Shown here piece after piece: positions 1 to 64,000 of a stretch of 64,000 bases of DNA. The stretch's first letter is position 1, and each line of letters begins with the position of its first letter. A model generated the notes under the pieces. That model was not told where the DNA came from and did not search any database. It saw nothing but the letters and a program-made list of their open reading frames with translations. The DNA lies in contig SVTL01000008.1 of the NCBI GenBank assembly GCA_015063795.1, positions 27,469-91,468 on the forward strand, read 5' to 3'. Source of the stretch: Oscillospiraceae bacterium (GTDB lineage: Bacteria; Bacillota; Clostridia; Oscillospirales; CAG-272). Position numbers and translations under genes: made by a program.

Positions 1-2
1 GT

Positions 3-158
3 ATCATCCTGCCCTTCATCATCCTCTTCGGCAGCGGCGCTTTCATGGCCGCCTACGCCGCCTACCCCAAGATCAAGCAGGTGATGATCGATCCCTATTA
101 CCCCGAGGAGGAAAAGGTCTACGAGGAAGAGCCCATCTTCCGCGACGACGTGAGATAA
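3..158 (+). CDS. C-terminal fragment of a membrane protein (truncated by window edge)
   Basis: Open frame from the window edge ending ...YPEEEKVYEEEPIFRDDVR*, preceded by a hydrophobic stretch. Confidence 0.55.
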   Translation: MILPFIILFGSGAFMAAYAAYPKIKQVMIDPYYPEEEKVYEEEPIFRDDVR

Positions 159-209
159 CGAAAAGCGGGCACGGCAAGAAAAAACAAAAAACGCTGTAGG
201 AAGGATATC

Positions 210-1013
210 ATGGAAACCGTCGTACAAGTGAAGCGAAAAGGGTGCAACGATAGCTATCGGTACATGGAATATTATCTGCACAATGCACTGCAGGCCTATG
301 GCTACAGCCTGACACGGGACGAGGCAACCGCAGACTTTTCCGTTACCGCTTACCTCGACTGGAACGAGACGTATTTTTCGCTCATCTCCCCCTTTTTCGA
401 CCGTCTGCAGGGGGACACGCTGGACGCCTTTCTCAAGGATCTGGCTGCCGCGATGAAAAGTGAGGTGTGGCTGCATCCTTATCCTCAGCCGGAAGATGAT
501 ACGCTGCCGAATGTGTCGGTTTTCTGCTTTTTGTACAGCCGTACATCCAATGCCTATCAAGAACCGGCACTGATCGAAAGTGGCGACAGCAATCTGGATT
601 TTGAGGGTCATTATTGGACAAAGGATCAGCGCGGCAACGTCGGATTCACGCTTGTGAACTACGGCGGTCCCTCAAAGGGGCTGACCGTGTCGCTTCAGGC
701 TCCTCTTTGGGCGGCACCCTTTTTGACCGTCGAATCGGCACAGATCCGCCGATATACCAAGCAAGGCGGGGAATCCCGGGAAATGGTCTTTCAAAGAAAC
801 GGGGCCCGTTTGGTCTGCTCGATGGAACAGTTCGACATTCTTCCGGGGCGGAACCGAATGAGCGCCTTGTGGTGCCGTACCCGCACGAAATATCAATGCG
901 CGGTGTTTTACATCGATCTCATCATCAAAAACCGGTCTCCCTTGCATACACAGCTTCTTTTGGAAGTGGATCCCTTTTCGGGCGAGGGCTGTACCGCAAC
1001 GATCGAGCTGTAA
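210..1013 (+). CDS. Conserved hypothetical protein (267 aa)
   Basis: ORF with AAGGATATC RBS-like sequence upstream of ATG; followed by a terminator hairpin. Confidence 0.7.
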   Translation: METVVQVKRKGCNDSYRYMEYYLHNALQAYGYSLTRDEATADFSVTAYLDWNETYFSLISPFFDRLQGDTLDAFLKDLAAAMKSEVWLHPYPQPEDDTLPNVSVFCFLYSRTSNAYQEPALIESGDSNLDFEGHYWTKDQRGNVGFTLVNYGGPSKGLTVSLQAPLWAAPFLTVESAQIRRYTKQGGESREMVFQRNGARLVCSMEQFDILPGRNRMSALWCRTRTKYQCAVFYIDLIIKNRSPLHTQLLLEVDPFSGEGCTATIEL

Positions 1014-1054
1014 AGGCGGCGGCCACGTAACCCACCCGATAGGCAAGAAGAAAC

Positions 1055-1086
1055 AAAACGGGACAGTTTTTCTGCCCCGTTTTTTG
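1055..1086 (+). terminator. Rho-independent terminator
   Basis: AAAACGGGACAG-TTTTT-CTGCCCCGTTTTTTG. Confidence 0.7.
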
Positions 1087-1166
1087 TTTGCGCTCGCTTC
1101 AACAAATTTCCGTCTTTCGCTCTCTGTTTTGGGAATTGCGCGTGCAAGCACGCGCTGAAAGGAGAA

Positions 1167-1257
1167 TAGACTGTCAGGGGTTTCACCCCTGAAACCCTGA
1201 ATCAGGTACCTTTTTGAAAAAAGGTACCTGATAACCCCCAAAAACGTTAAAACGATG
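1167..1257. repeat. Family-B repeat
   Basis: CTGTCAGGGGTTTCACCCCTGAAACCCTGAATCAGGTACCTTTTTGAAAAAAGGTACCTGATAACCCCCAAAAACGTT. Confidence 0.8.
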
Positions 1258-1464
1258 CTTCGCTTTGTCCGGTTTTCATAATTCCGGAAGGATGCCGGGA
1301 AACGTTTTGCGAAAAAGTCTCCCATCCCTTCATGCGCCCGTTTTTTGTTGCACTCGCTTTAACAAATTTCCGTCTTTCGCGCCGCGAAAGCGGCGAGGTG
1401 CTCTCGCCGAGGAAATTTGCTTAAGGTGCCGCTGTTGGTGCGATTGCCGTTTGCCTCATGCACC

Positions 1465-1899
1465 TTAAAGGTACTGCCGGATGTCGGTCACCAGCTTCTC
1501 CTCCAAGCCCGCCAGACGTCCGGCGATGGAGCGGGAGGCCTCGTCGGCCGCCTTGTACTGGTTGATATAGCGGTGAAGCGACTTGACACCCATGTTGCAG
1601 CCGTCGGTCATCAGATCGGCGATGGTCTTGTCCGAATCGTCCATGGCCAGCATCACATTGGTCTTCACCCAGCTCATGCCCTTGGCGATGGGATTGGGAT
1701 CCTTGCCGTCGTCACGGTAGCGGTCCAGCAGTCCCTGGATCTCGCCGCCCAGACTCTCGTGTGCGTCACGGCAGGCGGTCAGCTTATCCCGAAGATCGCT
1801 GTGCGACACATGCCCGATGGCGTCGTTGATGGAGGAAACGCCCATCTTCACGCCCGCATCGCATTCGCGCAGCAGCTTAACGGTATCCTGTTCGATCAT
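1465..1899 (-). CDS. DUF2383/PA2169-like four-helix-bundle protein
   Basis: MIEQDTVKLLRECDAGVKMGVSSINDAIGHVSHSDLRDKL...; start chosen after AGGAGAGAGT RBS. Confidence 0.6.
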   Translation of the reverse strand: MIEQDTVKLLRECDAGVKMGVSSINDAIGHVSHSDLRDKLTACRDAHESLGGEIQGLLDRYRDDGKDPNPIAKGMSWVKTNVMLAMDDSDKTIADLMTDGCNMGVKSLHRYINQYKAADEASRSIAGRLAGLEEKLVTDIRQYL

Positions 1900-1980
1900 A
1901 CTCTCTCCTCTTTTCTTTTTCCAATCAAAAATCGGCGGCACTTTTTTGTACCGCCGATGTAGTATGCCCATTTTTTCGGT

Positions 1981-2568
1981 TTATCCGAACATACCGCTCA
2001 AAAAAATCTCAATTCCGATCAAAATCAAAATCACGCCGCCGAGAATCGACGCCTTGCCTGCCAGCCTTGTGCCGCAGCATTTGCCGATCTTCAGCCCGAT
2101 CATGCAGAGGATAAACGTGACGAGCGCGATGAGCAGCGCACAGAGGAATGCGCCTGAAAAATCGTAATCGGCGATGGTGAAGCCCACGGACAGCGCATCG
2201 ATGGAGGTGGCCACGCCCTGCACCAGCAGTCCCGCAAAGCCAACCGCCTTCACTTCATTCTCCTCTTCGCCGCCGCGGATGCCCTCGACGAGCATTTTAC
2301 CGCCGATGAAAAGAAGAAGCGCCAGCGCGATCCAGGGGATCAGGACCTCAAAGGAGGAGAACATCTGCGAGATCGTGTGCACGCAGATCCAGCCCAGCAG
2401 AGGCATCAGCGCCTGAAAGAGCGCGAACACGCCCGCCACACCGCACATTTTCGACACCTTCATCCGCGGCTCGTTGAGCCCGTTGGCCAGCGAGACCGAA
2501 AACGCGTCCATAGCCAGCCCCACGCCCAGCGCCAGACTTTTGATCAGAAAAGAAGCTCCAAGATTCAT
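1981..2568 (-). CDS. mntP: Manganese efflux pump MntP
   Basis: SLALGVGLAMDAFSVSLANGL ... FIGGKMLVEGI ... VQGVATSIDALSVGFTIA. Confidence 0.85.
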   Translation of the reverse strand: MNLGASFLIKSLALGVGLAMDAFSVSLANGLNEPRMKVSKMCGVAGVFALFQALMPLLGWICVHTISQMFSSFEVLIPWIALALLLFIGGKMLVEGIRGGEEENEVKAVGFAGLLVQGVATSIDALSVGFTIADYDFSGAFLCALLIALVTFILCMIGLKIGKCCGTRLAGKASILGGVILILIGIEIFLSGMFG

Positions 2569-2602
2569 GATGGATGATACCGTCCTTATACAATGTCGTA
2601 AT

Positions 2603-2833
2603 CTATCGCATTCGGCAAAGCCGAATCTTTCGCGCCCATACAGCGGGCTTATGTATGCCCTGCAGGGGCAATTCATGACGCGAAGCGTCAATTCACGGCG
2701 TCAGCCAATTCATGAAATCGAAGATTTCAATTCACGTCCGCGAAGCGGGCAATTCACGGCGTCAGCCAATTCATGAAATCGAAGATTTCAATTCATGCCG
2801 CGAAGCGGGCTTATGTATGAACGCACAGCGGCT
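2603..2833. repeat. Hairpin array, AATTCATG/AATTCACG linker
   Basis: ATTCGGC-AAA-GCCGAAT, GCCC-TGCA-GGGC, TGACGC-GAA-GCGTCA, GGC-GTCA-GCC, GAAATC-GAA-GATTTC (x2), CCGC-GAA-GCGG. Confidence 0.9.
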
Positions 2834-2840
2834 TTTTCCT

Positions 2841-3539
2841 TTATGCTTCTTTTTCTTCCTTGCCCCGATAGAGCCGCAGAACGCCGTTGTCCATGCGGTA
2901 GATCTTGTCTGCCCGCTGCGCGATGTCCATATCGTGGGTGACGATGATCAGCGTTTGCCCGATCATCTCCTTGGTCTTGAGCATCAGATTCAAAACCTCC
3001 TCGGCGTTCTCCTTGTCCAGACTGCCCGTGGGCTCATCGGCAAAGAGGATCTGCGGACGGTTGATCATGGCGCGCGCGATGGCCACACGCTGTCTCTGTC
3101 CGCCCGACAGCTCGCTTGGCAGGTGATTGAGGCGGTTCTCCAGATCCAGCGTTTTGATGAGCTTATTCAGATGCTCCTCATAGCGGATGGCGTCGATGCC
3201 GCACATGACCGCCGGAAGCGTGATGTTTTCATAGGCGGTCAGCTGGGGGAGCAGGTTGTGCGTCTGAAAGACGATGCCCATAAAGCGTCCGCGGTAACGC
3301 GAAAGCTCGTCGGCCTTCATCTTCACGATATCCTGTCCGCGGATGATGACCTTGCCCGAATTGGGGCGGTCCAGACCGGCGCAGACATGGAGAAGCGTGC
3401 TCTTGCCCGAGCCCGAGGTGCCGATGATGGCGATGAATTCCCCATCCTCCACCTTTAAATTCACGCGGTCGACGGCGGTGATGACCTCCTCCGACTGCTT
3501 ATATTGCTTGATCAGATCAACCGTTTCGAGAATCGGCAT
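2841..3539 (-). CDS. ABC transporter ATP-binding protein (MacB/LolD-like)
   Basis: Walker A GTSGSGKST, signature LSGGQRQRVAIARA, Walker B ILFADEPTG. Confidence 0.92.
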   Translation of the reverse strand: MPILETVDLIKQYKQSEEVITAVDRVNLKVEDGEFIAIIGTSGSGKSTLLHVCAGLDRPNSGKVIIRGQDIVKMKADELSRYRGRFMGIVFQTHNLLPQLTAYENITLPAVMCGIDAIRYEEHLNKLIKTLDLENRLNHLPSELSGGQRQRVAIARAMINRPQILFADEPTGSLDKENAEEVLNLMLKTKEMIGQTLIIVTHDMDIAQRADKIYRMDNGVLRLYRGKEEKEA

Positions 3540-3614
3540 GGCTTGCCCTTTCCTTTCTTACCCAAATCTTACTGCATGTCAACATGCTTACCCGTTTGCT
3601 GTTTTCAAAGCCGC

Positions 3615-5879
3615 TCATTGAAATTCCACAGACCGCTCGGCCTTTTTCTCCCCTCGCACAAAAGACACATAGGGCAGATACGCCGACAAAAACGCGGAAA
3701 GCGCGGTCAGCGCCAGACCGATGAAGAAGACCGACAGCGGCAGATCGAAGAGCACGCGCATGCCCTCGATGCCCGCGGCCGCATTGCGGAAGCGGAAGAG
3801 CAGAGCCGACAGCGTCAGCGTCAGGATCGTGTACAGCACAGAGGCCGAGAGCGCGAACACGCCGCCGTCGATGAGATGCAGCGAGCGGATCTCGCTTGTG
3901 ACCGCGCCCATGGAGCGCAGAAGCGTGAACTCCTGCCTGCGCTTGCCATAGAAGATGGTCTGCGAGAAGAAGCAGACGATGGGCGTGACCAACAGCGTCA
4001 GCAGGGCGATGGCGGCATACACAAACGCGCTGCCCCCCGCCGCGTCCAGACGGCTCTTCAGATCGGCATTCAGATCGGTGACCGTGACGGCGATGGTCTC
4101 ATTGCCCACGTCGTAAGCATCGCGGACCAAGCGCAGGATCGACTCATGAAGCGCCTTCAGCTCCCGCGGCGTCAGCCCCTCCTCGGCATAGACATACGCC
4201 TCCTCATAGCGGATCTCGCCGGGGATGACGTTGCCCTCCTCGTCCTTGGTGGCCGTCAGCTGACGGTAGGTGTCTTCGGAGACATACATGGTGAAATTGG
4301 GATCGCTTGGCATATCGCGGATCACCGCGCAGACGGTGTAGGTCTCATAGGTGTAGCGGTTGGCATCCAGCAGGAAGCGGAGCAGCTCATCGCTCTCCAT
4401 GGCGTAGGTGGCGTTGTACCGCCGCGACGCAAAGGAGGCAATGCGGACCGTATCCCCCGGCTTGAGCGAAAGACGCCGCACATTGTCCCACGAATCGCTG
4501 ACGATCACCTGCTTGTCATCCCGAAGGACAGCCGACGGATCGCCCTCCACCCGATAGCGCGAAAGAGAGCTCACGATCTCCTCGTCGCAGGCGGTGTAAT
4601 AGACGTTGTGCGCCGCCTTTTCCTCTCCGCTTTCGGGAAGATCGGCGGAGGGAAGCACATCCGACGGATCAAAGAGCACATGGGAGGTGAGAAGCGAGGC
4701 AACGGTCGCCTCTCTCTTTTCCACAAAGGCAACGCCGGGCAGCTTCTGCAAGGGCGAAGCGAGATAGGCATCGTAGCCGTAAGCATCGGAGAAGGTCAGA
4801 CGGTACTGGGCGGTCGGCTTCTGCAGGAGCTGCTGCTCCAGCGTGGAGAGAAAATAGATGTTCACCGCCAGCGCGCCGAAGAGCACGGTGGAGAAGAGAA
4901 CGAGCGCATTGTATTTGACAAAGCGGCGGCGGGTGAGAAGCGCCAGCCTTTTCGCAAAGCTTCCCTTCTGCCCCGGCAGATGCACCGAGATCTTCGGCGA
5001 AAGCACCAGATCGGAATTGTCCGCGCTGGCCAGCAGACGGTTGGGAATCGCCTTGGACACCCGCTTCACGGGCAGGAAAACGGCAAAATAATTGACCGCC
5101 GCCGTCAGCACCAGCAGCAGGAGCAGCTCAAAGAGCCCGAAGCGCAGCGGAATATCCGCATGGCGGCAGATGGCCGCGCCCACGAACAGCGAAAAGCCGA
5201 GAGCGGGCAGAAGCGTCATCAGCGAGATGGCGGTCATTTCGTTGAACGACTGCTTGGCCAGCCGCTTGCGGTCGGCGCCGAAGGTCATGTACACGCCGTA
5301 GTCGAATCGATAGTGGTTGATGCGGGTGTTGAACAGCAGCGCCAGCGCCGCGGTGGACAGCAAAAAGACAAAGCCCAGCAGCAAAGCCGTGGTCCAGAAC
5401 GCCTCGCGCTCATAGTCGGCCACGTCATGCAGGGGAGAATATTCGTAATGAAAATCGCCCAAGGATTCCAGAATCGCCTCGTGGAAGCGGAAGAACATCC
5501 GCCCGTGCATCTCATACTCCTCGCCGAAGAAGCGGATGTACACATCATACTTCGGTCTGGCTGCATCGGCCGCATCATACGCATACACCGACACCACGTC
5601 GTAAATGTGGTCATCGGCAAAGACATATTCCTGATTCTGCCGTATGTACGCCGTCTGTGTCTTGTTCGCGCTCCGCACCACCAGATGGTAATTGTATTCG
5701 CTCTCGATGGTGGATCGGATGTTGGTCAGCTTGGCCTGCTGGGAGATGAGTGTCAGCAGAAGCAGGGACTGGATGATGAAAAGAACCGCGAAAAACCAGA
5801 CGTACTGCTTGAAATTGAACAGTACGCTTTTGCCTGCGATCTTCAGCTCGCTGAGCCTTCGTTCAAAGCTTTCTCCCAT
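3615..5879 (-). CDS. ABC transporter permease, FtsX family
   Basis: 754 aa, multiple TM segments, extracellular domain; adjacent to ATPase on the same strand. Confidence 0.85.
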   Translation of the reverse strand: MGESFERRLSELKIAGKSVLFNFKQYVWFFAVLFIIQSLLLLTLISQQAKLTNIRSTIESEYNYHLVVRSANKTQTAYIRQNQEYVFADDHIYDVVSVYAYDAADAARPKYDVYIRFFGEEYEMHGRMFFRFHEAILESLGDFHYEYSPLHDVADYEREAFWTTALLLGFVFLLSTAALALLFNTRINHYRFDYGVYMTFGADRKRLAKQSFNEMTAISLMTLLPALGFSLFVGAAICRHADIPLRFGLFELLLLLVLTAAVNYFAVFLPVKRVSKAIPNRLLASADNSDLVLSPKISVHLPGQKGSFAKRLALLTRRRFVKYNALVLFSTVLFGALAVNIYFLSTLEQQLLQKPTAQYRLTFSDAYGYDAYLASPLQKLPGVAFVEKREATVASLLTSHVLFDPSDVLPSADLPESGEEKAAHNVYYTACDEEIVSSLSRYRVEGDPSAVLRDDKQVIVSDSWDNVRRLSLKPGDTVRIASFASRRYNATYAMESDELLRFLLDANRYTYETYTVCAVIRDMPSDPNFTMYVSEDTYRQLTATKDEEGNVIPGEIRYEEAYVYAEEGLTPRELKALHESILRLVRDAYDVGNETIAVTVTDLNADLKSRLDAAGGSAFVYAAIALLTLLVTPIVCFFSQTIFYGKRRQEFTLLRSMGAVTSEIRSLHLIDGGVFALSASVLYTILTLTLSALLFRFRNAAAGIEGMRVLFDLPLSVFFIGLALTALSAFLSAYLPYVSFVRGEKKAERSVEFQ

Positions 5880-5940
5880 GGTGCGTTTTTATATCCTTTC
5901 GCTGTAAATGTTCGCTGTGACTGGCTGTGTGTCCGAATGC

Positions 5941-6507
5941 TCAGAACGGGGCATGGTCTCCCTTTTCCACCACAAAGAAGAAGGGGGATGTGGGAGAATT
6001 GACGATCTCAAATTTGGAAACGCAGATGAAGCGGCGGTCATAGGTCTCCAAGATCGCCTCCAGACGGTTGCCCTCCACGCGCCCCTCGGTGTGGCCGGGG
6101 TAGACCGCGATCACAAGTCCGCCGCCCGGCTTCAGGCAGGCTACCGCACGCTTCACCGCCTGCTCGGTGGTCTCTCTCTTGGTGGTGATGGATTTGTCGC
6201 CGCCCGGCAAAAAGCCCAGGTTGAACATGCCCGCGTCGATGCCCCCCTCCACATACTCCTCAAAACGGTCGTGAGAGGAGAGGATCAGCTCGTAGTTGTT
6301 CGGCGCGTTCTCCTTTTCCAACAGCGCACGGGTGTTTTCCAGCGCCTGCGGCTGGATGTCAAAGGCATAGACTCTGCCCTGCTCGCCCACCGCATGGGTG
6401 AGAAAAAGCGTGTCGTGTCCGTTGCCCATGGTGAAATCCACCGCCGTACAGCCCTCAAAGAGGTGGGCGGATAAAAAATATTTTTCCAAATCGATCAGGT
6501 CGATCAT
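5941..6507 (-). CDS. Class I SAM methyltransferase, YtqB/MnmM-like (putative tRNA U34 side-chain methyltransferase)
   Basis: AVDFTMGNGHDTLFL motif I and FNLGFLPGGDK motif typical of the YtqB family. Confidence 0.75.
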   Translation of the reverse strand: MIDLIDLEKYFLSAHLFEGCTAVDFTMGNGHDTLFLTHAVGEQGRVYAFDIQPQALENTRALLEKENAPNNYELILSSHDRFEEYVEGGIDAGMFNLGFLPGGDKSITTKRETTEQAVKRAVACLKPGGGLVIAVYPGHTEGRVEGNRLEAILETYDRRFICVSKFEIVNSPTSPFFFVVEKGDHAPF

Positions 6508-6770
6508 GGTGTGTTCCTCCGATGTCAAACGCTCTTGCATACGCAAAAAAGGCGCTTCTCCGCTTTTCCGCCGAGCATGGCTCACGATCGGCTCACAGTG
6601 TCAAAAAACGGAAAACGTCTCTGTGCTTTCATTATAAAGCATCCGCCTGCGTTTGTCAATGGTTTTCTTCACCGCGGAGAAAGTAGCCGTCCCCTCTTGC
6701 AATCGGGGGAAAAATGTGATAGAATGAAGGATAAAGCGGGCAAATGCCCGATGAGAAAGGACGTGAGCGC

Positions 6771-7544
6771 ATGATCCTCTGCATCGACATCGGCAACACC
6801 AACATCACCCTCGGCGGCTTTGCGGACAAGGAGCCGTCCTTTGTCGCGCGCATCTCCTCCGATTCGTCCAAGACTGCCGACGAATATGCCTCGCTCCTCC
6901 TCTCCACCCTCTCGCTTTACGGCGTTGACCGCGGCGAGATCGACGGGGCCATCATCGCGTCCGTCGTCCCTCCGCTGACCTCGGTGATGAAAAACGCCGT
7001 CCGCTTTGTGTACGGCACCGAGGCCTTCATCGTGGGCAAGGGACTCAAGACCGGCATCAACATCCATTGCGACAACCCCGCCTCGGTGGGCGCCGACCTG
7101 ATCTGCGCGTGCGTGGCCGCCCACAGGCTTTACGGCTCCCCTGCCCTGATCGCCGATCTGGGCACCGCCACCAAGATCATGGCGCTGGACAAAAGCGGCA
7201 CGTTCATCGGCGTATCCATCCTGCCCGGCGTGAAGATGGGGCTCTCCGCGCTCTCAAACGGCACCGCCCAGCTGCCCCAGGTGGATCTGGAGGCGCCCTC
7301 CTCCGTGATCGGCAAAAACACCGCCGACTGCATGAAATCGGGCGCGGTCTTCGGCAACGCCGCCGCCATCGACGGCATGATCGACCGCTTCCGCGATGCC
7401 ATAGGCGAGCCCATTCCCGTGTATGCCACCGGCGGACTGGCTCCGCTGATCGTGGGATACTGCCGCCATCCGATCACCCTCGATGAGCATATGGTGTTAA
7501 AGGGGCTGTATCTCGTCTACCTCAAAAACGCCGAAGCAGCGTAA
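6771..7544 (+). CDS. coaX: Type III pantothenate kinase
   Basis: MILCIDIGNTNITLGGF; IVGKGLKTGINIHCDNPASVGADLICACVAA; LIADLGTATK. Confidence 0.93.
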   Translation: MILCIDIGNTNITLGGFADKEPSFVARISSDSSKTADEYASLLLSTLSLYGVDRGEIDGAIIASVVPPLTSVMKNAVRFVYGTEAFIVGKGLKTGINIHCDNPASVGADLICACVAAHRLYGSPALIADLGTATKIMALDKSGTFIGVSILPGVKMGLSALSNGTAQLPQVDLEAPSSVIGKNTADCMKSGAVFGNAAAIDGMIDRFRDAIGEPIPVYATGGLAPLIVGYCRHPITLDEHMVLKGLYLVYLKNAEAA

Positions 7545-7554
7545 AAAAAAAGCA

Positions 7555-7680
7555 CCCCTCTCGGTTGAGCGGTGCGATCTCCATCCCAAACGGCATCCCC
7601 TCTCTTTTGAGAGGCACGGCATCCGTTCCAAACGGCATCCCCTCTCTTTTGAGAGATGCAATATCAATTTGATGCGTTGT
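7555..7680. repeat. Three tandem ~42-bp units containing CTCTC-TTTT-GAGAG hairpins
   Basis: CCCCTCTC(T/G)... units begin at 7555, 7597 and 7639. Confidence 0.75.
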
Positions 7681-7717
7681 ACCGCCCTTGTGCGGACGAC
7701 AGCAAGGAGGAATTTTT

Positions 7718-8311
7718 ATGACATCCCAAAACAACAGACGTATGAAGACCGAAACGATGGTCCTCGGCGCGATCATGACCGCTCTGGTGATCGTGCTGCA
7801 GCTGCTGGCCACCTTCACCGCCTTCTTCGGTCCCTTTTCCACCGCCGTGGCGCTGATCCCCATCATTCTGGGCGCGGTCATGTGCGGCGCGGGCGTGGGC
7901 GCCTGGCTGGGCTTTGTGTTCGGCGTGGTCGTTCTCGCCAGCGGAGGCGCCGCCCTCTTCTGGGCCTTCGATATCCCCGGAACGGTCATCACCGTCCTTC
8001 TCAAGGGCAGCTGCTGCGGTCTGGCCGCGGGGCTGGTCTACCGTCTCTTTTTCAAGCTCAACCGCTATGCTGCCGTCGTCGCCGCCGCGGTCACTGCCCC
8101 TGTGGTCAACACCGGCATCTTCCTTCTCGGAAGCGCTGTCTTCTTCCTCGATGACGTGACCGAGATCGCCGCCGCCGCAGGAAGCGCCGAGACCGGAATG
8201 GCCGTCTTCTTCGGCTTCGCCTTCGCCAACTTCCTCATCGAGCTGCTGACCAATGTCCTGCTCTCCCCCGTCGTCATCCGCCTGCTCGACATCCGCAGAA
8301 AAAAAGCCTGA
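7718..8311 (+). CDS. ECF transporter S component (candidate pantothenate-specific, PanT-like)
   Basis: Six-TM small protein, MKTETMVLGAIMTALVIVLQLLATF..., AAGGAGG RBS at 7704-7710; directly downstream of coaX. Confidence 0.75.
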   Translation: MTSQNNRRMKTETMVLGAIMTALVIVLQLLATFTAFFGPFSTAVALIPIILGAVMCGAGVGAWLGFVFGVVVLASGGAALFWAFDIPGTVITVLLKGSCCGLAAGLVYRLFFKLNRYAAVVAAAVTAPVVNTGIFLLGSAVFFLDDVTEIAAAAGSAETGMAVFFGFAFANFLIELLTNVLLSPVVIRLLDIRRKKA

Positions 8312-8372
8312 ATCAAAAAAACGACCGGAATCGGTCGTCTCCCAAATCACACAACATCCACGTGAGGTCCAT

Positions 8373-8939
8373 ATGAAAAAGATCATTGCACTTCTTCTTT
8401 GCTTTTGCATGACGATGCCCCTGATCGCTTGCAGCGAACCCGAAAAAGCCGAGGACACCCTGCAGCAGACCGCAACGGATGCCAACAGCATCAGCCAACC
8501 GGCCGAAGCTCCGGCAACCTCCGAAGCAGAGGAAAGCCGGACATCGGAAAAAGAAACCGAGAGCACGGAACCCGCTGCCCCCTCCGACGGCTTCGTTTCT
8601 GTCAATGTGACCATCGACGGCGTTCCGGAGGAATGGAAAAAAGGGATCGGTCAGCAAACCGCGGCCATCCGTGACGATGCCTACATCGGAACCACCTACA
8701 AGGACACAGCCTCTGTCGTTTCCGGCTATTTCTTTTTTGTGGGAATCGAGGCGACCGAGGACGATTACATGAAGCTGCTGGACTATTTCGACAAGCTGAC
8801 CTACACCGACCGCAGCCAACAGGAATTGCCCTACGGTTACGAAACGGTTTACACCTGTGAGTGGGGAAACTGCCAGGTGAGACACAACAAAGAAGATGCC
8901 TCCGTCCACGTTTCCTGGCGGACATTCAAAAACGCTTGA
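8373..8939 (+). CDS. Putative lipoprotein
   Basis: MKKIIALLLCFCMTMPLIAC lipobox followed by low-complexity linker. Confidence 0.75.
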   Translation: MKKIIALLLCFCMTMPLIACSEPEKAEDTLQQTATDANSISQPAEAPATSEAEESRTSEKETESTEPAAPSDGFVSVNVTIDGVPEEWKKGIGQQTAAIRDDAYIGTTYKDTASVVSGYFFFVGIEATEDDYMKLLDYFDKLTYTDRSQQELPYGYETVYTCEWGNCQVRHNKEDASVHVSWRTFKNA

Positions 8940-8976
8940 TGAAAAGCCGCCGCTGAAACCATCCTGCAGCAACTGC

Positions 8977-9009
8977 AAAACCGCTTGCCAACAAAGCAAG
9001 CGGTTTTTT
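8977..9009 (+). terminator. Rho-independent terminator
   Basis: AAAACCGCTTG-CCAACAAAG-CAAGCGGTTTTTTC. Confidence 0.8.
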
Positions 9010-9021
9010 CATCCTTTTTCA

Positions 9022-9070
9022 TGAGCCGCAGGCTCAATTCATGGCAAAGCGCAATTCATGCGCGAAGCGC
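9022..9070. repeat. Hairpin array, AATTCATG linker
   Basis: GAGCC-GCA-GGCTC + AATTCATG + ... + AATTCATG + GCGCGAAGCGC. Confidence 0.65.
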
Positions 9071-9163
9071 CCCGATTCCTTTTCGCTCGGCATTGACAAT
9101 TCTGTTTGCAGCGGCGGGAGCAAGACGACCGCCCTGCGTCGTTCACGTCCGAGAAGCGTCAAT

Positions 9164-9376
9164 TCACTCGCCGTCAGGCGTACTTCCCTCCTCGGGCGGC
9201 GGAAGCTCGATCTCACCCTCCGCTTTTTCAAATTTCCGAATGGCCTGCCGCACCAAAAACAGGATCTGCCCGTTGGCCGACCGCCCGTAATATTTCGAAA
9301 TATAGTGCAGCTTATAATGCAATTCGGGATCGATCTCAATTCCCAAATGCTTGTTTTTCTTGTTCCTCATAGCCAT
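9164..9376 (-). CDS. Arc-like (ribbon-helix-helix) small DNA-binding protein
   Basis: HLGIEIDPELHYKLHYISKYYGRSANGQILFLVRQAIRKFEK. Confidence 0.7.
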   Translation of the reverse strand: MAMRNKKNKHLGIEIDPELHYKLHYISKYYGRSANGQILFLVRQAIRKFEKAEGEIELPPPEEGSTPDGE

Positions 9377-9392
9377 CTCCGCAAAAAAATCT

Positions 9393-9515
9393 TATCACAT
9401 TCGGCGAAGCCGAATATATCACGCCCACAAAGTGGGCATATCACGTTGGCGAAGCCAACATATCACATTCGGCGAAGCCGAATACATCACGCCGAACGAA
9501 GTGAGGCACACCGCC
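9393..9515. repeat. Hairpin array, ATATCAC linker
   Basis: ATTCGGC-GAA-GCCGAAT, CCCAC-AAA-GTGGG, GTTGGC-GAA-GCCAAC, ATTCGGC-GAA-GCCGAAT separated by ATATCAC/ACATCAC. Confidence 0.85.
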
Positions 9516-9526
9516 CCGTCCTACGG

Positions 9527-10531
9527 TCAGCGGATGGCCATGATGTCGGTGAGGACGATGTCCTTGGTCATATAGAAATCCTTATACTCCACATCGGCGG
9601 CATAGTCGGTGGAGAGATACTTCTTGTTGTCATCGGCAAAGACGGTGACGATGTTGGCATTCTGCCCCTGATAGAGACCGGCCTTCACCGCGCCGAGGAA
9701 ATTGGCACCCGAGGAAACGCCCACGCCGATGCCGAAGGTGGAGGCCAGCAGACGGGCCATGGCGATGGCGTCGCCGTCATCGACCGAGATGATGCCGTCC
9801 AGCGTATCCAGCTTGCACAGATCGGGGATGAACTCATCGGAAATGCCGAAGATGCGGTGCGTGCCGCACTTTTTGCCCGTGGACAGGGTGGGCGAATTCA
9901 TCGGCTCCAGCGGATAGACGCGGCAGGCGGGATTGGCCTCACGCAGACGGCGGCCGATGCCCATGACCGTTCCGCCCGTGCCGACACCGGCCACGATACC
10001 GTCGGCCTTCAGCCCAAGCGACTCCATCTGACGGACGATCTCAAGACCGGTGGTCAGATAATGGGCATTGGAATTCTCCTCGTTGGAGAACTGGCGGGGC
10101 AGATAGACTCCGCCGCCCGCGGCCAGCTCCTCGGTTTTTTGGATCGAGCCGAGGAAGCCCCCCTCCTCACGGGAGACCAGACGCACCTCCGCGCCAAAGC
10201 TCTTCATGATCTGGATCCGCTCTCTGGTCATCCAGTCGGGCATATAGATCACAACCTTGTGTCCCAGCGCCGAGCCGATGGCCGAAAAGCTGATGCCCGT
10301 GTTGCCGCTGGTGGCCTCGCTGATCAGGTCGCCCTGACGGATCTCGCCGCTTTCATACGCTTTTTTCAGAATGTGCATCGCCACGCGGTCCTTGATGCTG
10401 CCGCTGAGATTGAAATACTCCGCCTTGGCGTACACGCGCCCGGGGCGCCCCTTATAGGTGTAAGAGATCGCCAGCAGGGGCGTGTTGCCGACCGCACCCT
10501 GCAGGCCCTTGAAAATTTTGTCCTTGTTCAT
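9527..10531 (-). CDS. PLP-dependent cysteine synthase-family protein
   Basis: GAVGNTPLL..., NLSGSIKDRVA (PLP Lys region), EATSGNTGISFS, GVGTGGTVMGIGRRL. Confidence 0.88.
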   Translation of the reverse strand: MNKDKIFKGLQGAVGNTPLLAISYTYKGRPGRVYAKAEYFNLSGSIKDRVAMHILKKAYESGEIRQGDLISEATSGNTGISFSAIGSALGHKVVIYMPDWMTRERIQIMKSFGAEVRLVSREEGGFLGSIQKTEELAAGGGVYLPRQFSNEENSNAHYLTTGLEIVRQMESLGLKADGIVAGVGTGGTVMGIGRRLREANPACRVYPLEPMNSPTLSTGKKCGTHRIFGISDEFIPDLCKLDTLDGIISVDDGDAIAMARLLASTFGIGVGVSSGANFLGAVKAGLYQGQNANIVTVFADDNKKYLSTDYAADVEYKDFYMTKDIVLTDIMAIR

Positions 10532-10606
10532 AAAAATGATAACCCTTTCGTGTTGCAAAAAAAACAATCGATGCTGACAGTATATGCAAAACCGATGACA
10601 ATCCAC

Positions 10607-11656
10607 TCATCGGTTCAGATGCTCAAAGAAGAACTGCAAGCCCTCATCCGAATCGGACAGCTTGTGTCCGCCGTCATAGCAGCAGAAGCGGACCTTCTCC
10701 TCCGCATTCGCCGCCTGATAATAAGGAAGCAGCTTTTCAAACTCCCTCTCCGCCGAATCGGGGGCAAAGAAGCAGTCGGTTTTTCCCACCTCCACATACA
10801 GCGCGCGCGGACAGACCAAGGCTGCGGTCTCCGCATCGCCGAAGCGCTCGAACAGCCCGCCGTAGACCATCTCGATGCGCGGATAGCGGAAGCGGTCGTT
10901 GAAAAAGCAGGAGGAATAGACCGCCTTAATACGCGTGTCGCAGGCGGCGGTCATCAGCGAAAAATAAGCGCCGTAGGAGATGCCGATCATGCCGATGCGC
11001 GTTTCATCGATGTAAGGCTGGGCGCAGAAGGTGTCCATACACCGCCGCAGGCAGACGATCTCCAGCGCATTGATCGACTGGCCGCCCATCCGCAGACGGG
11101 CATCGAACTCACAGCGGTCGATCTTCGGTCCGAACTCGCGCCCGTTCCACATCAGTGTCTGGGGAACAAAGACCGCCGCGCCGTACGGCAGGAGCCTTTT
11201 GACCATATGCGAATAAAAATTGGGCTGATAGATATCGCTTGCCAGCTCGGGCGTTCCCTCAAAGCCGTGCATGGCGATGACCAGCGGGCTTTTCTTCCCC
11301 GCCGCAGCACCCTTCTGCACGCTTTTGGGCAGAAAGAGCAGACCGCAGAGCCCGATTCCCTCCCACGCTTCCACGCGCAGACGGAAGATGTCGGTGTCGG
11401 CATCGCCGTACAGATGCGTGAGGCGGTAGGGGCAGACGGCAGGCGTGTATTCATCCAGCGGATGGGAGAGCAAAGAGAGAAAGTCACGGCGATAGGATTC
11501 GCGGTCGGCGGTCATTTTCGCCGCGTCCACATAGCCCGCCCGCTTTTGCTCGGCCTTCACGCGAAGCGTTTCGGCATAGGCAGACAGATCGTCGGCATAT
11601 CCCTGTCGGAAGGGGCGCGCCTTGTCCCTCTGCTCGGTGTAGGTGTATTCGGTCAT
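10607..11656 (-). CDS. Alpha/beta hydrolase (dienelactone hydrolase / acetyl-esterase-like)
   Basis: LVIAMHGFEGTPE, nucleophile elbow GMIGISYGAYFS, C-terminal DGGHKLSD. Confidence 0.75.
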   Translation of the reverse strand: MTEYTYTEQRDKARPFRQGYADDLSAYAETLRVKAEQKRAGYVDAAKMTADRESYRRDFLSLLSHPLDEYTPAVCPYRLTHLYGDADTDIFRLRVEAWEGIGLCGLLFLPKSVQKGAAAGKKSPLVIAMHGFEGTPELASDIYQPNFYSHMVKRLLPYGAAVFVPQTLMWNGREFGPKIDRCEFDARLRMGGQSINALEIVCLRRCMDTFCAQPYIDETRIGMIGISYGAYFSLMTAACDTRIKAVYSSCFFNDRFRYPRIEMVYGGLFERFGDAETAALVCPRALYVEVGKTDCFFAPDSAEREFEKLLPYYQAANAEEKVRFCCYDGGHKLSDSDEGLQFFFEHLNR

Positions 11657-11761
11657 GGAAATTGCTTCCTTTTCGGCGTTTTGGAGTGGTTTTTGCGGTT
11701 GATGCTTGCGGTTTGTGCTTCGCAAACGGTTGCTTTGCGGGTTGCGGCTTTGAGACTGTGT

Positions 11762-12241
11762 TTATTCGCCGCTTTCGTTCTTGATCAGATCGGCATACTC
11801 AAAGCGGATCAGCTTTCCCAGATTCTCCGCGGACGTTTCGATCTGCAGGCCGATGCGCCCGCCGCTGAAGCAGATGGTCTCATACGAGGAAGCGGTTTGG
11901 TGCAGGACGGTGCGGAAAAACTTCTTCATCCCGATGGGCGAGCAGCCGCCGTGGATGTATCCGGTCAGAGGCAGCAGCTCCTTGGATTTCACCATCTCCA
12001 CCGCCTTTTCCCCCACCGTCTTCGCCGCCTTTTTCAGGTCCAGCTCCTCCTGCACGGGGATGACGAACACATAATGGCTTCCGCTTTTGCCCACGGTCAC
12101 CAGCGTTTTGAACACGACCTCCAACGGCCGTCCGATGGCGTGCGCCACCTCAACACCGCTGACCACATTGTCATATTCATGCGTCTCATATCGGATCTTT
12201 TTTCCGTCCAAAAGACGCATGGCGTTTGTTTTGTCTGCCAT
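11762..12241 (-). CDS. ybaK: Cys-tRNA(Pro)/Pro-tRNA deacylase, YbaK/EbsC family
   Basis: YETHEYDNVVSGVEVAHAIGRPLEVVFKTLVTVG; GYIHGGCSPIGMKK. Confidence 0.9.
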   Translation of the reverse strand: MADKTNAMRLLDGKKIRYETHEYDNVVSGVEVAHAIGRPLEVVFKTLVTVGKSGSHYVFVIPVQEELDLKKAAKTVGEKAVEMVKSKELLPLTGYIHGGCSPIGMKKFFRTVLHQTASSYETICFSGGRIGLQIETSAENLGKLIRFEYADLIKNESGE

Positions 12242-12298
12242 CGATAACCTCTTTTTCGGCGGTTTTTCCGCCGTTCGGGTGTTTTTTTGTTTGACTTG

Positions 12299-15200
12299 TT
12301 ACTCCTCGCGCCGCCAGGTCCCCGAGCGGAGCATCAGCAGGCTGAAGGTGAGAACGATGACCACGATCAGCGACCAGACCAGCAGCTTGTTGTCGGGGGA
12401 AAGGAAGGCATACTCTCCCTCCCCGGCGGCAGGGGTGAAGAAGGCGGTCAGTTCCTCGTCGGTCAGCGTCGGCGAGAGCAGGTCAAAGCTGCTCAGCACC
12501 GCCAGCGGCTCGCCCAAAGGAGCGCCGTCCGCCGCGCGAAGCTCAACGGTGATGCGGTCGATGGCCGAGGCGCGCTCAAAGCCGGACAGGTCACAGACGA
12601 AATCCGACCAATCGCCCACGCTCACACCGCCCTCGTAAGCGGCGATGTCCTTGCCCGCATGGAAGGAAACGCGCAGGATCGCGCGGTCGGTCTTTTCGGG
12701 GAGGGAGGCCACGCTGGCCTCAAAGGAAACGGCAGGCGCGCTTGACAGATCCAGAGGCGAGGAGAGAAGGACCTGTATGCTGCCCGGTCCGGAGGGAGTG
12801 AAGATCAGAAGCTCCTCTTTGCCCAGCAGATCCTGTCCGCCCTCTATTGAGAGAATGCTCTCACCGGCGGCAAACCCATCGGTATCGGCGGCAAAATCGA
12901 AGAGGCGGAAGCGCCCGGTCACGTCAAAGGCGGGATAGGATAGTGCGCTCTGCTCGGTGAACAGACGGCTTCGCAAAAGCGGGAAGGCTTCGGCGGCCTC
13001 CTTGCCGAGGTAAGGTGTCAGCACCTCGCTTGCCTTCAGCGTATCCAGATACAGCGCGGCGGAGGCATTCAGCGAACGGCTGTCGGTGATGAAATAGAGA
13101 AGCGCATCGGCCGAGGCAAACACGCCGTAGGATTCAATGTACCGCTTGGTGGACTCCTCCTCGGGGAAGGGCGCGGTGTTGACCGTATGCTCATCGACGA
13201 TCAGCGTCCGCTCAAAGGGCAGAAGCGCATCGCGGAAGGCCTCATAGCCCTCGTTGTCACGGATGGCGAACGGATCGGAGCAGATGCCCCACGCAAAGGG
13301 AGTGGAGGCGTTTGTCAGCCCCTCCAGATAAGAGAGCAGCGTGAGCGAATCGGCATACATCAGCGTTCCCGCAGGGGAGAAGGAGAACACATCGCCCGAC
13401 ACCGAGGCAAACACCGCCTCCGACAGTCCGCGGCTCTCGCAGGAGATCCAGAGCAGCCGCAGCGCCGAGGCATACGCCGACGCAAAGACATCGATGCCGC
13501 TGCGCCCCACGCTGTAACGGCTGCCCCAGTCGTTGACGCAGTCGCCCAGCACATAGCGCCCGATCAGCCCCTGCCCGCTTCCGTTGTATCGGGTGAGCAG
13601 GAAGTCGCAGATGGCGCGGAAATAGACAAGTCCGTTTTCATCGGCGGTGTTGAAAGCGCCGTATGCACCCGAAACCGAAGACGGATGAAGCAGCAGGCGG
13701 TCGATGCGCTCGTCCCCCGCGCTTTTGACGGTCAGACGGGCCACCGCCTCACAGCCGATGCCGTCATAGCTCTTCACCAGACGGTCCAGCTCCTCCACAT
13801 AGGCTTCGGAAAAATACACATTCTCGCCGTCCACACTCACACTGTACCGCGAAGCGCCGAGGGTGATCAGCTTTTCGCACTCGACGGCAAAGGAGACCGC
13901 CGACGCCCCGAAGGCGATCAGCTCGCTGCGCGTGCGGGAGGAAAAGCCCTTGGGCGTGGTGTCGGGACGGACAACGGTGCTCTCCGCCAGCACCGAGGGA
14001 TTGGAGATATACTTGGCGTTGTCGATCAGCGTCAGACGGCGTCCGTCGCTGTACGCCACAAGAAACTTGGAAAACAAACGGCTTCGCCCGCTTGCATCGT
14101 ACAAGGGAAAGCGGAAGGTGAACTCCTCGGACAGCTCGGAAACGGCCAGCGGCACATAGGTCAGCAGGGGGGAGGTGGATTCGTCCTCATACGCCGCCAG
14201 CTCATACAGCATCAGCGAGCCGCCCTCAAACGCCGTCAGGTCCAGCCGTCCGCTCAGCACCACGTCCTCCTTGGAGGTGGAGATCAGACAGGAGCTGACC
14301 TGCCCTGCCTCGCTGACGATGGGAGTGAACACCGACAGGGGCGCGAAGGAATAGAGCGTCACCTGCCCTTTCAGATTCTCGCCGTGAAAGACCACGCGGA
14401 TCTCGTCGACGGTCTCATTCGGCAGCTCAAACACCGCCGAGCGGATGGTGTCGCCGTAAAGCGTGCAGTCCACCCTGCGGTCGCGGGAAAAGACGGGGGA
14501 GGCGGTGGTGGAATAATAGACCTCAATGCTCTCGGGCTCAAGGTCGGTGGAAAAGGACAGCCGGTTCTTGCGCGAGGAGGACAAAAAGCCGACGGTCTGA
14601 ACATAGGGATCGCTTCCGTCCAGCGTGAAGGTATAGCCGTCATCGCCCTTGACCGCCTCGCCCCCCGCAGACACGGAAAAGGAATCGGCAAGGAAGTTCA
14701 GCGAGGAGAGCAGGTCCTCCGAATAGGACAGCGCCAGCGAATCCAGCGAAAAGATGAAGTTGACAAGAGGCTGCTCGCCCCCGTTCTGAAAGAGGATGCG
14801 AACGCCGCGGATGGCCGTATCGCCCGTCAGCTCCGACAGGTCGGCGATGAGCGTGTTGCCCACGCCGGGTGTCAGAAAGGTGTTGTATTCCCATTCGCCC
14901 CCATCGGTGAGAAGCGTCATCCGAACAGGGATCAGCGTATTCCCCGCCGACTGGCAGGAGGCATAGCAGAACAGCGAATCGAATTCCGACAGATCGGCGT
15001 GGATATCCAGCTCCTTTTCCACAAAGCACCATTCTCCGCTCTGCAGGAAGGGCACCACGCCCATGGCCATGCCCCGTCCGCTGACCGGCAGATAGGGCGG
15101 GAAATCGGTTTGGGAGACCGCAGACAGCGAGACGACATTGGAGGAGGTGGTCAGCGAACCGGTGTTCTCAAAATCCTCCAGAAGAAAATCGGCATACCGC

Positions 15201-15328
15201 GGCAGAAGCGACGGATCGGTTGCCTCTAAGCTATGGGCATTCAGCGCCGACACGCACACGCTTCCCAGCAGCCCCAGCAGAAGCAGCACCGGCATCACGA
15301 TGAGCATTCTCTTTTTCACGTCTCTCAC
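12299..15328 (-). CDS. Large secreted, membrane-anchored protein (DUF5722-like, glycosidase-like core)
   Basis: N-terminal signal, 1009 aa, C-terminal TM LLVWSLIVVIVLTFSLLML plus basic tail; central region resembles DUF5722 from memory. Confidence 0.6.
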   Translation of the reverse strand: MRDVKKRMLIVMPVLLLLGLLGSVCVSALNAHSLEATDPSLLPRYADFLLEDFENTGSLTTSSNVVSLSAVSQTDFPPYLPVSGRGMAMGVVPFLQSGEWCFVEKELDIHADLSEFDSLFCYASCQSAGNTLIPVRMTLLTDGGEWEYNTFLTPGVGNTLIADLSELTGDTAIRGVRILFQNGGEQPLVNFIFSLDSLALSYSEDLLSSLNFLADSFSVSAGGEAVKGDDGYTFTLDGSDPYVQTVGFLSSSRKNRLSFSTDLEPESIEVYYSTTASPVFSRDRRVDCTLYGDTIRSAVFELPNETVDEIRVVFHGENLKGQVTLYSFAPLSVFTPIVSEAGQVSSCLISTSKEDVVLSGRLDLTAFEGGSLMLYELAAYEDESTSPLLTYVPLAVSELSEEFTFRFPLYDASGRSRLFSKFLVAYSDGRRLTLIDNAKYISNPSVLAESTVVRPDTTPKGFSSRTRSELIAFGASAVSFAVECEKLITLGASRYSVSVDGENVYFSEAYVEELDRLVKSYDGIGCEAVARLTVKSAGDERIDRLLLHPSSVSGAYGAFNTADENGLVYFRAICDFLLTRYNGSGQGLIGRYVLGDCVNDWGSRYSVGRSGIDVFASAYASALRLLWISCESRGLSEAVFASVSGDVFSFSPAGTLMYADSLTLLSYLEGLTNASTPFAWGICSDPFAIRDNEGYEAFRDALLPFERTLIVDEHTVNTAPFPEEESTKRYIESYGVFASADALLYFITDSRSLNASAALYLDTLKASEVLTPYLGKEAAEAFPLLRSRLFTEQSALSYPAFDVTGRFRLFDFAADTDGFAAGESILSIEGGQDLLGKEELLIFTPSGPGSIQVLLSSPLDLSSAPAVSFEASVASLPEKTDRAILRVSFHAGKDIAAYEGGVSVGDWSDFVCDLSGFERASAIDRITVELRAADGAPLGEPLAVLSSFDLLSPTLTDEELTAFFTPAAGEGEYAFLSPDNKLLVWSLIVVIVLTFSLLMLRSGTWRREE

Positions 15329-15365
15329 GTCCTTTCTCCTCGGCCTCCCGTTTGGTTTTCATCGG

Positions 15366-15404
15366 TATTCTATCATTATACCATACCGATCCCGCTCTGT
15401 CAAA
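15366..15404 (-). promoter_or_regulatory. Sigma-70-type promoter for the 1009-aa gene
   Basis: Reverse strand TTGACA-17 nt-TATAAT. Confidence 0.7.
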
Positions 15405-15516
15405 CAATTTCAAGCAATTTTCCAAAAAGGAATGACAAAAGCGAAAAGATGTGGTAAAATAGGAAAAGAGCGGGCGGAAACACGCCCGTAATGCCACCGA
15501 AAGCGGGGATTTTTCC

Positions 15517-16638
15517 ATGGAATCGATCGAATACGTTGCCACCTGTCTCTTTGGGCTGGAAAAATTTGTGGGAGAGGAGATCGAGGAGCTGGGGTATGAA
15601 AAGACCGAGGTCATCGACGGGCGCGTCTCCTTCAAGGGCGGCATCGACGCCATCGCCCGCTGCAACATCGGTCTGCGAACCGCCGAGCGTCTCTATCTGA
15701 AAATGGGCTCCTTCCCCGCCCGTACCTTCGACGAGCTGTTTGAAAACACCAAAGCCCTCCCTTGGGAAAACTGGATCGGGCAGGACGACGCCTTCCCCGT
15801 CAGCGGCCACTCCATCAAATCGGCGCTCTTCAGCCTGCCCGACTGTCAGAGCATCGTGAAAAAGGCCATCGTGGACCGCCTCTCCGCCGAATACGGCATC
15901 CGCTGGTTCAATGAGGAGGGCGCGAAAATGAAGGTGGAATTTTTCATCCTCAACGACAAAGCCACGCTGATGATCGACACCTCGGGCGTTCCGCTTCACA
16001 AGCGCGGATACCGTCCCGCTGCCGGCGCCGCCCCTCTGCGCGAAACGCTGGCCGCCGCGATGGTCAAGCTCTCCCGTCCGCGGGAAAACGTGCTGTTATG
16101 GGATCCCTTCTGCGGCTCGGGCACCATCGCCATCGAGGCCGCCTGTCTGATGACCGGCACCTCCCCCGGTGTGGGAAGGCGATATGCCGCCGAGGACTTT
16201 TTCGACGTGCCCGAGTCGGTGTGGGTGCGTGCCCGCGAGGAGGCTCTCGACCGCGTTCACAAAACCGAGTTTGAAGCCTTCGCCAGCGACATCGATCCGC
16301 AGATGGTGGAGATGGCAAAAGCAAACGTCTCCCGCGCGGGGATGGACAAGGTGGTCAAATGCTTCGTCAAGGATGCACTCACCATCGAAAAATCCGACCG
16401 CCGCGGCACCATCGTCTGCAATCCGCCCTACGGCGAGCGTCTGATGACGCCGATCGAGGTCTCGCGTCTCTACCGCGGCATGGGCAGGACCTTCTCTTCC
16501 CTCGCCCCTTGGCAGATCTACATCCTCTCCTCCGCCGACGACTTCGAGCATCTCTACGGTCAAAAGGCCGACAAGGTCAAGCGGATGTACAACGGCATGA
16601 TCAAGTGCGGTCTGTTCCAGTATTTCAAGCAGAAATAA
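15517..16638 (+). CDS. THUMP-domain class I RNA methyltransferase (RlmL/YpsC-like, 23S rRNA m2G)
   Basis: RAGTRPLxKRGYRP-like HKRGYRPAAGAAPLRETLAAAM; DPFCGSGTIAIEAA; CNPPYGER. Confidence 0.9.
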   Translation: MESIEYVATCLFGLEKFVGEEIEELGYEKTEVIDGRVSFKGGIDAIARCNIGLRTAERLYLKMGSFPARTFDELFENTKALPWENWIGQDDAFPVSGHSIKSALFSLPDCQSIVKKAIVDRLSAEYGIRWFNEEGAKMKVEFFILNDKATLMIDTSGVPLHKRGYRPAAGAAPLRETLAAAMVKLSRPRENVLLWDPFCGSGTIAIEAACLMTGTSPGVGRRYAAEDFFDVPESVWVRAREEALDRVHKTEFEAFASDIDPQMVEMAKANVSRAGMDKVVKCFVKDALTIEKSDRRGTIVCNPPYGERLMTPIEVSRLYRGMGRTFSSLAPWQIYILSSADDFEHLYGQKADKVKRMYNGMIKCGLFQYFKQK

Positions 16639-16654
16639 AACGGCGCAAAGCGCC

Positions 16655-16745
16655 TTTTGAACGTTTTTGAAGATTGTAAAGAAACTTTTTTCAAAAAGTT
16701 TCTTTACCGGGGGTGCGGGGGAAGCCCCCCGTCGCCGGCGTTTCT
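16655..16745. repeat. Family-B repeat (variable stem, T5-G/C-A5 core)
   Basis: GAACGTTTTTGAAGATTGTAAAGAAACTTTTTTCAAAAAGTTTCTTTACCGGGGGTGCGGGGG. Confidence 0.8.
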
Positions 16746-16867
16746 TTTTAGCGTATGCGAAGCATGCGCTGGCTTAGCTTTTTCTTTTCGCCTTCTGTCT
16801 GAAAAGAAAAAGCGTCTAACGATAACCGATAAATCAAAAAGCGGCGCAAAGCGCCGCGGATGGGCAT

Positions 16868-16950
16868 GAACTGTCAGGGGTTTCACCCCCGAACCCCTGA
16901 CTTAGGTACCTTTTTGAAAAAAGGTACCTAAGAACCCCAAAAACTTTTAA
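16868..16950. repeat. Family-B repeat
   Basis: CTGTCAGGGGTTTCACCCCCGAACCCCTGACTTAGGTACCTTTTTGAAAAAAGGTACCTAAGAACCCCAAAAAC. Confidence 0.8.
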
Positions 16951-17203
16951 AAAATGGCGCGAAGCGGCTTTTGAACGTTTTGGTCAAGCTTTTTCAAAAG
17001 CTTGCGGGGCGGAGGGGCAGCGCCCCCCGTTTCAGGTTTTCTGTTTTGCGAAGCAAAACCTCCTTTTCTCTTCTCTTTTCTCTCTTCTCTCTTCTCTTTT
17101 CTTTGGAAACGGCAATGTTCAGAGAAAAACGAAGAACGAAAAGAGAAAAGAGAAAAGAACAAAAAGAAACGACAACCTTCTTTCGAAAATTGCCGTTTCC
17201 TTC

Positions 17204-17279
17204 TGGAGCTGATGGGGGGATTCGAACCCCCGACCTGTTGATTACGAATCAACTGCTCTACCAACTGAGCCACATCAGC
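17204..17279 (-). tRNA. tRNA-Thr(CGT), CCA encoded
   Basis: Reverse strand GCTGATG...GTTGA-TTCGTAA-TCAAC...GGGGGTTCGAATCCCCC-CATCAGCTCCA. Confidence 0.95.
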
Positions 17280-17295
17280 AACGTTTGCATTGGCT

Positions 17296-17324
17296 ATTAT
17301 ATCACAATCCCCCTCTTTTGTCAA
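17296..17324 (-). promoter_or_regulatory. Consensus sigma-70 promoter of tRNA-Thr(CGT)
   Basis: Reverse strand TTGACA-17 nt-TATAAT with TG at extended -10. Confidence 0.85.
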
Positions 17325-17377
17325 CCACTATTTTCAATCTTTTCTTCTGAATCTTTTAAGGGAGTGTATGAAATAAC

Positions 17378-18208
17378 GTGAATCTCACCGATCTCTCCAC
17401 CGTCCGCCAGCTGATGGAACGCCACGGCGTCGCCTTCCGCAAGCAGTACGGACAAAATTTTCTCATCAACGCCGCCATCCCGCGCCGCATCGCCGAAAGC
17501 TGCGAGGAATGCGACACCATTCTTGAAATCGGTCCCGGCATCGGAACGCTGACGCGTGAGCTTTCCTCCCGTGCGAAAAAGGTCACCGCCTTCGAGATCG
17601 ACAGCGGTCTGATCCCGATCCTGCAGGAAACGCTGGCCGACTGCCCGAACGTGACCGTCATCCACGAGGACTTCATGAACACCGACCTGCCCGCTTATCT
17701 CGACGGCAGCACCGGCGTCTGCGCCAACCTTCCTTATTATATTACCACCCCCATTCTCATGAAGCTGCTGGAATCCCGCCTTCCCTTCCGCTTCATCACC
17801 GTCATGCTGCAGAAGGAGGTGGCCCAGCGTCTGGCCTCTGCCCCCGGCGATCCCCTCTACGGCGCGGTCACGCTGACGCTCAACTACTTCGCCACCGTTG
17901 AAAAGCTCTTCACGGTCGGCCCGGGCAACTTCATCCCCGCCCCCAAGGTGGACTCGGCCGTCATCCGCATCACCCCGCGCGAACAGCCCCCCGTGCAGGT
18001 CAACGAGGACCGCTTCTTCGCCCTCGTCCGCGCCTCCTTCGGTCAGCGCCGCAAAACCCTGCTCAACTCCCTCTCGGCCACCGGGCTGTCCAAGGAGCTG
18101 CTCGCAACCGCCATGGAGGAGGCCGGCATCCGTCCCGACATCCGCGGCGAAAAGCTCTCCATCCACGAATTCGCCGCCCTCTCCAACGCCATCGACAAAA
18201 TTATTTAA
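17378..18208 (+). CDS. rsmA: 16S rRNA dimethyladenosine transferase
   Basis: FRKQYGQNFLIN, ILEIGPGIGTLTREL, NLPYYITTPI; GTG start. Confidence 0.95.
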   Translation: MNLTDLSTVRQLMERHGVAFRKQYGQNFLINAAIPRRIAESCEECDTILEIGPGIGTLTRELSSRAKKVTAFEIDSGLIPILQETLADCPNVTVIHEDFMNTDLPAYLDGSTGVCANLPYYITTPILMKLLESRLPFRFITVMLQKEVAQRLASAPGDPLYGAVTLTLNYFATVEKLFTVGPGNFIPAPKVDSAVIRITPREQPPVQVNEDRFFALVRASFGQRRKTLLNSLSATGLSKELLATAMEEAGIRPDIRGEKLSIHEFAALSNAIDKII

Positions 18209-18348
18209 ACTCATATTCCGATCAACTTATTTTTCTTTAGTAAAAGGCTTTTAAATTTTATTTTATTAGGCAAAGGTCTGTTTTTCCCCTCTTTTCTCCT
18301 CCGTTGTGTGTCCTTTACAAAAGAATGTGAATATTTACAACCTTTGCC

Positions 18349-18377
18349 TTGATTTTTTTTGCAAACCATGGTATACT
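18349..18377 (+). promoter_or_regulatory. Promoter of pckG
   Basis: TTGATT-17 nt-TATACT. Confidence 0.65.
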
Positions 18378-18424
18378 GTCCGCAATAACAGCAAAAAATA
18401 CCCCCATAAAAAAAGGAGACCGAC

Positions 18425-20185
18425 ATGACCAACAACAAATACGTTTTGAACTGGATTGAGGAAATGGCCGCCCTCACCAACCCCGACCGCATCGTTTGGA
18501 TCGACGGAAGCGAGGAACAGACCGAGGCCCTCCGCAAGGAAGCGATCTCCACCGGCGAGCTTTTCAAGCTGGATCAGGAGAAGCTCCCCAACTGCTACCT
18601 GCACCGCACCGCCATCAACGACGTTGCCCGCGTTGAGCACAGAACCTTCATCTGCACCTCCAAGAAAGAGGACGCCGGCAACATCAACAACTGGATGGCT
18701 CCCGATGAATGCTATGCGAAGTTAGGCAAGCTCTTCAAGAACTCCATGAAGGGCCAGACCATGTATGTGATCCCCTATTCGATGGGTATCGTGGGCTCGG
18801 AATTTGCCAAGACCGGCATCGAGCTGACCGACTCCATCTACGTTGTGCTGAATATGCTCATCATGACCCGTGCCGGTAAGGAAGTCATCGACGCGCTGGA
18901 CGAAAACGACAGCGGATTCGTCAAGGGCCTGCACGCCAGAGCCGATCTGGACGAGGAAAACCGCTATATCTGCCACTTCCCCGAGGACAACACCATCTGG
19001 TCGGTCAACTCTGGCTACGGCGGCAACGTTCTTTTGGGCAAGAAGTGCTTCGCGCTCCGCATCGCGTCCTATCTGGGACGTCAGGAGGGCTGGATGGCCG
19101 AGCATATGCTCATCCTCGGCATCGAGAATCCGCAGGGCGAAGTGAAGTATATCACCGCCGCCTTCCCCTCTGCCTGCGGTAAGACCAACCTCGCCATGCT
19201 CATTCCGCCCGAGGGCTTCCGCGCCAAGGGCTACAAGGTCTGGTGCGTGGGCGATGACATCGCCTGGATCCGCGTCGGACAGGACGGACGTCTGTGGGCC
19301 ATGAACCCCGAGAACGGCTTCTTCGGCGTCGCTCCCGGCACCAACGTCAAGTCCAACCCCAATGCGCTGGCCACCACCATGCGCGACACCATCTTCACCA
19401 ACGTGGTTCACAACCTGGAGACCAACACCGTTTGGTGGGAGGGTCTGGATAAGAATCCGCCCAAGAACGCTCTCAACTGGAAGGGCGAAAAGTGGGATTG
19501 CGAATCCGGCGAAAAGGGCGCACATCCCAACTCCCGCTTCACCGCTTCGGCTGTCAACTGCCCCTGCATCTCGCCTGAGTTCAACAATCCTCAGGGTGTG
19601 CCGATCTCGGCCATCGTCTTCGGCGGCCGACGTGCCAAGACCGCTCCGCTGGTGTATCAGTCCCGCGACTGGAACAACGGTGTGTTTGTCGGCTCCATCA
19701 TGGCCTCCGAGACCACTGCCGCCGCTTCGGGCGCTGTCGGTGTTGTCCGCCGCGATCCCATGGCCATGCTTCCCTTCGCCGGCTACGACATGGGCGACTA
19801 CTTCGCTCACTGGATCGAAATGGGCAAGAAGATCGAGAACAAGCCCAAGATCTTCAACGTCAACTGGTTCCGTACCGACGACGAAGGCCACTTCATCTGG
19901 CCCGGATTCGGCGAAAACCTCCGCGTCCTGCTCTGGATTCTGGATCGCTGCGAGGATAAGGCCGGCGCTGTGGAGACCGCGATCGGTTATCTGCCCCGCC
20001 CCGAGGACATCAACACCGAGGGTCTGGACATCAGCCGCGAGACCATGGCAGGTCTGCTGGAGGTCGACAAGGAGATCTGGAGAGAAGAGACCAAGGGCAT
20101 CCGCGAGTTCTATGCCAAGGTTGGCGACCGCGTTCCCGCCGAGCTTTATGCCGAGCTGGAAAAGCTGGAAAACAACCTCAAATAA
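18425..20185 (+). CDS. pckG: Phosphoenolpyruvate carboxykinase (GTP)
   Basis: YVIPYSMGIVGSEFAKTGIELTDS, FPSACGKTN P-loop, FGGRRAKTAPLVYQ. Confidence 0.96.
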   Translation: MTNNKYVLNWIEEMAALTNPDRIVWIDGSEEQTEALRKEAISTGELFKLDQEKLPNCYLHRTAINDVARVEHRTFICTSKKEDAGNINNWMAPDECYAKLGKLFKNSMKGQTMYVIPYSMGIVGSEFAKTGIELTDSIYVVLNMLIMTRAGKEVIDALDENDSGFVKGLHARADLDEENRYICHFPEDNTIWSVNSGYGGNVLLGKKCFALRIASYLGRQEGWMAEHMLILGIENPQGEVKYITAAFPSACGKTNLAMLIPPEGFRAKGYKVWCVGDDIAWIRVGQDGRLWAMNPENGFFGVAPGTNVKSNPNALATTMRDTIFTNVVHNLETNTVWWEGLDKNPPKNALNWKGEKWDCESGEKGAHPNSRFTASAVNCPCISPEFNNPQGVPISAIVFGGRRAKTAPLVYQSRDWNNGVFVGSIMASETTAAASGAVGVVRRDPMAMLPFAGYDMGDYFAHWIEMGKKIENKPKIFNVNWFRTDDEGHFIWPGFGENLRVLLWILDRCEDKAGAVETAIGYLPRPEDINTEGLDISRETMAGLLEVDKEIWREETKGIREFYAKVGDRVPAELYAELEKLENNLK

Positions 20186-20196
20186 TCAGAATAGCA

Positions 20197-20229
20197 AAAG
20201 GAGACGTTACCAAAGCGTCTCCTTTTTTG
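20197..20229 (+). terminator. Rho-independent terminator of pckG
   Basis: AAAAGGAGACG-TTACCAAAG-CGTCTCCTTTTTT. Confidence 0.85.
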
Positions 20230-20280
20230 TTTGCGAAAAAGGGCTGCAAAAAAGCGGCGCACAGCGCCGCCGAGAAGCAT

Positions 20281-20450
20281 GAACTGTCAGGGGTTTCACC
20301 CCCGAACCCCTGACTTAGGTACCTTTTTGAATGAAAAGCAACACTTGAGCTTGCTCAAGTGTGCGAAGAAAGCCGAAGGCTTTCTTCCATGTATAAACGG
20401 CATCGCCGTTTATACATTAGAATCTCGCAAAAACGTTCGAAAAACGACGC
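20281..20450. repeat. Family-B repeat interrupted in its loop by three long perfect hairpins
   Basis: CTTAGGTACCTTTTTGA | ATGAAAAGCA ACACTTGAGC-TT-GCTCAAGTGT, GAAGAAAGCC-GAA-GGCTTTCTTC, ATGTATAAACGGC-ATC-GCCGTTTATACAT | CAAAAACGTTCGAAAAA. Confidence 0.75.
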
Positions 20451-20454
20451 AAAG

Positions 20455-20545
20455 CGCCTTTTGAACGTTTTTAAAGATTGTAACGATACTTTTTTCAAAA
20501 AGTTTCTTTACCGGGGGTGCGGTGGAAGCTCCCCCGTCACCGACG
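20455..20545. repeat. Family-B repeat
   Basis: TTTGAACGTTTTTAAAGATTGTAACGATACTTTTTTCAAAAAGTTTCTTTACCGGGGGTGCGG; near-copy of 16655-16745. Confidence 0.8.
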
Positions 20546-20778
20546 TTCTCTTTTGTTCGCTTTTCTCTTGCGCCACGGGCGCATGAAAAAAACACAAATT
20601 GTTTCCTCTGCGGCGCCCTTCGCAGCAAACCTCCGCGAAAAAGCGGCTAACGAATCTGCTTTCGCTCTCCTTGCAGCACACCGCGCCGTCAAGGATGGAC
20701 GCGATGCCGGTCGCACCGTTCTCACCCCATAACAAAAGGGACTTTATGAAAAAGCCCCCTTCGGAAGATTCAAGAACG

Positions 20779-21000
20779 TCATTCGTCTTCGTGTTCGCGG
20801 CCGTTCTCCGCCTTCGCACTCGCATCGACCGCGCTTTCGCCGATGATATAGCTGACCAGCACGCCCAAAGCGCTGACCACCGCCACCACCTGCCCCGCCG
20901 TCAGCTCGCTGACACCGAATGCGGTCAGCATCGCCGTCACAAAGCCGACCGCCGCCGCCCAGAATCTGCGCGACGACAGCTTTCTCTTCCAATCGATCAT
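20779..21000 (-). CDS. Phage holin-like small membrane protein
   Basis: MIDWKRKLSSRRFWAAAVGFVTAMLTAFGVSELTAGQVVAVVSALGVLVSYIIGESAVDA. Confidence 0.75.
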   Translation of the reverse strand: MIDWKRKLSSRRFWAAAVGFVTAMLTAFGVSELTAGQVVAVVSALGVLVSYIIGESAVDASAKAENGREHEDE

Positions 21001-21048
21001 ACCGTAAAAACCGTCCTTTCTCTTTTTTCGTCCTTCGCCTCTGTTTTT

Positions 21049-21633
21049 TTACTCCGCGCCGTCCATCGCCAGCCAGAGCTTGCGCCACAGCTCGGTCGAA
21101 AATTCGTATGCATTCAGGTAATCCACCGTCTGCTGCTCAAAGCCGCACCGGGCGGCCACCTGCAGCGCATAGTCGCTTCCGGCAGACTCCGCCTCACCGA
21201 CGGCATTCGGCAAACCGAGAAAGGCCGCCGCATCCAGCTGGGCATTGGTCCGATCGCGCACCTCCACATGCAGATGCGCGCCCGTCACCCTGCCCGTTGC
21301 GCCCTCGCGGCCGATCACGGTCCCCGCCTTCACGAAATCGCCCACCGAGACATATCGCTCGTCCAAATGGCAATAGTAAACGATCTCCCCGCTTTCGGCG
21401 AGGATGGCCACATAGTTGCCCCATTCGGCGCTGCGTCCGCTCGCCGCCCATTGGGAGACCAGCACGCGGCCGCGCGTCACCGACACGACCTCCTTGCTGT
21501 CGATGCCCACCAGATCGATCCCGCCGTGCCATTCCCCCTGCTGACCGGTAAACGGATCGGTCCGATAGCCATAGGGCGAGCTGACGCGGAAGCGCCTTCC
21601 CGTATAGGGCGAGCGTTTGACAAAAACGGCCAT
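21049..21633 (-). CDS. M23-family peptidase, phage endolysin
   Basis: RVSSPYGYRTDPFTGQQGEWHGGIDLVG ... VTGAHLHVEV (HxH of LytM). Confidence 0.88.
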   Translation of the reverse strand: MAVFVKRSPYTGRRFRVSSPYGYRTDPFTGQQGEWHGGIDLVGIDSKEVVSVTRGRVLVSQWAASGRSAEWGNYVAILAESGEIVYYCHLDERYVSVGDFVKAGTVIGREGATGRVTGAHLHVEVRDRTNAQLDAAAFLGLPNAVGEAESAGSDYALQVAARCGFEQQTVDYLNAYEFSTELWRKLWLAMDGAE

Positions 21634-21647
21634 GGTCTTTCCTCCTT

Positions 21648-21941
21648 TCACGCAGGGGGAAGCTCCAGCAGACGCTTCCACAAAGCCTCCACCGTCCCGT
21701 TCCCCCGCAATCTCTTATAGGAGACATACATCTCCTCGATGTCATCCTTGATATAGGTGGGGCAGCTGCCCTTGGTGATGTACTTCTCGCACTCCCGCTT
21801 GATGCGGTAGCCGAGGAGCGACTTCACGCCTCCCGTCACCCCGCGGACGCGCTGCCAGAGCAGACCGCAGAAGGAGCCGAGAAGACCGAACAGCAGTCCG
21901 CACAGGGCATCGGCCCACCACTGAAACAAAAACTCCGGCAT
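21648..21941 (-). CDS. Small phage-associated membrane protein
   Basis: N-terminal hydrophobic segment WWADALCGLLFGLLGSFCGLLW, then basic cytoplasmic part; between lysin and adaptor genes. Confidence 0.6.
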   Translation of the reverse strand: MPEFLFQWWADALCGLLFGLLGSFCGLLWQRVRGVTGGVKSLLGYRIKRECEKYITKGSCPTYIKDDIEEMYVSYKRLRGNGTVEALWKRLLELPPA

Positions 21942-22049
21942 AAAAATCCTCCCCTATCATGGTATGATCCGACCGCCCTCGCGTGAAGGGGCGGCCGTTT
22001 CTTTGTTCACGTTTTCAACCGATCTGACTTCGGCTTTTCCCCGTCGGTG

Positions 22050-22397
22050 TTAACGGTACCTGTTCACGATCGGCTCAACGACCGCCGCCGTGGAGCGTCG
22101 GATCGATTCCATCATCCGCTCGCACTGCGCGGACAGAAGGGCCGACTGCGCCTCGTTTTCATCGCTGACCAGCATCGCCGCGGCGAAAAAGGCGCAGGGA
22201 CAGACAAAGCGCTCGCCCAGCGGGAAGGGCTCGTCAAGCCCCTCCGCACAGACGGTCTCCTGCCCGCCCGCCTCCGCACAAAAGGCGTTGAGCAGGGGGA
22301 GGAAACGCTTTTCCAGATCGGCACAGTCTCCGCACGCATCCTCCTCGCCGATCAGGCTCAGCGTGATGCGGTAAAGCTCTTGACAGGTCATAACCAT
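22050..22397 (-). CDS. Phage head-tail adaptor-like protein
   Basis: Short alpha-helical ORF immediately downstream of coat gene: MVMTCQELYRITLSLIGEED... Confidence 0.5.
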   Translation of the reverse strand: MVMTCQELYRITLSLIGEEDACGDCADLEKRFLPLLNAFCAEAGGQETVCAEGLDEPFPLGERFVCPCAFFAAAMLVSDENEAQSALLSAQCERMMESIRRSTAAVVEPIVNRYR

Positions 22398-22413
22398 TTC
22401 CTCCCTTGGCTTC

Positions 22414-23268
22414 TTACACGAATTCAAACTGCACGCCCAGATCGAGCAGCAGGATCTCCTTGGGGTAAACGATCTTCGCGCCGTAGAGGTGCAGCCCCTT
22501 CACCGCATCGGCGAAGCGCTTTTCGGGGCGATAGGCCTCCACGCTGTTGATCTGCTCGGCGAAGGCGATGGCTCGCTTGGTTCTGGCCAGACACTTGTGG
22601 TAAAGCTGGTCGGTGCCGTCGTCGGCCTTGGCGATGTTGTTGGACACATACACGTCAAAGCCCACAAAGTTGCCCAGATAGCCGTTGGTCAGAGCCTGCT
22701 CGTTGTCGGAAGACTGCAGGATCTTGGCCTTCAGCAGCATCGATGCGATCGCGGGAGAGACCTCCAGCACCGTATCGGCGTTGGCGGAGACGTTGTTGGC
22801 CAGCAGCTTTTCGCGGGCGGTCAGCAGAAGGTCGATCATATCGGCGTGAGACACGGTCTGCTTCTGAATGACATTCTCCTCGCTGATCTCGCTCCAAAGG
22901 GAGTAGACATAGCGGTCGGCGGCATCGGCCAGCGCATCGGCAGCCTGACGCATAGCCTGCTTCATCAGCTTGGGCGTCTGCTGTGCCTTGTCGATGTCGT
23001 CGATCTGGAAGTTGAAGGCCTTGGCCTGCGTGATCTGCAGCTGACGGGTGGTGCTGTCCAGCGTCTGCAGGGTGGAGGAGAAGTCGGCGTTCTTGCTGTA
23101 ATCGAACACGTTGACCTTGCCGATGCCGGCAATGCGGACGGTATCGCCCTTGGAGCGGATGTCGCCCTCAAACTCGCGGTTGCAGTTGGATACGCCGATG
23201 TACTCCTTGTTCAGTTCGTTGTAGAGCGTTTCGCTCCAGACAGTAGGGATAAAATCGTTGATAGCCAT
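22414..23268 (-). CDS. Phage major capsid protein (P22 coat/gp5-like)
   Basis: FIPTVWSETLYNELNKEYIGVSNCNREFEGDIRSKGDTVRIAGIG ... position between scaffold and adaptor. Confidence 0.8.
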   Translation of the reverse strand: MAINDFIPTVWSETLYNELNKEYIGVSNCNREFEGDIRSKGDTVRIAGIGKVNVFDYSKNADFSSTLQTLDSTTRQLQITQAKAFNFQIDDIDKAQQTPKLMKQAMRQAADALADAADRYVYSLWSEISEENVIQKQTVSHADMIDLLLTAREKLLANNVSANADTVLEVSPAIASMLLKAKILQSSDNEQALTNGYLGNFVGFDVYVSNNIAKADDGTDQLYHKCLARTKRAIAFAEQINSVEAYRPEKRFADAVKGLHLYGAKIVYPKEILLLDLGVQFEFV

Positions 23269-23322
23269 AGTGTTTTTCTCCTTTTCTTTTGTGTTTTGTG
23301 TTTTCGGATGGATGCCGTTGCG

Positions 23323-23655
23323 TCAACGGCTGCTTCTTTCGAGGCTTCGCAGGACGGCCTCATACTGCTCGCGCACCTCAGCGCGGCTCATGCGGCGGAT
23401 GTCGTCAAGCGTGAAGAATTCCGCTCCGCCGCCACGCACCTCGCCCGGGCTCATAGACGCATTGAGACGGTTGCGCGCCTCGATCGCCGCGGCACTCTCT
23501 TTCGGCTCAGCGTCGGTCTGATTCGGCTCACTCGGCAACGTCTGTGCTTCCTTCGGCGGCATCGGTTCGTCCGGACTCGCCGTCGGATCCGCGGAGATCC
23601 TGCTCGCCGCGTTCTCCTCCGATTCCGTCATCTTCGCTCTTTCCTGCTCGTTCAT
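23323..23655 (-). CDS. Putative phage scaffolding protein (short, acidic/helical)
   Basis: Good RBS (GGAGG, 9-nt spacing); located between portal and coat; overlaps portal 3' end out of frame. Confidence 0.6.
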   Translation of the reverse strand: MNEQERAKMTESEENAASRISADPTASPDEPMPPKEAQTLPSEPNQTDAEPKESAAAIEARNRLNASMSPGEVRGGGAEFFTLDDIRRMSRAEVREQYEAVLRSLERSSR

Positions 23656-25156
23656 CGCTCATTCCCTCCTTTCCCACAATGGTGTTTTTATCCGGGATCA
23701 GTCCGGCCGGCAGACGGTCAAGGTACTCACGCAGGGTGATGTGACCGCCGTCCAGCAGACGGTCCAGCAAGGAGAGGACAGTGGACGAGCCGACTCTCGA
23801 CAGGTCGGACACATCCACGCGGGCGCGCACCCAGCCGTCGGTCAGCTGCGAGAGCGTCTTCTCTCCCTCACCCACCGGCACACGGCCGTCGGGGTAGCAG
23901 ACCACAAAGCGCTCGGCCAGCACCTGCGCCAGATCCTCCAGCGCGCGGCGGACGTTGCCCTTGATGTTCTCCAGCGGGATCGCGCTGGCCTCCTGCAGAG
24001 CGATGATGGCGCTGGTGTTGTTGGGCAGAGCCTCGCCCAGCGCGGTATCGGTCGCCCCCGCCGCCTCCTTGGTGCTGTCGATGGTCAGGCGGATCAGGTC
24101 CAGATAGCCCTCCTCCATGCGCCCCACCTCCAGCGTTTTGGCGGCGTTCTGCAGGTCTCCGCCCGAGATCACGCCGATGGCCTCGCCCACCTCGTTGGAC
24201 CATTCGGGGATCAGCTTTTTGTCGTAGATCACCTTGGAGAAGGCGGTGTCGGTCATGTGCTTCATGGCCATGGCGAAGGCCTTGTTGATGTACTTCTGGT
24301 TAGCCACCAGCTCAGACACCGGCGCCGCGCCGTGGAAGCGGTTCTTCACCCTCTCCCAGCAGAAGGAGGCGAAGGGGTAGAGACGGAAGGGCGTTTCGCA
24401 GCGGCGGAGCGTCAGATTCCTCACGCACTTCTCCCAGACCACATATCCTTGCTCGTTTCGGCTGAATTTGATCAGGTAGGTGGCCTTGCGCTCGCTTTCG
24501 GCCTCACTCTCCAGCTCCTCGCCGGCGTAGTCGCCCGCCATGACCTCCCCCTCCCCGTCGGGCAGGATCAGCAATGCCTCCTCCTCACGCAGGCCGTAGG
24601 AGATCGCTTCGCGGCGCAGGGCCCCCACCGATGCCCGTCCGCTGACGATCACATACTCCTGCCGCTGGATGGAGGGCTCGTTGACGTCGCTGACAAACAC
24701 ATTCACGTTGTCGATCAGCTTCACCGCCAGGTCCCCCGTGTAAGGCGGAGAACCGCGGTCGAGCGCGTCCCAGTAGACGTAAAAGATGCCGTCTCCGCTG
24801 ATGGCTGCGTCAAAGAGCGCGTCGCGGAGCAGGCTGTCCATACGGTTCTTCTCCCAGCAGGCCGAGGCACAGGCGTTGAGCGCATCCAGCGAGCTGCCGT
24901 CGGAGTCGGTGTAGCCGATGCCCACCCGGCAGGAGGCCACCGCGCTGACCAGATAGGAGACGATGCGGCGGACGATGTTGAACACCGGCGCCGGCAGGCC
25001 GGCTGTCTCCACCCCCTTCCACTGCTCGCCGCGGTAGAAGCGCTCGTTGGTGTTCACCGTCTCGTACAGACCGATGCGCCTCTTGTACGCACGCCCCTCC
25101 TCATACTGGCGGAAGGCCGCGGTCAGCGACGGCGGTTTCTTTCTGATTTTTCTCAT
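23528..25156 (-). CDS. Phage portal protein (P22-like)
   Basis: NTNERFYRGEQWKGVETAGLPAPVFNIVRRIVSYLVSAVAS ... NNTSAIIALQEASAIPLENIKGNVRRALEDLAQVLAERF. Confidence 0.85.
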   Translation of the reverse strand: MRKIRKKPPSLTAAFRQYEEGRAYKRRIGLYETVNTNERFYRGEQWKGVETAGLPAPVFNIVRRIVSYLVSAVASCRVGIGYTDSDGSSLDALNACASACWEKNRMDSLLRDALFDAAISGDGIFYVYWDALDRGSPPYTGDLAVKLIDNVNVFVSDVNEPSIQRQEYVIVSGRASVGALRREAISYGLREEEALLILPDGEGEVMAGDYAGEELESEAESERKATYLIKFSRNEQGYVVWEKCVRNLTLRRCETPFRLYPFASFCWERVKNRFHGAAPVSELVANQKYINKAFAMAMKHMTDTAFSKVIYDKKLIPEWSNEVGEAIGVISGGDLQNAAKTLEVGRMEEGYLDLIRLTIDSTKEAAGATDTALGEALPNNTSAIIALQEASAIPLENIKGNVRRALEDLAQVLAERFVVCYPDGRVPVGEGEKTLSQLTDGWVRARVDVSDLSRVGSSTVLSLLDRLLDGGHITLREYLDRLPAGLIPDKNTIVGKEGMSDERAGKSEDDGIGGERGEQDLRGSDGESGRTDAAEGSTDVAE

Positions 25157-25322
25157 GTGGCGTTCTTCCTTTCGTTGTATTGGATCATGGGTTTCTCATC
25201 CTTTCTCTTTCTTGCAGGCGTTGTTCTTGCGCGCAGACACTTCATCCGCGCACCGCTTCATCCGCGCACCGCTTCGTCCGCGCAGGCAGGTCTCTTGCAG
25301 ACAGTTCTCTTGCAGACCTTTC

Positions 25323-27062
25323 TCACGCATCCTGCCCGTGCTCACGCGTTTTGCCCTCGCCGCGCCTGCTTGCCACAGCCGAGAGACGGCGGACGGTACA
25401 GCCCTCGCCCGCCCCGTCGTGCGTGAGTGTCACCTTTACACGGGAGATCCGCTTCATGGGCGTTCGCAGACGGCAATCGGTGGGCGCGCCGACCGAGGAG
25501 GGCTGACAGACCGATTCCCCGGTATGCGTACAGCTCCGCCCCGTCTCGCTGAGAAGAGAGACCGTCAGCCCCTTGCCCTCGCCGGGATCGAGCGTGAGAA
25601 AGATGCGGTGAAGATCCTTGAAGTCGATGGAATGGCCCAGATCCGAAAACTCACTCTCAAAGCGGGCGGTGACGGTGCGTCCGTTGTCGGTGTCCGCCTC
25701 CTCTGTGAAGCAGAAGACCGCTCCGTTCGGATCGGCAAAAGCGATCCCCGCGGGCAGTCGGCCGATGATGCGCGAGACGGAAAAAGCATCGAAGAGATAC
25801 CACACCTTCCGCTGGTATTGGTAGACCGCCGTCTTTTCCTCCCCGAAAAACAGGATCTCACAGCGGCGGCGGTCAACGGCTATGTGCGCATGCGGGAAAA
25901 AATCCCGCCCCAAACGGTCGGATACCGCCTCGGACAGCAGCGATACGTTGGGCACATCGGGATCGAGGGCGTTGTGCCAGCCGTATACACCGCTTGCATC
26001 GGCTCCGATCACCTCATTGCCCGCCAGAACGGGCGCAGTCAGAGCCATGTGCCCCACCTCATCGTTGAGCAGGGTGAGCGGATGGCGGTAACAGACCACC
26101 CCGCCGCGGATGCCGTCAAGCTCGGGGCAGGTGTAGCGTGTCTTGCCCTCGGTGAAGATCATCAGCTTGCCCATAAAAGGGCAGAGTCCGGTGACCGCGA
26201 TCTCGCCGAATCCCATCTGCGTCAGACCGTCGATGGGAAAGTAAAGCTCGCTCTCGCTTCCGCCGTGCGGCTCGGTGTGGCAGTAGCAGGCCGAATTGTC
26301 TCTGTGGCCGTACAGGTAGAGACGGCTGCCCCCTGCCCCGCCGTGAAAGACCACACCGCGCGTGAAGCGGCAGAGGTACGCCCTCCATCCGAAATCCTTC
26401 AGCGTATACTGCACCTCCAGGTACGACGCCGGACGCGGGCAGATGTCGCTGAGCGCAACGGCCATTCCGGATGCCGACTCGCCCACCGTATAGAAGCCCG
26501 AGGCCATGGTGATGCCGTCCACCAGCACCGCCTGTACCGACAGCACATCCCCCTGCAGGTGATAGACCGCGCTCTCGTTCGGCGCAAAGCGAAGTCTCAC
26601 GCGGTCGGTCAGCAGGTTGCGGCTCTCGCAAACGATCCCTTCGCCCGAGGGCTCCGCCTCCGCGGCCAGCAAGGGAACGTACCCCGCCACCTCGTACACA
26701 CCGCTGATGCCAACCGACAGCAGACGCTCGCCGTCCGCAACCAGCAATCGCTCGCCGAAGGGGATCATGGCGATCTCTCCCTCCGAGGTGGTCAGCGTGG
26801 TCACCATCGTCAGCACGCCGTTCGTAAAGCGGTAGAGCGCGCCTCCCATGCAGGCGTAAAGACCGCGGATCACCTCCGCATCCACATACGCCACCCCTCG
26901 CAGCGGAGCGCCGAATTCGCAGAACAGCGTCATGCCGTCCCTCTTCTTCAGCCTGCCGTCGGGCGTCACCCGGAAGTTCATCTGCTCGCCTGCCCCCTTC
27001 CCCAGCCCGGCGGCCAGGTCAAAGTCGTATACATAGGCCGGCGGCCTTTTTGCATTGGACAT
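25323..27062 (-). CDS. Phage structural protein with propeller-like repeats (candidate gp10-like hub/stabilisation protein)
   Basis: 579 aa, repeated short beta motifs; lies between TerL and portal on same strand. Confidence 0.55.
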   Translation of the reverse strand: MSNAKRPPAYVYDFDLAAGLGKGAGEQMNFRVTPDGRLKKRDGMTLFCEFGAPLRGVAYVDAEVIRGLYACMGGALYRFTNGVLTMVTTLTTSEGEIAMIPFGERLLVADGERLLSVGISGVYEVAGYVPLLAAEAEPSGEGIVCESRNLLTDRVRLRFAPNESAVYHLQGDVLSVQAVLVDGITMASGFYTVGESASGMAVALSDICPRPASYLEVQYTLKDFGWRAYLCRFTRGVVFHGGAGGSRLYLYGHRDNSACYCHTEPHGGSESELYFPIDGLTQMGFGEIAVTGLCPFMGKLMIFTEGKTRYTCPELDGIRGGVVCYRHPLTLLNDEVGHMALTAPVLAGNEVIGADASGVYGWHNALDPDVPNVSLLSEAVSDRLGRDFFPHAHIAVDRRRCEILFFGEEKTAVYQYQRKVWYLFDAFSVSRIIGRLPAGIAFADPNGAVFCFTEEADTDNGRTVTARFESEFSDLGHSIDFKDLHRIFLTLDPGEGKGLTVSLLSETGRSCTHTGESVCQPSSVGAPTDCRLRTPMKRISRVKVTLTHDGAGEGCTVRRLSAVASRRGEGKTREHGQDA

Positions 27063-27086
27063 ATCCTTTCAAACTCCTTTCCTTAC

Positions 27087-27464
27087 TCAAGGTCCGATCG
27101 CCCTCTGTCCGGCGCAAAGCATCGAACCTTTTCTCATGTCAAGATGCGGCAGATCCGCATGCGCATCTCTCGCCTTCGCCCCGCTCATCGCCGTACCTGC
27201 GCCCCACCGCTCCCCCGCCAAGGTCCCGTCGGCGCAGGCCGTCGGGACGTCCCCCTTCGCCGCGCATCGCACAAAAAAGCGCAAGCCGCAAGCCATCGCG
27301 CCGTCACGCAAGCCCACGCAAGCCCGCACACCATCGGCGAAGGGCACCGCCGCCATTCTCTCCGCAAGCAAGCTCGCTCCGATGTTCCGCGGCGGTCTTG
27401 GCGGGGGAGCAGCAAGCGAATCACCGCCCGCTTCGGGAGGATCAGTAACGGGCGAAGGCGGCAA
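27087..27464 (-). CDS. Possible small phage ORF (TTG start)
   Basis: AAGGAG RBS inside terL 3' end 7 nt before TTG; sequence composition not convincing. Confidence 0.35.
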   Translation of the reverse strand: MPPSPVTDPPEAGGDSLAAPPPRPPRNIGASLLAERMAAVPFADGVRACVGLRDGAMACGLRFFVRCAAKGDVPTACADGTLAGERWGAGTAMSGAKARDAHADLPHLDMRKGSMLCAGQRAIGP

Positions 27465-28776
27465 AGCTGCTCTCCTTTTTCATAAAAGAGAAATCCTCGC
27501 GCTCAAGGGCGGCGGGCGGGCAGGCGCGGGACATCAGCGCATAGCGCAGCGCCTCGGGCGCGTGGGTGATGGCGTGGGGCTCATCGGACGCATCCTCGGG
27601 ACGCCTGCGGTCGAAGGTCAGCAGGGGCAGACAGCGGATCAGCTCGGAGCAGGTGGAAAACATCTGCAATCTCGCCGTCCCCCCCTCCTGCACCTTCAGA
27701 TACTCGCGCACCACACGCCAGCCGTCGATGCGGCGGTTGTCGGCGCGGATGAGGGGCGGGATCGCGGCGGCAGACTGCATGATCTCCACGCCGGAATAGC
27801 CGCTCTCCTGCCTGCGTGACCACAGATCGGGGGACGCGGCGGCGTATTCGACACCCTCCCCCTCGCACAGACGCTCCAGCTCGCCCGCCGCCTGGGAGAG
27901 CGTCAGTCCCGAACGGCAGAATTCGCCGTACACCGTGCAGCGCCCCTCGAAATCCACCGCCAGAAGCAGGGCGGCAAAGCAATCGAAGCCGTAGTCAAAG
28001 GCGGCAAAACGCTTCCACTCGGGCGGGATCGCAAAGGGCTCGCACACATGAACATCCCGGGAAAACTCGCGGAAATACTGCCCCTCGAACAGATCCCAGC
28101 GCCCGTACAGCCAGGCCTGCTTCATCTCGTTCGGCAGGCTCTCCAGCTGCCTGACATACTCGGGATCCTTCTCTAAGAGCACATCGTTGTCATACACGGT
28201 GGCGGGGATGAACTCATAATCGCTCCCCCTCTCGCCCTCGCGGTACTGCCGATCGAGAAACAGCCGCTTCACCCAGCCATGCCCCACACCGCCGGGGTTG
28301 CAGGTGAGGTACATCCGCTTGGGGAAGCCGTTGGCACCGCGGACGCAGGCCTTCAGCGTGTTGAATTGGTATTCGGTCAGCTGGGTGGCCTCGTCGATGG
28401 CGATGATGTCATACTCCTGCCCCTGATACTGCAGCACATCGCTCTCGCTGTTGCAATAGCCCAGCTTCAGACGGCTGCCGTTGGGGAAGGTGAAGCACTT
28501 GGCCGCCTCGCTGTAACGGGCATACCCCTCCAGCTCACTGCGCATGGGGAGGATGTGGTTTTCGCGCAGCTCGGGGAAGGTGCGGCGGACGATCAGACAG
28601 CGAAGCCCGGCATAGCGGCAGGCCATCAGGATCAGCTTGCGGCGCAGGGCCCAGGATTTGCCGCCGCCCCGCGAGCCGCCGTAGGCAATGTACTTCTTGC
28701 GCGAGGCGAAAAAACGCTTTTGCTTTTCGTTGGGCGTTCCGCCCAGCACCAGCTTACGCCCCGTCCTCATAGGCAT
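27442..28776 (-). CDS. terL: Phage terminase large subunit
   Basis: YGGSRGGGKSWALRRK Walker A, IIAIDEATQLTEYQF Walker B, LTCNPGG, nuclease-domain FDYGFD. Confidence 0.93.
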   Translation of the reverse strand: MPMRTGRKLVLGGTPNEKQKRFFASRKKYIAYGGSRGGGKSWALRRKLILMACRYAGLRCLIVRRTFPELRENHILPMRSELEGYARYSEAAKCFTFPNGSRLKLGYCNSESDVLQYQGQEYDIIAIDEATQLTEYQFNTLKACVRGANGFPKRMYLTCNPGGVGHGWVKRLFLDRQYREGERGSDYEFIPATVYDNDVLLEKDPEYVRQLESLPNEMKQAWLYGRWDLFEGQYFREFSRDVHVCEPFAIPPEWKRFAAFDYGFDCFAALLLAVDFEGRCTVYGEFCRSGLTLSQAAGELERLCEGEGVEYAAASPDLWSRRQESGYSGVEIMQSAAAIPPLIRADNRRIDGWRVVREYLKVQEGGTARLQMFSTCSELIRCLPLLTFDRRRPEDASDEPHAITHAPEALRYALMSRACPPAALEREDFSFMKKESSFAAFARY

Positions 28777-29128
28777 CGTGTCCGCACACCACCGTCAGCC
28801 CGTCGGACTCCTCGCCGCCCTCGGCCAGCCCCTGCAGGTAGGCGATGCTCTGCGCGCTGTTGCCCGACTTGGTGTTCACCGCCTCGTCGAGGAAAGTGGA
28901 CAGAGCCAGATCGTAGCCGCGGGGGTAGGCAAGGCGCAAAGCGGCAAATTCGGCGCGGGTGATGCGGCAATAGCGGCAGAAGCCGGCGGCATTGGCCAGT
29001 CTGGCGCGGCCGTTCTCCGAGCAGAAGGCCGCATATTCCTCCACCTTCCGCATGAACTGCTTTTCCGAGCGGAAGCGGATGCAAAGCGTCTCCTCCCCCG
29101 TTCCCTGCTCTTTTTTTCTCCTTGCGAT
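28754..29128 (-). CDS. Phage terminase small subunit, probable ATC start
   Basis: (I/M)ARRKKEQGTGEETLCIRFRSEKQFMRKVEEYAAFCSENGRARLANAAGFCRYC...; AAAGGAGG RBS 8 nt before in-frame ATC; stop codon further upstream at 29147-29149. Confidence 0.7.
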   Translation of the reverse strand: MARRKKEQGTGEETLCIRFRSEKQFMRKVEEYAAFCSENGRARLANAAGFCRYCRITRAEFAALRLAYPRGYDLALSTFLDEAVNTKSGNSAQSIAYLQGLAEGGEESDGLTVVCGHDAYEDGA

Positions 29129-29157
29129 GGCAGATCCCTCCTTTCGTCAAACAAATT

Positions 29158-29173
29158 AAGAACATATGTTCTT
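29158..29173 (-). promoter_or_regulatory. LexA/DinR-box-like palindrome upstream of the terminase operon
   Basis: AAGAACATATGTTCTT, perfect 16-bp palindrome containing GAAC-ATAT-GTTC. Confidence 0.55.
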
Positions 29174-29286
29174 CTTTTTTTCGAAGCGGCAAGCGCTGAA
29201 CGCCACCGCTTTTGTTTTGCAGGCAGATTGTACCACAAAGCCGACAAAAAAACAGTACCGCAAGGTACCGTTTTGTCCGCTCTGAG

Positions 29287-29505
29287 GACGTGATATGCCT
29301 CACTTCGTTCGGCGTGATCTGTTTGCTTTGCAAACGTGATCTGTTCGGCTCCGCCGAATGTGATATACCGCTTCGCGGTGTTGAACGCCCGCTGCGCGGG
29401 CATGAATTGAACTTCGTTCATGAATTGTCCGCTCGGGACATGAATTGAAATCTTCGATTTCATGAATTGCGCCACGGGCGCGTGAATTGGCGCTTCGCAA
29501 GCAAA
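29287..29505. repeat. Hairpin array containing both GTGATAT- and ATGAATT-type linkers
   Basis: GTTTGC-TTT-GCAAAC GTGATCT GTTCGGC-TCC-GCCGAAT GTGATAT ACCGC-TTC-GCGGT ... GCCCGC-TGC-GCGGGC ATGAATT GAAC-TTC-GTTC ATGAATT GTCC..GGAC ATGAATT GAAATC-TTC-GATTTC ATGAATT. Confidence 0.9.
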
Positions 29506-29574
29506 AAAAGGGCGGCAAAGCCGCCCGCGAAAAAATCTTTTAACCATCGGACGCCGCCAAAAAAGCGTCCTTTT

Positions 29575-30390
29575 TTATTTGCGCTTCAGCTCGTACAGAT
29601 CCTCTCTCCGCGCCGACAGGATGGGCAGCTGACGGCGGATGGACGCCACATAGTCGAAATCGGGCTCAAAAAACAGGATCTCCTCGCCCGCGTCCGCACG
29701 GCAGAGCACCCGTCCCCAGGGATCGCAGGCGATGCTGTTCCCATACGCCACATACGACGCGCTCTCGTCCCGCGCCGCCGACACCCCCACAGTGTACAGC
29801 TGGCTGTCCACCGCTCTCTGACGGAAGAGCAGCTCCCAATGGGCAGGGCCGGTGGTCATGTTGAACGCCGCCGGCACGATCACCGCCTGCGCTCCCTCCA
29901 GCGCCATCAGGCGGAAGATCTCCTGAAAGCGGATGTCAAAGCAGATGCAGAGCCCGAAGCGGCCGAAGGGCGTGTCAAACAACGTCAGGCTCCCGCCGGG
30001 GGAAAAGGTGTCGGATTCGCAGAAGCGCTGTCCGCCCTCCACGTTGATGTCAAACAGATGCACCTTGCGGTGCCGCGCGATCTCGCTCCCGTCGGGCGCA
30101 AAGACAAAGGAGGTGTTGTACAGCCTGCCGCCGTCGGATTCTGGCATCGAACCGCCCACCACATACAGTCGGTTTTCACGCGCCGCCCCGGCAAGCGCTT
30201 CATACACAAAGCCGCCCTTGGGCTCGGCGTTCGCAGCAAAGGCCGCATTTTCATAAGCGCAGCAGAACATCTCGGGCAGAACGACCATATCCGCGCCCTC
30301 CGTCCCTGCCCGCGCGATCAACTCGCACGCATGAGAAACATTCGCTCTCTTGTCCGCCGTCACGCTCATCTGGATCAATGCCATCTTCAT
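29575..30390 (-). CDS. Carbon-nitrogen hydrolase (nitrilase/omega-amidase family)
   Basis: DMVVLPEMFCCAY (Glu), HRKVHLFDIN (Lys), GLCICFDIRFQEIFRLMA (Cys). Confidence 0.9.
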   Translation of the reverse strand: MKMALIQMSVTADKRANVSHACELIARAGTEGADMVVLPEMFCCAYENAAFAANAEPKGGFVYEALAGAARENRLYVVGGSMPESDGGRLYNTSFVFAPDGSEIARHRKVHLFDINVEGGQRFCESDTFSPGGSLTLFDTPFGRFGLCICFDIRFQEIFRLMALEGAQAVIVPAAFNMTTGPAHWELLFRQRAVDSQLYTVGVSAARDESASYVAYGNSIACDPWGRVLCRADAGEEILFFEPDFDYVASIRRQLPILSARREDLYELKRK

Positions 30391-30593
30391 CTTACCGCCT
30401 CCTGTTTTGTCTTCTCTTCCCCTCCAGTTTACAGGAAAAAGCCGCCGCTGTCAAGAGCAAATGCCGCAGGGCCAACCTTGCCGTTACGAGAAAGTTTTTG
30501 GCTTTCCGTCCTTACCCCCTTGATTTTCTGCTCCGACTGTGATAGAATAGAAAGAGATACCCATCCGAACTCAAAGAAAGGATATAGAAAAAC

Positions 30594-31130
30594 ATGAAAA
30601 AAGTATTTCTTCTGCTTCTCGCGCTCATTCTTTGCCTGTCGGTAACCGCCTGCAACGGCGACGGCGAACAGGCCGAATCCACCGAGCCTGTTGAAAAGAC
30701 CACCGCCCCCGGCAAGGTGGAAAGCGACACCTATTCCAATGACTACATCTCCTTCAAGGTTCCCGCAGGCTACACCGCCGCCGTCGAGGAGGGCAGCGAC
30801 ATCATCTCGCCCGCCACACCCAACGGCGACAGCATCAGCGTTCTCTTCTCCAACAAGGACGGCTCCTTTGACCAGCTGACCAAGGAGGGCTTTGAGACCG
30901 AGCTGAAGACCATCGATCCTAACATCGCGCTTCAGAACTACACCGCCGAAAAAATTGACGGCGTTGACAGCGTCCACTTCTCTTACACCGTCAACCTCGA
31001 TCCCATCAAGATCAACATCACCCAGATCATCCTCAACACCGAGCCCAACCTGACCATCACCGTCACCGACTTCACCGGCACCAGCACCGCCGATTTCGCT
31101 GCGCTGCTCTCGTCCATCGACGTCAAGTGA
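30594..31130 (+). CDS. Putative lipoprotein
   Basis: MKKVFLLLLALILCLSVTAC lipobox; AAAGGATAT upstream. Confidence 0.8.
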   Translation: MKKVFLLLLALILCLSVTACNGDGEQAESTEPVEKTTAPGKVESDTYSNDYISFKVPAGYTAAVEEGSDIISPATPNGDSISVLFSNKDGSFDQLTKEGFETELKTIDPNIALQNYTAEKIDGVDSVHFSYTVNLDPIKINITQIILNTEPNLTITVTDFTGTSTADFAALLSSIDVK

Positions 31131-31240
31131 GTTTTCTGTTATACCCCGCCTTCGGCGGGGTTTTCTTTTGCTCCGGCACCAGCACCGCCGATTTCGCCGC
31201 GCCGATCTCATCCATCGACGTCAAGTGCGATTGTCTTTCC

Positions 31241-31485
31241 CCGCCTCCGGCGGGTTTTCGCGTTGGCGAAGCCAACATATCACACCGCGAAGCGGTATAT
31301 CACATTCGGCAAAGCCGAATATATCACGTTTGCGAAGCAAACACACCTCCCCGCCTCCGGCGGGGTTTTCGCGTCGGCGGAGCCGACATATCACGTTGGC
31401 GAAGCCAACATATCACACCGCGAAGCGGTATATCACATTCGGCGAAGCCGAATATATCACGTTTGCGAAGCAAACACACTAAGGA
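31241..31485. repeat. Hairpin array, ATATCAC linker
   Basis: GTTGGC-GAA-GCCAAC, CCGC-GAA-GCGG, ATTCGGC-(A/G)AA-GCCGAAT, GTTTGC-GAA-GCAAAC each present twice, joined by ATATCAC. Confidence 0.92.
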
Positions 31486-31783
31486 CGGGCGCATCCGGCA
31501 AACAGTGTCCGCTCATTCAGCGGCGCCCTGCTGAGCGAAACCCGCTTTGCGGACATGAAAACCCGTAGGGCGGGGGTTTACTCCCGCCGTTTTCAAGCGA
31601 AAAGATTGCACCGGTACCGCCGATTTTGCCGCGCCGGGCTCGTTCCGCAACGGCAGGTGAGATCATCCCCATTTCTCCCCCTTGAAACGCTGTGTTCGCC
31701 GTTCGGCGAGCATTTTTTTGCACAAAAAATCCACCCGCGGTGAAACGGGTGGACTTTTGCAAAACGTTTTTTCTTTCAGATCT

Positions 31784-33193
31784 TTATTTCAGATCCTTGT
31801 CTCCGCTCTTTTCCTTGGTGGCCTTGACCACGAGACCGGACAGAGCCGCAAGGGCGATGACGTTGGGCAGAACCATCAGGTAGTTGAACATATCGGTCAG
31901 CTCCCAAACGAGGTCGTTGGAGAGGATCGAGCCGAGGAAGACGAAGACGATGGCAATGATCTGGTACACGATGATCGACTTCTTGCCGAAGAGGTGCTCC
32001 ATGTTCACCTTGCCGAACATATTCCAGCTGAGAACGGTGGAGAAAGCGAAGAAGAAGAGGCAGATGGCAACGAGGATGCTGCCGAGGCCGTTGCCGAAGA
32101 CCATACCGAAGGCGGTCTGAGCCATGTTGGTCTTGGACAGAGCATCTGCCGCGCCGGTGGGATCGACAGACAGCGGGCCGTTGCCGGCATAAAGCGTGGA
32201 GATGACGATGAGAGCGGTCATGGTCAGAACGATGAAGGTATCGATGAACACACCGATCATCGCCACAACACCCTGGTCGTGAGCCTTCTCAACCTTGGCG
32301 AGCGCGTGGGCGTGGGGGGTCGAACCCATACCGGCCTCGTTGGAGAAGAGACCGCGCTTGGCACCCTGGCTGATGGCGGTCTTGAGCGCATAGCCGATGC
32401 CGCCGCCGATAAGGGCGTTGGGAACGAACGCATACTTGAAGATCATGCCGAAGGTCTCGGGGATGTAGGGAATGCGGACGACCAGAATGATCAGACCGAG
32501 GATCAGATAGAGCGAAGCCATAACGGGAACCAGCTTCTCGGTCACGGCAGCCAGACGCTGAATGCCGCCGAAGAAGATGAAGCCGGCGATGAGAGCCACG
32601 GCGATGCCGACAACCCAGGAGGGAATGCCGAAGGCGTTGGCGCAGGTCTCACCGATGGAGTTGGACTGCACCATGCAGCCGAAGAAGCCGAGGGCGAGGA
32701 TGCTGGCGATCGAGAAGAAGCCGGCAAGGAACTTACCGAACTTGCCCTTGAAGGCGGTGGTGATGTAATAAGCGGGGCCGCCGGCCACGTTGCCGTCCGC
32801 ATCGACCACACGGGTCTTCTGCGCGAGAACAGCCTCGGCGTAGATGGTGGCCATGCCGAAGAAGGCGATGACCCACATCCAGAAGATGGCGCCGGGACCG
32901 CCGATGAGGATGGCGCCGCAGGCACCGACGATGTTACCGGTACCGACCTGAGCGGCGATGGCGGTGGCGAGAGCCTGGAAGGAGCTGATGCCGCCCTTCT
33001 GCTTGCCGCCGCGGAGCGAGATGTTGCCGAACACTCTCTTCATGCCTTCGCCGAAGCAGCGAACCTGCACGAAACGGGTGCGGATGGTGAAGAAGAGACC
33101 GATACCGATCAACAGGAAGATCAAAACGTAGTCGGTCAGGTATCCGTTGATCGTCGCCACGATCTTGAGACAAGTATCCTGGAATGCTTGCAT
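31784..33193 (-). CDS. Sodium:alanine/glycine symporter (AGCS family)
   Basis: AQVGTGNIVGACGAILIGGPGAIFWMWVIAFFGMATIYAEAVLAQKTR; SNEAGMGSTPHAHA. Confidence 0.93.
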   Translation of the reverse strand: MQAFQDTCLKIVATINGYLTDYVLIFLLIGIGLFFTIRTRFVQVRCFGEGMKRVFGNISLRGGKQKGGISSFQALATAIAAQVGTGNIVGACGAILIGGPGAIFWMWVIAFFGMATIYAEAVLAQKTRVVDADGNVAGGPAYYITTAFKGKFGKFLAGFFSIASILALGFFGCMVQSNSIGETCANAFGIPSWVVGIAVALIAGFIFFGGIQRLAAVTEKLVPVMASLYLILGLIILVVRIPYIPETFGMIFKYAFVPNALIGGGIGYALKTAISQGAKRGLFSNEAGMGSTPHAHALAKVEKAHDQGVVAMIGVFIDTFIVLTMTALIVISTLYAGNGPLSVDPTGAADALSKTNMAQTAFGMVFGNGLGSILVAICLFFFAFSTVLSWNMFGKVNMEHLFGKKSIIVYQIIAIVFVFLGSILSNDLVWELTDMFNYLMVLPNVIALAALSGLVVKATKEKSGDKDLK

Positions 33194-33236
33194 GGGAAAA
33201 CGTCCTCCTAAAAAATAAAATGTGAGAAATAAGAAA

Positions 33237-33261
33237 AGCTGCCGAAATACCTTCGACAGCT
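33237..33261 (-). terminator. Expression-platform terminator of glycine riboswitch
   Basis: Reverse strand AGCTGTCGAAG-GTAT-TTCGGCAGCT followed by TTTTCTTATTT. Confidence 0.75.
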
Positions 33262-33327
33262 CTGAAGAAAAAACTGCACAGACACGAAACCGCCTCAAAC
33301 CCGGGACTGAAAGAGGGCTTTCATGTG

Positions 33328-33412
33328 CTGCTCCGTCCTTTTGCCTGAGAGATTCGGCGGACCAAACCGCCTTGCACCTTCGGCACCCACTTAAGGGATT
33401 CTCCAGAGCTTC
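33328..33412 (-). promoter_or_regulatory. Glycine riboswitch (single full aptamer)
   Basis: Reverse strand GGAAGCTCTGGAGAATCCC...GTGCCGAAGGTGCAAGGC...GCCGAATCTCTCAGGCAAAAGGACGGAGCAG, matches gcvT/glycine aptamer consensus. Confidence 0.92.
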
Positions 33413-33561
33413 CTCCGCGCTTCAGTTTCTTTCGATTCTGAGCGCCTCATCGGAATGTTTAGCACAGCATACCACACTTTTCGTCCCCTGTCAAGGGGTT
33501 TTGACAAATTTGTGGAATATTTTTACCAAAAGAGCATCGCCGACACCCTTTGGCACCCGTT

Positions 33562-34122
33562 TTACGGACTTGTTGCGCTGTAAGAGTACTGCTTGAGAGA
33601 GGCTTCCGACTCTCTTCCCGGCTTCTTCAGCCGCAGATCGATCCCATACGCTTCGGCGATGCGATTGAAGCAAGAGACCGAACCGTCGGTCATGCCGTAG
33701 AACGCGTCGGCCTCTTTGTGGTAGACGATGGGACAGCCGTCGGCGGCAAACACAAACACCGCCTCCGCGTCCGTACCGCCGTCCAGCGTCAGAAGCACAG
33801 ACTCGGATTCCTCAAAGCCGCAGGTCGGGCGCTCGGACAGCACATACAGCGCCACGCTTTCGGTCATCGCCTGCCCCAGAGACGAAGCCTCTTTGCCGCT
33901 GAGCGTATGGCTTTTTCCGTCAAAGGCCAGCTCGGCGGTGCAGACAACGATCAGCGGATTATAGGGCGGACGGTTCTGCGAAAACGCGAAAGCCCCTGCA
34001 TACGGAGGATAGGGCGAACGGTTTTTCTCTTCAAAAATCCGATCGGACACCACCCCGAGCACGGCCGCCGAAGCGAGAAGCAGTCCGCAGACCGCCAAAA
34101 GAACGATCACACGTTTTTTCAT
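33562..34122 (-). CDS. Secreted/membrane-anchored hypothetical protein
   Basis: N-terminal TM/signal; ATGA overlap with upstream gene. Confidence 0.7.
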   Translation of the reverse strand: MKKRVIVLLAVCGLLLASAAVLGVVSDRIFEEKNRSPYPPYAGAFAFSQNRPPYNPLIVVCTAELAFDGKSHTLSGKEASSLGQAMTESVALYVLSERPTCGFEESESVLLTLDGGTDAEAVFVFAADGCPIVYHKEADAFYGMTDGSVSCFNRIAEAYGIDLRLKKPGRESEASLKQYSYSATSP

Positions 34123-34835
34123 TTCCCTTCCCCCTCCTCATGCTTCACAAACAGTGCCTGTCGGGCAAGACGCTCCTCTTCTTCATAACGCCAGAGCTCT
34201 TTCATGGTCAATTGGGGCAAGGAGGCCGTCTCCTCCGTCATTTTGTACAGATACAGCGTGTTCTCCTCATAGTCTTCGGAAAAGGTAAGAATGGCGGGCT
34301 TGTGGGAACCAAGCCACATGGTTCGCCCATACCCCTGATCCTCCAAGGTAAAGGAGGAGTACAGCATATACACATTCTCATACAAAACCACGCGCTCCAA
34401 TTTTCTTCCCCACACAGCGCAGAACAGCGAATCCTCCGGATCATCCGCAAAAATCTCCTCTAACAGGGGATCGTCCGCTAAGGGGATCCATTCGGAATCG
34501 TTCCCGAGAAAGGAAAACAAAACCTCCGGCTCTTTCCCCAAAAACACCTTAAACAGCACCTTTGCTTTTTCGGGATGAAAGTACGGTTCAAATTCGAATT
34601 TTTCGGCAGGGACCGTCAGGCTTCCCAAAAGCGTCGGCGTTGCATCGATTGTATGGAACACCTTTTCGTGGGGCGTTTCCCAGCTTTCCTTGTCGGCAAT
34701 GATCGAATCCAACAGGATCGGCTCCTCGGGCTGATACCAAAGCGAAAGCCCGAAAGCCGCCGCCATCAGAAGAAACGCGCCCGCGCACACAACCAACAGC
34801 GCACCGAGTCCGATGCGGATCCAGATTCGTTTCAT
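34119..34835 (-). CDS. Membrane-anchored hypothetical protein
   Basis: MKRIWIRIGLGALLVVCAGAFLLMAAAFGLSLWY...; AAGGAGG RBS. Confidence 0.7.
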   Translation of the reverse strand: MKRIWIRIGLGALLVVCAGAFLLMAAAFGLSLWYQPEEPILLDSIIADKESWETPHEKVFHTIDATPTLLGSLTVPAEKFEFEPYFHPEKAKVLFKVFLGKEPEVLFSFLGNDSEWIPLADDPLLEEIFADDPEDSLFCAVWGRKLERVVLYENVYMLYSSFTLEDQGYGRTMWLGSHKPAILTFSEDYEENTLYLYKMTEETASLPQLTMKELWRYEEEERLARQALFVKHEEGEGK

Positions 34836-35007
34836 AGGTATCCCTCCTTGTCTTGCATGTGATGGAACGTATGAAAAAAGAGGATGGACTTGGGTCTTCC
34901 TCTTTATCATAGCATATTATTTGTTATTTGTCAACTTTCTCTACAAAAAGGAGAGGTTTCGACAAAGCGACCGGTAACGCAAAAGCCATAAGGCAAGGGC
35001 GGGGAGT

Positions 35008-35320
35008 CGGCTTTGCCAACGCGATAGATTCGGCTTCGCCGACGCGAGACGGTGTAGGGCGGTCGTCTTGCTCCCGCCGTGAAAACGAAGAGAAATGCAC
35101 CTTCGGTGCGCGATATGTTGGCTTCGCAAACGTGATAGATTCGGCTTCGCCGACGCGAGACGTTGTAGGGCGGTCGTCTTGCTCCCGCCGTGAAAACGAA
35201 GAGAAATGCACCTTCGGTGCGCGATATGTTGGCTTCGCCAACGCGATATGCCTCACTTCGTTCGGCGCGATAGATTCGGCTTCGCCGAATGCGATATGCC
35301 CGCTTCGCGGGCGCTGTTAT
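35008..35320. repeat. Hairpin array containing a 111-bp tandem duplication
   Basis: Units 35023-35133 and 35134-35244 nearly identical, then further GTTGGC/ATTCGGC/GCCCGC hairpins. Confidence 0.9.
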
Positions 35321-37221
35321 TCCCTCTCCCCATACTTCTGCGAGAGATAGATCAACAGCACGGTGATATCCGCCGGGGAGATGCCGCTGATGCGGGAGGC
35401 CTGCCCGATGCTGGCAGGACGGAACTTCTGCAGCTTCTGCATCGCCTCGATGCGGATGCCCTTCACCTGCTCATAATCGATATCGGGCGGAAGCAGCTTG
35501 CTCTCCAGCTTCTTGAACTTCTCGGCCTCGTCCAGCTGCCGTTTGATGTAGCCGCCGTATTTGATGCGGATCTCTGCGCCCAGCTTCACCGCGCGCGGCA
35601 GGTCGGGACGGTTGGGATCAACGGGCGCAAGAGCGTCATAATCCAGCTCGGGGCGGCGCATCAGCTCGGAAAGCTTGATGCCGGTGCTCGTCCGTGTCGA
35701 ACCCTTTTCATCGAGCAGCGCCTGCAGGATGGGCGAGGGCGGGACGTTGGTCGTTTCGATGCGCTTCTGCTCGCGCTCGATGGCGGCCGCCTTTTCCAAA
35801 TAGGCAGCATAGCGCGTCTCGTCCACCAGCCCAACGTCGTGACCGATGCCGATCAGACGCTCGTCGGCGTTGTCCTGGCGGAGGAGCAGACGGTATTCCG
35901 AGCGGGAGGTCATCATGCGGTAGGGCTCGTTGGTTCCCTTGGTGACCAGATCGTCGATCAGCGTGCCGATGTAAGAGGAGCTGCGCGGCAGGACGACCGG
36001 CTCGCGTCCGAGGATGGTCAGCGAGGCGTTGATGCCCGCGATCAGCCCCTGCGCGGCGGCCTCCTCATAGCCGCTGGTGCCGTTGAACTGCCCCGCGCCG
36101 TAAAGCCCGCCGATCTCCTTGAACTCCAGCGTGGCAAACAGCTGCGTGGGATCGGCGCAGTCGTACTCGATGGCATAGGCCGTCCGCATGACCTGCGCGT
36201 GCTCAAAGCCCACCAGCGAATGGAGCATCTCGCTCTGCACCTCCTCGGGCATGGAGGAGCTGAAGCCCTGCAGATAGACCTCCTTGGTGCCAATGCCCAT
36301 GGGCTCGACGAAGAGCTGATGCCGCTCCTTGTCGGCAAAGCGGACCACCTTGTCCTCGATGCTGGGGCAGTACCGCGGGCCGACGCCCTTGATCTCGCCG
36401 CCGTACAAAGGGCTGCGGTGCAAATTTTGACGGATGATCTCATGGGTGCGCTCGTTGGTATACGCGATGTGGCAGGGGAGCTGACGTCCGCCGGCAAAGG
36501 CAAAGTCCTTCGTCCGCGACGAGAAGGGCAGGACCACATCGTCCCCCTCCTGCAGCTCCAGCTTATCGTAATCAATGCTGTCGGCGTGGATACGGGGGGG
36601 CGTACCGGTCTTGAAGCGCATGAGACGCACACCGTTTGCCTCCAGCGAAGCCGACAGCCCCGTGGCGGGGAGCATGCCGTCCGGTCCCGACGCATAGGCG
36701 TTTTCGCCGGTGATCACGCGGCCGTTGAGAAAGGTGCCGGCGCAGACGATCGCCGCCCTGCACGCCCACTCGGCGCCGTTTCGGGTGATGACTGCGCGGA
36801 GAGCCCGCTTTCCGCCCTCCTCTTCGGTGACGATCTCGCCGATCTCGGCCTGGATGAGCAGCAGATTTTGCTGGTTTTCCAGCGTTTTTTTCATGATCTC
36901 GCGGTAGAGGACGCGGTCGGCCTGGACTCGCTTGGAGTGGACCGCGGGCCCCTTGCTGCGGTTTAAAAGACGGCTCTGCAGCGTCACCTGATCGGCCGCA
37001 AAGCCCATCTCGCCGCCCAGCGCATCGATCTCATACACCAGATGCCCCTTGCCTGTTCCGCCGATGGAGGGATTGCAGGGCATATTGCCCACCGCATCCA
37101 GATTGATGGTGAACAGGGCGGTGGAGAGCCCCAGACGGGCGCAGGCCAGCGCGGCCTCGATGCCTGCATGTCCCGCGCCGATGACGGCAACGTCGATCTT
37201 TCCTGCCTTGAATGTCTGCAT
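35317..37221 (-). CDS. mnmG: tRNA uridine-5-carboxymethylaminomethyl modification enzyme MnmG
   Basis: VAVIGAGHAGIEAALACARLG, NPSIGGTGKGHLVYEIDALGGEMG, KTGTPPRI. Confidence 0.97.
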   Translation of the reverse strand: MQTFKAGKIDVAVIGAGHAGIEAALACARLGLSTALFTINLDAVGNMPCNPSIGGTGKGHLVYEIDALGGEMGFAADQVTLQSRLLNRSKGPAVHSKRVQADRVLYREIMKKTLENQQNLLLIQAEIGEIVTEEEGGKRALRAVITRNGAEWACRAAIVCAGTFLNGRVITGENAYASGPDGMLPATGLSASLEANGVRLMRFKTGTPPRIHADSIDYDKLELQEGDDVVLPFSSRTKDFAFAGGRQLPCHIAYTNERTHEIIRQNLHRSPLYGGEIKGVGPRYCPSIEDKVVRFADKERHQLFVEPMGIGTKEVYLQGFSSSMPEEVQSEMLHSLVGFEHAQVMRTAYAIEYDCADPTQLFATLEFKEIGGLYGAGQFNGTSGYEEAAAQGLIAGINASLTILGREPVVLPRSSSYIGTLIDDLVTKGTNEPYRMMTSRSEYRLLLRQDNADERLIGIGHDVGLVDETRYAAYLEKAAAIEREQKRIETTNVPPSPILQALLDEKGSTRTSTGIKLSELMRRPELDYDALAPVDPNRPDLPRAVKLGAEIRIKYGGYIKRQLDEAEKFKKLESKLLPPDIDYEQVKGIRIEAMQKLQKFRPASIGQASRISGISPADITVLLIYLSQKYGERE

Positions 37222-37264
37222 GGTTGTTTGTTCCTTTGTGTTAGAATATCGGAGCCTGACAAAA

Positions 37265-37500
37265 CGCTTTCGCTTTGTTTTATTGAAAGTTTTTGCGGGA
37301 TTTTTAAGGGTGCTTTTTTTCAAAAAGCGCCCTTAAACGGGGTTCGGGGCGGCGCCCTGACATCTCTTACATCTCAGCGGCGCTTGCGCCGCAAAAAAAG
37401 GGGAAAGAATATCAGGGGTAAATTCACCAAGCGCCATGCTTCGCATGCGCTGAACTCCCGACAAAGAAAGTTTTTTTCAAAAAGTTTCCCGACAACATCA
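37265..37500. repeat. Family-B repeat
   Basis: TTAAGGGTGCTTTTTTTCAAAAAGCGCCCTTAA with GGGGCGGCGCCCTGACATCTCTTAC tail. Confidence 0.7.
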
Positions 37501-38961
37501 ATTCTGTTTTGCCTTGTTGAGGATCTGCCAGCCGTGGTCGCGTTCGAAGGTCAGCACCACGCCGCTCGAGCAGGAGGACACATGGTCATACACAAAGGAC
37601 AAAATCACATTGCCCTCCTTATCGATCATGCCCTTCTTGCCGTCTGCAAAGCCGATGACCGCCAGCCCCTCGGAAAAGGGCTGCGCATAGGTATAGATCG
37701 GCTGGGCGATCCAATAGCCGGTTCGGTCGAGGAAGCCGTACAGCCCATCCTTTTCCAGCAGAGCCACGCCGTCGGAATAGCCCACCAGCGTGTATCCGCC
37801 GGGCAGAGGGAACTCCTCGCCGTTTTCATAGAGCAGAAGATCCATGTCGTCGGCGGTCTTGGTACGGTGATAGTAGTCGATCAGATGCCGTCTGACGCGC
37901 ACCAGCCCCTCGTCGAAATAGAACATTCCCAGCGACTCGATGCCGTTGGTGTCGGGGGCATAGTAGCCGTCGAAAACCTCGCGGCGCTGGTTGTAATACA
38001 GCCAGCCGAACGCATCGATGACCACGCGCCCGCTGCGGTCGATGAACTTCTGCACGCCCTCGTCGATGACCGCCGCATAGGCATTGCTTCCGAATTCATA
38101 CGCCATTTCAAACTGCGGCTCGATGACCACGCTCTCGTCGGCCGAGCGGTAGCCGTACAGCCCGCTCTCCTCGTCGAAGAAGACGAAGATCTTGCCGTCG
38201 CTGAGCCCGTAATCGATCGGATAGTCGAAGCGGAGGGCGGTCTGACGCACCTCGCTCTCCTCCACCGCCAGCAGCATACCCGTCCCCGAGGCCAGCTTAT
38301 AATAGCCGCCCTTGTACACAAACAGCGGATCGCCGCCGACGGTGCGCTGATAGGCGGGCTGCAGCTGCTCGCGGTCGATCTTGGCGATCAGCATCTCCCC
38401 GTCACCCGACAGCAGCGAGGTCTTTCCGCCGTCGTCGGCAAAGATATGCCCCATATACAGCGACAGCGCGGGGCGGTCGGTCTCGTACACCTTCAGCACC
38501 GTCTCATAGCCGCCGTCGGGCGATTCAACGCGCATGGGCTCCTTGACGGTCATCTTTCCGTAAGAGAAGACGGTCGGCAGTGCGTCCGCAGGCGTCACCC
38601 GCAGCAGACGGTGCTTTTGCAGATCGAAATCGCCGCTGTCAACCGACCAGCCTGCCGCAAAGAAACGCTCGGCGGCCGGGATCTTCCCGTTTTTGCTTTC
38701 ATAATCGCCCTTTTGCTCGGACAGAGCGCCGCTCTGCTCAAACACATCGCGGATGTTCTCCTCGGGCGTCAGCGGCTCGGTGGGCAGGACCTCGCTTTCA
38801 CGCTCCTGCTCCGCCGTCCCCTCGCCCACCATGGCGCCGGGCGGACGCTTGATGAAGGAGAAGTCATAATACCCCTGCTGATAGAGCACCAGCAGCAGCG
38901 ACGAAATCACCAGCAGCAGGACCGCCGCCATGCGCCCCCCGATGCGAATGGCCTTTTTCAT
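37498..38961 (-). CDS. WG-repeat protein with N-terminal TM segment
   Basis: [60 protein letters not shown]. Confidence 0.85.
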
Positions 38962-41807
38962 AAGCGCTTCTCCTTTTCAAACAGCTTGTTCAGATATTGC
39001 CCCGTGTAGGAGCTCTCGCACGCGGCCACCTCTTCCGGCGTACCGCAGGCCACCACATAGCCGCCCCTGTCGCCCCCCTCGGGACCGAGATCGATGATGT
39101 GGTCGGCGCACTTGATCACGTCTAAATTATGCTCGATGACGATGACGGTGTTCCCGCTCTCCACCAGACGGCGGAGCATCTCGATCAGCCGCTTCACGTC
39201 ATGGGTATGCAGTCCGGTGGTGGGCTCATCGAGGATATAGACCGTCCGCCCCGTGGGACGCTTGCAGAGCTCGCTTGCCAGCTTCACGCGCTGAGCCTCA
39301 CCGCCCGACAGCGTGGTGGACGACTGCCCCAGCTTCACATAGCCCAGCCCCACATCGTACAGCGCCTGCATCTTGCGCTTGATGGAGGGAATGGCCGAGA
39401 AGAAGGACAGCGCCTCCTCGATGGTCATGTCCAGCACCTCGTAAATGCTCTTGCCCTTATACTTCACCTCCAGCGTGTCGCGGTTGTACCGCTTGCCGCC
39501 GCAGACATCGCAGGTGATGTACACGTCGGGCAGGAAGTGCATCTCGATCTTTTTCACGCCGTCGCCCTCGCAGGCCTCACAGCGTCCGCCCTTCACGTTG
39601 AAGGAGAACCGCCCCGACTGATAGCCGCGGATCTTGGCGTCGGGCGTTTTGGCGAACAGCTCGCGGATCTCACCGAACACCCCCGTGTAGGTGGCGGGGT
39701 TGGAGCGGGGCGTCCGCCCGATGGGGCTCTGGTCGATGCCGATGACCTTGTCCAGCTTGTCGATGCCGTCGATGCGATCGTGCTTGCCGGGGTAGGTGAA
39801 GGCGCGGTTGAGCGTTTTGGCCAGAACGGGATAGAGAATGCCGTTGATCAGCGAGCTCTTGCCCGAGCCGGACACACCGGTCACGCAGGTCAGCGTCCCC
39901 AGCGGAAAGGAGACGTCGATCCCCTTCAGATTGTGCTCGCGCGCACCGCGAACGGTCAGCCGCTCGCCGTTTCCGACACGTCTTTCCTTGGGCGTTTCGA
40001 TCCGCCGCCGTCCCGACAGATAATCGCCGGTGATGGAATTTTCATTGGCGGCCACCTCCTCGGGCGTGCCGCACGCAACCACGTATCCGCCGTGAACGCC
40101 CGCACCCGGACCGATGTCCACGATGTAGTCGCACTCTTGCATGGTCTCCTCGTCGTGCTCGACCACGATCAGGCTGTTGCCCAGATCGCGCAGCTTCTTC
40201 AGCGTGCCGATCAGCTTGCTGTTGTCGCGCTGATGCAGACCGATGCTGGGCTCATCGAGGATATACATCACGCCGGTCAGCGACGAGCCGATCTGCGTGG
40301 CCAGACGGATGCGCTGCGCCTCACCGCCCGATAAAGAGCCTGCCCCCCGCGCCAGCGTCAGATACTCCAGCCCCACGCTCTCAAGAAAGCGGAGACGGGC
40401 GCGGATCTCCTTGACAATTTCCTTCGCAATCTGCGCCTCGTTGGGCGTCAGCGACAGCGATTCGATGAATTCCCGCGCCTTGGTGACGGTCAGGCAGGTG
40501 TAATCGTATATATTCAGTCCGCCGACGGTCACCGTCAGCAGCTCTTTTTTCAGTCTCTTCCCCTCGCACACCGGGCAGGGGACGTTTTCGGTAAACTCCT
40601 CGTAGTACTCCTCCGAGCCGCTCTGGGCCATGCGCTTTTTCACGATGGGGATGATGCCCTCGTACACAGCCGCCTGTCGGTGGGGCACGCCGCCGAAATA
40701 GCGCACCACGTCATACCGCGCTCCGCCCGTGCCGTTGAACAGCGCCTCCAGCGCCTTGTCGCTGAACTGCTCGAGGGGGGTGTCCAGATCGAAGCCGTAC
40801 ACTCTGCCCACCGCCTCGTACAGCGGTCCCATCCAGCTGAATTCGTCAATGGACTTGAAGCCGTTGCAAACGATGGCGCCCTCGCGCAGAGACTTGCTCT
40901 TGTCGGGGATCATGCGCTCGCGGGAGATGCTCTGGATCACACCAAGACCGCTGCAGTGCTCGCAGGCACCGAAGGGGTTGTTGAACGAAAAGAGGTTGGG
41001 CGACAGCTCGCCGATGCTGAAATCGTGCTCCTCGCAGGCGTAGTTCTGGGAAAAGGAGAGCTCGGTCGGCTCACCCTCACCCTCGCGGGGCATAGTGACC
41101 ACCAGCAGATTGCCCTCGCCCTTTTTCAGCGCGGTCTCCACCGAATCGGCCAGCCGCGAACGGATGTCCTCCCGCATGACCAGACGGTCAACAACGATCT
41201 CAACGGTGTGCTTTTTGTTTTTGTCCAACTCAATGCTCTCGTCGAGCTCATACAGACTGCCGTCGACGCGCACGCGCACAAAGCCGCTCTTTTTCGCGTC
41301 CTCGAACACCTTCTCGTGCCGTCCCTTTTTCCCTCTCACCACAGGGGCCAGCAGCAGAAACCGCGTCCCCTCGGAAAGCGTGCAGATCTTGTCGATGATC
41401 TGGTCGGTGGGCTGCATTTTGATCTCCTTGCCGCAGACCGGACAGTGGGGAATGCCCACGCGGGCGTACAGCAGGCGGAGATAGTCATAGATCTCGGTGA
41501 CCGTTCCCACCGTGGAGCGCGGGTTGCGCGAGGTGGTTTTCTGGTCGATGGAGATGGCGGGGGAAAGCCCCTCGATGGCATCCACATCGGGCTTGTCCAG
41601 CTGACCGAGGAACTGTCTGGCATAGGAGGACAGCGACTCCACAAAGCGGCGGTGCCCCTCGGCATACAGCGTATCGAAGGCCAGCGAACTCTTGCCCGAG
41701 CCCGAAAGCCCGGTCAGCACCACCATCTTGTTGCGCGGGATGGACAGGTCCACATTTTTGAGATTGTTCGCCCGCGCGCCCTTGATCACGATCTTTTTCT
41801 CGGTCAT
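38958..41807 (-). CDS. uvrA: Excinuclease ABC subunit A
   Basis: Two ATPase modules, [58 protein letters not shown]. Confidence 0.98.
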
Positions 41808-43792
41808 CCCTTCTTTTTCCCTTTCTCTCCCTTGAGCTTGGCAATTTTATCGCGTAAGAAAGCGGCCTCCTCAAAGCGGAGCTCCTTGGCGGCGGCCAGC
41901 ATCTCGGCGGTCAGCGCTTCGATGGTCTTTTCCTTTTCGGCGGCGGTCAGCTTCACAGGCGTCTGCTTCTTCCGTCCGCCCGATTCGGCCGAGCCCTGAC
42001 CGATGGAGATCACATCGGCCACCTTCTTCTTCACACTCTGCGGCACAATGCCGTTTTTCTTATTGTACTCATCCTGAATGCCGCGGCGGCGGTTGGTCTC
42101 GTCGATGGCCACGCGCATGGAGGGCGTGATGCGGTCGCCGTAGAGAATGACCTTGCCGTTCACGTGACGGGCGGCTCGGCCGATGGTCTGGATCAGCGAC
42201 ATCTCCGAGCGGAGGAAGCCCTCCTTGTCCGCGTCCAGTATCGCCACCAACGACACCTCGGGCAGGTCAAGACCCTCGCGGAGCAGGTTGATGCCCACCA
42301 GCACGTCGAACAGGCCCGCACGCAGGTCACGGATGATGGCCATGCGCTCCATGGTGTCCACGTTGTGGTGGATGTATTTGACCTTGATCGCCTGCATCTC
42401 CAGATATTCGGACAGATCCTCGGCCATTTTTTTGGTCAGCGTGGTCACCAGCACGCGCTCGCCACGCTCCACACGGATGCGGATCTCGCCGATCAGATCG
42501 TCCACCTGCCCGTCGGTCTCGCGCACCTCGATCTCGGGGTCTAAAAGCCCGGTGGGACGGATGATCTGCTCCACGGTCTGCGCGCTCCGCTCCTTTTCGT
42601 AGGCGGCGGGGGTGGCGCTGACATAGATGGCCTGATGGATGCGCTGCTCGAATTCGTCGAAGAACAAGGGACGGTTGTCGAGAGCCGAGGGCAGACGGAA
42701 GCCGTAATTGACCAGATTGGTCTTGCGGGCTTTGTCGCCGCCGCTCATGCCCCGCACCTGCGGAAGCGTCACGTGGGATTCGTCCACAAACAGCAGAAAA
42801 TCGCTGGGGAAGTAGTCGAGAAGCGTGTAGGGCGTCGCCCCCGCAGGACGGCCGGCCAGCACGCGGGAATAGTTTTCCACGCCGTGGCAGAAGCCCGCCT
42901 CGCGGAGCATCTCGATGTCGTATAACGTCCGCTCCTCGATGCGCTGCGCCTCGATCAGCTTGCCCTCGCTTTCAAAAAAGCGGACGCGCTCACGCATCTC
43001 CTCCTCGATGTCAGCAAGGGCCGCCTCCCGCTTTTCGGGGGAGATGGCGTAGTGGGTGGCGGGGAAGACGGTGGCGTTTTTGAGAACCTGCGTTACTTGA
43101 CAGGTCACAGGGTTGATCTCGCTGACGCGCTCGATCTCGTCGCCGAAAAATTCAACACGCAAGGCCGCCTCGCGTGAGGACGCGGGAAAGATCTCCACAA
43201 CATCGCCCTTCACGCGGTAACGGTCGCGCTTGAAGTCGATGTCGTTGCGCTCATAGCTCATGGCGTTGAGACGCATCAGCATCCGCTGGCGGTCCATGGC
43301 CATGCCGGGGCGGACGCTCATGTGCATGTTCTGGTATTCCACCGGATCGCCCAAGCTGTAAATGCAGGAGACGCTGGCGACGATGATCACGTCCCGCCGC
43401 TCAAAGAGCGAGGAGGTGGCGCTGTGACGCAGCTGGTCGATCTCGTCGTTGATCAGCGCGTCCTTTTCAATGTACAGATCCTTGCCCGGGATGTAGGCCT
43501 CGGGCTTGTAGTAGTCGTAGTAGGAGACGAAGTACTCCACGGCGTTGTGGGGAAAAAACTCACGGAACTCCGTGCAGAGCTGGGCGGCCAGCGTTTTGTT
43601 GTGGGCGAGCACCAGCGTCGGACGGTTCACGTTGGCGATGATGTTGGCCATGGTGAAGGTCTTGCCGCTGCCGGTCACGCCGAGAAGAAGCTGTTCCTTC
43701 AGCCCGGCCTCCACGCCGGCGGACAGCCTTTCGATGGCTTGGGGCTGATCGCCCGTGGGCTTGAAGCTTGACACCAGCTGAAACCGATCCAT
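41804..43792 (-). CDS. uvrB: Excinuclease ABC subunit B
   Basis: [58 protein letters not shown]. Confidence 0.98.
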
Positions 43793-43809
43793 GTGTTTTT
43801 CCTCCTTTC

Positions 43810-43992
43810 ACACCGCGAAGCGGTATATCATGACGCGAAGCGTCAATTCATGAACAAAGTTCAATTCATGCGCCTGTGGCGCAATTCATGACGCAAATGC
43901 GTCAATTCATGAAATCGAAGATTTCAATTCATGCGCCGCAGGTGCAATTCACGACGCGAAGCGTCAATTCATGAACGAAGTTCAATTCATGC
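43810..43992. repeat. Hairpin array, AATTCATG linker
   Basis: CCGC-GAA-GCGG, TGACGC-GAA-GCGTCA, GAAC-AAA-GTTC, GCGCC-TGT-GGCGC, GAAATC-GAA-GATTTC, TGACGC-GAA-GCGTCA, GAAC-GAA-GTTC with AATTCATG. Confidence 0.92.
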
Positions 43993-44686
43993 GCCCGTTC
44001 TGTTCCAGATACCGCTTCAGCGGCAGACAGCCGTTTTCGGTGAACAGATAATGCTCGCACAGAGACAGGTCCAGCTCGCGGAGCAGAACCGACAGCCGCC
44101 GCGTCAGGCGCAGATCCTCCTCCGACGGGCAAAGATCGCCGGCAGGGTGGTTGTGCGCGAGAAACAGATACACCGCCCGCGACTGCATCGCCCGTTCGGT
44201 CAGCGCGCGCACATTCACCGCCGAAGAGACCGGCGTCCCCTTGCCGAGGCAAAGGCAGTCGATCAACCTGCGCTTTCCGTCCAGCAGCAGAACATACGTC
44301 AGCTCATCACAGGCACCCGTGAAGCGGGAGGAGAGAAACGCACGGACCGTCTCCTCGTCGTTCAGCGACACTCCGTCCGCCCTTTCCGCCGCCAGACGTG
44401 CCGCGATCGCAGGAATGAGACGGATCAGCACAGCGGTGTGCTCACCGATGCCCTTCACATCCATCAGCGCGGAAGCATCCGCCTCCAACAGCGACTCAAG
44501 AGTGGGAAAGCGCTCGCAAAGACGGTGAGCCAGCTCGTTGGTGTCCCTTCTCGGAATGGCATAAAACAAAAGCAGCTCAACCAGATTGTGATAAGCAAAG
44601 GAGTCCGCGCCCTCCTGCAGGAAGCGGTCACGCAGGCGCTTACGGTGACCGCCGTGAAGCTCGCTTTTGCTTTTCTCCTCGCTCAC
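43982..44686 (-). CDS. radC: RadC-family JAB/MPN-domain protein
   Basis: ELLLFYAIPRRDTNELAHRL ... FLAHNHPAGDLCPSEEDLRLTRRL. Confidence 0.94.
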   Translation of the reverse strand: MSEEKSKSELHGGHRKRLRDRFLQEGADSFAYHNLVELLLFYAIPRRDTNELAHRLCERFPTLESLLEADASALMDVKGIGEHTAVLIRLIPAIAARLAAERADGVSLNDEETVRAFLSSRFTGACDELTYVLLLDGKRRLIDCLCLGKGTPVSSAVNVRALTERAMQSRAVYLFLAHNHPAGDLCPSEEDLRLTRRLSVLLRELDLSLCEHYLFTENGCLPLKRYLEQNGRMN

Positions 44687-44698
44687 AAGCCTCTTCCT

Positions 44699-45238
44699 TT
44701 ACGCTTCAAAATACATCGCGCGGCTGCCTCCGATGAAGCGCGGTCTGGTGCGCGCCGCGATCACAAGCGCCTCGCCGATGCGGTCGTTTTCCAGTCTCAC
44801 AGGCACCGCCACACGCTTCAGATGCATACCGATCAGCGTGCGTCCGATGTCCAGCCCGGCATCGGCGGCGATGGTCTCCACCGCCATGGGCGAGGAAAAA
44901 GCCTTATAAGCGGCGGTGGCAAAGGAGCCGCCCGCCTTGGGCTGGGGAATCACATTCACCGCCTCGGCCATGGGCAGAGCCTCGCGCTCAACGATGATGG
45001 CGCGGTTGAGATGCTCGCAGCACTGCGCCGCCAGCCAGATCCCCTTGGCCTTGGCCGCCTCGTACACGCCGTCAAACAGTGCCTGCGCCACATCGGGGCT
45101 GGAGGCCGTGCCGATCTTTTCGCCGCAGACCTCGCTCGTCGAGCAGCCCACCACCAGGATCTGACCGCTCGTCAGTCCCGCCTTGTCTATGATCTCCTCC
45201 GCGGCCGCAAAAGCCGCCTTTCTGATCTCTTCAAACAT
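44699..45238 (-). CDS. UPF0340 / TIGR01440 family protein
   Basis: ILVVGCSTSEVCGEKIGTASSPDVAQALFDG. Confidence 0.88.
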   Translation of the reverse strand: MFEEIRKAAFAAAEEIIDKAGLTSGQILVVGCSTSEVCGEKIGTASSPDVAQALFDGVYEAAKAKGIWLAAQCCEHLNRAIIVEREALPMAEAVNVIPQPKAGGSFATAAYKAFSSPMAVETIAADAGLDIGRTLIGMHLKRVAVPVRLENDRIGEALVIAARTRPRFIGGSRAMYFEA

Positions 45239-45451
45239 GGTATCACCTCAAAACATTCGTATTGCCCTCTGCACCGTCATCTTCCGAGACGGCTCGGCAT
45301 TTTTTCTGTATCCTTATTATCATACCGCACTTGTGAGAAAATTGCAAGAGGAAAGATGAGAGAAAATTCTGCCTTTTTCTTGAATTTTTTCCGCATTTGC
45401 GGTACAATGAACAAAAGAACGCACAAGCGGGGAAAAAGGAGGGAAAGGATC

Positions 45452-46150
45452 ATGCCGTCCATCGGGACCTACAACGAAAAAACACTCCATGCCGAGCTGA
45501 AAAAGCAGCTCTGCCCCGACGAAGCCTGCCACGAGATCCGCATCGGACGCTTTGTGGCCGACCTTTTTGAAAACGGCCGCGTGACCGAGATCCAGACCCG
45601 CTCCTTTTTCCGCATGAAACACAAGCTCGCCGCCTTTCTGGCCGATGAGGAGCGCATCCCCAACGGCGTCCGCATCGTCTACCCCGCCGTCCGCAAAAAG
45701 CGCATTTTCTGGGTGTCGGACAGCGGCGAGGTGACCGGCGGCCGTCTGTCTCCGAAAAGCTGGGGCGAGCAGGACATCCTCCGCGAGCTCTATTCCCTCC
45801 GTCCTCTGCTGCTCCACCCCCGCCTGACCATCGAGATCGTGATGACCGATGTGGAGGAGTACCGCCGTCTCGACGGCTGGAGCGCCGACGGCAAAAAGGG
45901 CTCCAACCGCATCGACCGCATTCCGAAGGCCTTCGGCGAGACCATCCCGCTCTCGTCCCCGTCCGACTATCTGGCGCTGCTTCCGCCAAAGCTGCCCGAG
46001 CGCTTCACCCGCACCGAATACACAAGGGCCTCGCGCTTCACGCGAAAGTCTGCCGCCTATGCCTTCGCGGTGCTGACGGCTGTCGGCGCGCTTCTTCCCG
46101 ACGGCAAGGAGGGGCGCAAGGTCTATTACCGCCGCACCGCGAGCGAATGA
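45452..46150 (+). CDS. Conserved hypothetical protein (nuclease-like N-terminus, HTH-like C-terminus)
   Basis: MPSIGTYNEKTLHAELKKQLCPDEACHEIRIGRFVADLFENGRVTEIQTRSF; AAGGAGGGAAAGGATC upstream. Confidence 0.8.
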   Translation: MPSIGTYNEKTLHAELKKQLCPDEACHEIRIGRFVADLFENGRVTEIQTRSFFRMKHKLAAFLADEERIPNGVRIVYPAVRKKRIFWVSDSGEVTGGRLSPKSWGEQDILRELYSLRPLLLHPRLTIEIVMTDVEEYRRLDGWSADGKKGSNRIDRIPKAFGETIPLSSPSDYLALLPPKLPERFTRTEYTRASRFTRKSAAYAFAVLTAVGALLPDGKEGRKVYYRRTASE

Positions 46151-46157
46151 TGCCTCC

Positions 46158-46500
46158 GCACCCCTTCCCACATTCGGCGAAGCCGAATCTATCGCGCCGA
46201 ACGAAGTGAGGCATATCACGTCCGCGAAGCAGACCAGCCCGCATAGCGGGCTATTCATGCGCCGCAGGCGCAATTCATGAACGAGGTTCAATTCATGAAA
46301 TCATCGATTTCAATTCATGCCGCAAAGCGGCTATTCGCTTTCCTTTCACGGCGGAAGTAAACCCCCGCCCTACGGCTTCTCACGTCGGCGGAGCCGACAT
46401 ATCACGTTGGCGAAGCCAACATATCACACCGCGAAGCGGTATATCGCGTTCGGGCTCAGCCCGAACATATCGCAGCCCGCGAAGCGGGCTTTTCTATCCC
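46158..46500. repeat. Composite hairpin array with ATATCAC and AATTCATG linkers plus GGGCGG module
   Basis: ATTCGGCGAAGCCGAAT, AGCCCGC-ATA-GCGGGCT, GCGCC-GCA-GGCGC, GTCGGC-GGA-GCCGAC, GTTGGC-GAA-GCCAAC, CCGC-GAA-GCGG, TTCGGGCTCAGCCCGAA. Confidence 0.9.
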
Positions 46501-46669
46501 CTCACCCGACTGCGTCGGGAGCTCCCCTTTCAAAAAGGGGAGCCTTACGTTCGGCAAGCGGTTCTGTGCGCCTGCGGGGGAATTTCGCTTTTGCAAACAC
46601 GGCGATCAGCAAGCCCCCGCCCTACGGTTTCTCACGTCCGCGGAGCACAACATCCCCCAAGCACGCAAA

Positions 46670-46705
46670 AGAGCCGATACGGTCAAAACCGTATCGGCTC
46701 TCTGT
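46670..46705. terminator. Bidirectional terminator
   Basis: AGAGCCGATACGGT-CAAA-ACCGTATCGGCTCT. Confidence 0.8.
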
Positions 46706-46738
46706 TGTTTTTCGTTACAAGACCACTGTTTGATCCGC

Positions 46739-49700
46739 TCAGCTTGCGGCAGGGGTCTTGTTCAGCACCAGCGGAAGGGGCTGATAGGTCGTGATGCCGT
46801 CAGGCGTCTGGAGACGGACGATCACATGGGTGTAAGAATTGAGCGAAGCGATGCTGCCCAAAGAAGCGTTCTGCGCATAGGTCAAAACGGTGATGCCGGA
46901 AGCCTTGATTGCAGCAGCGGCATAGCCGGTGTTGAAGTCGGCAACAACGGCACTGTCTGCCAGGTAGTAAGACAGCTTGGCGACCTGAGGCGCCTGATGC
47001 TGCAAATAGACATTACCGTCAGCAGAAGCGAAGGTGAAGGGCAGCTTGTCGGCGGCAAAGCCGTTACCGGCCGCCGTGGACGTACGAGTGAGCACCACGG
47101 GCTGATATCTCATGCCGGCTGTATCCTCCAGCATCACGACCACATAGTTATAAGAAGCAACCGTGACCGTGGAGAGAAGAGGAATGTCAACAGACTGAGA
47201 GGTAACAGCAGGCTGATTCTTATAAGCCGCATTGGCATAGGCAGTCAGGAAACCGTCAACCGTGGGCGTTGCAGAGGAGGTGCTGTAATAGAAATGAAGC
47301 TTGCCGGTCACCGAGGCAGTGCCGGTTACGCGATCGTAACCGTTATAGCTGGTCCAGAAGGGGCCGGACACAAAGCCATTGGTGGAAGAGACGGTATTGA
47401 CCGAAACAACCACAGGCGTGTAGCGGTTTCCGGCAGCATCCACGATCTGAAGGACCACATAGGAATAGGCGGTGCGCTCGGCAGGCGTCTTCATGAAGGC
47501 CATCTGAGAACCCAGCGACGAGATCGACTGGCTGCTCTTCAGCACCGCCGCACCGTAAAGACCGCTGTAATCCGCTGCCGCAGGAACGGAGGACAGCGTG
47601 GTGTAATACCAGTACAGCGTACCGGTGGTTGCAGGCGTGAAGGTCACCGAATCGGTGGTTCCGTTATACAGCGAATACACGGGAGCAGCGGTGAAGCCGG
47701 TGCCGGAGACAGAGGCCGAAGAGCGGGCCAGAACCACGGGATCATACTTCATCACACCGGTCGTATCCTTCAGGCGGATGACCACATAGGCATAACTGCC
47801 GGCGGCAGTGTCCGAGCAAAGGGCATTGTTGGTCAGAGGCGCATTGGCCGCTGCGCTCAGAACACCCTTGGCATTATAAGTTGTCATGCTGTAAAGGTTG
47901 TCAAATTCCGTCGAGGAGGGCTTGGCGGGGTTGCTGGTGTAATAATATTCCACATAACCCGTGACAGAAGGCGTGCCGTTCAGGTAGTCAAAGTTGTTGG
48001 ACTTGGACAGCGTCGGAGCAACGGTAAAGCCGTTGGTGGAGCCGACCGACTGGGTCTTGGTGATCAGAACCGGCGCGGTGTAGGAATTGGTAACACCGTT
48101 GGAGTAGCCGATGAAGGCCACGATGTAGGGATACTGGTAGACCGCGCTGTAGGACTTCAGCGGGAAGCTCTTGGCGGAATAGGCCGTGGTCGTATCCGTG
48201 CCTCTGATCGTGCTGTCGGAGTTCACCCAAGCAGTGAAGGCGGCATCGCCCGTGGTGGGAACGGTGCTCAGGGTGGTGTAGTACCAATACAGCGTACCCG
48301 AGATCAGAGGCGTTGCGGAGATGTATTCGGTGTTGTTGGACATGGAGAAGACAGGCGCTGCCGAGAAGGTGGTTCCGGTAGAGGCACCGCCGTTGCGGAC
48401 GATCAGCTGGGGAGCCATCGTCGTTCCGTCGGAGGGAACAAGCATCACAGCCACATACGCATAGCCGCCGACGGAGGCCGTGGGCTTCAGATAGGCATTG
48501 GACAGAGGCGAGCCGGCATAAGCGGACACGCTGCCCAGATAGGATGATGCTGCGGCGGTGCTGTAACCGGTCCAGAAGCTGTCCACGGTCAGAGTGGTGT
48601 ATGCGTTGGTGTAGTAGTAATAGATGGTACCGCCCTTGGCCGGCGTACCGTTCAGGTAATCATAGGTGCCGGAGGAGGTGACGGTGAAGGCCGTGGCAGC
48701 GGAAGCACCGTTGCGGGCAACCACCTGAGGAAGCCCATCGGTACCGACCAACAGAACCACGTAAGAATAGCCGGAGACATTGGCGGCAGGCTTGAGCTGC
48801 GCATTGTTCAGAGGCATGCCGGCATAAGCACTGACCTGACCGGTGTAAGCACTGGTGTTATAGCCGGACCAGAACTGCGACGAGTTGGTGAGAACCGTTC
48901 CCACATTGGTGTAGTAATAGTAGAGAGTACCGCTCTCCGTCGGCGTACCGTTCAGGTAATCATAGGTGCCGGTGGTGGTCACGGTGTAGGCACGGGGGAC
49001 GGATGACAATTCGGCATTGCGGGTGATGACAACAGGCGTGGTGTAGGTGCCGTTGCTGTAGTAGATGGCCAGCACCACATAGTTGTAATTGCCGACCGAG
49101 GCGATGGCCTTCAGGCTCTGGTTGATGGCCGTGCCGGCGGTGGCGGCAACCGTACCGACCAGGGCGTAAGACGAGGTCTGACCCATGGTGTTGAAGATGT
49201 TGACAAACTGGGTGGCCGTTGAGGGAACAGTGGCGGAATCGGAATAGTAGTAGTAGATCGTACCGGTGACCGAGGGCGTGCCGGTCAGGTAGTCATAGCC
49301 GGCAGAGATATTGGAGGTCACGCGGGGCGCCACCGAGAAGCCGGCAACAACCGAAGCAACAGCGTTGCGGTCGATGACCACAGGCGTGCAGTGGCCGGCG
49401 GTGGTGGTGATCATCACAGCCACATAACGGTAGTTCATGGCGTTGTAGTTCACCAGAAGCTGGCTGTTGATGGTGCCGTCCTTGGAAACGGCGAAGTAGG
49501 ACTTGACCGTGGAAGCAGTGTTCTGGTAAGTGGTCAGATAGTCCTCACCCGAGGCGGGAGCAACGGCGGTGTTGGTGTAGTACCAATACAGCGTGCCGTT
49601 GACATTGGACTTGCCGTTCAGCCACTCATAGCTGCCGACGGTGGAGACGGTGGGCGTGTTGGTAAAGCCGGTGGTGGCGGACTGGGGATAGACCGTTCCG

Positions 49701-50797
49701 GCAAGCGTGGCGGACAGACCGCTCTTGATGGTATATTTCTCAGGCATGATCTTGGACTGGAAGTCCTTGGCGTTGACGGTCAGCTTCTTCAGCTCACCGT
49801 TGCCCGAAACACCGCAGGCGGCGGCATTGACGACCATTTCCTCAATGACGGCATCCTTTTCGAGATCGGCACCGGCCTTCTGCTCCAGCGTGAGCAGCTC
49901 GATGACGGTGTCGCCCTCCAGATAGACGGTGGATTCGGTCTCGGAGGTGACGGTCACCTCGTTCACATCACAGTCGGTAAGGATAACCGACTCGCCGCTG
50001 CGCACGATCAGCTCGCCGCGGATCTTACAGTCGTCGAAGGTGACGCGGCCGTACTTGCCGATGCCCTCGGAAACGAGGATGCGGCCGTACAGCGTGGCGT
50101 TGCGGATGGTGACGCCGCTCTTGGTGACGACAGCGTTCTCATCGGAGGCGCCGTTGTCCAGACCGTTGGAGGAGGCGTTGAACACCGAGCCGGCGGCACG
50201 GTAAAGAATGGTAAGAGCCTCGGCGCGGTTCAGCGTGCGCTTGGGACCGAAGCTTCCGTCCTCGTAACCGCCGAACAGACCGGCCTCAGCCGCCTGCAGC
50301 ACATAGTTACGGTAGGTGGAATTGATGGAGGTATAGTCGGTGAATTTGGAGGTGGAGGCCTTCTCGTCCTCGGGCAGATCCAGGTAACGGACCAGCAGGG
50401 AGGCGGCCTCTTCACGTGTCAGCTTGATGTCGGGATTGAACTTGCTGCCGTAGGAGAGCAGGTAGCCCTGAGCGGCGGCCTTGCGCACATGGGGATAGTA
50501 CCAGGCGTCGGACTTGACGTCGCTGTAGCTGGTGGCGGTTTCGGCGGTGAGACCGAAGGTCGCGTTCAGCATCTTGACAAATTCAGCACGGGTGACGTCA
50601 TTGCCCGGGCGGAAGGTTCCGTCGGTATAGCCGTTGATGACACTCTTGCCGACCATGTACTCAATGGCGTCGTCCGCCCAATTCCAGACCGAGGTCACAT
50701 CGGGGAAGGACCCTGCGGCGGAGGAGCCGGCGGCAAACGCGAGAGCCATAGCCAGAATGAGGGCAAAGCTGATCAGAAAAATGCGAAGTTTTTTCAT
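46739..50797 (-). CDS. S-layer-homology surface protein with ~nine ~105-aa internal repeats
   Basis: Signal peptide, three SLH domains (FPDVTSVWNWADDAIEYMVGKSVINGYTDGTFRPGNDVTRAEF...), then repeated YDYLNGTPxxxGTLYYYYTN units. Confidence 0.88.
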   Translation of the reverse strand: MKKLRIFLISFALILAMALAFAAGSSAAGSFPDVTSVWNWADDAIEYMVGKSVINGYTDGTFRPGNDVTRAEFVKMLNATFGLTAETATSYSDVKSDAWYYPHVRKAAAQGYLLSYGSKFNPDIKLTREEAASLLVRYLDLPEDEKASTSKFTDYTSINSTYRNYVLQAAEAGLFGGYEDGSFGPKRTLNRAEALTILYRAAGSVFNASSNGLDNGASDENAVVTKSGVTIRNATLYGRILVSEGIGKYGRVTFDDCKIRGELIVRSGESVILTDCDVNEVTVTSETESTVYLEGDTVIELLTLEQKAGADLEKDAVIEEMVVNAAACGVSGNGELKKLTVNAKDFQSKIMPEKYTIKSGLSATLAGTVYPQSATTGFTNTPTVSTVGSYEWLNGKSNVNGTLYWYYTNTAVAPASGEDYLTTYQNTASTVKSYFAVSKDGTINSQLLVNYNAMNYRYVAVMITTTAGHCTPVVIDRNAVASVVAGFSVAPRVTSNISAGYDYLTGTPSVTGTIYYYYSDSATVPSTATQFVNIFNTMGQTSSYALVGTVAATAGTAINQSLKAIASVGNYNYVVLAIYYSNGTYTTPVVITRNAELSSVPRAYTVTTTGTYDYLNGTPTESGTLYYYYTNVGTVLTNSSQFWSGYNTSAYTGQVSAYAGMPLNNAQLKPAANVSGYSYVVLLVGTDGLPQVVARNGASAATAFTVTSSGTYDYLNGTPAKGGTIYYYYTNAYTTLTVDSFWTGYSTAAASSYLGSVSAYAGSPLSNAYLKPTASVGGYAYVAVMLVPSDGTTMAPQLIVRNGGASTGTTFSAAPVFSMSNNTEYISATPLISGTLYWYYTTLSTVPTTGDAAFTAWVNSDSTIRGTDTTTAYSAKSFPLKSYSAVYQYPYIVAFIGYSNGVTNSYTAPVLITKTQSVGSTNGFTVAPTLSKSNNFDYLNGTPSVTGYVEYYYTSNPAKPSSTEFDNLYSMTTYNAKGVLSAAANAPLTNNALCSDTAAGSYAYVVIRLKDTTGVMKYDPVVLARSSASVSGTGFTAAPVYSLYNGTTDSVTFTPATTGTLYWYYTTLSSVPAAADYSGLYGAAVLKSSQSISSLGSQMAFMKTPAERTAYSYVVLQIVDAAGNRYTPVVVSVNTVSSTNGFVSGPFWTSYNGYDRVTGTASVTGKLHFYYSTSSATPTVDGFLTAYANAAYKNQPAVTSQSVDIPLLSTVTVASYNYVVVMLEDTAGMRYQPVVLTRTSTAAGNGFAADKLPFTFASADGNVYLQHQAPQVAKLSYYLADSAVVADFNTGYAAAAIKASGITVLTYAQNASLGSIASLNSYTHVIVRLQTPDGITTYQPLPLVLNKTPAAS

Positions 50798-51103
50798 GGT
50801 TTGATTCACGCCTTTCTCGTTTTTTTCACTTGCGTTTTGTTTTTCTTTTTGAACGGATATGTATTCGGAGTCCATTATATCATATATTTATGAACACAAA
50901 TCAAATTTTTCAATAATTATATGTGACCGAAAGTGAGACGGCCTCCGAAAACTCTCCCTGACAGCAGACGGTTAGACGGCAGCCAAGGGGAAAAGGTTTC
51001 ATCGAAAAGGTATGTCTTTCAAAAGCATCATAAAATGCAATCTAAAAAAATCATTTTTTAAACATCGCCAAGCATTCCCCGTGGATCAAATCGTTTTTTC
51101 AAA

Positions 51104-51129
51104 AAAAGCGAGGAATCCCTCGCTTTTTC
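51104..51129. terminator. Terminator hairpin
   Basis: AAAAAGCGAGG-AAT-CCCTCGCTTTTT. Confidence 0.7.
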
Positions 51130-51141
51130 TCCTTTGTGGAG

Positions 51142-52311
51142 TTAGTTTTTGATGATTTCGGTTCCTTTTTGCAATATTTCCAAATACTCTCGAAAAACAA
51201 AGGTTTTATACCTCTTTTTTTCAGGCGTTTTGTCGAATAAGATTCCCATCCCGCAAAAAGCATCCACCACGGAACTGGCGGTCGGCAACGAAACCTTCAG
51301 CATATCGGCTACTTCTTTTTTTGTTACAATCGGCTTTTCAAACAACAGATTCAAAAGAACGCTATCATTATTGTTTGCCTTATCATTTCGCAACAGCAGT
51401 TCGGAATATTTGCTTTGCAATGCAATAATTTGCTTAGCGGAATCGGTAGCCTCATCCGAAACCGATGCTACCCCACGTAGAAAAAACTTGATCCAGCTTT
51501 CCCAATCTCCACGAACTCTTACCGCCATCAATCGATCATAGTATTCCAATCGATTCTGTTTAAAATAATAACTAAGGTACAGCAAAGGTTGTGACAGAAT
51601 TTTCTGCTGGCAAAGCCAAAAGGTTATCAACAGCCGCCCCATTCGGCCGTTCCCATCCAAAAAGGGATGGATTGACTCAAACTGTGCATGGATCAAAGCA
51701 ATTTTTATTAAAGCAGGAAGATCGTCATCCTCATATAAATAATCCTCCAAATCATACAAGGCTTTTTCCATGTCTTCCACAGTTGGCGGAATGAATGTGG
51801 CCGTTTCCAATGTACATCCCTGAGGACCGATCCAGTTTTGAGACTTCCGGAACTCTCCCGGGCTTTTGTCAAATCCTCGCACATCCTTCAACAATACTTT
51901 GTGAATGTTCCGAATCAATCGGAGACTCAACGGAAGCTCGCTAAGATTCGCCAGTCCCCAATTAATCGCATTTACATAATTGACAACTTCGACCACCTCA
52001 TTATAAGAATGATCGTTCGTTTCGCTTTCTGATGTATTTAAAACATCAACAAGAGAAGCCTGTGTGCCCTCTATCTGGGCGCTCAAAACCGCCTCTTTTT
52101 TCACATACATCGCCACAAACAACTCGGGATTCGGTAAAATCTCGGTGATCCCGTCCAATCGTCCCAGCTTACGATCGGCCAGTGAAAGCAATTTTTGCAT
52201 TTCACTATCAATCTTAATCGGAGGGTTTGGCGGAAGTTTAGCCGGAACAAAGGAAGAATAGCCTCTTGTTGTATTCATCATAATACCCGCTCGATTGGAT
52301 TCCAACTTCAT
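51142..52311 (-). CDS. Fic-domain protein with N-terminal inhibitory helix and C-terminal winged helix
   Basis: HPFLDGNGRMGR Fic motif; SAQIEGTQAS inhibitory motif (S/TxxxEG). Confidence 0.92.
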   Translation of the reverse strand: MKLESNRAGIMMNTTRGYSSFVPAKLPPNPPIKIDSEMQKLLSLADRKLGRLDGITEILPNPELFVAMYVKKEAVLSAQIEGTQASLVDVLNTSESETNDHSYNEVVEVVNYVNAINWGLANLSELPLSLRLIRNIHKVLLKDVRGFDKSPGEFRKSQNWIGPQGCTLETATFIPPTVEDMEKALYDLEDYLYEDDDLPALIKIALIHAQFESIHPFLDGNGRMGRLLITFWLCQQKILSQPLLYLSYYFKQNRLEYYDRLMAVRVRGDWESWIKFFLRGVASVSDEATDSAKQIIALQSKYSELLLRNDKANNNDSVLLNLLFEKPIVTKKEVADMLKVSLPTASSVVDAFCGMGILFDKTPEKKRYKTFVFREYLEILQKGTEIIKN

Positions 52312-52679
52312 TGATTCTCACTCTCCTATTCTATGTATGCCCTAAATTGATATGCATTGTTTGTAATGAAAGTTTCTTTGCATTAAAACGATCAAATTCA
52401 TTTTAACTAAAAAAATTATATCATTTTTTTCTTTAAAGTCAACCCCTCGGCAAATTATTATCGTATTTTTTACTAAGGTCCCCTGCGCCGCTACGAAATA
52501 AAACACATACCCTTTTGAATCAAACATTCCGTCTACAATCACTTCGCCACCGCAAGCAAAAAGTCTTCCTTTATATATATGTATATCAAATTGCATGAAT
52601 ATGTCCGCCTCCCGGAGGTAAGGCCGTCTTGCTTCTGCCGTATTGCGGCGCATGGCGCCGCTGAGACGTATATACTGTT

Positions 52680-52770
52680 GAGTGGCCTTGCCCCTCAAAC
52701 TCCCCACCAAAGGGACTTTTTGAAAAAAGTCCCTTTGGAATCCCCAAAAACGTTCAAAAAAGCAAGCGAA
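52680..52770. repeat. Family-B repeat
   Basis: CCAAAGGGACTTTTTGAAAAAAGTCCCTTTGGAATCCCCAAAAACGTTCAAAAAA. Confidence 0.8.
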
Positions 52771-52942
52771 GCGCCACTTTTTGCGTTGGCGTTACCGTCA
52801 GACGCTCCGCTTTGCCCCATTTTCTTTTTTAATTTTTTCGTCGCAGGCTGTGAGCATACGTGAGAATACAAGAGAAAACAAAAGAAAACGAGAGATTCAA
52901 CCGCAGCGGATAAAGTTTTTCGGAATTTTTGTGAAAAAGTGC

Positions 52943-52971
52943 TTGACAAGGAGGGAAAGGAATGCTATAAT
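52943..52971 (+). promoter_or_regulatory. Consensus sigma-70 promoter of rplM-rpsI
   Basis: TTGACA-17 nt-TATAAT. Confidence 0.9.
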
Positions 52972-53068
52972 GTTAACCTGCACGGCTCCTTTCATGTCCC
53001 CGTCATGAAAAAGCCGCCGAAAAACGCAAAAAAATAAAAATATATCATACATTCGGAGGAATTCATCC

Positions 53069-53500
53069 ATGTCCACTTTTATGGCAAAAAAAGAAACCAT
53101 TGAGCGCAAGTGGTATGTCATCGATGCCGCCAACAAGCCCCTGGGTAAGACGGCTGCCAAGGCTGCCATGATCCTGCGCGGCAAGCACAAGCCCGAGTTC
53201 ACCCCCCATGTTGACTGCGGCGATTTCGTAATCATCGTCAACGCAGGCAAGGCTGTCCTGACCGGCAGAAAGCTGGATCAGAAGTTCTATCGTCATCATT
53301 CCGGTTACATCGGCGGTCTGAAGGAAGTGTCCTACCGTCAGCTGATGAGCACCAAGCCCGAGTTCGCTATGCAGCTGGCCGTGAAGGGAATGCTCCCCCA
53401 CAACAAGATCGGCGACAAGTCCATCACCAGACTCAAGGTCTACGCAGGCGAGAGCCACAATCAGCAGGCTCAGCAGCCCGTCGCCTTCGACGCGGAATAA
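53069..53500 (+). CDS. rplM: 50S ribosomal protein L13
   Basis: WYVIDAANKPLGKTAAKAAMILRGKHKPEFTPHVDCGDFVIIVNA. Confidence 0.98.
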   Translation: MSTFMAKKETIERKWYVIDAANKPLGKTAAKAAMILRGKHKPEFTPHVDCGDFVIIVNAGKAVLTGRKLDQKFYRHHSGYIGGLKEVSYRQLMSTKPEFAMQLAVKGMLPHNKIGDKSITRLKVYAGESHNQQAQQPVAFDAE

Positions 53501-53525
53501 ATCGATAGAAAGGAATTAGAAAACC

Positions 53526-53930
53526 ATGTATAACACCACCGAGAAGCCTTATTTCTACGGAACCGGCAGAAGAAAAGAATCCGTCGCCCGCGTCAGACTC
53601 TATCCCGGCAGCGGCTCGATCACCATCAACGGTCTTGACATCGATCAGTATTTCGGTCTCGAGACTCTCAAGCTCATCGTTAACCAGCCCTTCGAGGTTA
53701 CCGGCACCGTCGGCAAGTTCGATATCATCTGCACCGTCAAGGGCGGCGGCCTTTCCGGTCAGGCAGGCGCCATCCGTCACGGTCTGTCCCGCGCTCTTCT
53801 TGAGGCAGACGCAGCCAACCGTCCCGCTCTGAAGTCCGCCGGCTTCCTCACCCGCGACCCTCGTATGAAGGAAAGAAAGAAGTACGGTCTGAAAGCAGCC
53901 CGCCGCGCTTCTCAGTTCTCCAAGAGATAA
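53526..53930 (+). CDS. rpsI: 30S ribosomal protein S9
   Basis: [15 protein letters not shown] ... [24 protein letters not shown]. Confidence 0.98.
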
Positions 53931-54088
53931 CAACCTCCTCTCACTTTATCTCTTTTCATATAGATATTTTGAATGCAGACAAGGCCGCGCGGGCCGCATA
54001 ACCCCATATCCGCAGGCCAAGGAGGGAGAATGCGCACCTTCCCCTTTCTTGCAAGCGTCCCTCTCCTTCCGGAAAGGAATGGCATCAT

Positions 54089-55102
54089 ATGTATATGCAA
54101 AAGCGTACCGATGCTCTGTATCGGTCGTCCAAGCAGCATATCTCCGTTCCGGACATGGCAGACCAAAACATATTGAAAAAAGATATACGCAATTCCCGGC
54201 GTAAGATTTTGTTCGGAACAGCAGTCATCGCTTTGGCGGTGCTCTGCATTGCAGCGTGCAATCTGCTTTTCGACAGCAGCATCCGAGCCCACACCCGTAT
54301 GCAGGTCGGCTCGCCCAACACCCCCGCTGTGGAAAATGCCGTCTTTGCCCGCTACAGAGAAACGGCAAGCATCCAACTCGCCTACAAGGGCAGCAAGCCG
54401 ATGACCATCTCCACGGAGACGGTAACGGTCGGCGAGCTGCTGGACTCTCTCGGCATCGTCTTTGACGATGATGACCTTCTCAGCCACCCCATCGACACCG
54501 TGGTGGAAGAAAACATGACCGTCACGCTCGATGAGGTCACCTTCACCACCACCACCGAGGACAGCGTCCTTGCGTATGCGGTGGTGGAAAAGCAGGTAGA
54601 CACCATCAAAAAGGGTACGTCCCAGATCGTCCGCAAGGGCGAGAACGGTCTGGCCCGCAAGACCTTCCGCAACCGTTTGGTCAACGGTGAGATCGAATCG
54701 TCGGAGCTTCTCTCCGAGGTGACGGTCACACAGCCGGTCAGCGAGATCAAGCAGATCGGCGTGGGCGGTGTGTACACCGCTGCGGACGGCAAGAGCTACA
54801 ACTACAGCCATTATATCGATGTGACCGCCACTGCCTACGGGAAGAACGACGGCTCCTCGGGCGACTGGACCTATTCGGGAACACGAGCCACGCGAGGCGT
54901 CATCGCGGTAGATCCCAAGGTCATCCCCCTGCGTTCCAAGGTGTACGTGGTGGGTGACTACGGAGATTACGGTGTCAATTCCGCCGATGATATCGGCGGC
55001 GGCATCAAGGGCAACCGCATCGACATTTGCATGGACTGTTCGCTGGAGGAAATGCTCCGGTTCGGCCGACGTCAGATGCGCGTCTACATTTTGGAAGAAT
55101 AA
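54089..55102 (+). CDS. G5/3D-domain (YabE/Rpf-like) cell-wall protein
   Basis: DUF348-like repeats (STETVTVGELLDSLGIV), G5-like, C-terminal 3D domain (VTATAYG...GTRATRGVIAVDPKVIPLRSKVYV...DIGGGIKGNRIDIC). Confidence 0.9.
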   Translation: MYMQKRTDALYRSSKQHISVPDMADQNILKKDIRNSRRKILFGTAVIALAVLCIAACNLLFDSSIRAHTRMQVGSPNTPAVENAVFARYRETASIQLAYKGSKPMTISTETVTVGELLDSLGIVFDDDDLLSHPIDTVVEENMTVTLDEVTFTTTTEDSVLAYAVVEKQVDTIKKGTSQIVRKGENGLARKTFRNRLVNGEIESSELLSEVTVTQPVSEIKQIGVGGVYTAADGKSYNYSHYIDVTATAYGKNDGSSGDWTYSGTRATRGVIAVDPKVIPLRSKVYVVGDYGDYGVNSADDIGGGIKGNRIDICMDCSLEEMLRFGRRQMRVYILEE

Positions 55103-55200
55103 GCTCCAAAGAAAACAGGGGTACCGCGCAAGCGGTGCCCCTCGCTTTTTGCAAAAGCCAAGCGAAGCGCCTTCCCCATCCGGCGCAGCCTTGCTCCGCC

Positions 55201-55305
55201 GTGTCACGCCCATGCAGTGGGCATATCGCGTCCGCGAAGCGGACATATCGCACCGCAAAGCGGTATATCGCATTCGGCGAAGCCGAATATATCGCATCAG
55301 CCGAA
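55201..55305. repeat. Hairpin array, ATATCGC linker variant
   Basis: GCCCATGCAGTGGGC ATATCGC GTCCGC-GAA-GCGGAC ATATCGC CCGC-AAA-GCGG ATATCGC ATTCGGC-GAA-GCCGAAT ATATCGC. Confidence 0.88.
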
Positions 55306-55440
55306 CAGCTTCCGCTTGTGCGAAAAAACAGCAGATGGCTTGCTCCGCCGTGTCACGCCGCAAATGGCATCACCGCTTTTCGTTTACTCGCTTTTTCTTT
55401 TCTAACAGAAGGCGAAAAGAAAAAGCTTAGCAAAAAGAAA

Positions 55441-55813
55441 CGCCGCTGAGAAGGGGCTCCGCCCCCTTCACCCCCGCGAGCTTTTGAAAAAGCTCGACCA
55501 AAACGTTCAAAAAAAACCAAGCGAAGCGCCTGTTAAACGTTTTTGAAAGTTTTTAGAAAACTTTTTTCAAAAAGTTTTCTAAAGCGGGTTTCAGGGCGGC
55601 AGCCCTGACATCTCTTACCTTTTTGCGGCGCAAACGCCGCTGAGAAGGGGCTCCGCCCCCTTCACCCCCGCGAGCTTTTGAAAAAGCTCGACCAAAACGT
55701 TCAAAAAAACCAAGCGAAGCGCCTGTTAAACGTTCTTGAAAGTTTTTAGAAAACTTTTTTCAAAAAGTTTTCTAAAGCGGGTTTCAGGGCGGCAGCCCTG
55801 ACATCTCTTGCCC
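55441..55813. repeat. Two long near-identical copies of a composite family-B unit (~180 bp each)
   Basis: CGCCGCTGAGAAGGGGCTCCGCCCCC...CGAGCTTTTGAAAAAGCTCG...TTAGAAAACTTTTTTCAAAAAGTTTTCTAA...GGGCGGCAGCCCTGACATCTCTT beginning at 55441 and 55635. Confidence 0.92.
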
Positions 55814-55910
55814 CTTTGCGGCGCTCAGCGCCGCCGAGAGTGCATAAAACCTTCAAAAAACCAAGCCAAGCAAGAACGCTTCACAATTCACACAAAACAA
55901 GGAATCCGCC

Positions 55911-56879
55911 ATGCGTATCATTCCCACCACCTCGCTCGATCCCCATTTCAACTTAGCCGCCGAAGAATACCTCCTCACCCAAAGCAAGGAGGAGATCTTC
56001 ATGCTCTGGCGCAACGACCGCTCGGTCATCATCGGCAAAAACCAGAACGCCTACGCCGAGCTGAACCTGCCCTTCGTCGAGGAGCAGCACGTCAAGGTCG
56101 TCCGCCGTATGACCGGAGGCGGCGCCGTCTTCCACGATCCGGGCAACATCAACTTCACGTTCATCGTCAACTCCGCCGAAAAAACCATCGACTTCGCCCC
56201 CTACACCGCCCCCATCATCGATTACCTCCGTTCGCTGGGCGCGGACGCCTCCCTGTCCGGGCGGAACGACATCCTCATCGACGGGCGCAAGGTCTCGGGC
56301 AATGCCCAGTGCATCCTCAACGGACGCACCATGCACCACGGTACCCTGCTCTTCTCGGCGGATATGAGCCGTCTGGCCGGCGCGCTGCACGTGGACGAAA
56401 GCAAGATCAAAAGCAAGGGCATCGGAAGCGTTCGCAGCCGCGTGTGCAACATTGCCGACTGCCTGAGCAAGCCCACCGATATCCTCGCGTTCATGAGCGA
56501 TCTGGAAACACGCATCGCCTCGCTCCATGATGCCGTCACCCGCCCCCTCAGCGACGAGGAGACAAGAGCCATCGAAACGCTGGCCGAGGAAAAGTACCGC
56601 ACGTGGGAGTGGAATTTCGGTCAGTCGAAGGCCTATGCCTCGGAGAAAAGCGCGCGATTTCCCTACGGCGGCGTCACCGTCCTGCTCAACGCCGAAAAGG
56701 GCGTCATCCAAAGCGTGGCCATCCGCGGCGACTTTTTCTCGGTGGAGGACATCGCCTCTCTGGAGCAGAAGCTGACCGGACTCCGCCTTTCGCCCGACAG
56801 CCTGCGTCCCGCGCTGGCAAACATCTCCTCTTACATCGCCGGAGCAACGGAAGACGACCTGCTCTCGCTGCTGCTGTAA
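55911..56879 (+). CDS. lplA: Lipoate-protein ligase A
   Basis: VIIGKNQNAYAELN, VVRRMTGGGAVFHDPGNINFTFI, KVSGNAQ. Confidence 0.95.
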   Translation: MRIIPTTSLDPHFNLAAEEYLLTQSKEEIFMLWRNDRSVIIGKNQNAYAELNLPFVEEQHVKVVRRMTGGGAVFHDPGNINFTFIVNSAEKTIDFAPYTAPIIDYLRSLGADASLSGRNDILIDGRKVSGNAQCILNGRTMHHGTLLFSADMSRLAGALHVDESKIKSKGIGSVRSRVCNIADCLSKPTDILAFMSDLETRIASLHDAVTRPLSDEETRAIETLAEEKYRTWEWNFGQSKAYASEKSARFPYGGVTVLLNAEKGVIQSVAIRGDFFSVEDIASLEQKLTGLRLSPDSLRPALANISSYIAGATEDDLLSLLL

Positions 56880-57052
56880 GCAAGGAGCGCATCCGCCGCC
56901 TTTTTCCTCCGGACCTTGGCGCCCTACGGCGACTGCTTCCGCGTCTCGGTCGGCGAGGAGTCTGCGATCGATGGCTGAGGAGAAAAACCGACCGCCACTC
57001 CGGTCAAAAACGACTTTTTTTAAGAGAAAAGCATATTTTTTCAAAAAACATA

Positions 57053-57081
57053 TTGACAAAACGAAGCGTCCGTGATATAAT
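57053..57081 (+). promoter_or_regulatory. Consensus sigma-70 promoter of the tRNA-Thr/tRNA-Tyr cluster
   Basis: TTGACA-17 nt-TATAAT. Confidence 0.88.
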
Positions 57082-57110
57082 AAACCATGTCGCAGCAAGC
57101 ACGGACTCAT

Positions 57111-57186
57111 GCTGGTGTAGCTCAGCTGGTAGAGCAGCTGATTTGTAATCAGCAGGTCGGGGGTTCGAATCCGTCCACCAGCTCCA
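57111..57186 (+). tRNA. tRNA-Thr(TGT), CCA encoded
   Basis: GCTGGTG...GCTGA-TTTGTAA-TCAGC...TTCGAAT...CACCAGCTCCA. Confidence 0.94.
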
Positions 57187-57221
57187 CTCGCACATTCCGC
57201 GCCGCGGCCAATTGAATACAT

Positions 57222-57306
57222 GGGGGAATTCCCGAGCGGCCAAAGGGGGCAGACTGTAAATCTGTTGTCACTGACTTCGGTGGTCCGAATCCACCTTCCC
57301 CCACCA
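57222..57306 (+). tRNA. tRNA-Tyr(GTA), CCA encoded, long variable arm
   Basis: GGGGGAA...CAGA-CTGTAAA-TCTG...TGGTCCGAATCCACC-TTCCCCCACCA. Confidence 0.94.
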
Positions 57307-57454
57307 ACAAAAAGAGACAGCATCTGCTGTCTTTTTTTGTTGCATGAGAACGATGGGTGAGAAACGCCGTGCAAGAACGGCGCTGTGCTTTTCTTTTTTG
57401 CAGTCGAACGCGTTCTTGCAGCGATTGGAGGCACTCCAATCGCTTTGGTCTCTG

Positions 57455-57483
57455 CGAATCCACCTTCCCCCACCAACAAAAAG
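57455..57483 (+). repeat. Duplicate of the tRNA-Tyr 3' end (identical to 57286-57314)
   Basis: CGAATCCACCTTCCCCCACCAACAAAAAG, 29/29 identical. Confidence 0.95.
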
Positions 57484-57516
57484 CCTAATTTGTCTACCGG
57501 ACAAATTAGGCTTTTT
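57484..57516 (+). terminator. Hairpin/terminator following tRNA-Tyr 3'-end duplicate
   Basis: GCCTAATTTGTC-TACCG-GACAAATTAGGCTTTTT. Confidence 0.85.
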
Positions 57517-57720
57517 GAACTAAGTGTTCCGCAAGCGGAACGTGAAGTATGCTTCGCAAGTGAAGCGAGGCTACGCCTCGTGAAGTGCGCTTCGCGCGAT
57601 AAGATGCGGAACACTTAACTTCACTGCTCCGAAGGAGCAACTTCACTATGCCGAAGGGCATAACTTCACTGCGGCTTGCCGCAACTTCACGATTGAAATC
57701 TTTACAAGCGTGTAATATAA
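57517..57720. repeat. Nested hairpin array, GTGAAGT/ACTTCAC linkers
   Basis: GTTCCGC-AA-GCGGAAC, CGAGGC-TAC-GCCTCG, GCGC-TTC-GCGC, then TGCTCC-GAA-GGAGCA, TATGCC-GAAG-GGCATA, TGCGGC-TT-GCCGCA with ACTTCAC. Confidence 0.9.
57632..57719. repeat. Left 88-bp direct repeat flanking the IVS-type gene
   Basis: Identical to 58213-58300. Confidence 0.93.
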
Positions 57721-57745
57721 TATTGGTTAAAGTGAGGTGTATATA

Positions 57746-58096
57746 ATGTCCGAATCCAAACTCCGATCACAATCCATGGATTTTGCAGTATCTATTATTC
57801 ATCTTGTAAAAGTCCTCAAAGAGAAAAGAGAATCCATTATTTCCAACCAAATCGGCAGAAGTGGTACATCCATTGGCGCAAACATCCGTGAGGCTCAGTA
57901 TGCTCACGGCAAGGCAGATTTTATTGCCAAGCTTCAAATCGCGCTCAAGGAAGCAAACGAAACAGGATATTGGTTAGAGCTTTTGTATAAAACGAACTAC
58001 ATTTCCGAAAGTGAATATAAAATGCTTGATTCCGCTTGCACGAGTATCAGAGTAATGTTGATATCTTCCATCAACACCGCCAAGGAGAAGCAATGA
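57746..58096 (+). CDS. Four-helix-bundle protein (23S rRNA intervening-sequence protein family, TIGR02436-like)
   Basis: SMDFAVSIIHLVKVLKEKRESIISNQIGRSGTSIGANIREAQYAHGKADFIAKLQIALKEANETGYWLELL. Confidence 0.92.
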   Translation: MSESKLRSQSMDFAVSIIHLVKVLKEKRESIISNQIGRSGTSIGANIREAQYAHGKADFIAKLQIALKEANETGYWLELLYKTNYISESEYKMLDSACTSIRVMLISSINTAKEKQ

Positions 58097-58296
58097 ATAC
58101 CTACAGTATGAATGAGCTGAAGAGAATCAAAATGATGCTTTTATCCAATGAACAGCCATCTTTTGAAGCTATTGATTCTGCGATTGGCGAGCTTGAAATG
58201 ATGAAAATGGAAAAGGAGCAACTTCACTATGCCGAAGGGCATAACTTCACTGCGGCTTGCCGCAACTTCACGATTGAAATCTTTACAAGCGTGTAA
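58093..58296 (+). pseudogene. Short ORF whose 3' end is formed by the right 88-bp repeat (probably truncated gene)
   Basis: MNTYSMNELKRIKMMLLSNEQPSFEAIDSAIGELEMMKME then repeat-encoded KEQLHYAEGHNFTAACRNFTIEIFTSV. Confidence 0.5.
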
Positions 58297-58300
58297 TATA
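58213..58300. repeat. Right 88-bp direct repeat flanking the IVS-type gene
   Basis: Identical to 57632-57719; followed by extra TTTACAAGCGTGTAATAT copy. Confidence 0.93.
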
Positions 58301-58329
58301 TTTACAAGCGTGTAATATCATATTGGCGA

Positions 58330-58490
58330 AAGCCGAGTGATCTTGCCCTTCGGGCAGTTAAGAGGCGAATATACTATCACTTTCACGAAGTGAACATATC
58401 ACATTTTGCTTTGGCAAACTATTTCACCAAAGGCGTTGCCTTTGATTTCACCGTGAGCGCAAGCGAACGATTTCACGAAAAACGAACGCT
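58330..58490. repeat. Hairpin array, ATTTCAC linker
   Basis: TGCCC-TTC-GGGCA; TTCAC-GAA-GTGAA ATATCAC; CAAAGGC-GTT-GCCTTTG ATTTCAC; CGTGAGCGCAAGCGAACG ATTTCAC. Confidence 0.7.
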
Positions 58491-58707
58491 TCTGTGAGAA
58501 CTCGAATTCATACGCCAAAACGGAAATACCATCTGTTTTGCCGCCCATAGCCAAAACCCCGAATGCAAAAGCGTTCGGTTTTTTCCTTTTTCACTCTTCC
58601 CTCTTGCCCCGCGCACGCTTTTGTGGTATCATGAAAAAAAGGCGATACCACGCCCTTTTCCCCCGCACCTTCCATACCGCCAAAAAACAAAACAAGGAGA
58701 CAAGACG

Positions 58708-59388
58708 ATGAAGCTCACCTTTCTGGGAACGGGCGCAGCCGACTGGCCGATCCGAAAGCCCGCGCAAGCCGCCGAATTCCGCAGACTGTCCTCCCTGCTC
58801 ATCGATGACACGCTTCTCATCGATCCGGGACCGCAGGTGATGGAGGCGCTGACCGAGCTGGGCAAGGACCCAACCGCCATCCGATTCCTTCTCAACACCC
58901 ACCCCCACCGCGACCACTACTCTCCCGAAACCCGCTCGGCGCTGGAAGCGTTGGGCGCGGTCTTCCACCCCCTGACCGAAGGCGATACCGTAAGCATCGG
59001 ACCATACACCGTGCAAGCCTTCCGCGCCAACCACGGCACCAGCACCAACGCCCTCCATTTTCTGATCCGCGACGGCGAGCGCACCCTCTTTTACGGTCTG
59101 GACGGCGCGTGGCTGTTGTACGACGAGGTGCAGGCGATCAAGAGCAGCTGCCCCGACCTTGCCGTTTTTGACGGAACGGTGGGCGAACGCGAGGGCGACT
59201 ACCGCATTTTCGAGCACAACAACCTGGCCATGGTCCGCCAGATGAAGGCTACGCTGTCGCCCTACATCAAGCGCTTTTTCATCAGTCACATGGCGCGCAC
59301 CCTGCACACCGACCACGAAACGCTGTGTGAGTCCATGCGCCCGTACGGCATCGACGTCGCCTGCGACGGACTGGAGATCGAGCTGTAA
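58708..59388 (+). CDS. MBL-fold metallo-hydrolase (PhnP-like)
   Basis: FLGTGAADWP, LLIDPGPQ, NTHPHRDHYSPET, HGTSTNALHFLI. Confidence 0.85.
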   Translation: MKLTFLGTGAADWPIRKPAQAAEFRRLSSLLIDDTLLIDPGPQVMEALTELGKDPTAIRFLLNTHPHRDHYSPETRSALEALGAVFHPLTEGDTVSIGPYTVQAFRANHGTSTNALHFLIRDGERTLFYGLDGAWLLYDEVQAIKSSCPDLAVFDGTVGEREGDYRIFEHNNLAMVRQMKATLSPYIKRFFISHMARTLHTDHETLCESMRPYGIDVACDGLEIEL

Positions 59389-59418
59389 AAAACGAAACGA
59401 CCGAGAAAGGAGATCGGC

Positions 59419-60189
59419 ATGGCACACCAAGAGATCAAGCGCATACAACAAAACGCCTCGACCGCCGTGCTCTTTGTCCACGGCATTCTGGGAACGCCCG
59501 ACCACTTTCGTGACCTCCTGCCCTTGCTGCCCGAGGAGACTTCGGCGTGGGCTCTTCTGCTCGACGGCCACGGCAAGGACGCAAAGGCGTTTGCCAAAAG
59601 CTCCATGAGCGTGTGGGAGAAGCAGGTGAAGCAGGCGGTGGAGGAATTGGCCGCCACCCACGACCGGATCCTGATCGCCGCCCACTCCATGGGAACGCTG
59701 TTTGCCATCGACGAGGCCCTGCGCGAACCGAAGATTACGGGGCTTTTCCTGCTGGCCGTCCCGCTGTACATCACGCTGAAGCCGCGCGCGGTCAGAAATT
59801 CGCTGAAGGTCTGCTTTCACCGCGTGGACCATGACCCCTATGCGCTGGCGGCGGAAAGAGCCTGCAGCGTTGCCATCGGAAAGAACCCGCTTGCCTGCCT
59901 CGGCTGGCTGCCCCGCTTCTGCGAGCTGCTAAGCAAGGCCAAGCGTACCCGCCCGCTGATCGAACGTCTGCAGACGCGATGCACGGTTTATCACTCCCAA
60001 AACGACGAGCTGGTCTCCGCCCGCTCGCTGAAGCACCTGCTTGAAAACGATCGCATTTCGGTCTGCATCCTGCCGAACTCCGGTCACTATGCCTACGCCG
60101 AATCGGACGCCGCCTGTTTGCAAGAACAATTCCGCGCCTTTGCCGCAACAAAAACACAAGCAACCGGGAAAGGAAAAAGCTCACCGTGA
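59419..60189 (+). CDS. Alpha/beta hydrolase (serine aminopeptidase/monoacylglycerol-lipase-like)
   Basis: AVLFVHGILGTPDHFRDL, AAHSMGTLFAID, NSGHYAYAE. Confidence 0.85.
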   Translation: MAHQEIKRIQQNASTAVLFVHGILGTPDHFRDLLPLLPEETSAWALLLDGHGKDAKAFAKSSMSVWEKQVKQAVEELAATHDRILIAAHSMGTLFAIDEALREPKITGLFLLAVPLYITLKPRAVRNSLKVCFHRVDHDPYALAAERACSVAIGKNPLACLGWLPRFCELLSKAKRTRPLIERLQTRCTVYHSQNDELVSARSLKHLLENDRISVCILPNSGHYAYAESDAACLQEQFRAFAATKTQATGKGKSSP

Positions 60190-60572
60190 TCCGCACGCGC
60201 CGTTTTTGGTATGCGATCCTCTTTGTTCTGCTGCTGGCTGCCGAGACCGCCATCGCCCTCTTTGTCCGCGATGCCTTCGTCCGCCCTTATGTGGGCGATG
60301 CGCTGGTGACGCTGCTCATCGGCTGTTTTTGCCGTACCCTCTCGCCGGGCAAGCCCCGTCTGCTGCCGCTGTATGTGTTCCTCTTCGCGGCGGCCGTGGA
60401 GCTTTTGCAGCTTTTCGATCTTGTCGCTTTGCCGGGACTGCAGGACAACGCGCTCCTCTCCACGCTCATCGGGCGTACCTTTTCGCCTGCCGACCTTGTC
60501 TGCTACGCCGTCGGCTGCACAGCGCTCTTTGCCCTCGACCGTCTGCTCTCATCGCGGCTGTCCCATCCGTAA
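60186..60572 (+). CDS. DUF2809 membrane protein
   Basis: Small four-TM protein, ELLQLFDLVALPGLQDNALLSTLIGRTFSPADLVCYAVGC; GTG start, ATGA-like overlap. Confidence 0.8.
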   Translation: MIRTRRFWYAILFVLLLAAETAIALFVRDAFVRPYVGDALVTLLIGCFCRTLSPGKPRLLPLYVFLFAAAVELLQLFDLVALPGLQDNALLSTLIGRTFSPADLVCYAVGCTALFALDRLLSSRLSHP

Positions 60573-60624
60573 AACAAGCCGCTTTCTCTGCGCGCCTGCA
60601 ACAAGATCGCTTGCCGTCACAATC

Positions 60625-60667
60625 AAAAAGGACGAGAAGGGCCCGACCCGATCTTCGTCCTTTTTTC
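60625..60667. terminator. Bidirectional terminator between convergent genes
   Basis: AAAAAGGACGA...TCGTCCTTTTTT. Confidence 0.7.
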
Positions 60668-60708
60668 ATTCGCATCCACAGAAGACACGTCCCTTGCCGC
60701 AAGCAAGC

Positions 60709-61578
60709 CTACATCCTGTTTCCCTCCTTGCGGTACCGTCCGGGGGTCAGATCGAAATAGGCATGGAACTTGCGGTAAAAATAGTGCTTATCCTCAAAGC
60801 CGACACGCAGCGCGATCTCCTCCACAGGAAGCTCGGTGCTTCGAAGCAGAAGCCTGGCGATGGTAAGCCGTTTGCGGTTCAAAAGCTCGGTGAAGGTCAG
60901 ATCAAACAGCTCCTTCACCGTCCGCTGTGTCTGCCGCTCGCTCAGATTCAGGGCGGCCGCCAGATCGCTCAGGCAGATCTTTTTCACATAATTCTCATTC
61001 AAAAACTCCTCGATCTGCTCGGACAGCGAGATCTTTTCGTTCCGACTTCCCGCCTCACAGAGCGTCGCCTTGCCGCCGATCCGACACGCCAGCTCATACA
61101 GCGAGAGGAAGAGCATCTCCCCCGCGATCAGATTGGCGGAAAAGACCGCCAGCTCCCGATTGGCAAGCGACACATACTGCTCATAAATGCGGCTGTCACG
61201 GATCACGCAGACATCGGTAAGCCCGCCGAACGAGCCGGCAAACAGCGGATGGATCAGCCCCTGCGCTTTTTTGGTCTCGCAAAAAACGAAGCGGAAGCCC
61301 ACGCGGAAGGACGCCTCCTCCTCATACAGATAATGCGCCATGCCGGGCGGAATGATGCAAACGTCACCCTCGCTCAGCAGAAGGGTGTGATCCTCGGCGA
61401 TGATGCGGATCTTGCCGCGAACGGCGATGTGCACCTCATACGCGGAGTGAAAATGGTAATGATCCCTCGTCAGCCGGCCGCTGACAAAATCGGGCTTGAG
61501 AATGAAGTGGCAGAGCACATCGGCCTTTTCCACGGAAAGCACCAGATAGCTCCGATCCTCGCTGTTTCGTTTCAACAT
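60709..61578 (-). CDS. AraC-family transcriptional regulator with cupin N-terminus
   Basis: ISLSEQIEEFLNENYVKKICLSDLAAALNLSERQTQRTVKELFDLTFTELLNRKRLTIARLLL...FEDKHYFYRKFHAYFDLTPGRYRK. Confidence 0.92.
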   Translation of the reverse strand: MLKRNSEDRSYLVLSVEKADVLCHFILKPDFVSGRLTRDHYHFHSAYEVHIAVRGKIRIIAEDHTLLLSEGDVCIIPPGMAHYLYEEEASFRVGFRFVFCETKKAQGLIHPLFAGSFGGLTDVCVIRDSRIYEQYVSLANRELAVFSANLIAGEMLFLSLYELACRIGGKATLCEAGSRNEKISLSEQIEEFLNENYVKKICLSDLAAALNLSERQTQRTVKELFDLTFTELLNRKRLTIARLLLRSTELPVEEIALRVGFEDKHYFYRKFHAYFDLTPGRYRKEGNRM

Positions 61579-61711
61579 TGGATAAATACGACATAAAGTA
61601 TCCTTTTATGTCCGAATCCTTTCTTGAATATCCCATGGGAATATAGTATCATAAAACCGAAAAAAAGTAAAGACCCTGTCTGATTTTCAGGCAAAAGAAA
61701 AGAGGATTTTT

Positions 61712-62485
61712 ATGACACTGAAGGAAAAGGTGGCATCCCGCCGAAAGATCTGTGGCATCCACGTCAATCTCACCGATCCGATCGTGACCGAGCTGATCTC
61801 CTATCTGGGCTACGACTTCATCTGGGTGGACATGGAGCACACCAAGCTCTCGCCCGAGCACATCCACCACCACATTCTCGCCGCCAAGGCAGGCAACACC
61901 CCCATCGTCGTCCGCGTACCGGTCAACGACCTCACCGTCACCAAAAAAGTGCTGGAGATGGGCATCGACGGCATCGTGTTTCCCATGGTCCGCGACACCG
62001 ACCACGCCAAGGAGCTGCTGAGCCATACGCTCTATCCGCCGTACGGCACGCGAGGCTGCGGTCCCAAGGGCGCCGTCCGCTACGACGGAGAGCTCGAAAA
62101 GGCCTACTACCGCGACGCTCACTTGCAGCTCTGCCGTTTTGTGCAGGTGGAAACAGAGTCCGCCGCCAACGACGCACAGCGCATCGCGGCCCTGCCCCAT
62201 CTGGACGGCTGTATCTTAGGCATGCACGACCTGTCGGGCTCCATCGGGCGGCTGGGCGACATTTTCTGCGAGAAGAATCTGTCCCTCGCGAACAAAACCA
62301 TCGCCGCCTTCCGTGCTGCGGGACGCTCCGTCGGCGTTTCCACCTTCGCCACCGACCGCGAAACGCTGGAGCGCTATGACCGCATGGGGCTCAACATCCT
62401 TTCCACCGGCGCCGACTATGTATACATCCAACAGCTGGGCAGACAAACGCTGGCGCTGGCGCGGGACATCCAAAAGCAGGCATGA
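61712..62485 (+). CDS. HpcH/HpaI aldolase family protein
   Basis: GYDFIWVDMEHTKLSPEHIHHHI, GIDGIVFPMVRDTDHAKEL, YPPYGTRGCGPKGA, GMHDLSGSIG. Confidence 0.9.
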   Translation: MTLKEKVASRRKICGIHVNLTDPIVTELISYLGYDFIWVDMEHTKLSPEHIHHHILAAKAGNTPIVVRVPVNDLTVTKKVLEMGIDGIVFPMVRDTDHAKELLSHTLYPPYGTRGCGPKGAVRYDGELEKAYYRDAHLQLCRFVQVETESAANDAQRIAALPHLDGCILGMHDLSGSIGRLGDIFCEKNLSLANKTIAAFRAAGRSVGVSTFATDRETLERYDRMGLNILSTGADYVYIQQLGRQTLALARDIQKQA

Positions 62486-62499
62486 AAGGGGAAAAAGGC

Positions 62500-63711
62500 A
62501 TGACATACATCGATCTCAACGACCAGCTCTTCCGCCAGACCGTGGTGGACAAGGAAAAGAATATGTACTTGGGGCAGGTCAGCACCGTGATGCTGGAGGA
62601 CGAAAAAACCATCCTGGCCGTTTACCCCAAGGGCGGACACGGACGCGGCAGTCTGGTGATGAAAAAGAGCACGGACGGCGGTCTGAGCTGGGGCGAGCGG
62701 ATGCCGCTTCCCGAATCCTTCGTCACCGCGCTGGAGGTCCCTGTCCTCTTCCGCATGACCGACGCGGAGGGCAAAAAGCGTCTGATCCTGTTTTCGGGCT
62801 TCTACCCCATGCGGAAAGCGGTATCCGAAGACGACGGCGCAAGCTGGACCGAGCTGGAGGTCATGGGCGATTATGCGGGCATCTGCGCCATGTCCGACAT
62901 CATCGAGCTGGAAAAGAAGGGGGAGTATCTTGCCCTCTTCCACGATGACAAGGATGTGTCGCACAGCGAAAAGGGAGGCGTCCGCCATGAATTCTGGCGC
63001 TATGCGTCGGGCGGCGAGCGCAAATACGTCCGCAAGATCATTCAGACAAGCGCCGACGGCTCCGAGTTCTGCAGGGAAACGCTGTTTGTGGACGGCAATG
63101 CCGATCTTCCCGAGGAAAACGGCGAGAAGATCTACCAAACCTATTTCAGCAACATGGACAGCGGCAGTCAGCTGGAGATCCGACGGACGATCACGCGTGA
63201 CGGCGGGCTGAGCTGGAGCGATCCGGAGCCTGTCATCAGCCATCCGACCGCCTTCCTGTGCGAGCCGGGCACCATCGAGCTGAAGGACGGACGCATCGCC
63301 GTTCTGATGCGCGACAATTCACGCAAGCACAACTCCTTCATCATGTTCAGCGACGACCGCGGACGGAGCTTTTCCGGGCTGCGGGAGCTTCCCGACGTTC
63401 TCACCGGCGACCGCCACATTTGCCGCAGGCTGCACGACGGACGCATCGCCGTCACCTTCCGCGACCGCTTTGCCGACAGCGTTTCCTTCGGCGATTGGGT
63501 GCTTTGGATCGGCAGCGACGAGGACCTGATCCACGGGCGTGACGGCCAGTTCAGATTCCGTCTGAAGGACTGCCTCAACTGGGACTGCGCCTATTCGGGG
63601 CTTCACATCCTGCCCGATGACACCATCGTGGCCATCACCTACGGCCGTTGGGAGTCCAAAGAGAAGAACTATATCCTTTCGGTTCGCCTGCATCTCAGCG
63701 AGTTCGAATAA
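62500..63711 (+). CDS. Sialidase-like (BNR/Asp-box) exo-hydrolase family protein
   Basis: Asp-box-like STDGGLSWGERMPL, TRDGGLSWSDPEPV, SDDRGRSFSGLREL. Confidence 0.85.
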   Translation: MTYIDLNDQLFRQTVVDKEKNMYLGQVSTVMLEDEKTILAVYPKGGHGRGSLVMKKSTDGGLSWGERMPLPESFVTALEVPVLFRMTDAEGKKRLILFSGFYPMRKAVSEDDGASWTELEVMGDYAGICAMSDIIELEKKGEYLALFHDDKDVSHSEKGGVRHEFWRYASGGERKYVRKIIQTSADGSEFCRETLFVDGNADLPEENGEKIYQTYFSNMDSGSQLEIRRTITRDGGLSWSDPEPVISHPTAFLCEPGTIELKDGRIAVLMRDNSRKHNSFIMFSDDRGRSFSGLRELPDVLTGDRHICRRLHDGRIAVTFRDRFADSVSFGDWVLWIGSDEDLIHGRDGQFRFRLKDCLNWDCAYSGLHILPDDTIVAITYGRWESKEKNYILSVRLHLSEFE

Positions 63712-63790
63712 AATCCCCCTCGCAACGCAAACGGCGGAGCTATAGGGCTGTACCCTAAAGGACAGTTTTATCTGCCGACAGAAAAAACAG

Positions 63791-63819
63791 AAACCGCAGA
63801 TTGATTTTCTGCGGTTTTT
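63791..63819 (+). terminator. Rho-independent terminator
   Basis: AAACCGCAG-ATTGATTTT-CTGCGGTTTTTG. Confidence 0.75.
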
Positions 63820-63898
63820 GTGATATAATAGGGTGTGTGGTTAACACTGTATATAAACGTATTTTGCTACGATAAATAAGAATTTGACGAGGTAAAAT

Positions 63899-64000
63899 AT
63901 GAACATTGAATATAAAGACATTCATAATTTTGAGCAAGAAGATTTAGAAAGACTGTTTTTATCTGTTGAATGGTCGTCGGGACATTTTCCCGATAAGCTT
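63899..64000 (+). CDS. N-terminal fragment, probable GNAT acetyltransferase (truncated by window edge)
   Basis: MNIEYKDIHNFEQEDLERLFLSVEWSSGHFPDKL..., typical GNAT N-terminus. Confidence 0.6.
   Translation, partial: MNIEYKDIHNFEQEDLERLFLSVEWSSGHFPDKL

Follow-up and report, generated by a model that had tools for sequence, protein, structure and literature searches.

The properties by which gene transfer agents (GTAs) are recognized are genes related to those of tailed phages, endogenization, co-diversification with the host, packaging of random host DNA, a head too small for the agent's own genes, and delivery of the packaged DNA (PMC9662315). RcGTA and other alphaproteobacterial GTAs are inherited vertically, have phylogenies congruent with those of their hosts, and have lost their mobility genes (PMC9662315). 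The described system that is closest to the locus considered here is FpGTA I of Faecalibacterium, a podovirus-like operon of 10.5 kb that is reported to produce 40-nm particles containing about 9 kb of DNA; a second operon, FpGTA II, carries lysis and fibre genes, and a use other than gene transfer has been left open for this system (Borodovich et al. 2026; PMC12946183).

The present locus is a cassette of head, packaging, and lysis genes in a 64,000-nucleotide stretch of DNA, referred to as the window, whose numbering is used throughout except where another locus is named. It is interpreted here as an operon for a podovirus-type particle that has been domesticated, is inherited vertically, and works as a GTA, a reading to which a probability of about 0.7 is assigned; that it specifies a domesticated particle of some kind is highly probable.

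Results

The cassette consists of 10 intact ORFs, all on the minus strand from 20779 to about 29128 and ordered from TerS to holin, in agreement with an earlier note on this DNA. It is present in one copy in the genome and sits between pckG and a nitrilase gene; the chromosomal character of the two flanks, as previously described, is borne out by ksgA, pckG, the nitrilase gene, a Na:Ala symporter gene, and mnmG. Profile matches identify five of the products as proposed in that note, the large terminase subunit TerL (27442..28776; phrog_979, 2e-46; PF04466, 3e-11; PF03237, 4e-10), the portal protein (23528..25156; phrog_156, 1e-29; PF16510, P22_portal, 5e-17), the major coat protein (22414..23268; phrog_267, 2e-47; PF25209, 3e-12), an M23 peptidase that is a putative endolysin (21049..21681; PF01551, 2e-20), and the holin (20779..21000; phrog_297, 4e-7). 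A small membrane protein (21648..21941) matches phrog_4105 (7e-15) and is probably lysis-related.

TerS, scaffold, and adaptor gave no direct family match in profile searches of the window ORFs. The identity of the small terminase subunit, TerS (28754..29128), is supported through its relatives: the window-type family, aligned in 39 genomes, matches the TerS of a second kind of cassette, type B, in a profile-profile comparison (probability 96.4), and type-B TerS matches PF16677. A structure search with TerS gave no significant match, a result that speaks neither for nor against a DNA-binding domain. The gene overlaps the start of TerL, and its own start is uncertain, the candidates being ATG at 29053 and a non-canonical ATC at 29128 that is preceded by GGAGG; the alignment with relatives extends into the part of the frame that precedes the ATG. 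There is no clear start at 29173, the position previously taken as the end of the cassette. The scaffold (23323..23655) and head-tail adaptor (22050..22427) are putative assignments based on position and conservation, the former lying between portal and coat and the latter following the coat, each kept in 39 genomes; the adaptor has a weak profile match (probability 74) to the type-B adaptor, which itself has a weak, sub-cutoff match to SU10_adaptor.

The remaining ORF (25323..27062), formerly described as propeller-like, is predicted to encode a short-tail nozzle of the P22 gp10/T7 gp12 type. Its AlphaFold model (pLDDT 88.7) matches P22 gp10 (8eap; E 1.8e-15, TM 0.56/0.67) as well as the nozzles of Sf6, T7, and other podoviruses in the PDB, and phrog_578 is matched in addition (Hc3, 2e-4). 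For this one ORF, the view that no tail gene is recognizable was wrong. Short tandem repeats with 16-bp and 15-bp units occupy positions 25240-25317, between the nozzle and portal genes.

The seven-gene core, from TerS to the adaptor, was recovered in 39 genomes from 18 genera of the window's family, and this recurrence indicates that the block is no chance pattern. It should be noted that these genomes were picked from the strongest TerL matches and give no estimate of the share of the window type in the family. TerS, TerL, portal, scaffold, coat, and adaptor are on one strand in all 39, and the genes of the core retain nearly their entire length. The gene order is that of the window in 30 genomes; the nozzle is at the end in five, one is rearranged, and three (L166, L167, and L116, from genera g54 and g35) have no nozzle gene in the cassette, nor was one found elsewhere in those genomes by profile search. 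Relatives of TerL (E below 1e-20) are present in 208 of 295 genomes and 55 of 71 genera in a sample of the family, and TerL relatives were found in 214 of 394 genomes in a sample of the order, counts to which other types of cassette, and probably prophages, contribute. The flanks of the cassette vary between genomes, and hprK is located at most 5.2 kb from it in eight loci from four genera.

Among the 39 genomes, a lysis trio beside the core is peculiar to the window; in genera g12 and g14 the core is followed by genes for an XhlA-like protein, a LysM amidase, and a glycine-rich protein. Among these genomes, the phrog_4105 protein occurs only in that of the window (G000) and in one other, G068, and the G068 copy is in a small isolated locus amid chromosomal genes (L325, G068:C35, 9702-13119) that also encodes an amidase endolysin and a fibre-like protein of 591 amino acids. 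This locus is possibly a second GTA operon similar to FpGTA II. A second operon of the FpGTA II kind, with lysis and fibre genes, was considered as a feature of the whole family and rejected, based on the restriction of phrog_4105 to these two genomes, the presence of relatives of the G068 amidase in three other genomes, and the absence of relatives of the fibre-like protein from the other genomes searched. No receptor-binding protein was found.

A host tree constructed from 26 proteins of the S10 operon region and a cassette tree constructed from five proteins have 36 taxa in common and agree in 25 of 33 splits, as compared with 0.2 on average and at most 3 when labels are permuted; the Mantel correlation between cassette and host is 0.85 (permuted maximum 0.25). 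The agreement extends inside genera, in g28 and nearly in g32, and each single cassette gene exceeds permutation in its agreement with the host tree. Well-supported conflicts with the host tree number four for coat, two for TerS, one for the nozzle, and none for TerL, portal, scaffold, or adaptor; the four coat conflicts suggest some exchange, and exchange of single cassette genes is likely to have occurred. In six close pairs of relatives, from which the window's copy is too distant to be included, TerL, portal, and coat have dN/dS values of 0.05-0.2, which are rough because synonymous sites are near saturation. The nozzle is the fastest-changing gene in these pairs; terminase and portal are the best conserved of the cassette. 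Of the checks proposed in the earlier note, those of synteny and vertical inheritance in relatives gave host-congruent trees, differing flanks, and hprK recurring beside the cassette in four genera, and that of dN/dS gave purifying selection in the relatives. These data indicate vertical descent under selection and do not support decay, a satellite, or a prophage that is mobile.

The statement that the cassette has no recognizable integrase, repressor, or replication genes was upheld by profile searches, which also recognized no tailspike or ejection genes within it, and a PF00589 search found no tyrosine integrase on the window's contig. The same search, which covered tyrosine integrases, found none that was intact in the vicinity of the cassette in the 39 genomes. 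Three of the 39 have a tyrosine integrase on the cassette contig, more than 160 kb away in two and, in the third (G038), as a 131-amino acid fragment adjoining the cassette, which hints at a prophage origin. This fragment is the sole trace, in relatives, of the larger prophage with integrase and att sites that had been suggested as grounds for refutation. When the ends of the cassette were searched for att direct repeats, one repeat of 15 bp (20568 and 29467) was obtained; it belongs to the local hairpin units, one of which, at 43870, is nearly identical to it, and repeats in shuffled sequence also reach 15 bp.

Discussion

Like FpGTA I, the window cassette is a small podovirus-like operon that contains TerS, TerL, portal, scaffold, and coat genes but no replication genes, and the two come from the same bacterial order. 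Genomes that presumably represent Faecalibacterium were recognized with a MAM protein query, whose matches, at about 50% identity, were confined to one genus; the TerL loci compared from them have the expected gene content and are probable, rather than proven, FpGTA I loci. TerL, portal, and nozzle of a set that includes these loci are homologous with those of the window type (profile-profile E 3e-110, 5e-11, and 3e-13, respectively), and the TerLs of the loci are 36-37% identical to that of the window, but coat, scaffold, TerS, and adaptor have no significant profile match, the alignments being small. The coat belongs to phrog_1357 in Faecalibacterium and phrog_267 in the window, yet both match PF25209, so that a distant kinship is possible. 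In the window the lysis genes are immediately beside the core; in Faecalibacterium they form a separate operon. The four unmatched components indicate a distinct podovirus-type lineage, not a simple orthologue of FpGTA I; by analogy, the cassette probably works in the same way as FpGTA I. Type-B cassettes (L136, L139, L141, L142, L147, L228, and L229), which come from a neighbouring family as well as from other genera, have homologous TerL, portal, nozzle, and TerS, but their coat is of another kind and shows a weak match of the Mu gpT-like type.

With respect to the properties that define GTAs, the cassette has genes related to those of tailed phages (TerL, portal, coat, and nozzle), from which phage-like particles would be formed; it is fully endogenized, with chromosomal neighbours and no tyrosine integrase nearby in the 39 genomes, and it has co-diversified with its hosts, as indicated by the common splits (25/33) and Mantel r (0.85). 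Vertical inheritance congruent with the host and the loss of mobility genes are features of RcGTA and other alphaproteobacterial GTAs also, but RcGTA is siphovirus-like with a longer tail, whereas the cassette is predicted to encode a short tail of the P22 type. P22-like podoviruses resemble it in their portal and gp10-type nozzle; the cassette differs from them in its lack of recognized integrase, repressor, replication, tailspike, and ejection genes and in an inheritance that tracks the host.

In the proposed mechanism, TerS and TerL would feed double-stranded DNA via the portal into a small capsid that scaffold and coat assemble, and the adaptor and P22 gp10-type nozzle would seal the head and form its very short tail. 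Some of the cells may be burst by the membrane protein, M23 lysin, and holin and so release particles, whose DNA would be delivered to recipient cells; a receptor-binding protein may be encoded elsewhere. Since inheritance is host-like and no integrase, replication, or repressor gene is recognized, the most plausible cargo of the particle is chromosomal DNA of the host, which would be taken up at random.

The earlier note had offered a degraded podovirus prophage, a satellite-type element, and a domesticated GTA-like particle as options, and the last of these is favoured by the host-congruent phylogeny, the purifying selection, the conservation of the core in 39 genomes, the lack of nearby intact tyrosine integrases, the recurrent proximity of hprK, and the reported production of DNA-filled particles by the Faecalibacterium system with homologous TerL, portal, and nozzle (PMC12946183). 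Less easily accommodated in the GTA reading are the failure to find a receptor-binding protein or a family-wide second operon, the three genomes with no nozzle, and the four host-tree conflicts of the coat. A domesticated particle that, like PBSX of Bacillus subtilis, packages host DNA but is used to kill competitors, or one that serves as a lysis device, instead of transferring genes, is the least improbable of the alternatives, although it is considered unlikely. Conservation and selection fit any beneficial particle, and the window has its lysis genes right next to the core, but the best-conserved genes are those for terminase and portal, which points to DNA packaging, and profile searches of the cassette found no contractile tail or toxin gene. 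A use of this kind has also been left open for FpGTA (PMC12946183).

The explanations that do not invoke domestication are all much weaker. A phage or prophage lineage of very strict host range, co-diversified with its hosts and with its remaining genes elsewhere, is suggested by related TerLs, some of which occur in viral contigs and some in loci resembling ordinary prophages, but it is improbable in light of the 39 cassettes with no intact tyrosine integrase nearby, the agreement with the host tree even inside genera, and the common chromosomal neighbour, hprK. Capsid-encoding elements of the cf-PICI type have their own head and packaging genes together with an integrase and are mobile; the small cassette resembles them in the former respect, but neither integrase nor mobility was found for it. 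A satellite dependent on a helper phage is therefore very improbable, and satellites and mobile prophages are rejected on the combined grounds of absent tyrosine integrases nearby and host-congruent trees. Simple decay of a prophage, to which the lack of early, lysogeny, and fibre genes and the integrase fragment in G038 might be attributed, has the lowest probability of all: as had been argued from the open frames of the window, the intact ORFs speak against it, and it is rejected for the core, which is near full length in the 39 genomes and shows low dN/dS in close relatives.

A broader proposal, for which the odds are judged to be slightly below even, is that a podovirus-type GTA was domesticated before the family diversified and has been kept since, and that the three coat types, with their shared TerL, portal, and nozzle ancestry, reflect repeated domestication or coat swapping across the order. 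If this is true, capsid-mediated DNA transfer would be a common trait among gut Clostridia. The lineage described here is separate from that of Faecalibacterium and extends the signature of co-diversification, which helps to define GTAs, to another Clostridial family; if DNA is packaged, it would constitute a route of gene exchange that is missed by surveys of mobile elements.

The window also contains arrays of mini-hairpins, at 2669-2810, 9035-9070, 9393-9491, 29280-29490, 31252-31480, 35006-35307, 43828-43995, 46272-46437, and 55220-55295, one of which is directly upstream of TerS. The units are about 20-23 bp in length, many with GCGAAGC-type loops, and short linkers, for example AATTCATG or ATATCAC, lie between them. 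A gene of the Fic family (51145-52317; PF02661 and PF13784) is located in a patch of low GC content (about 41%) at 51-53 kb.
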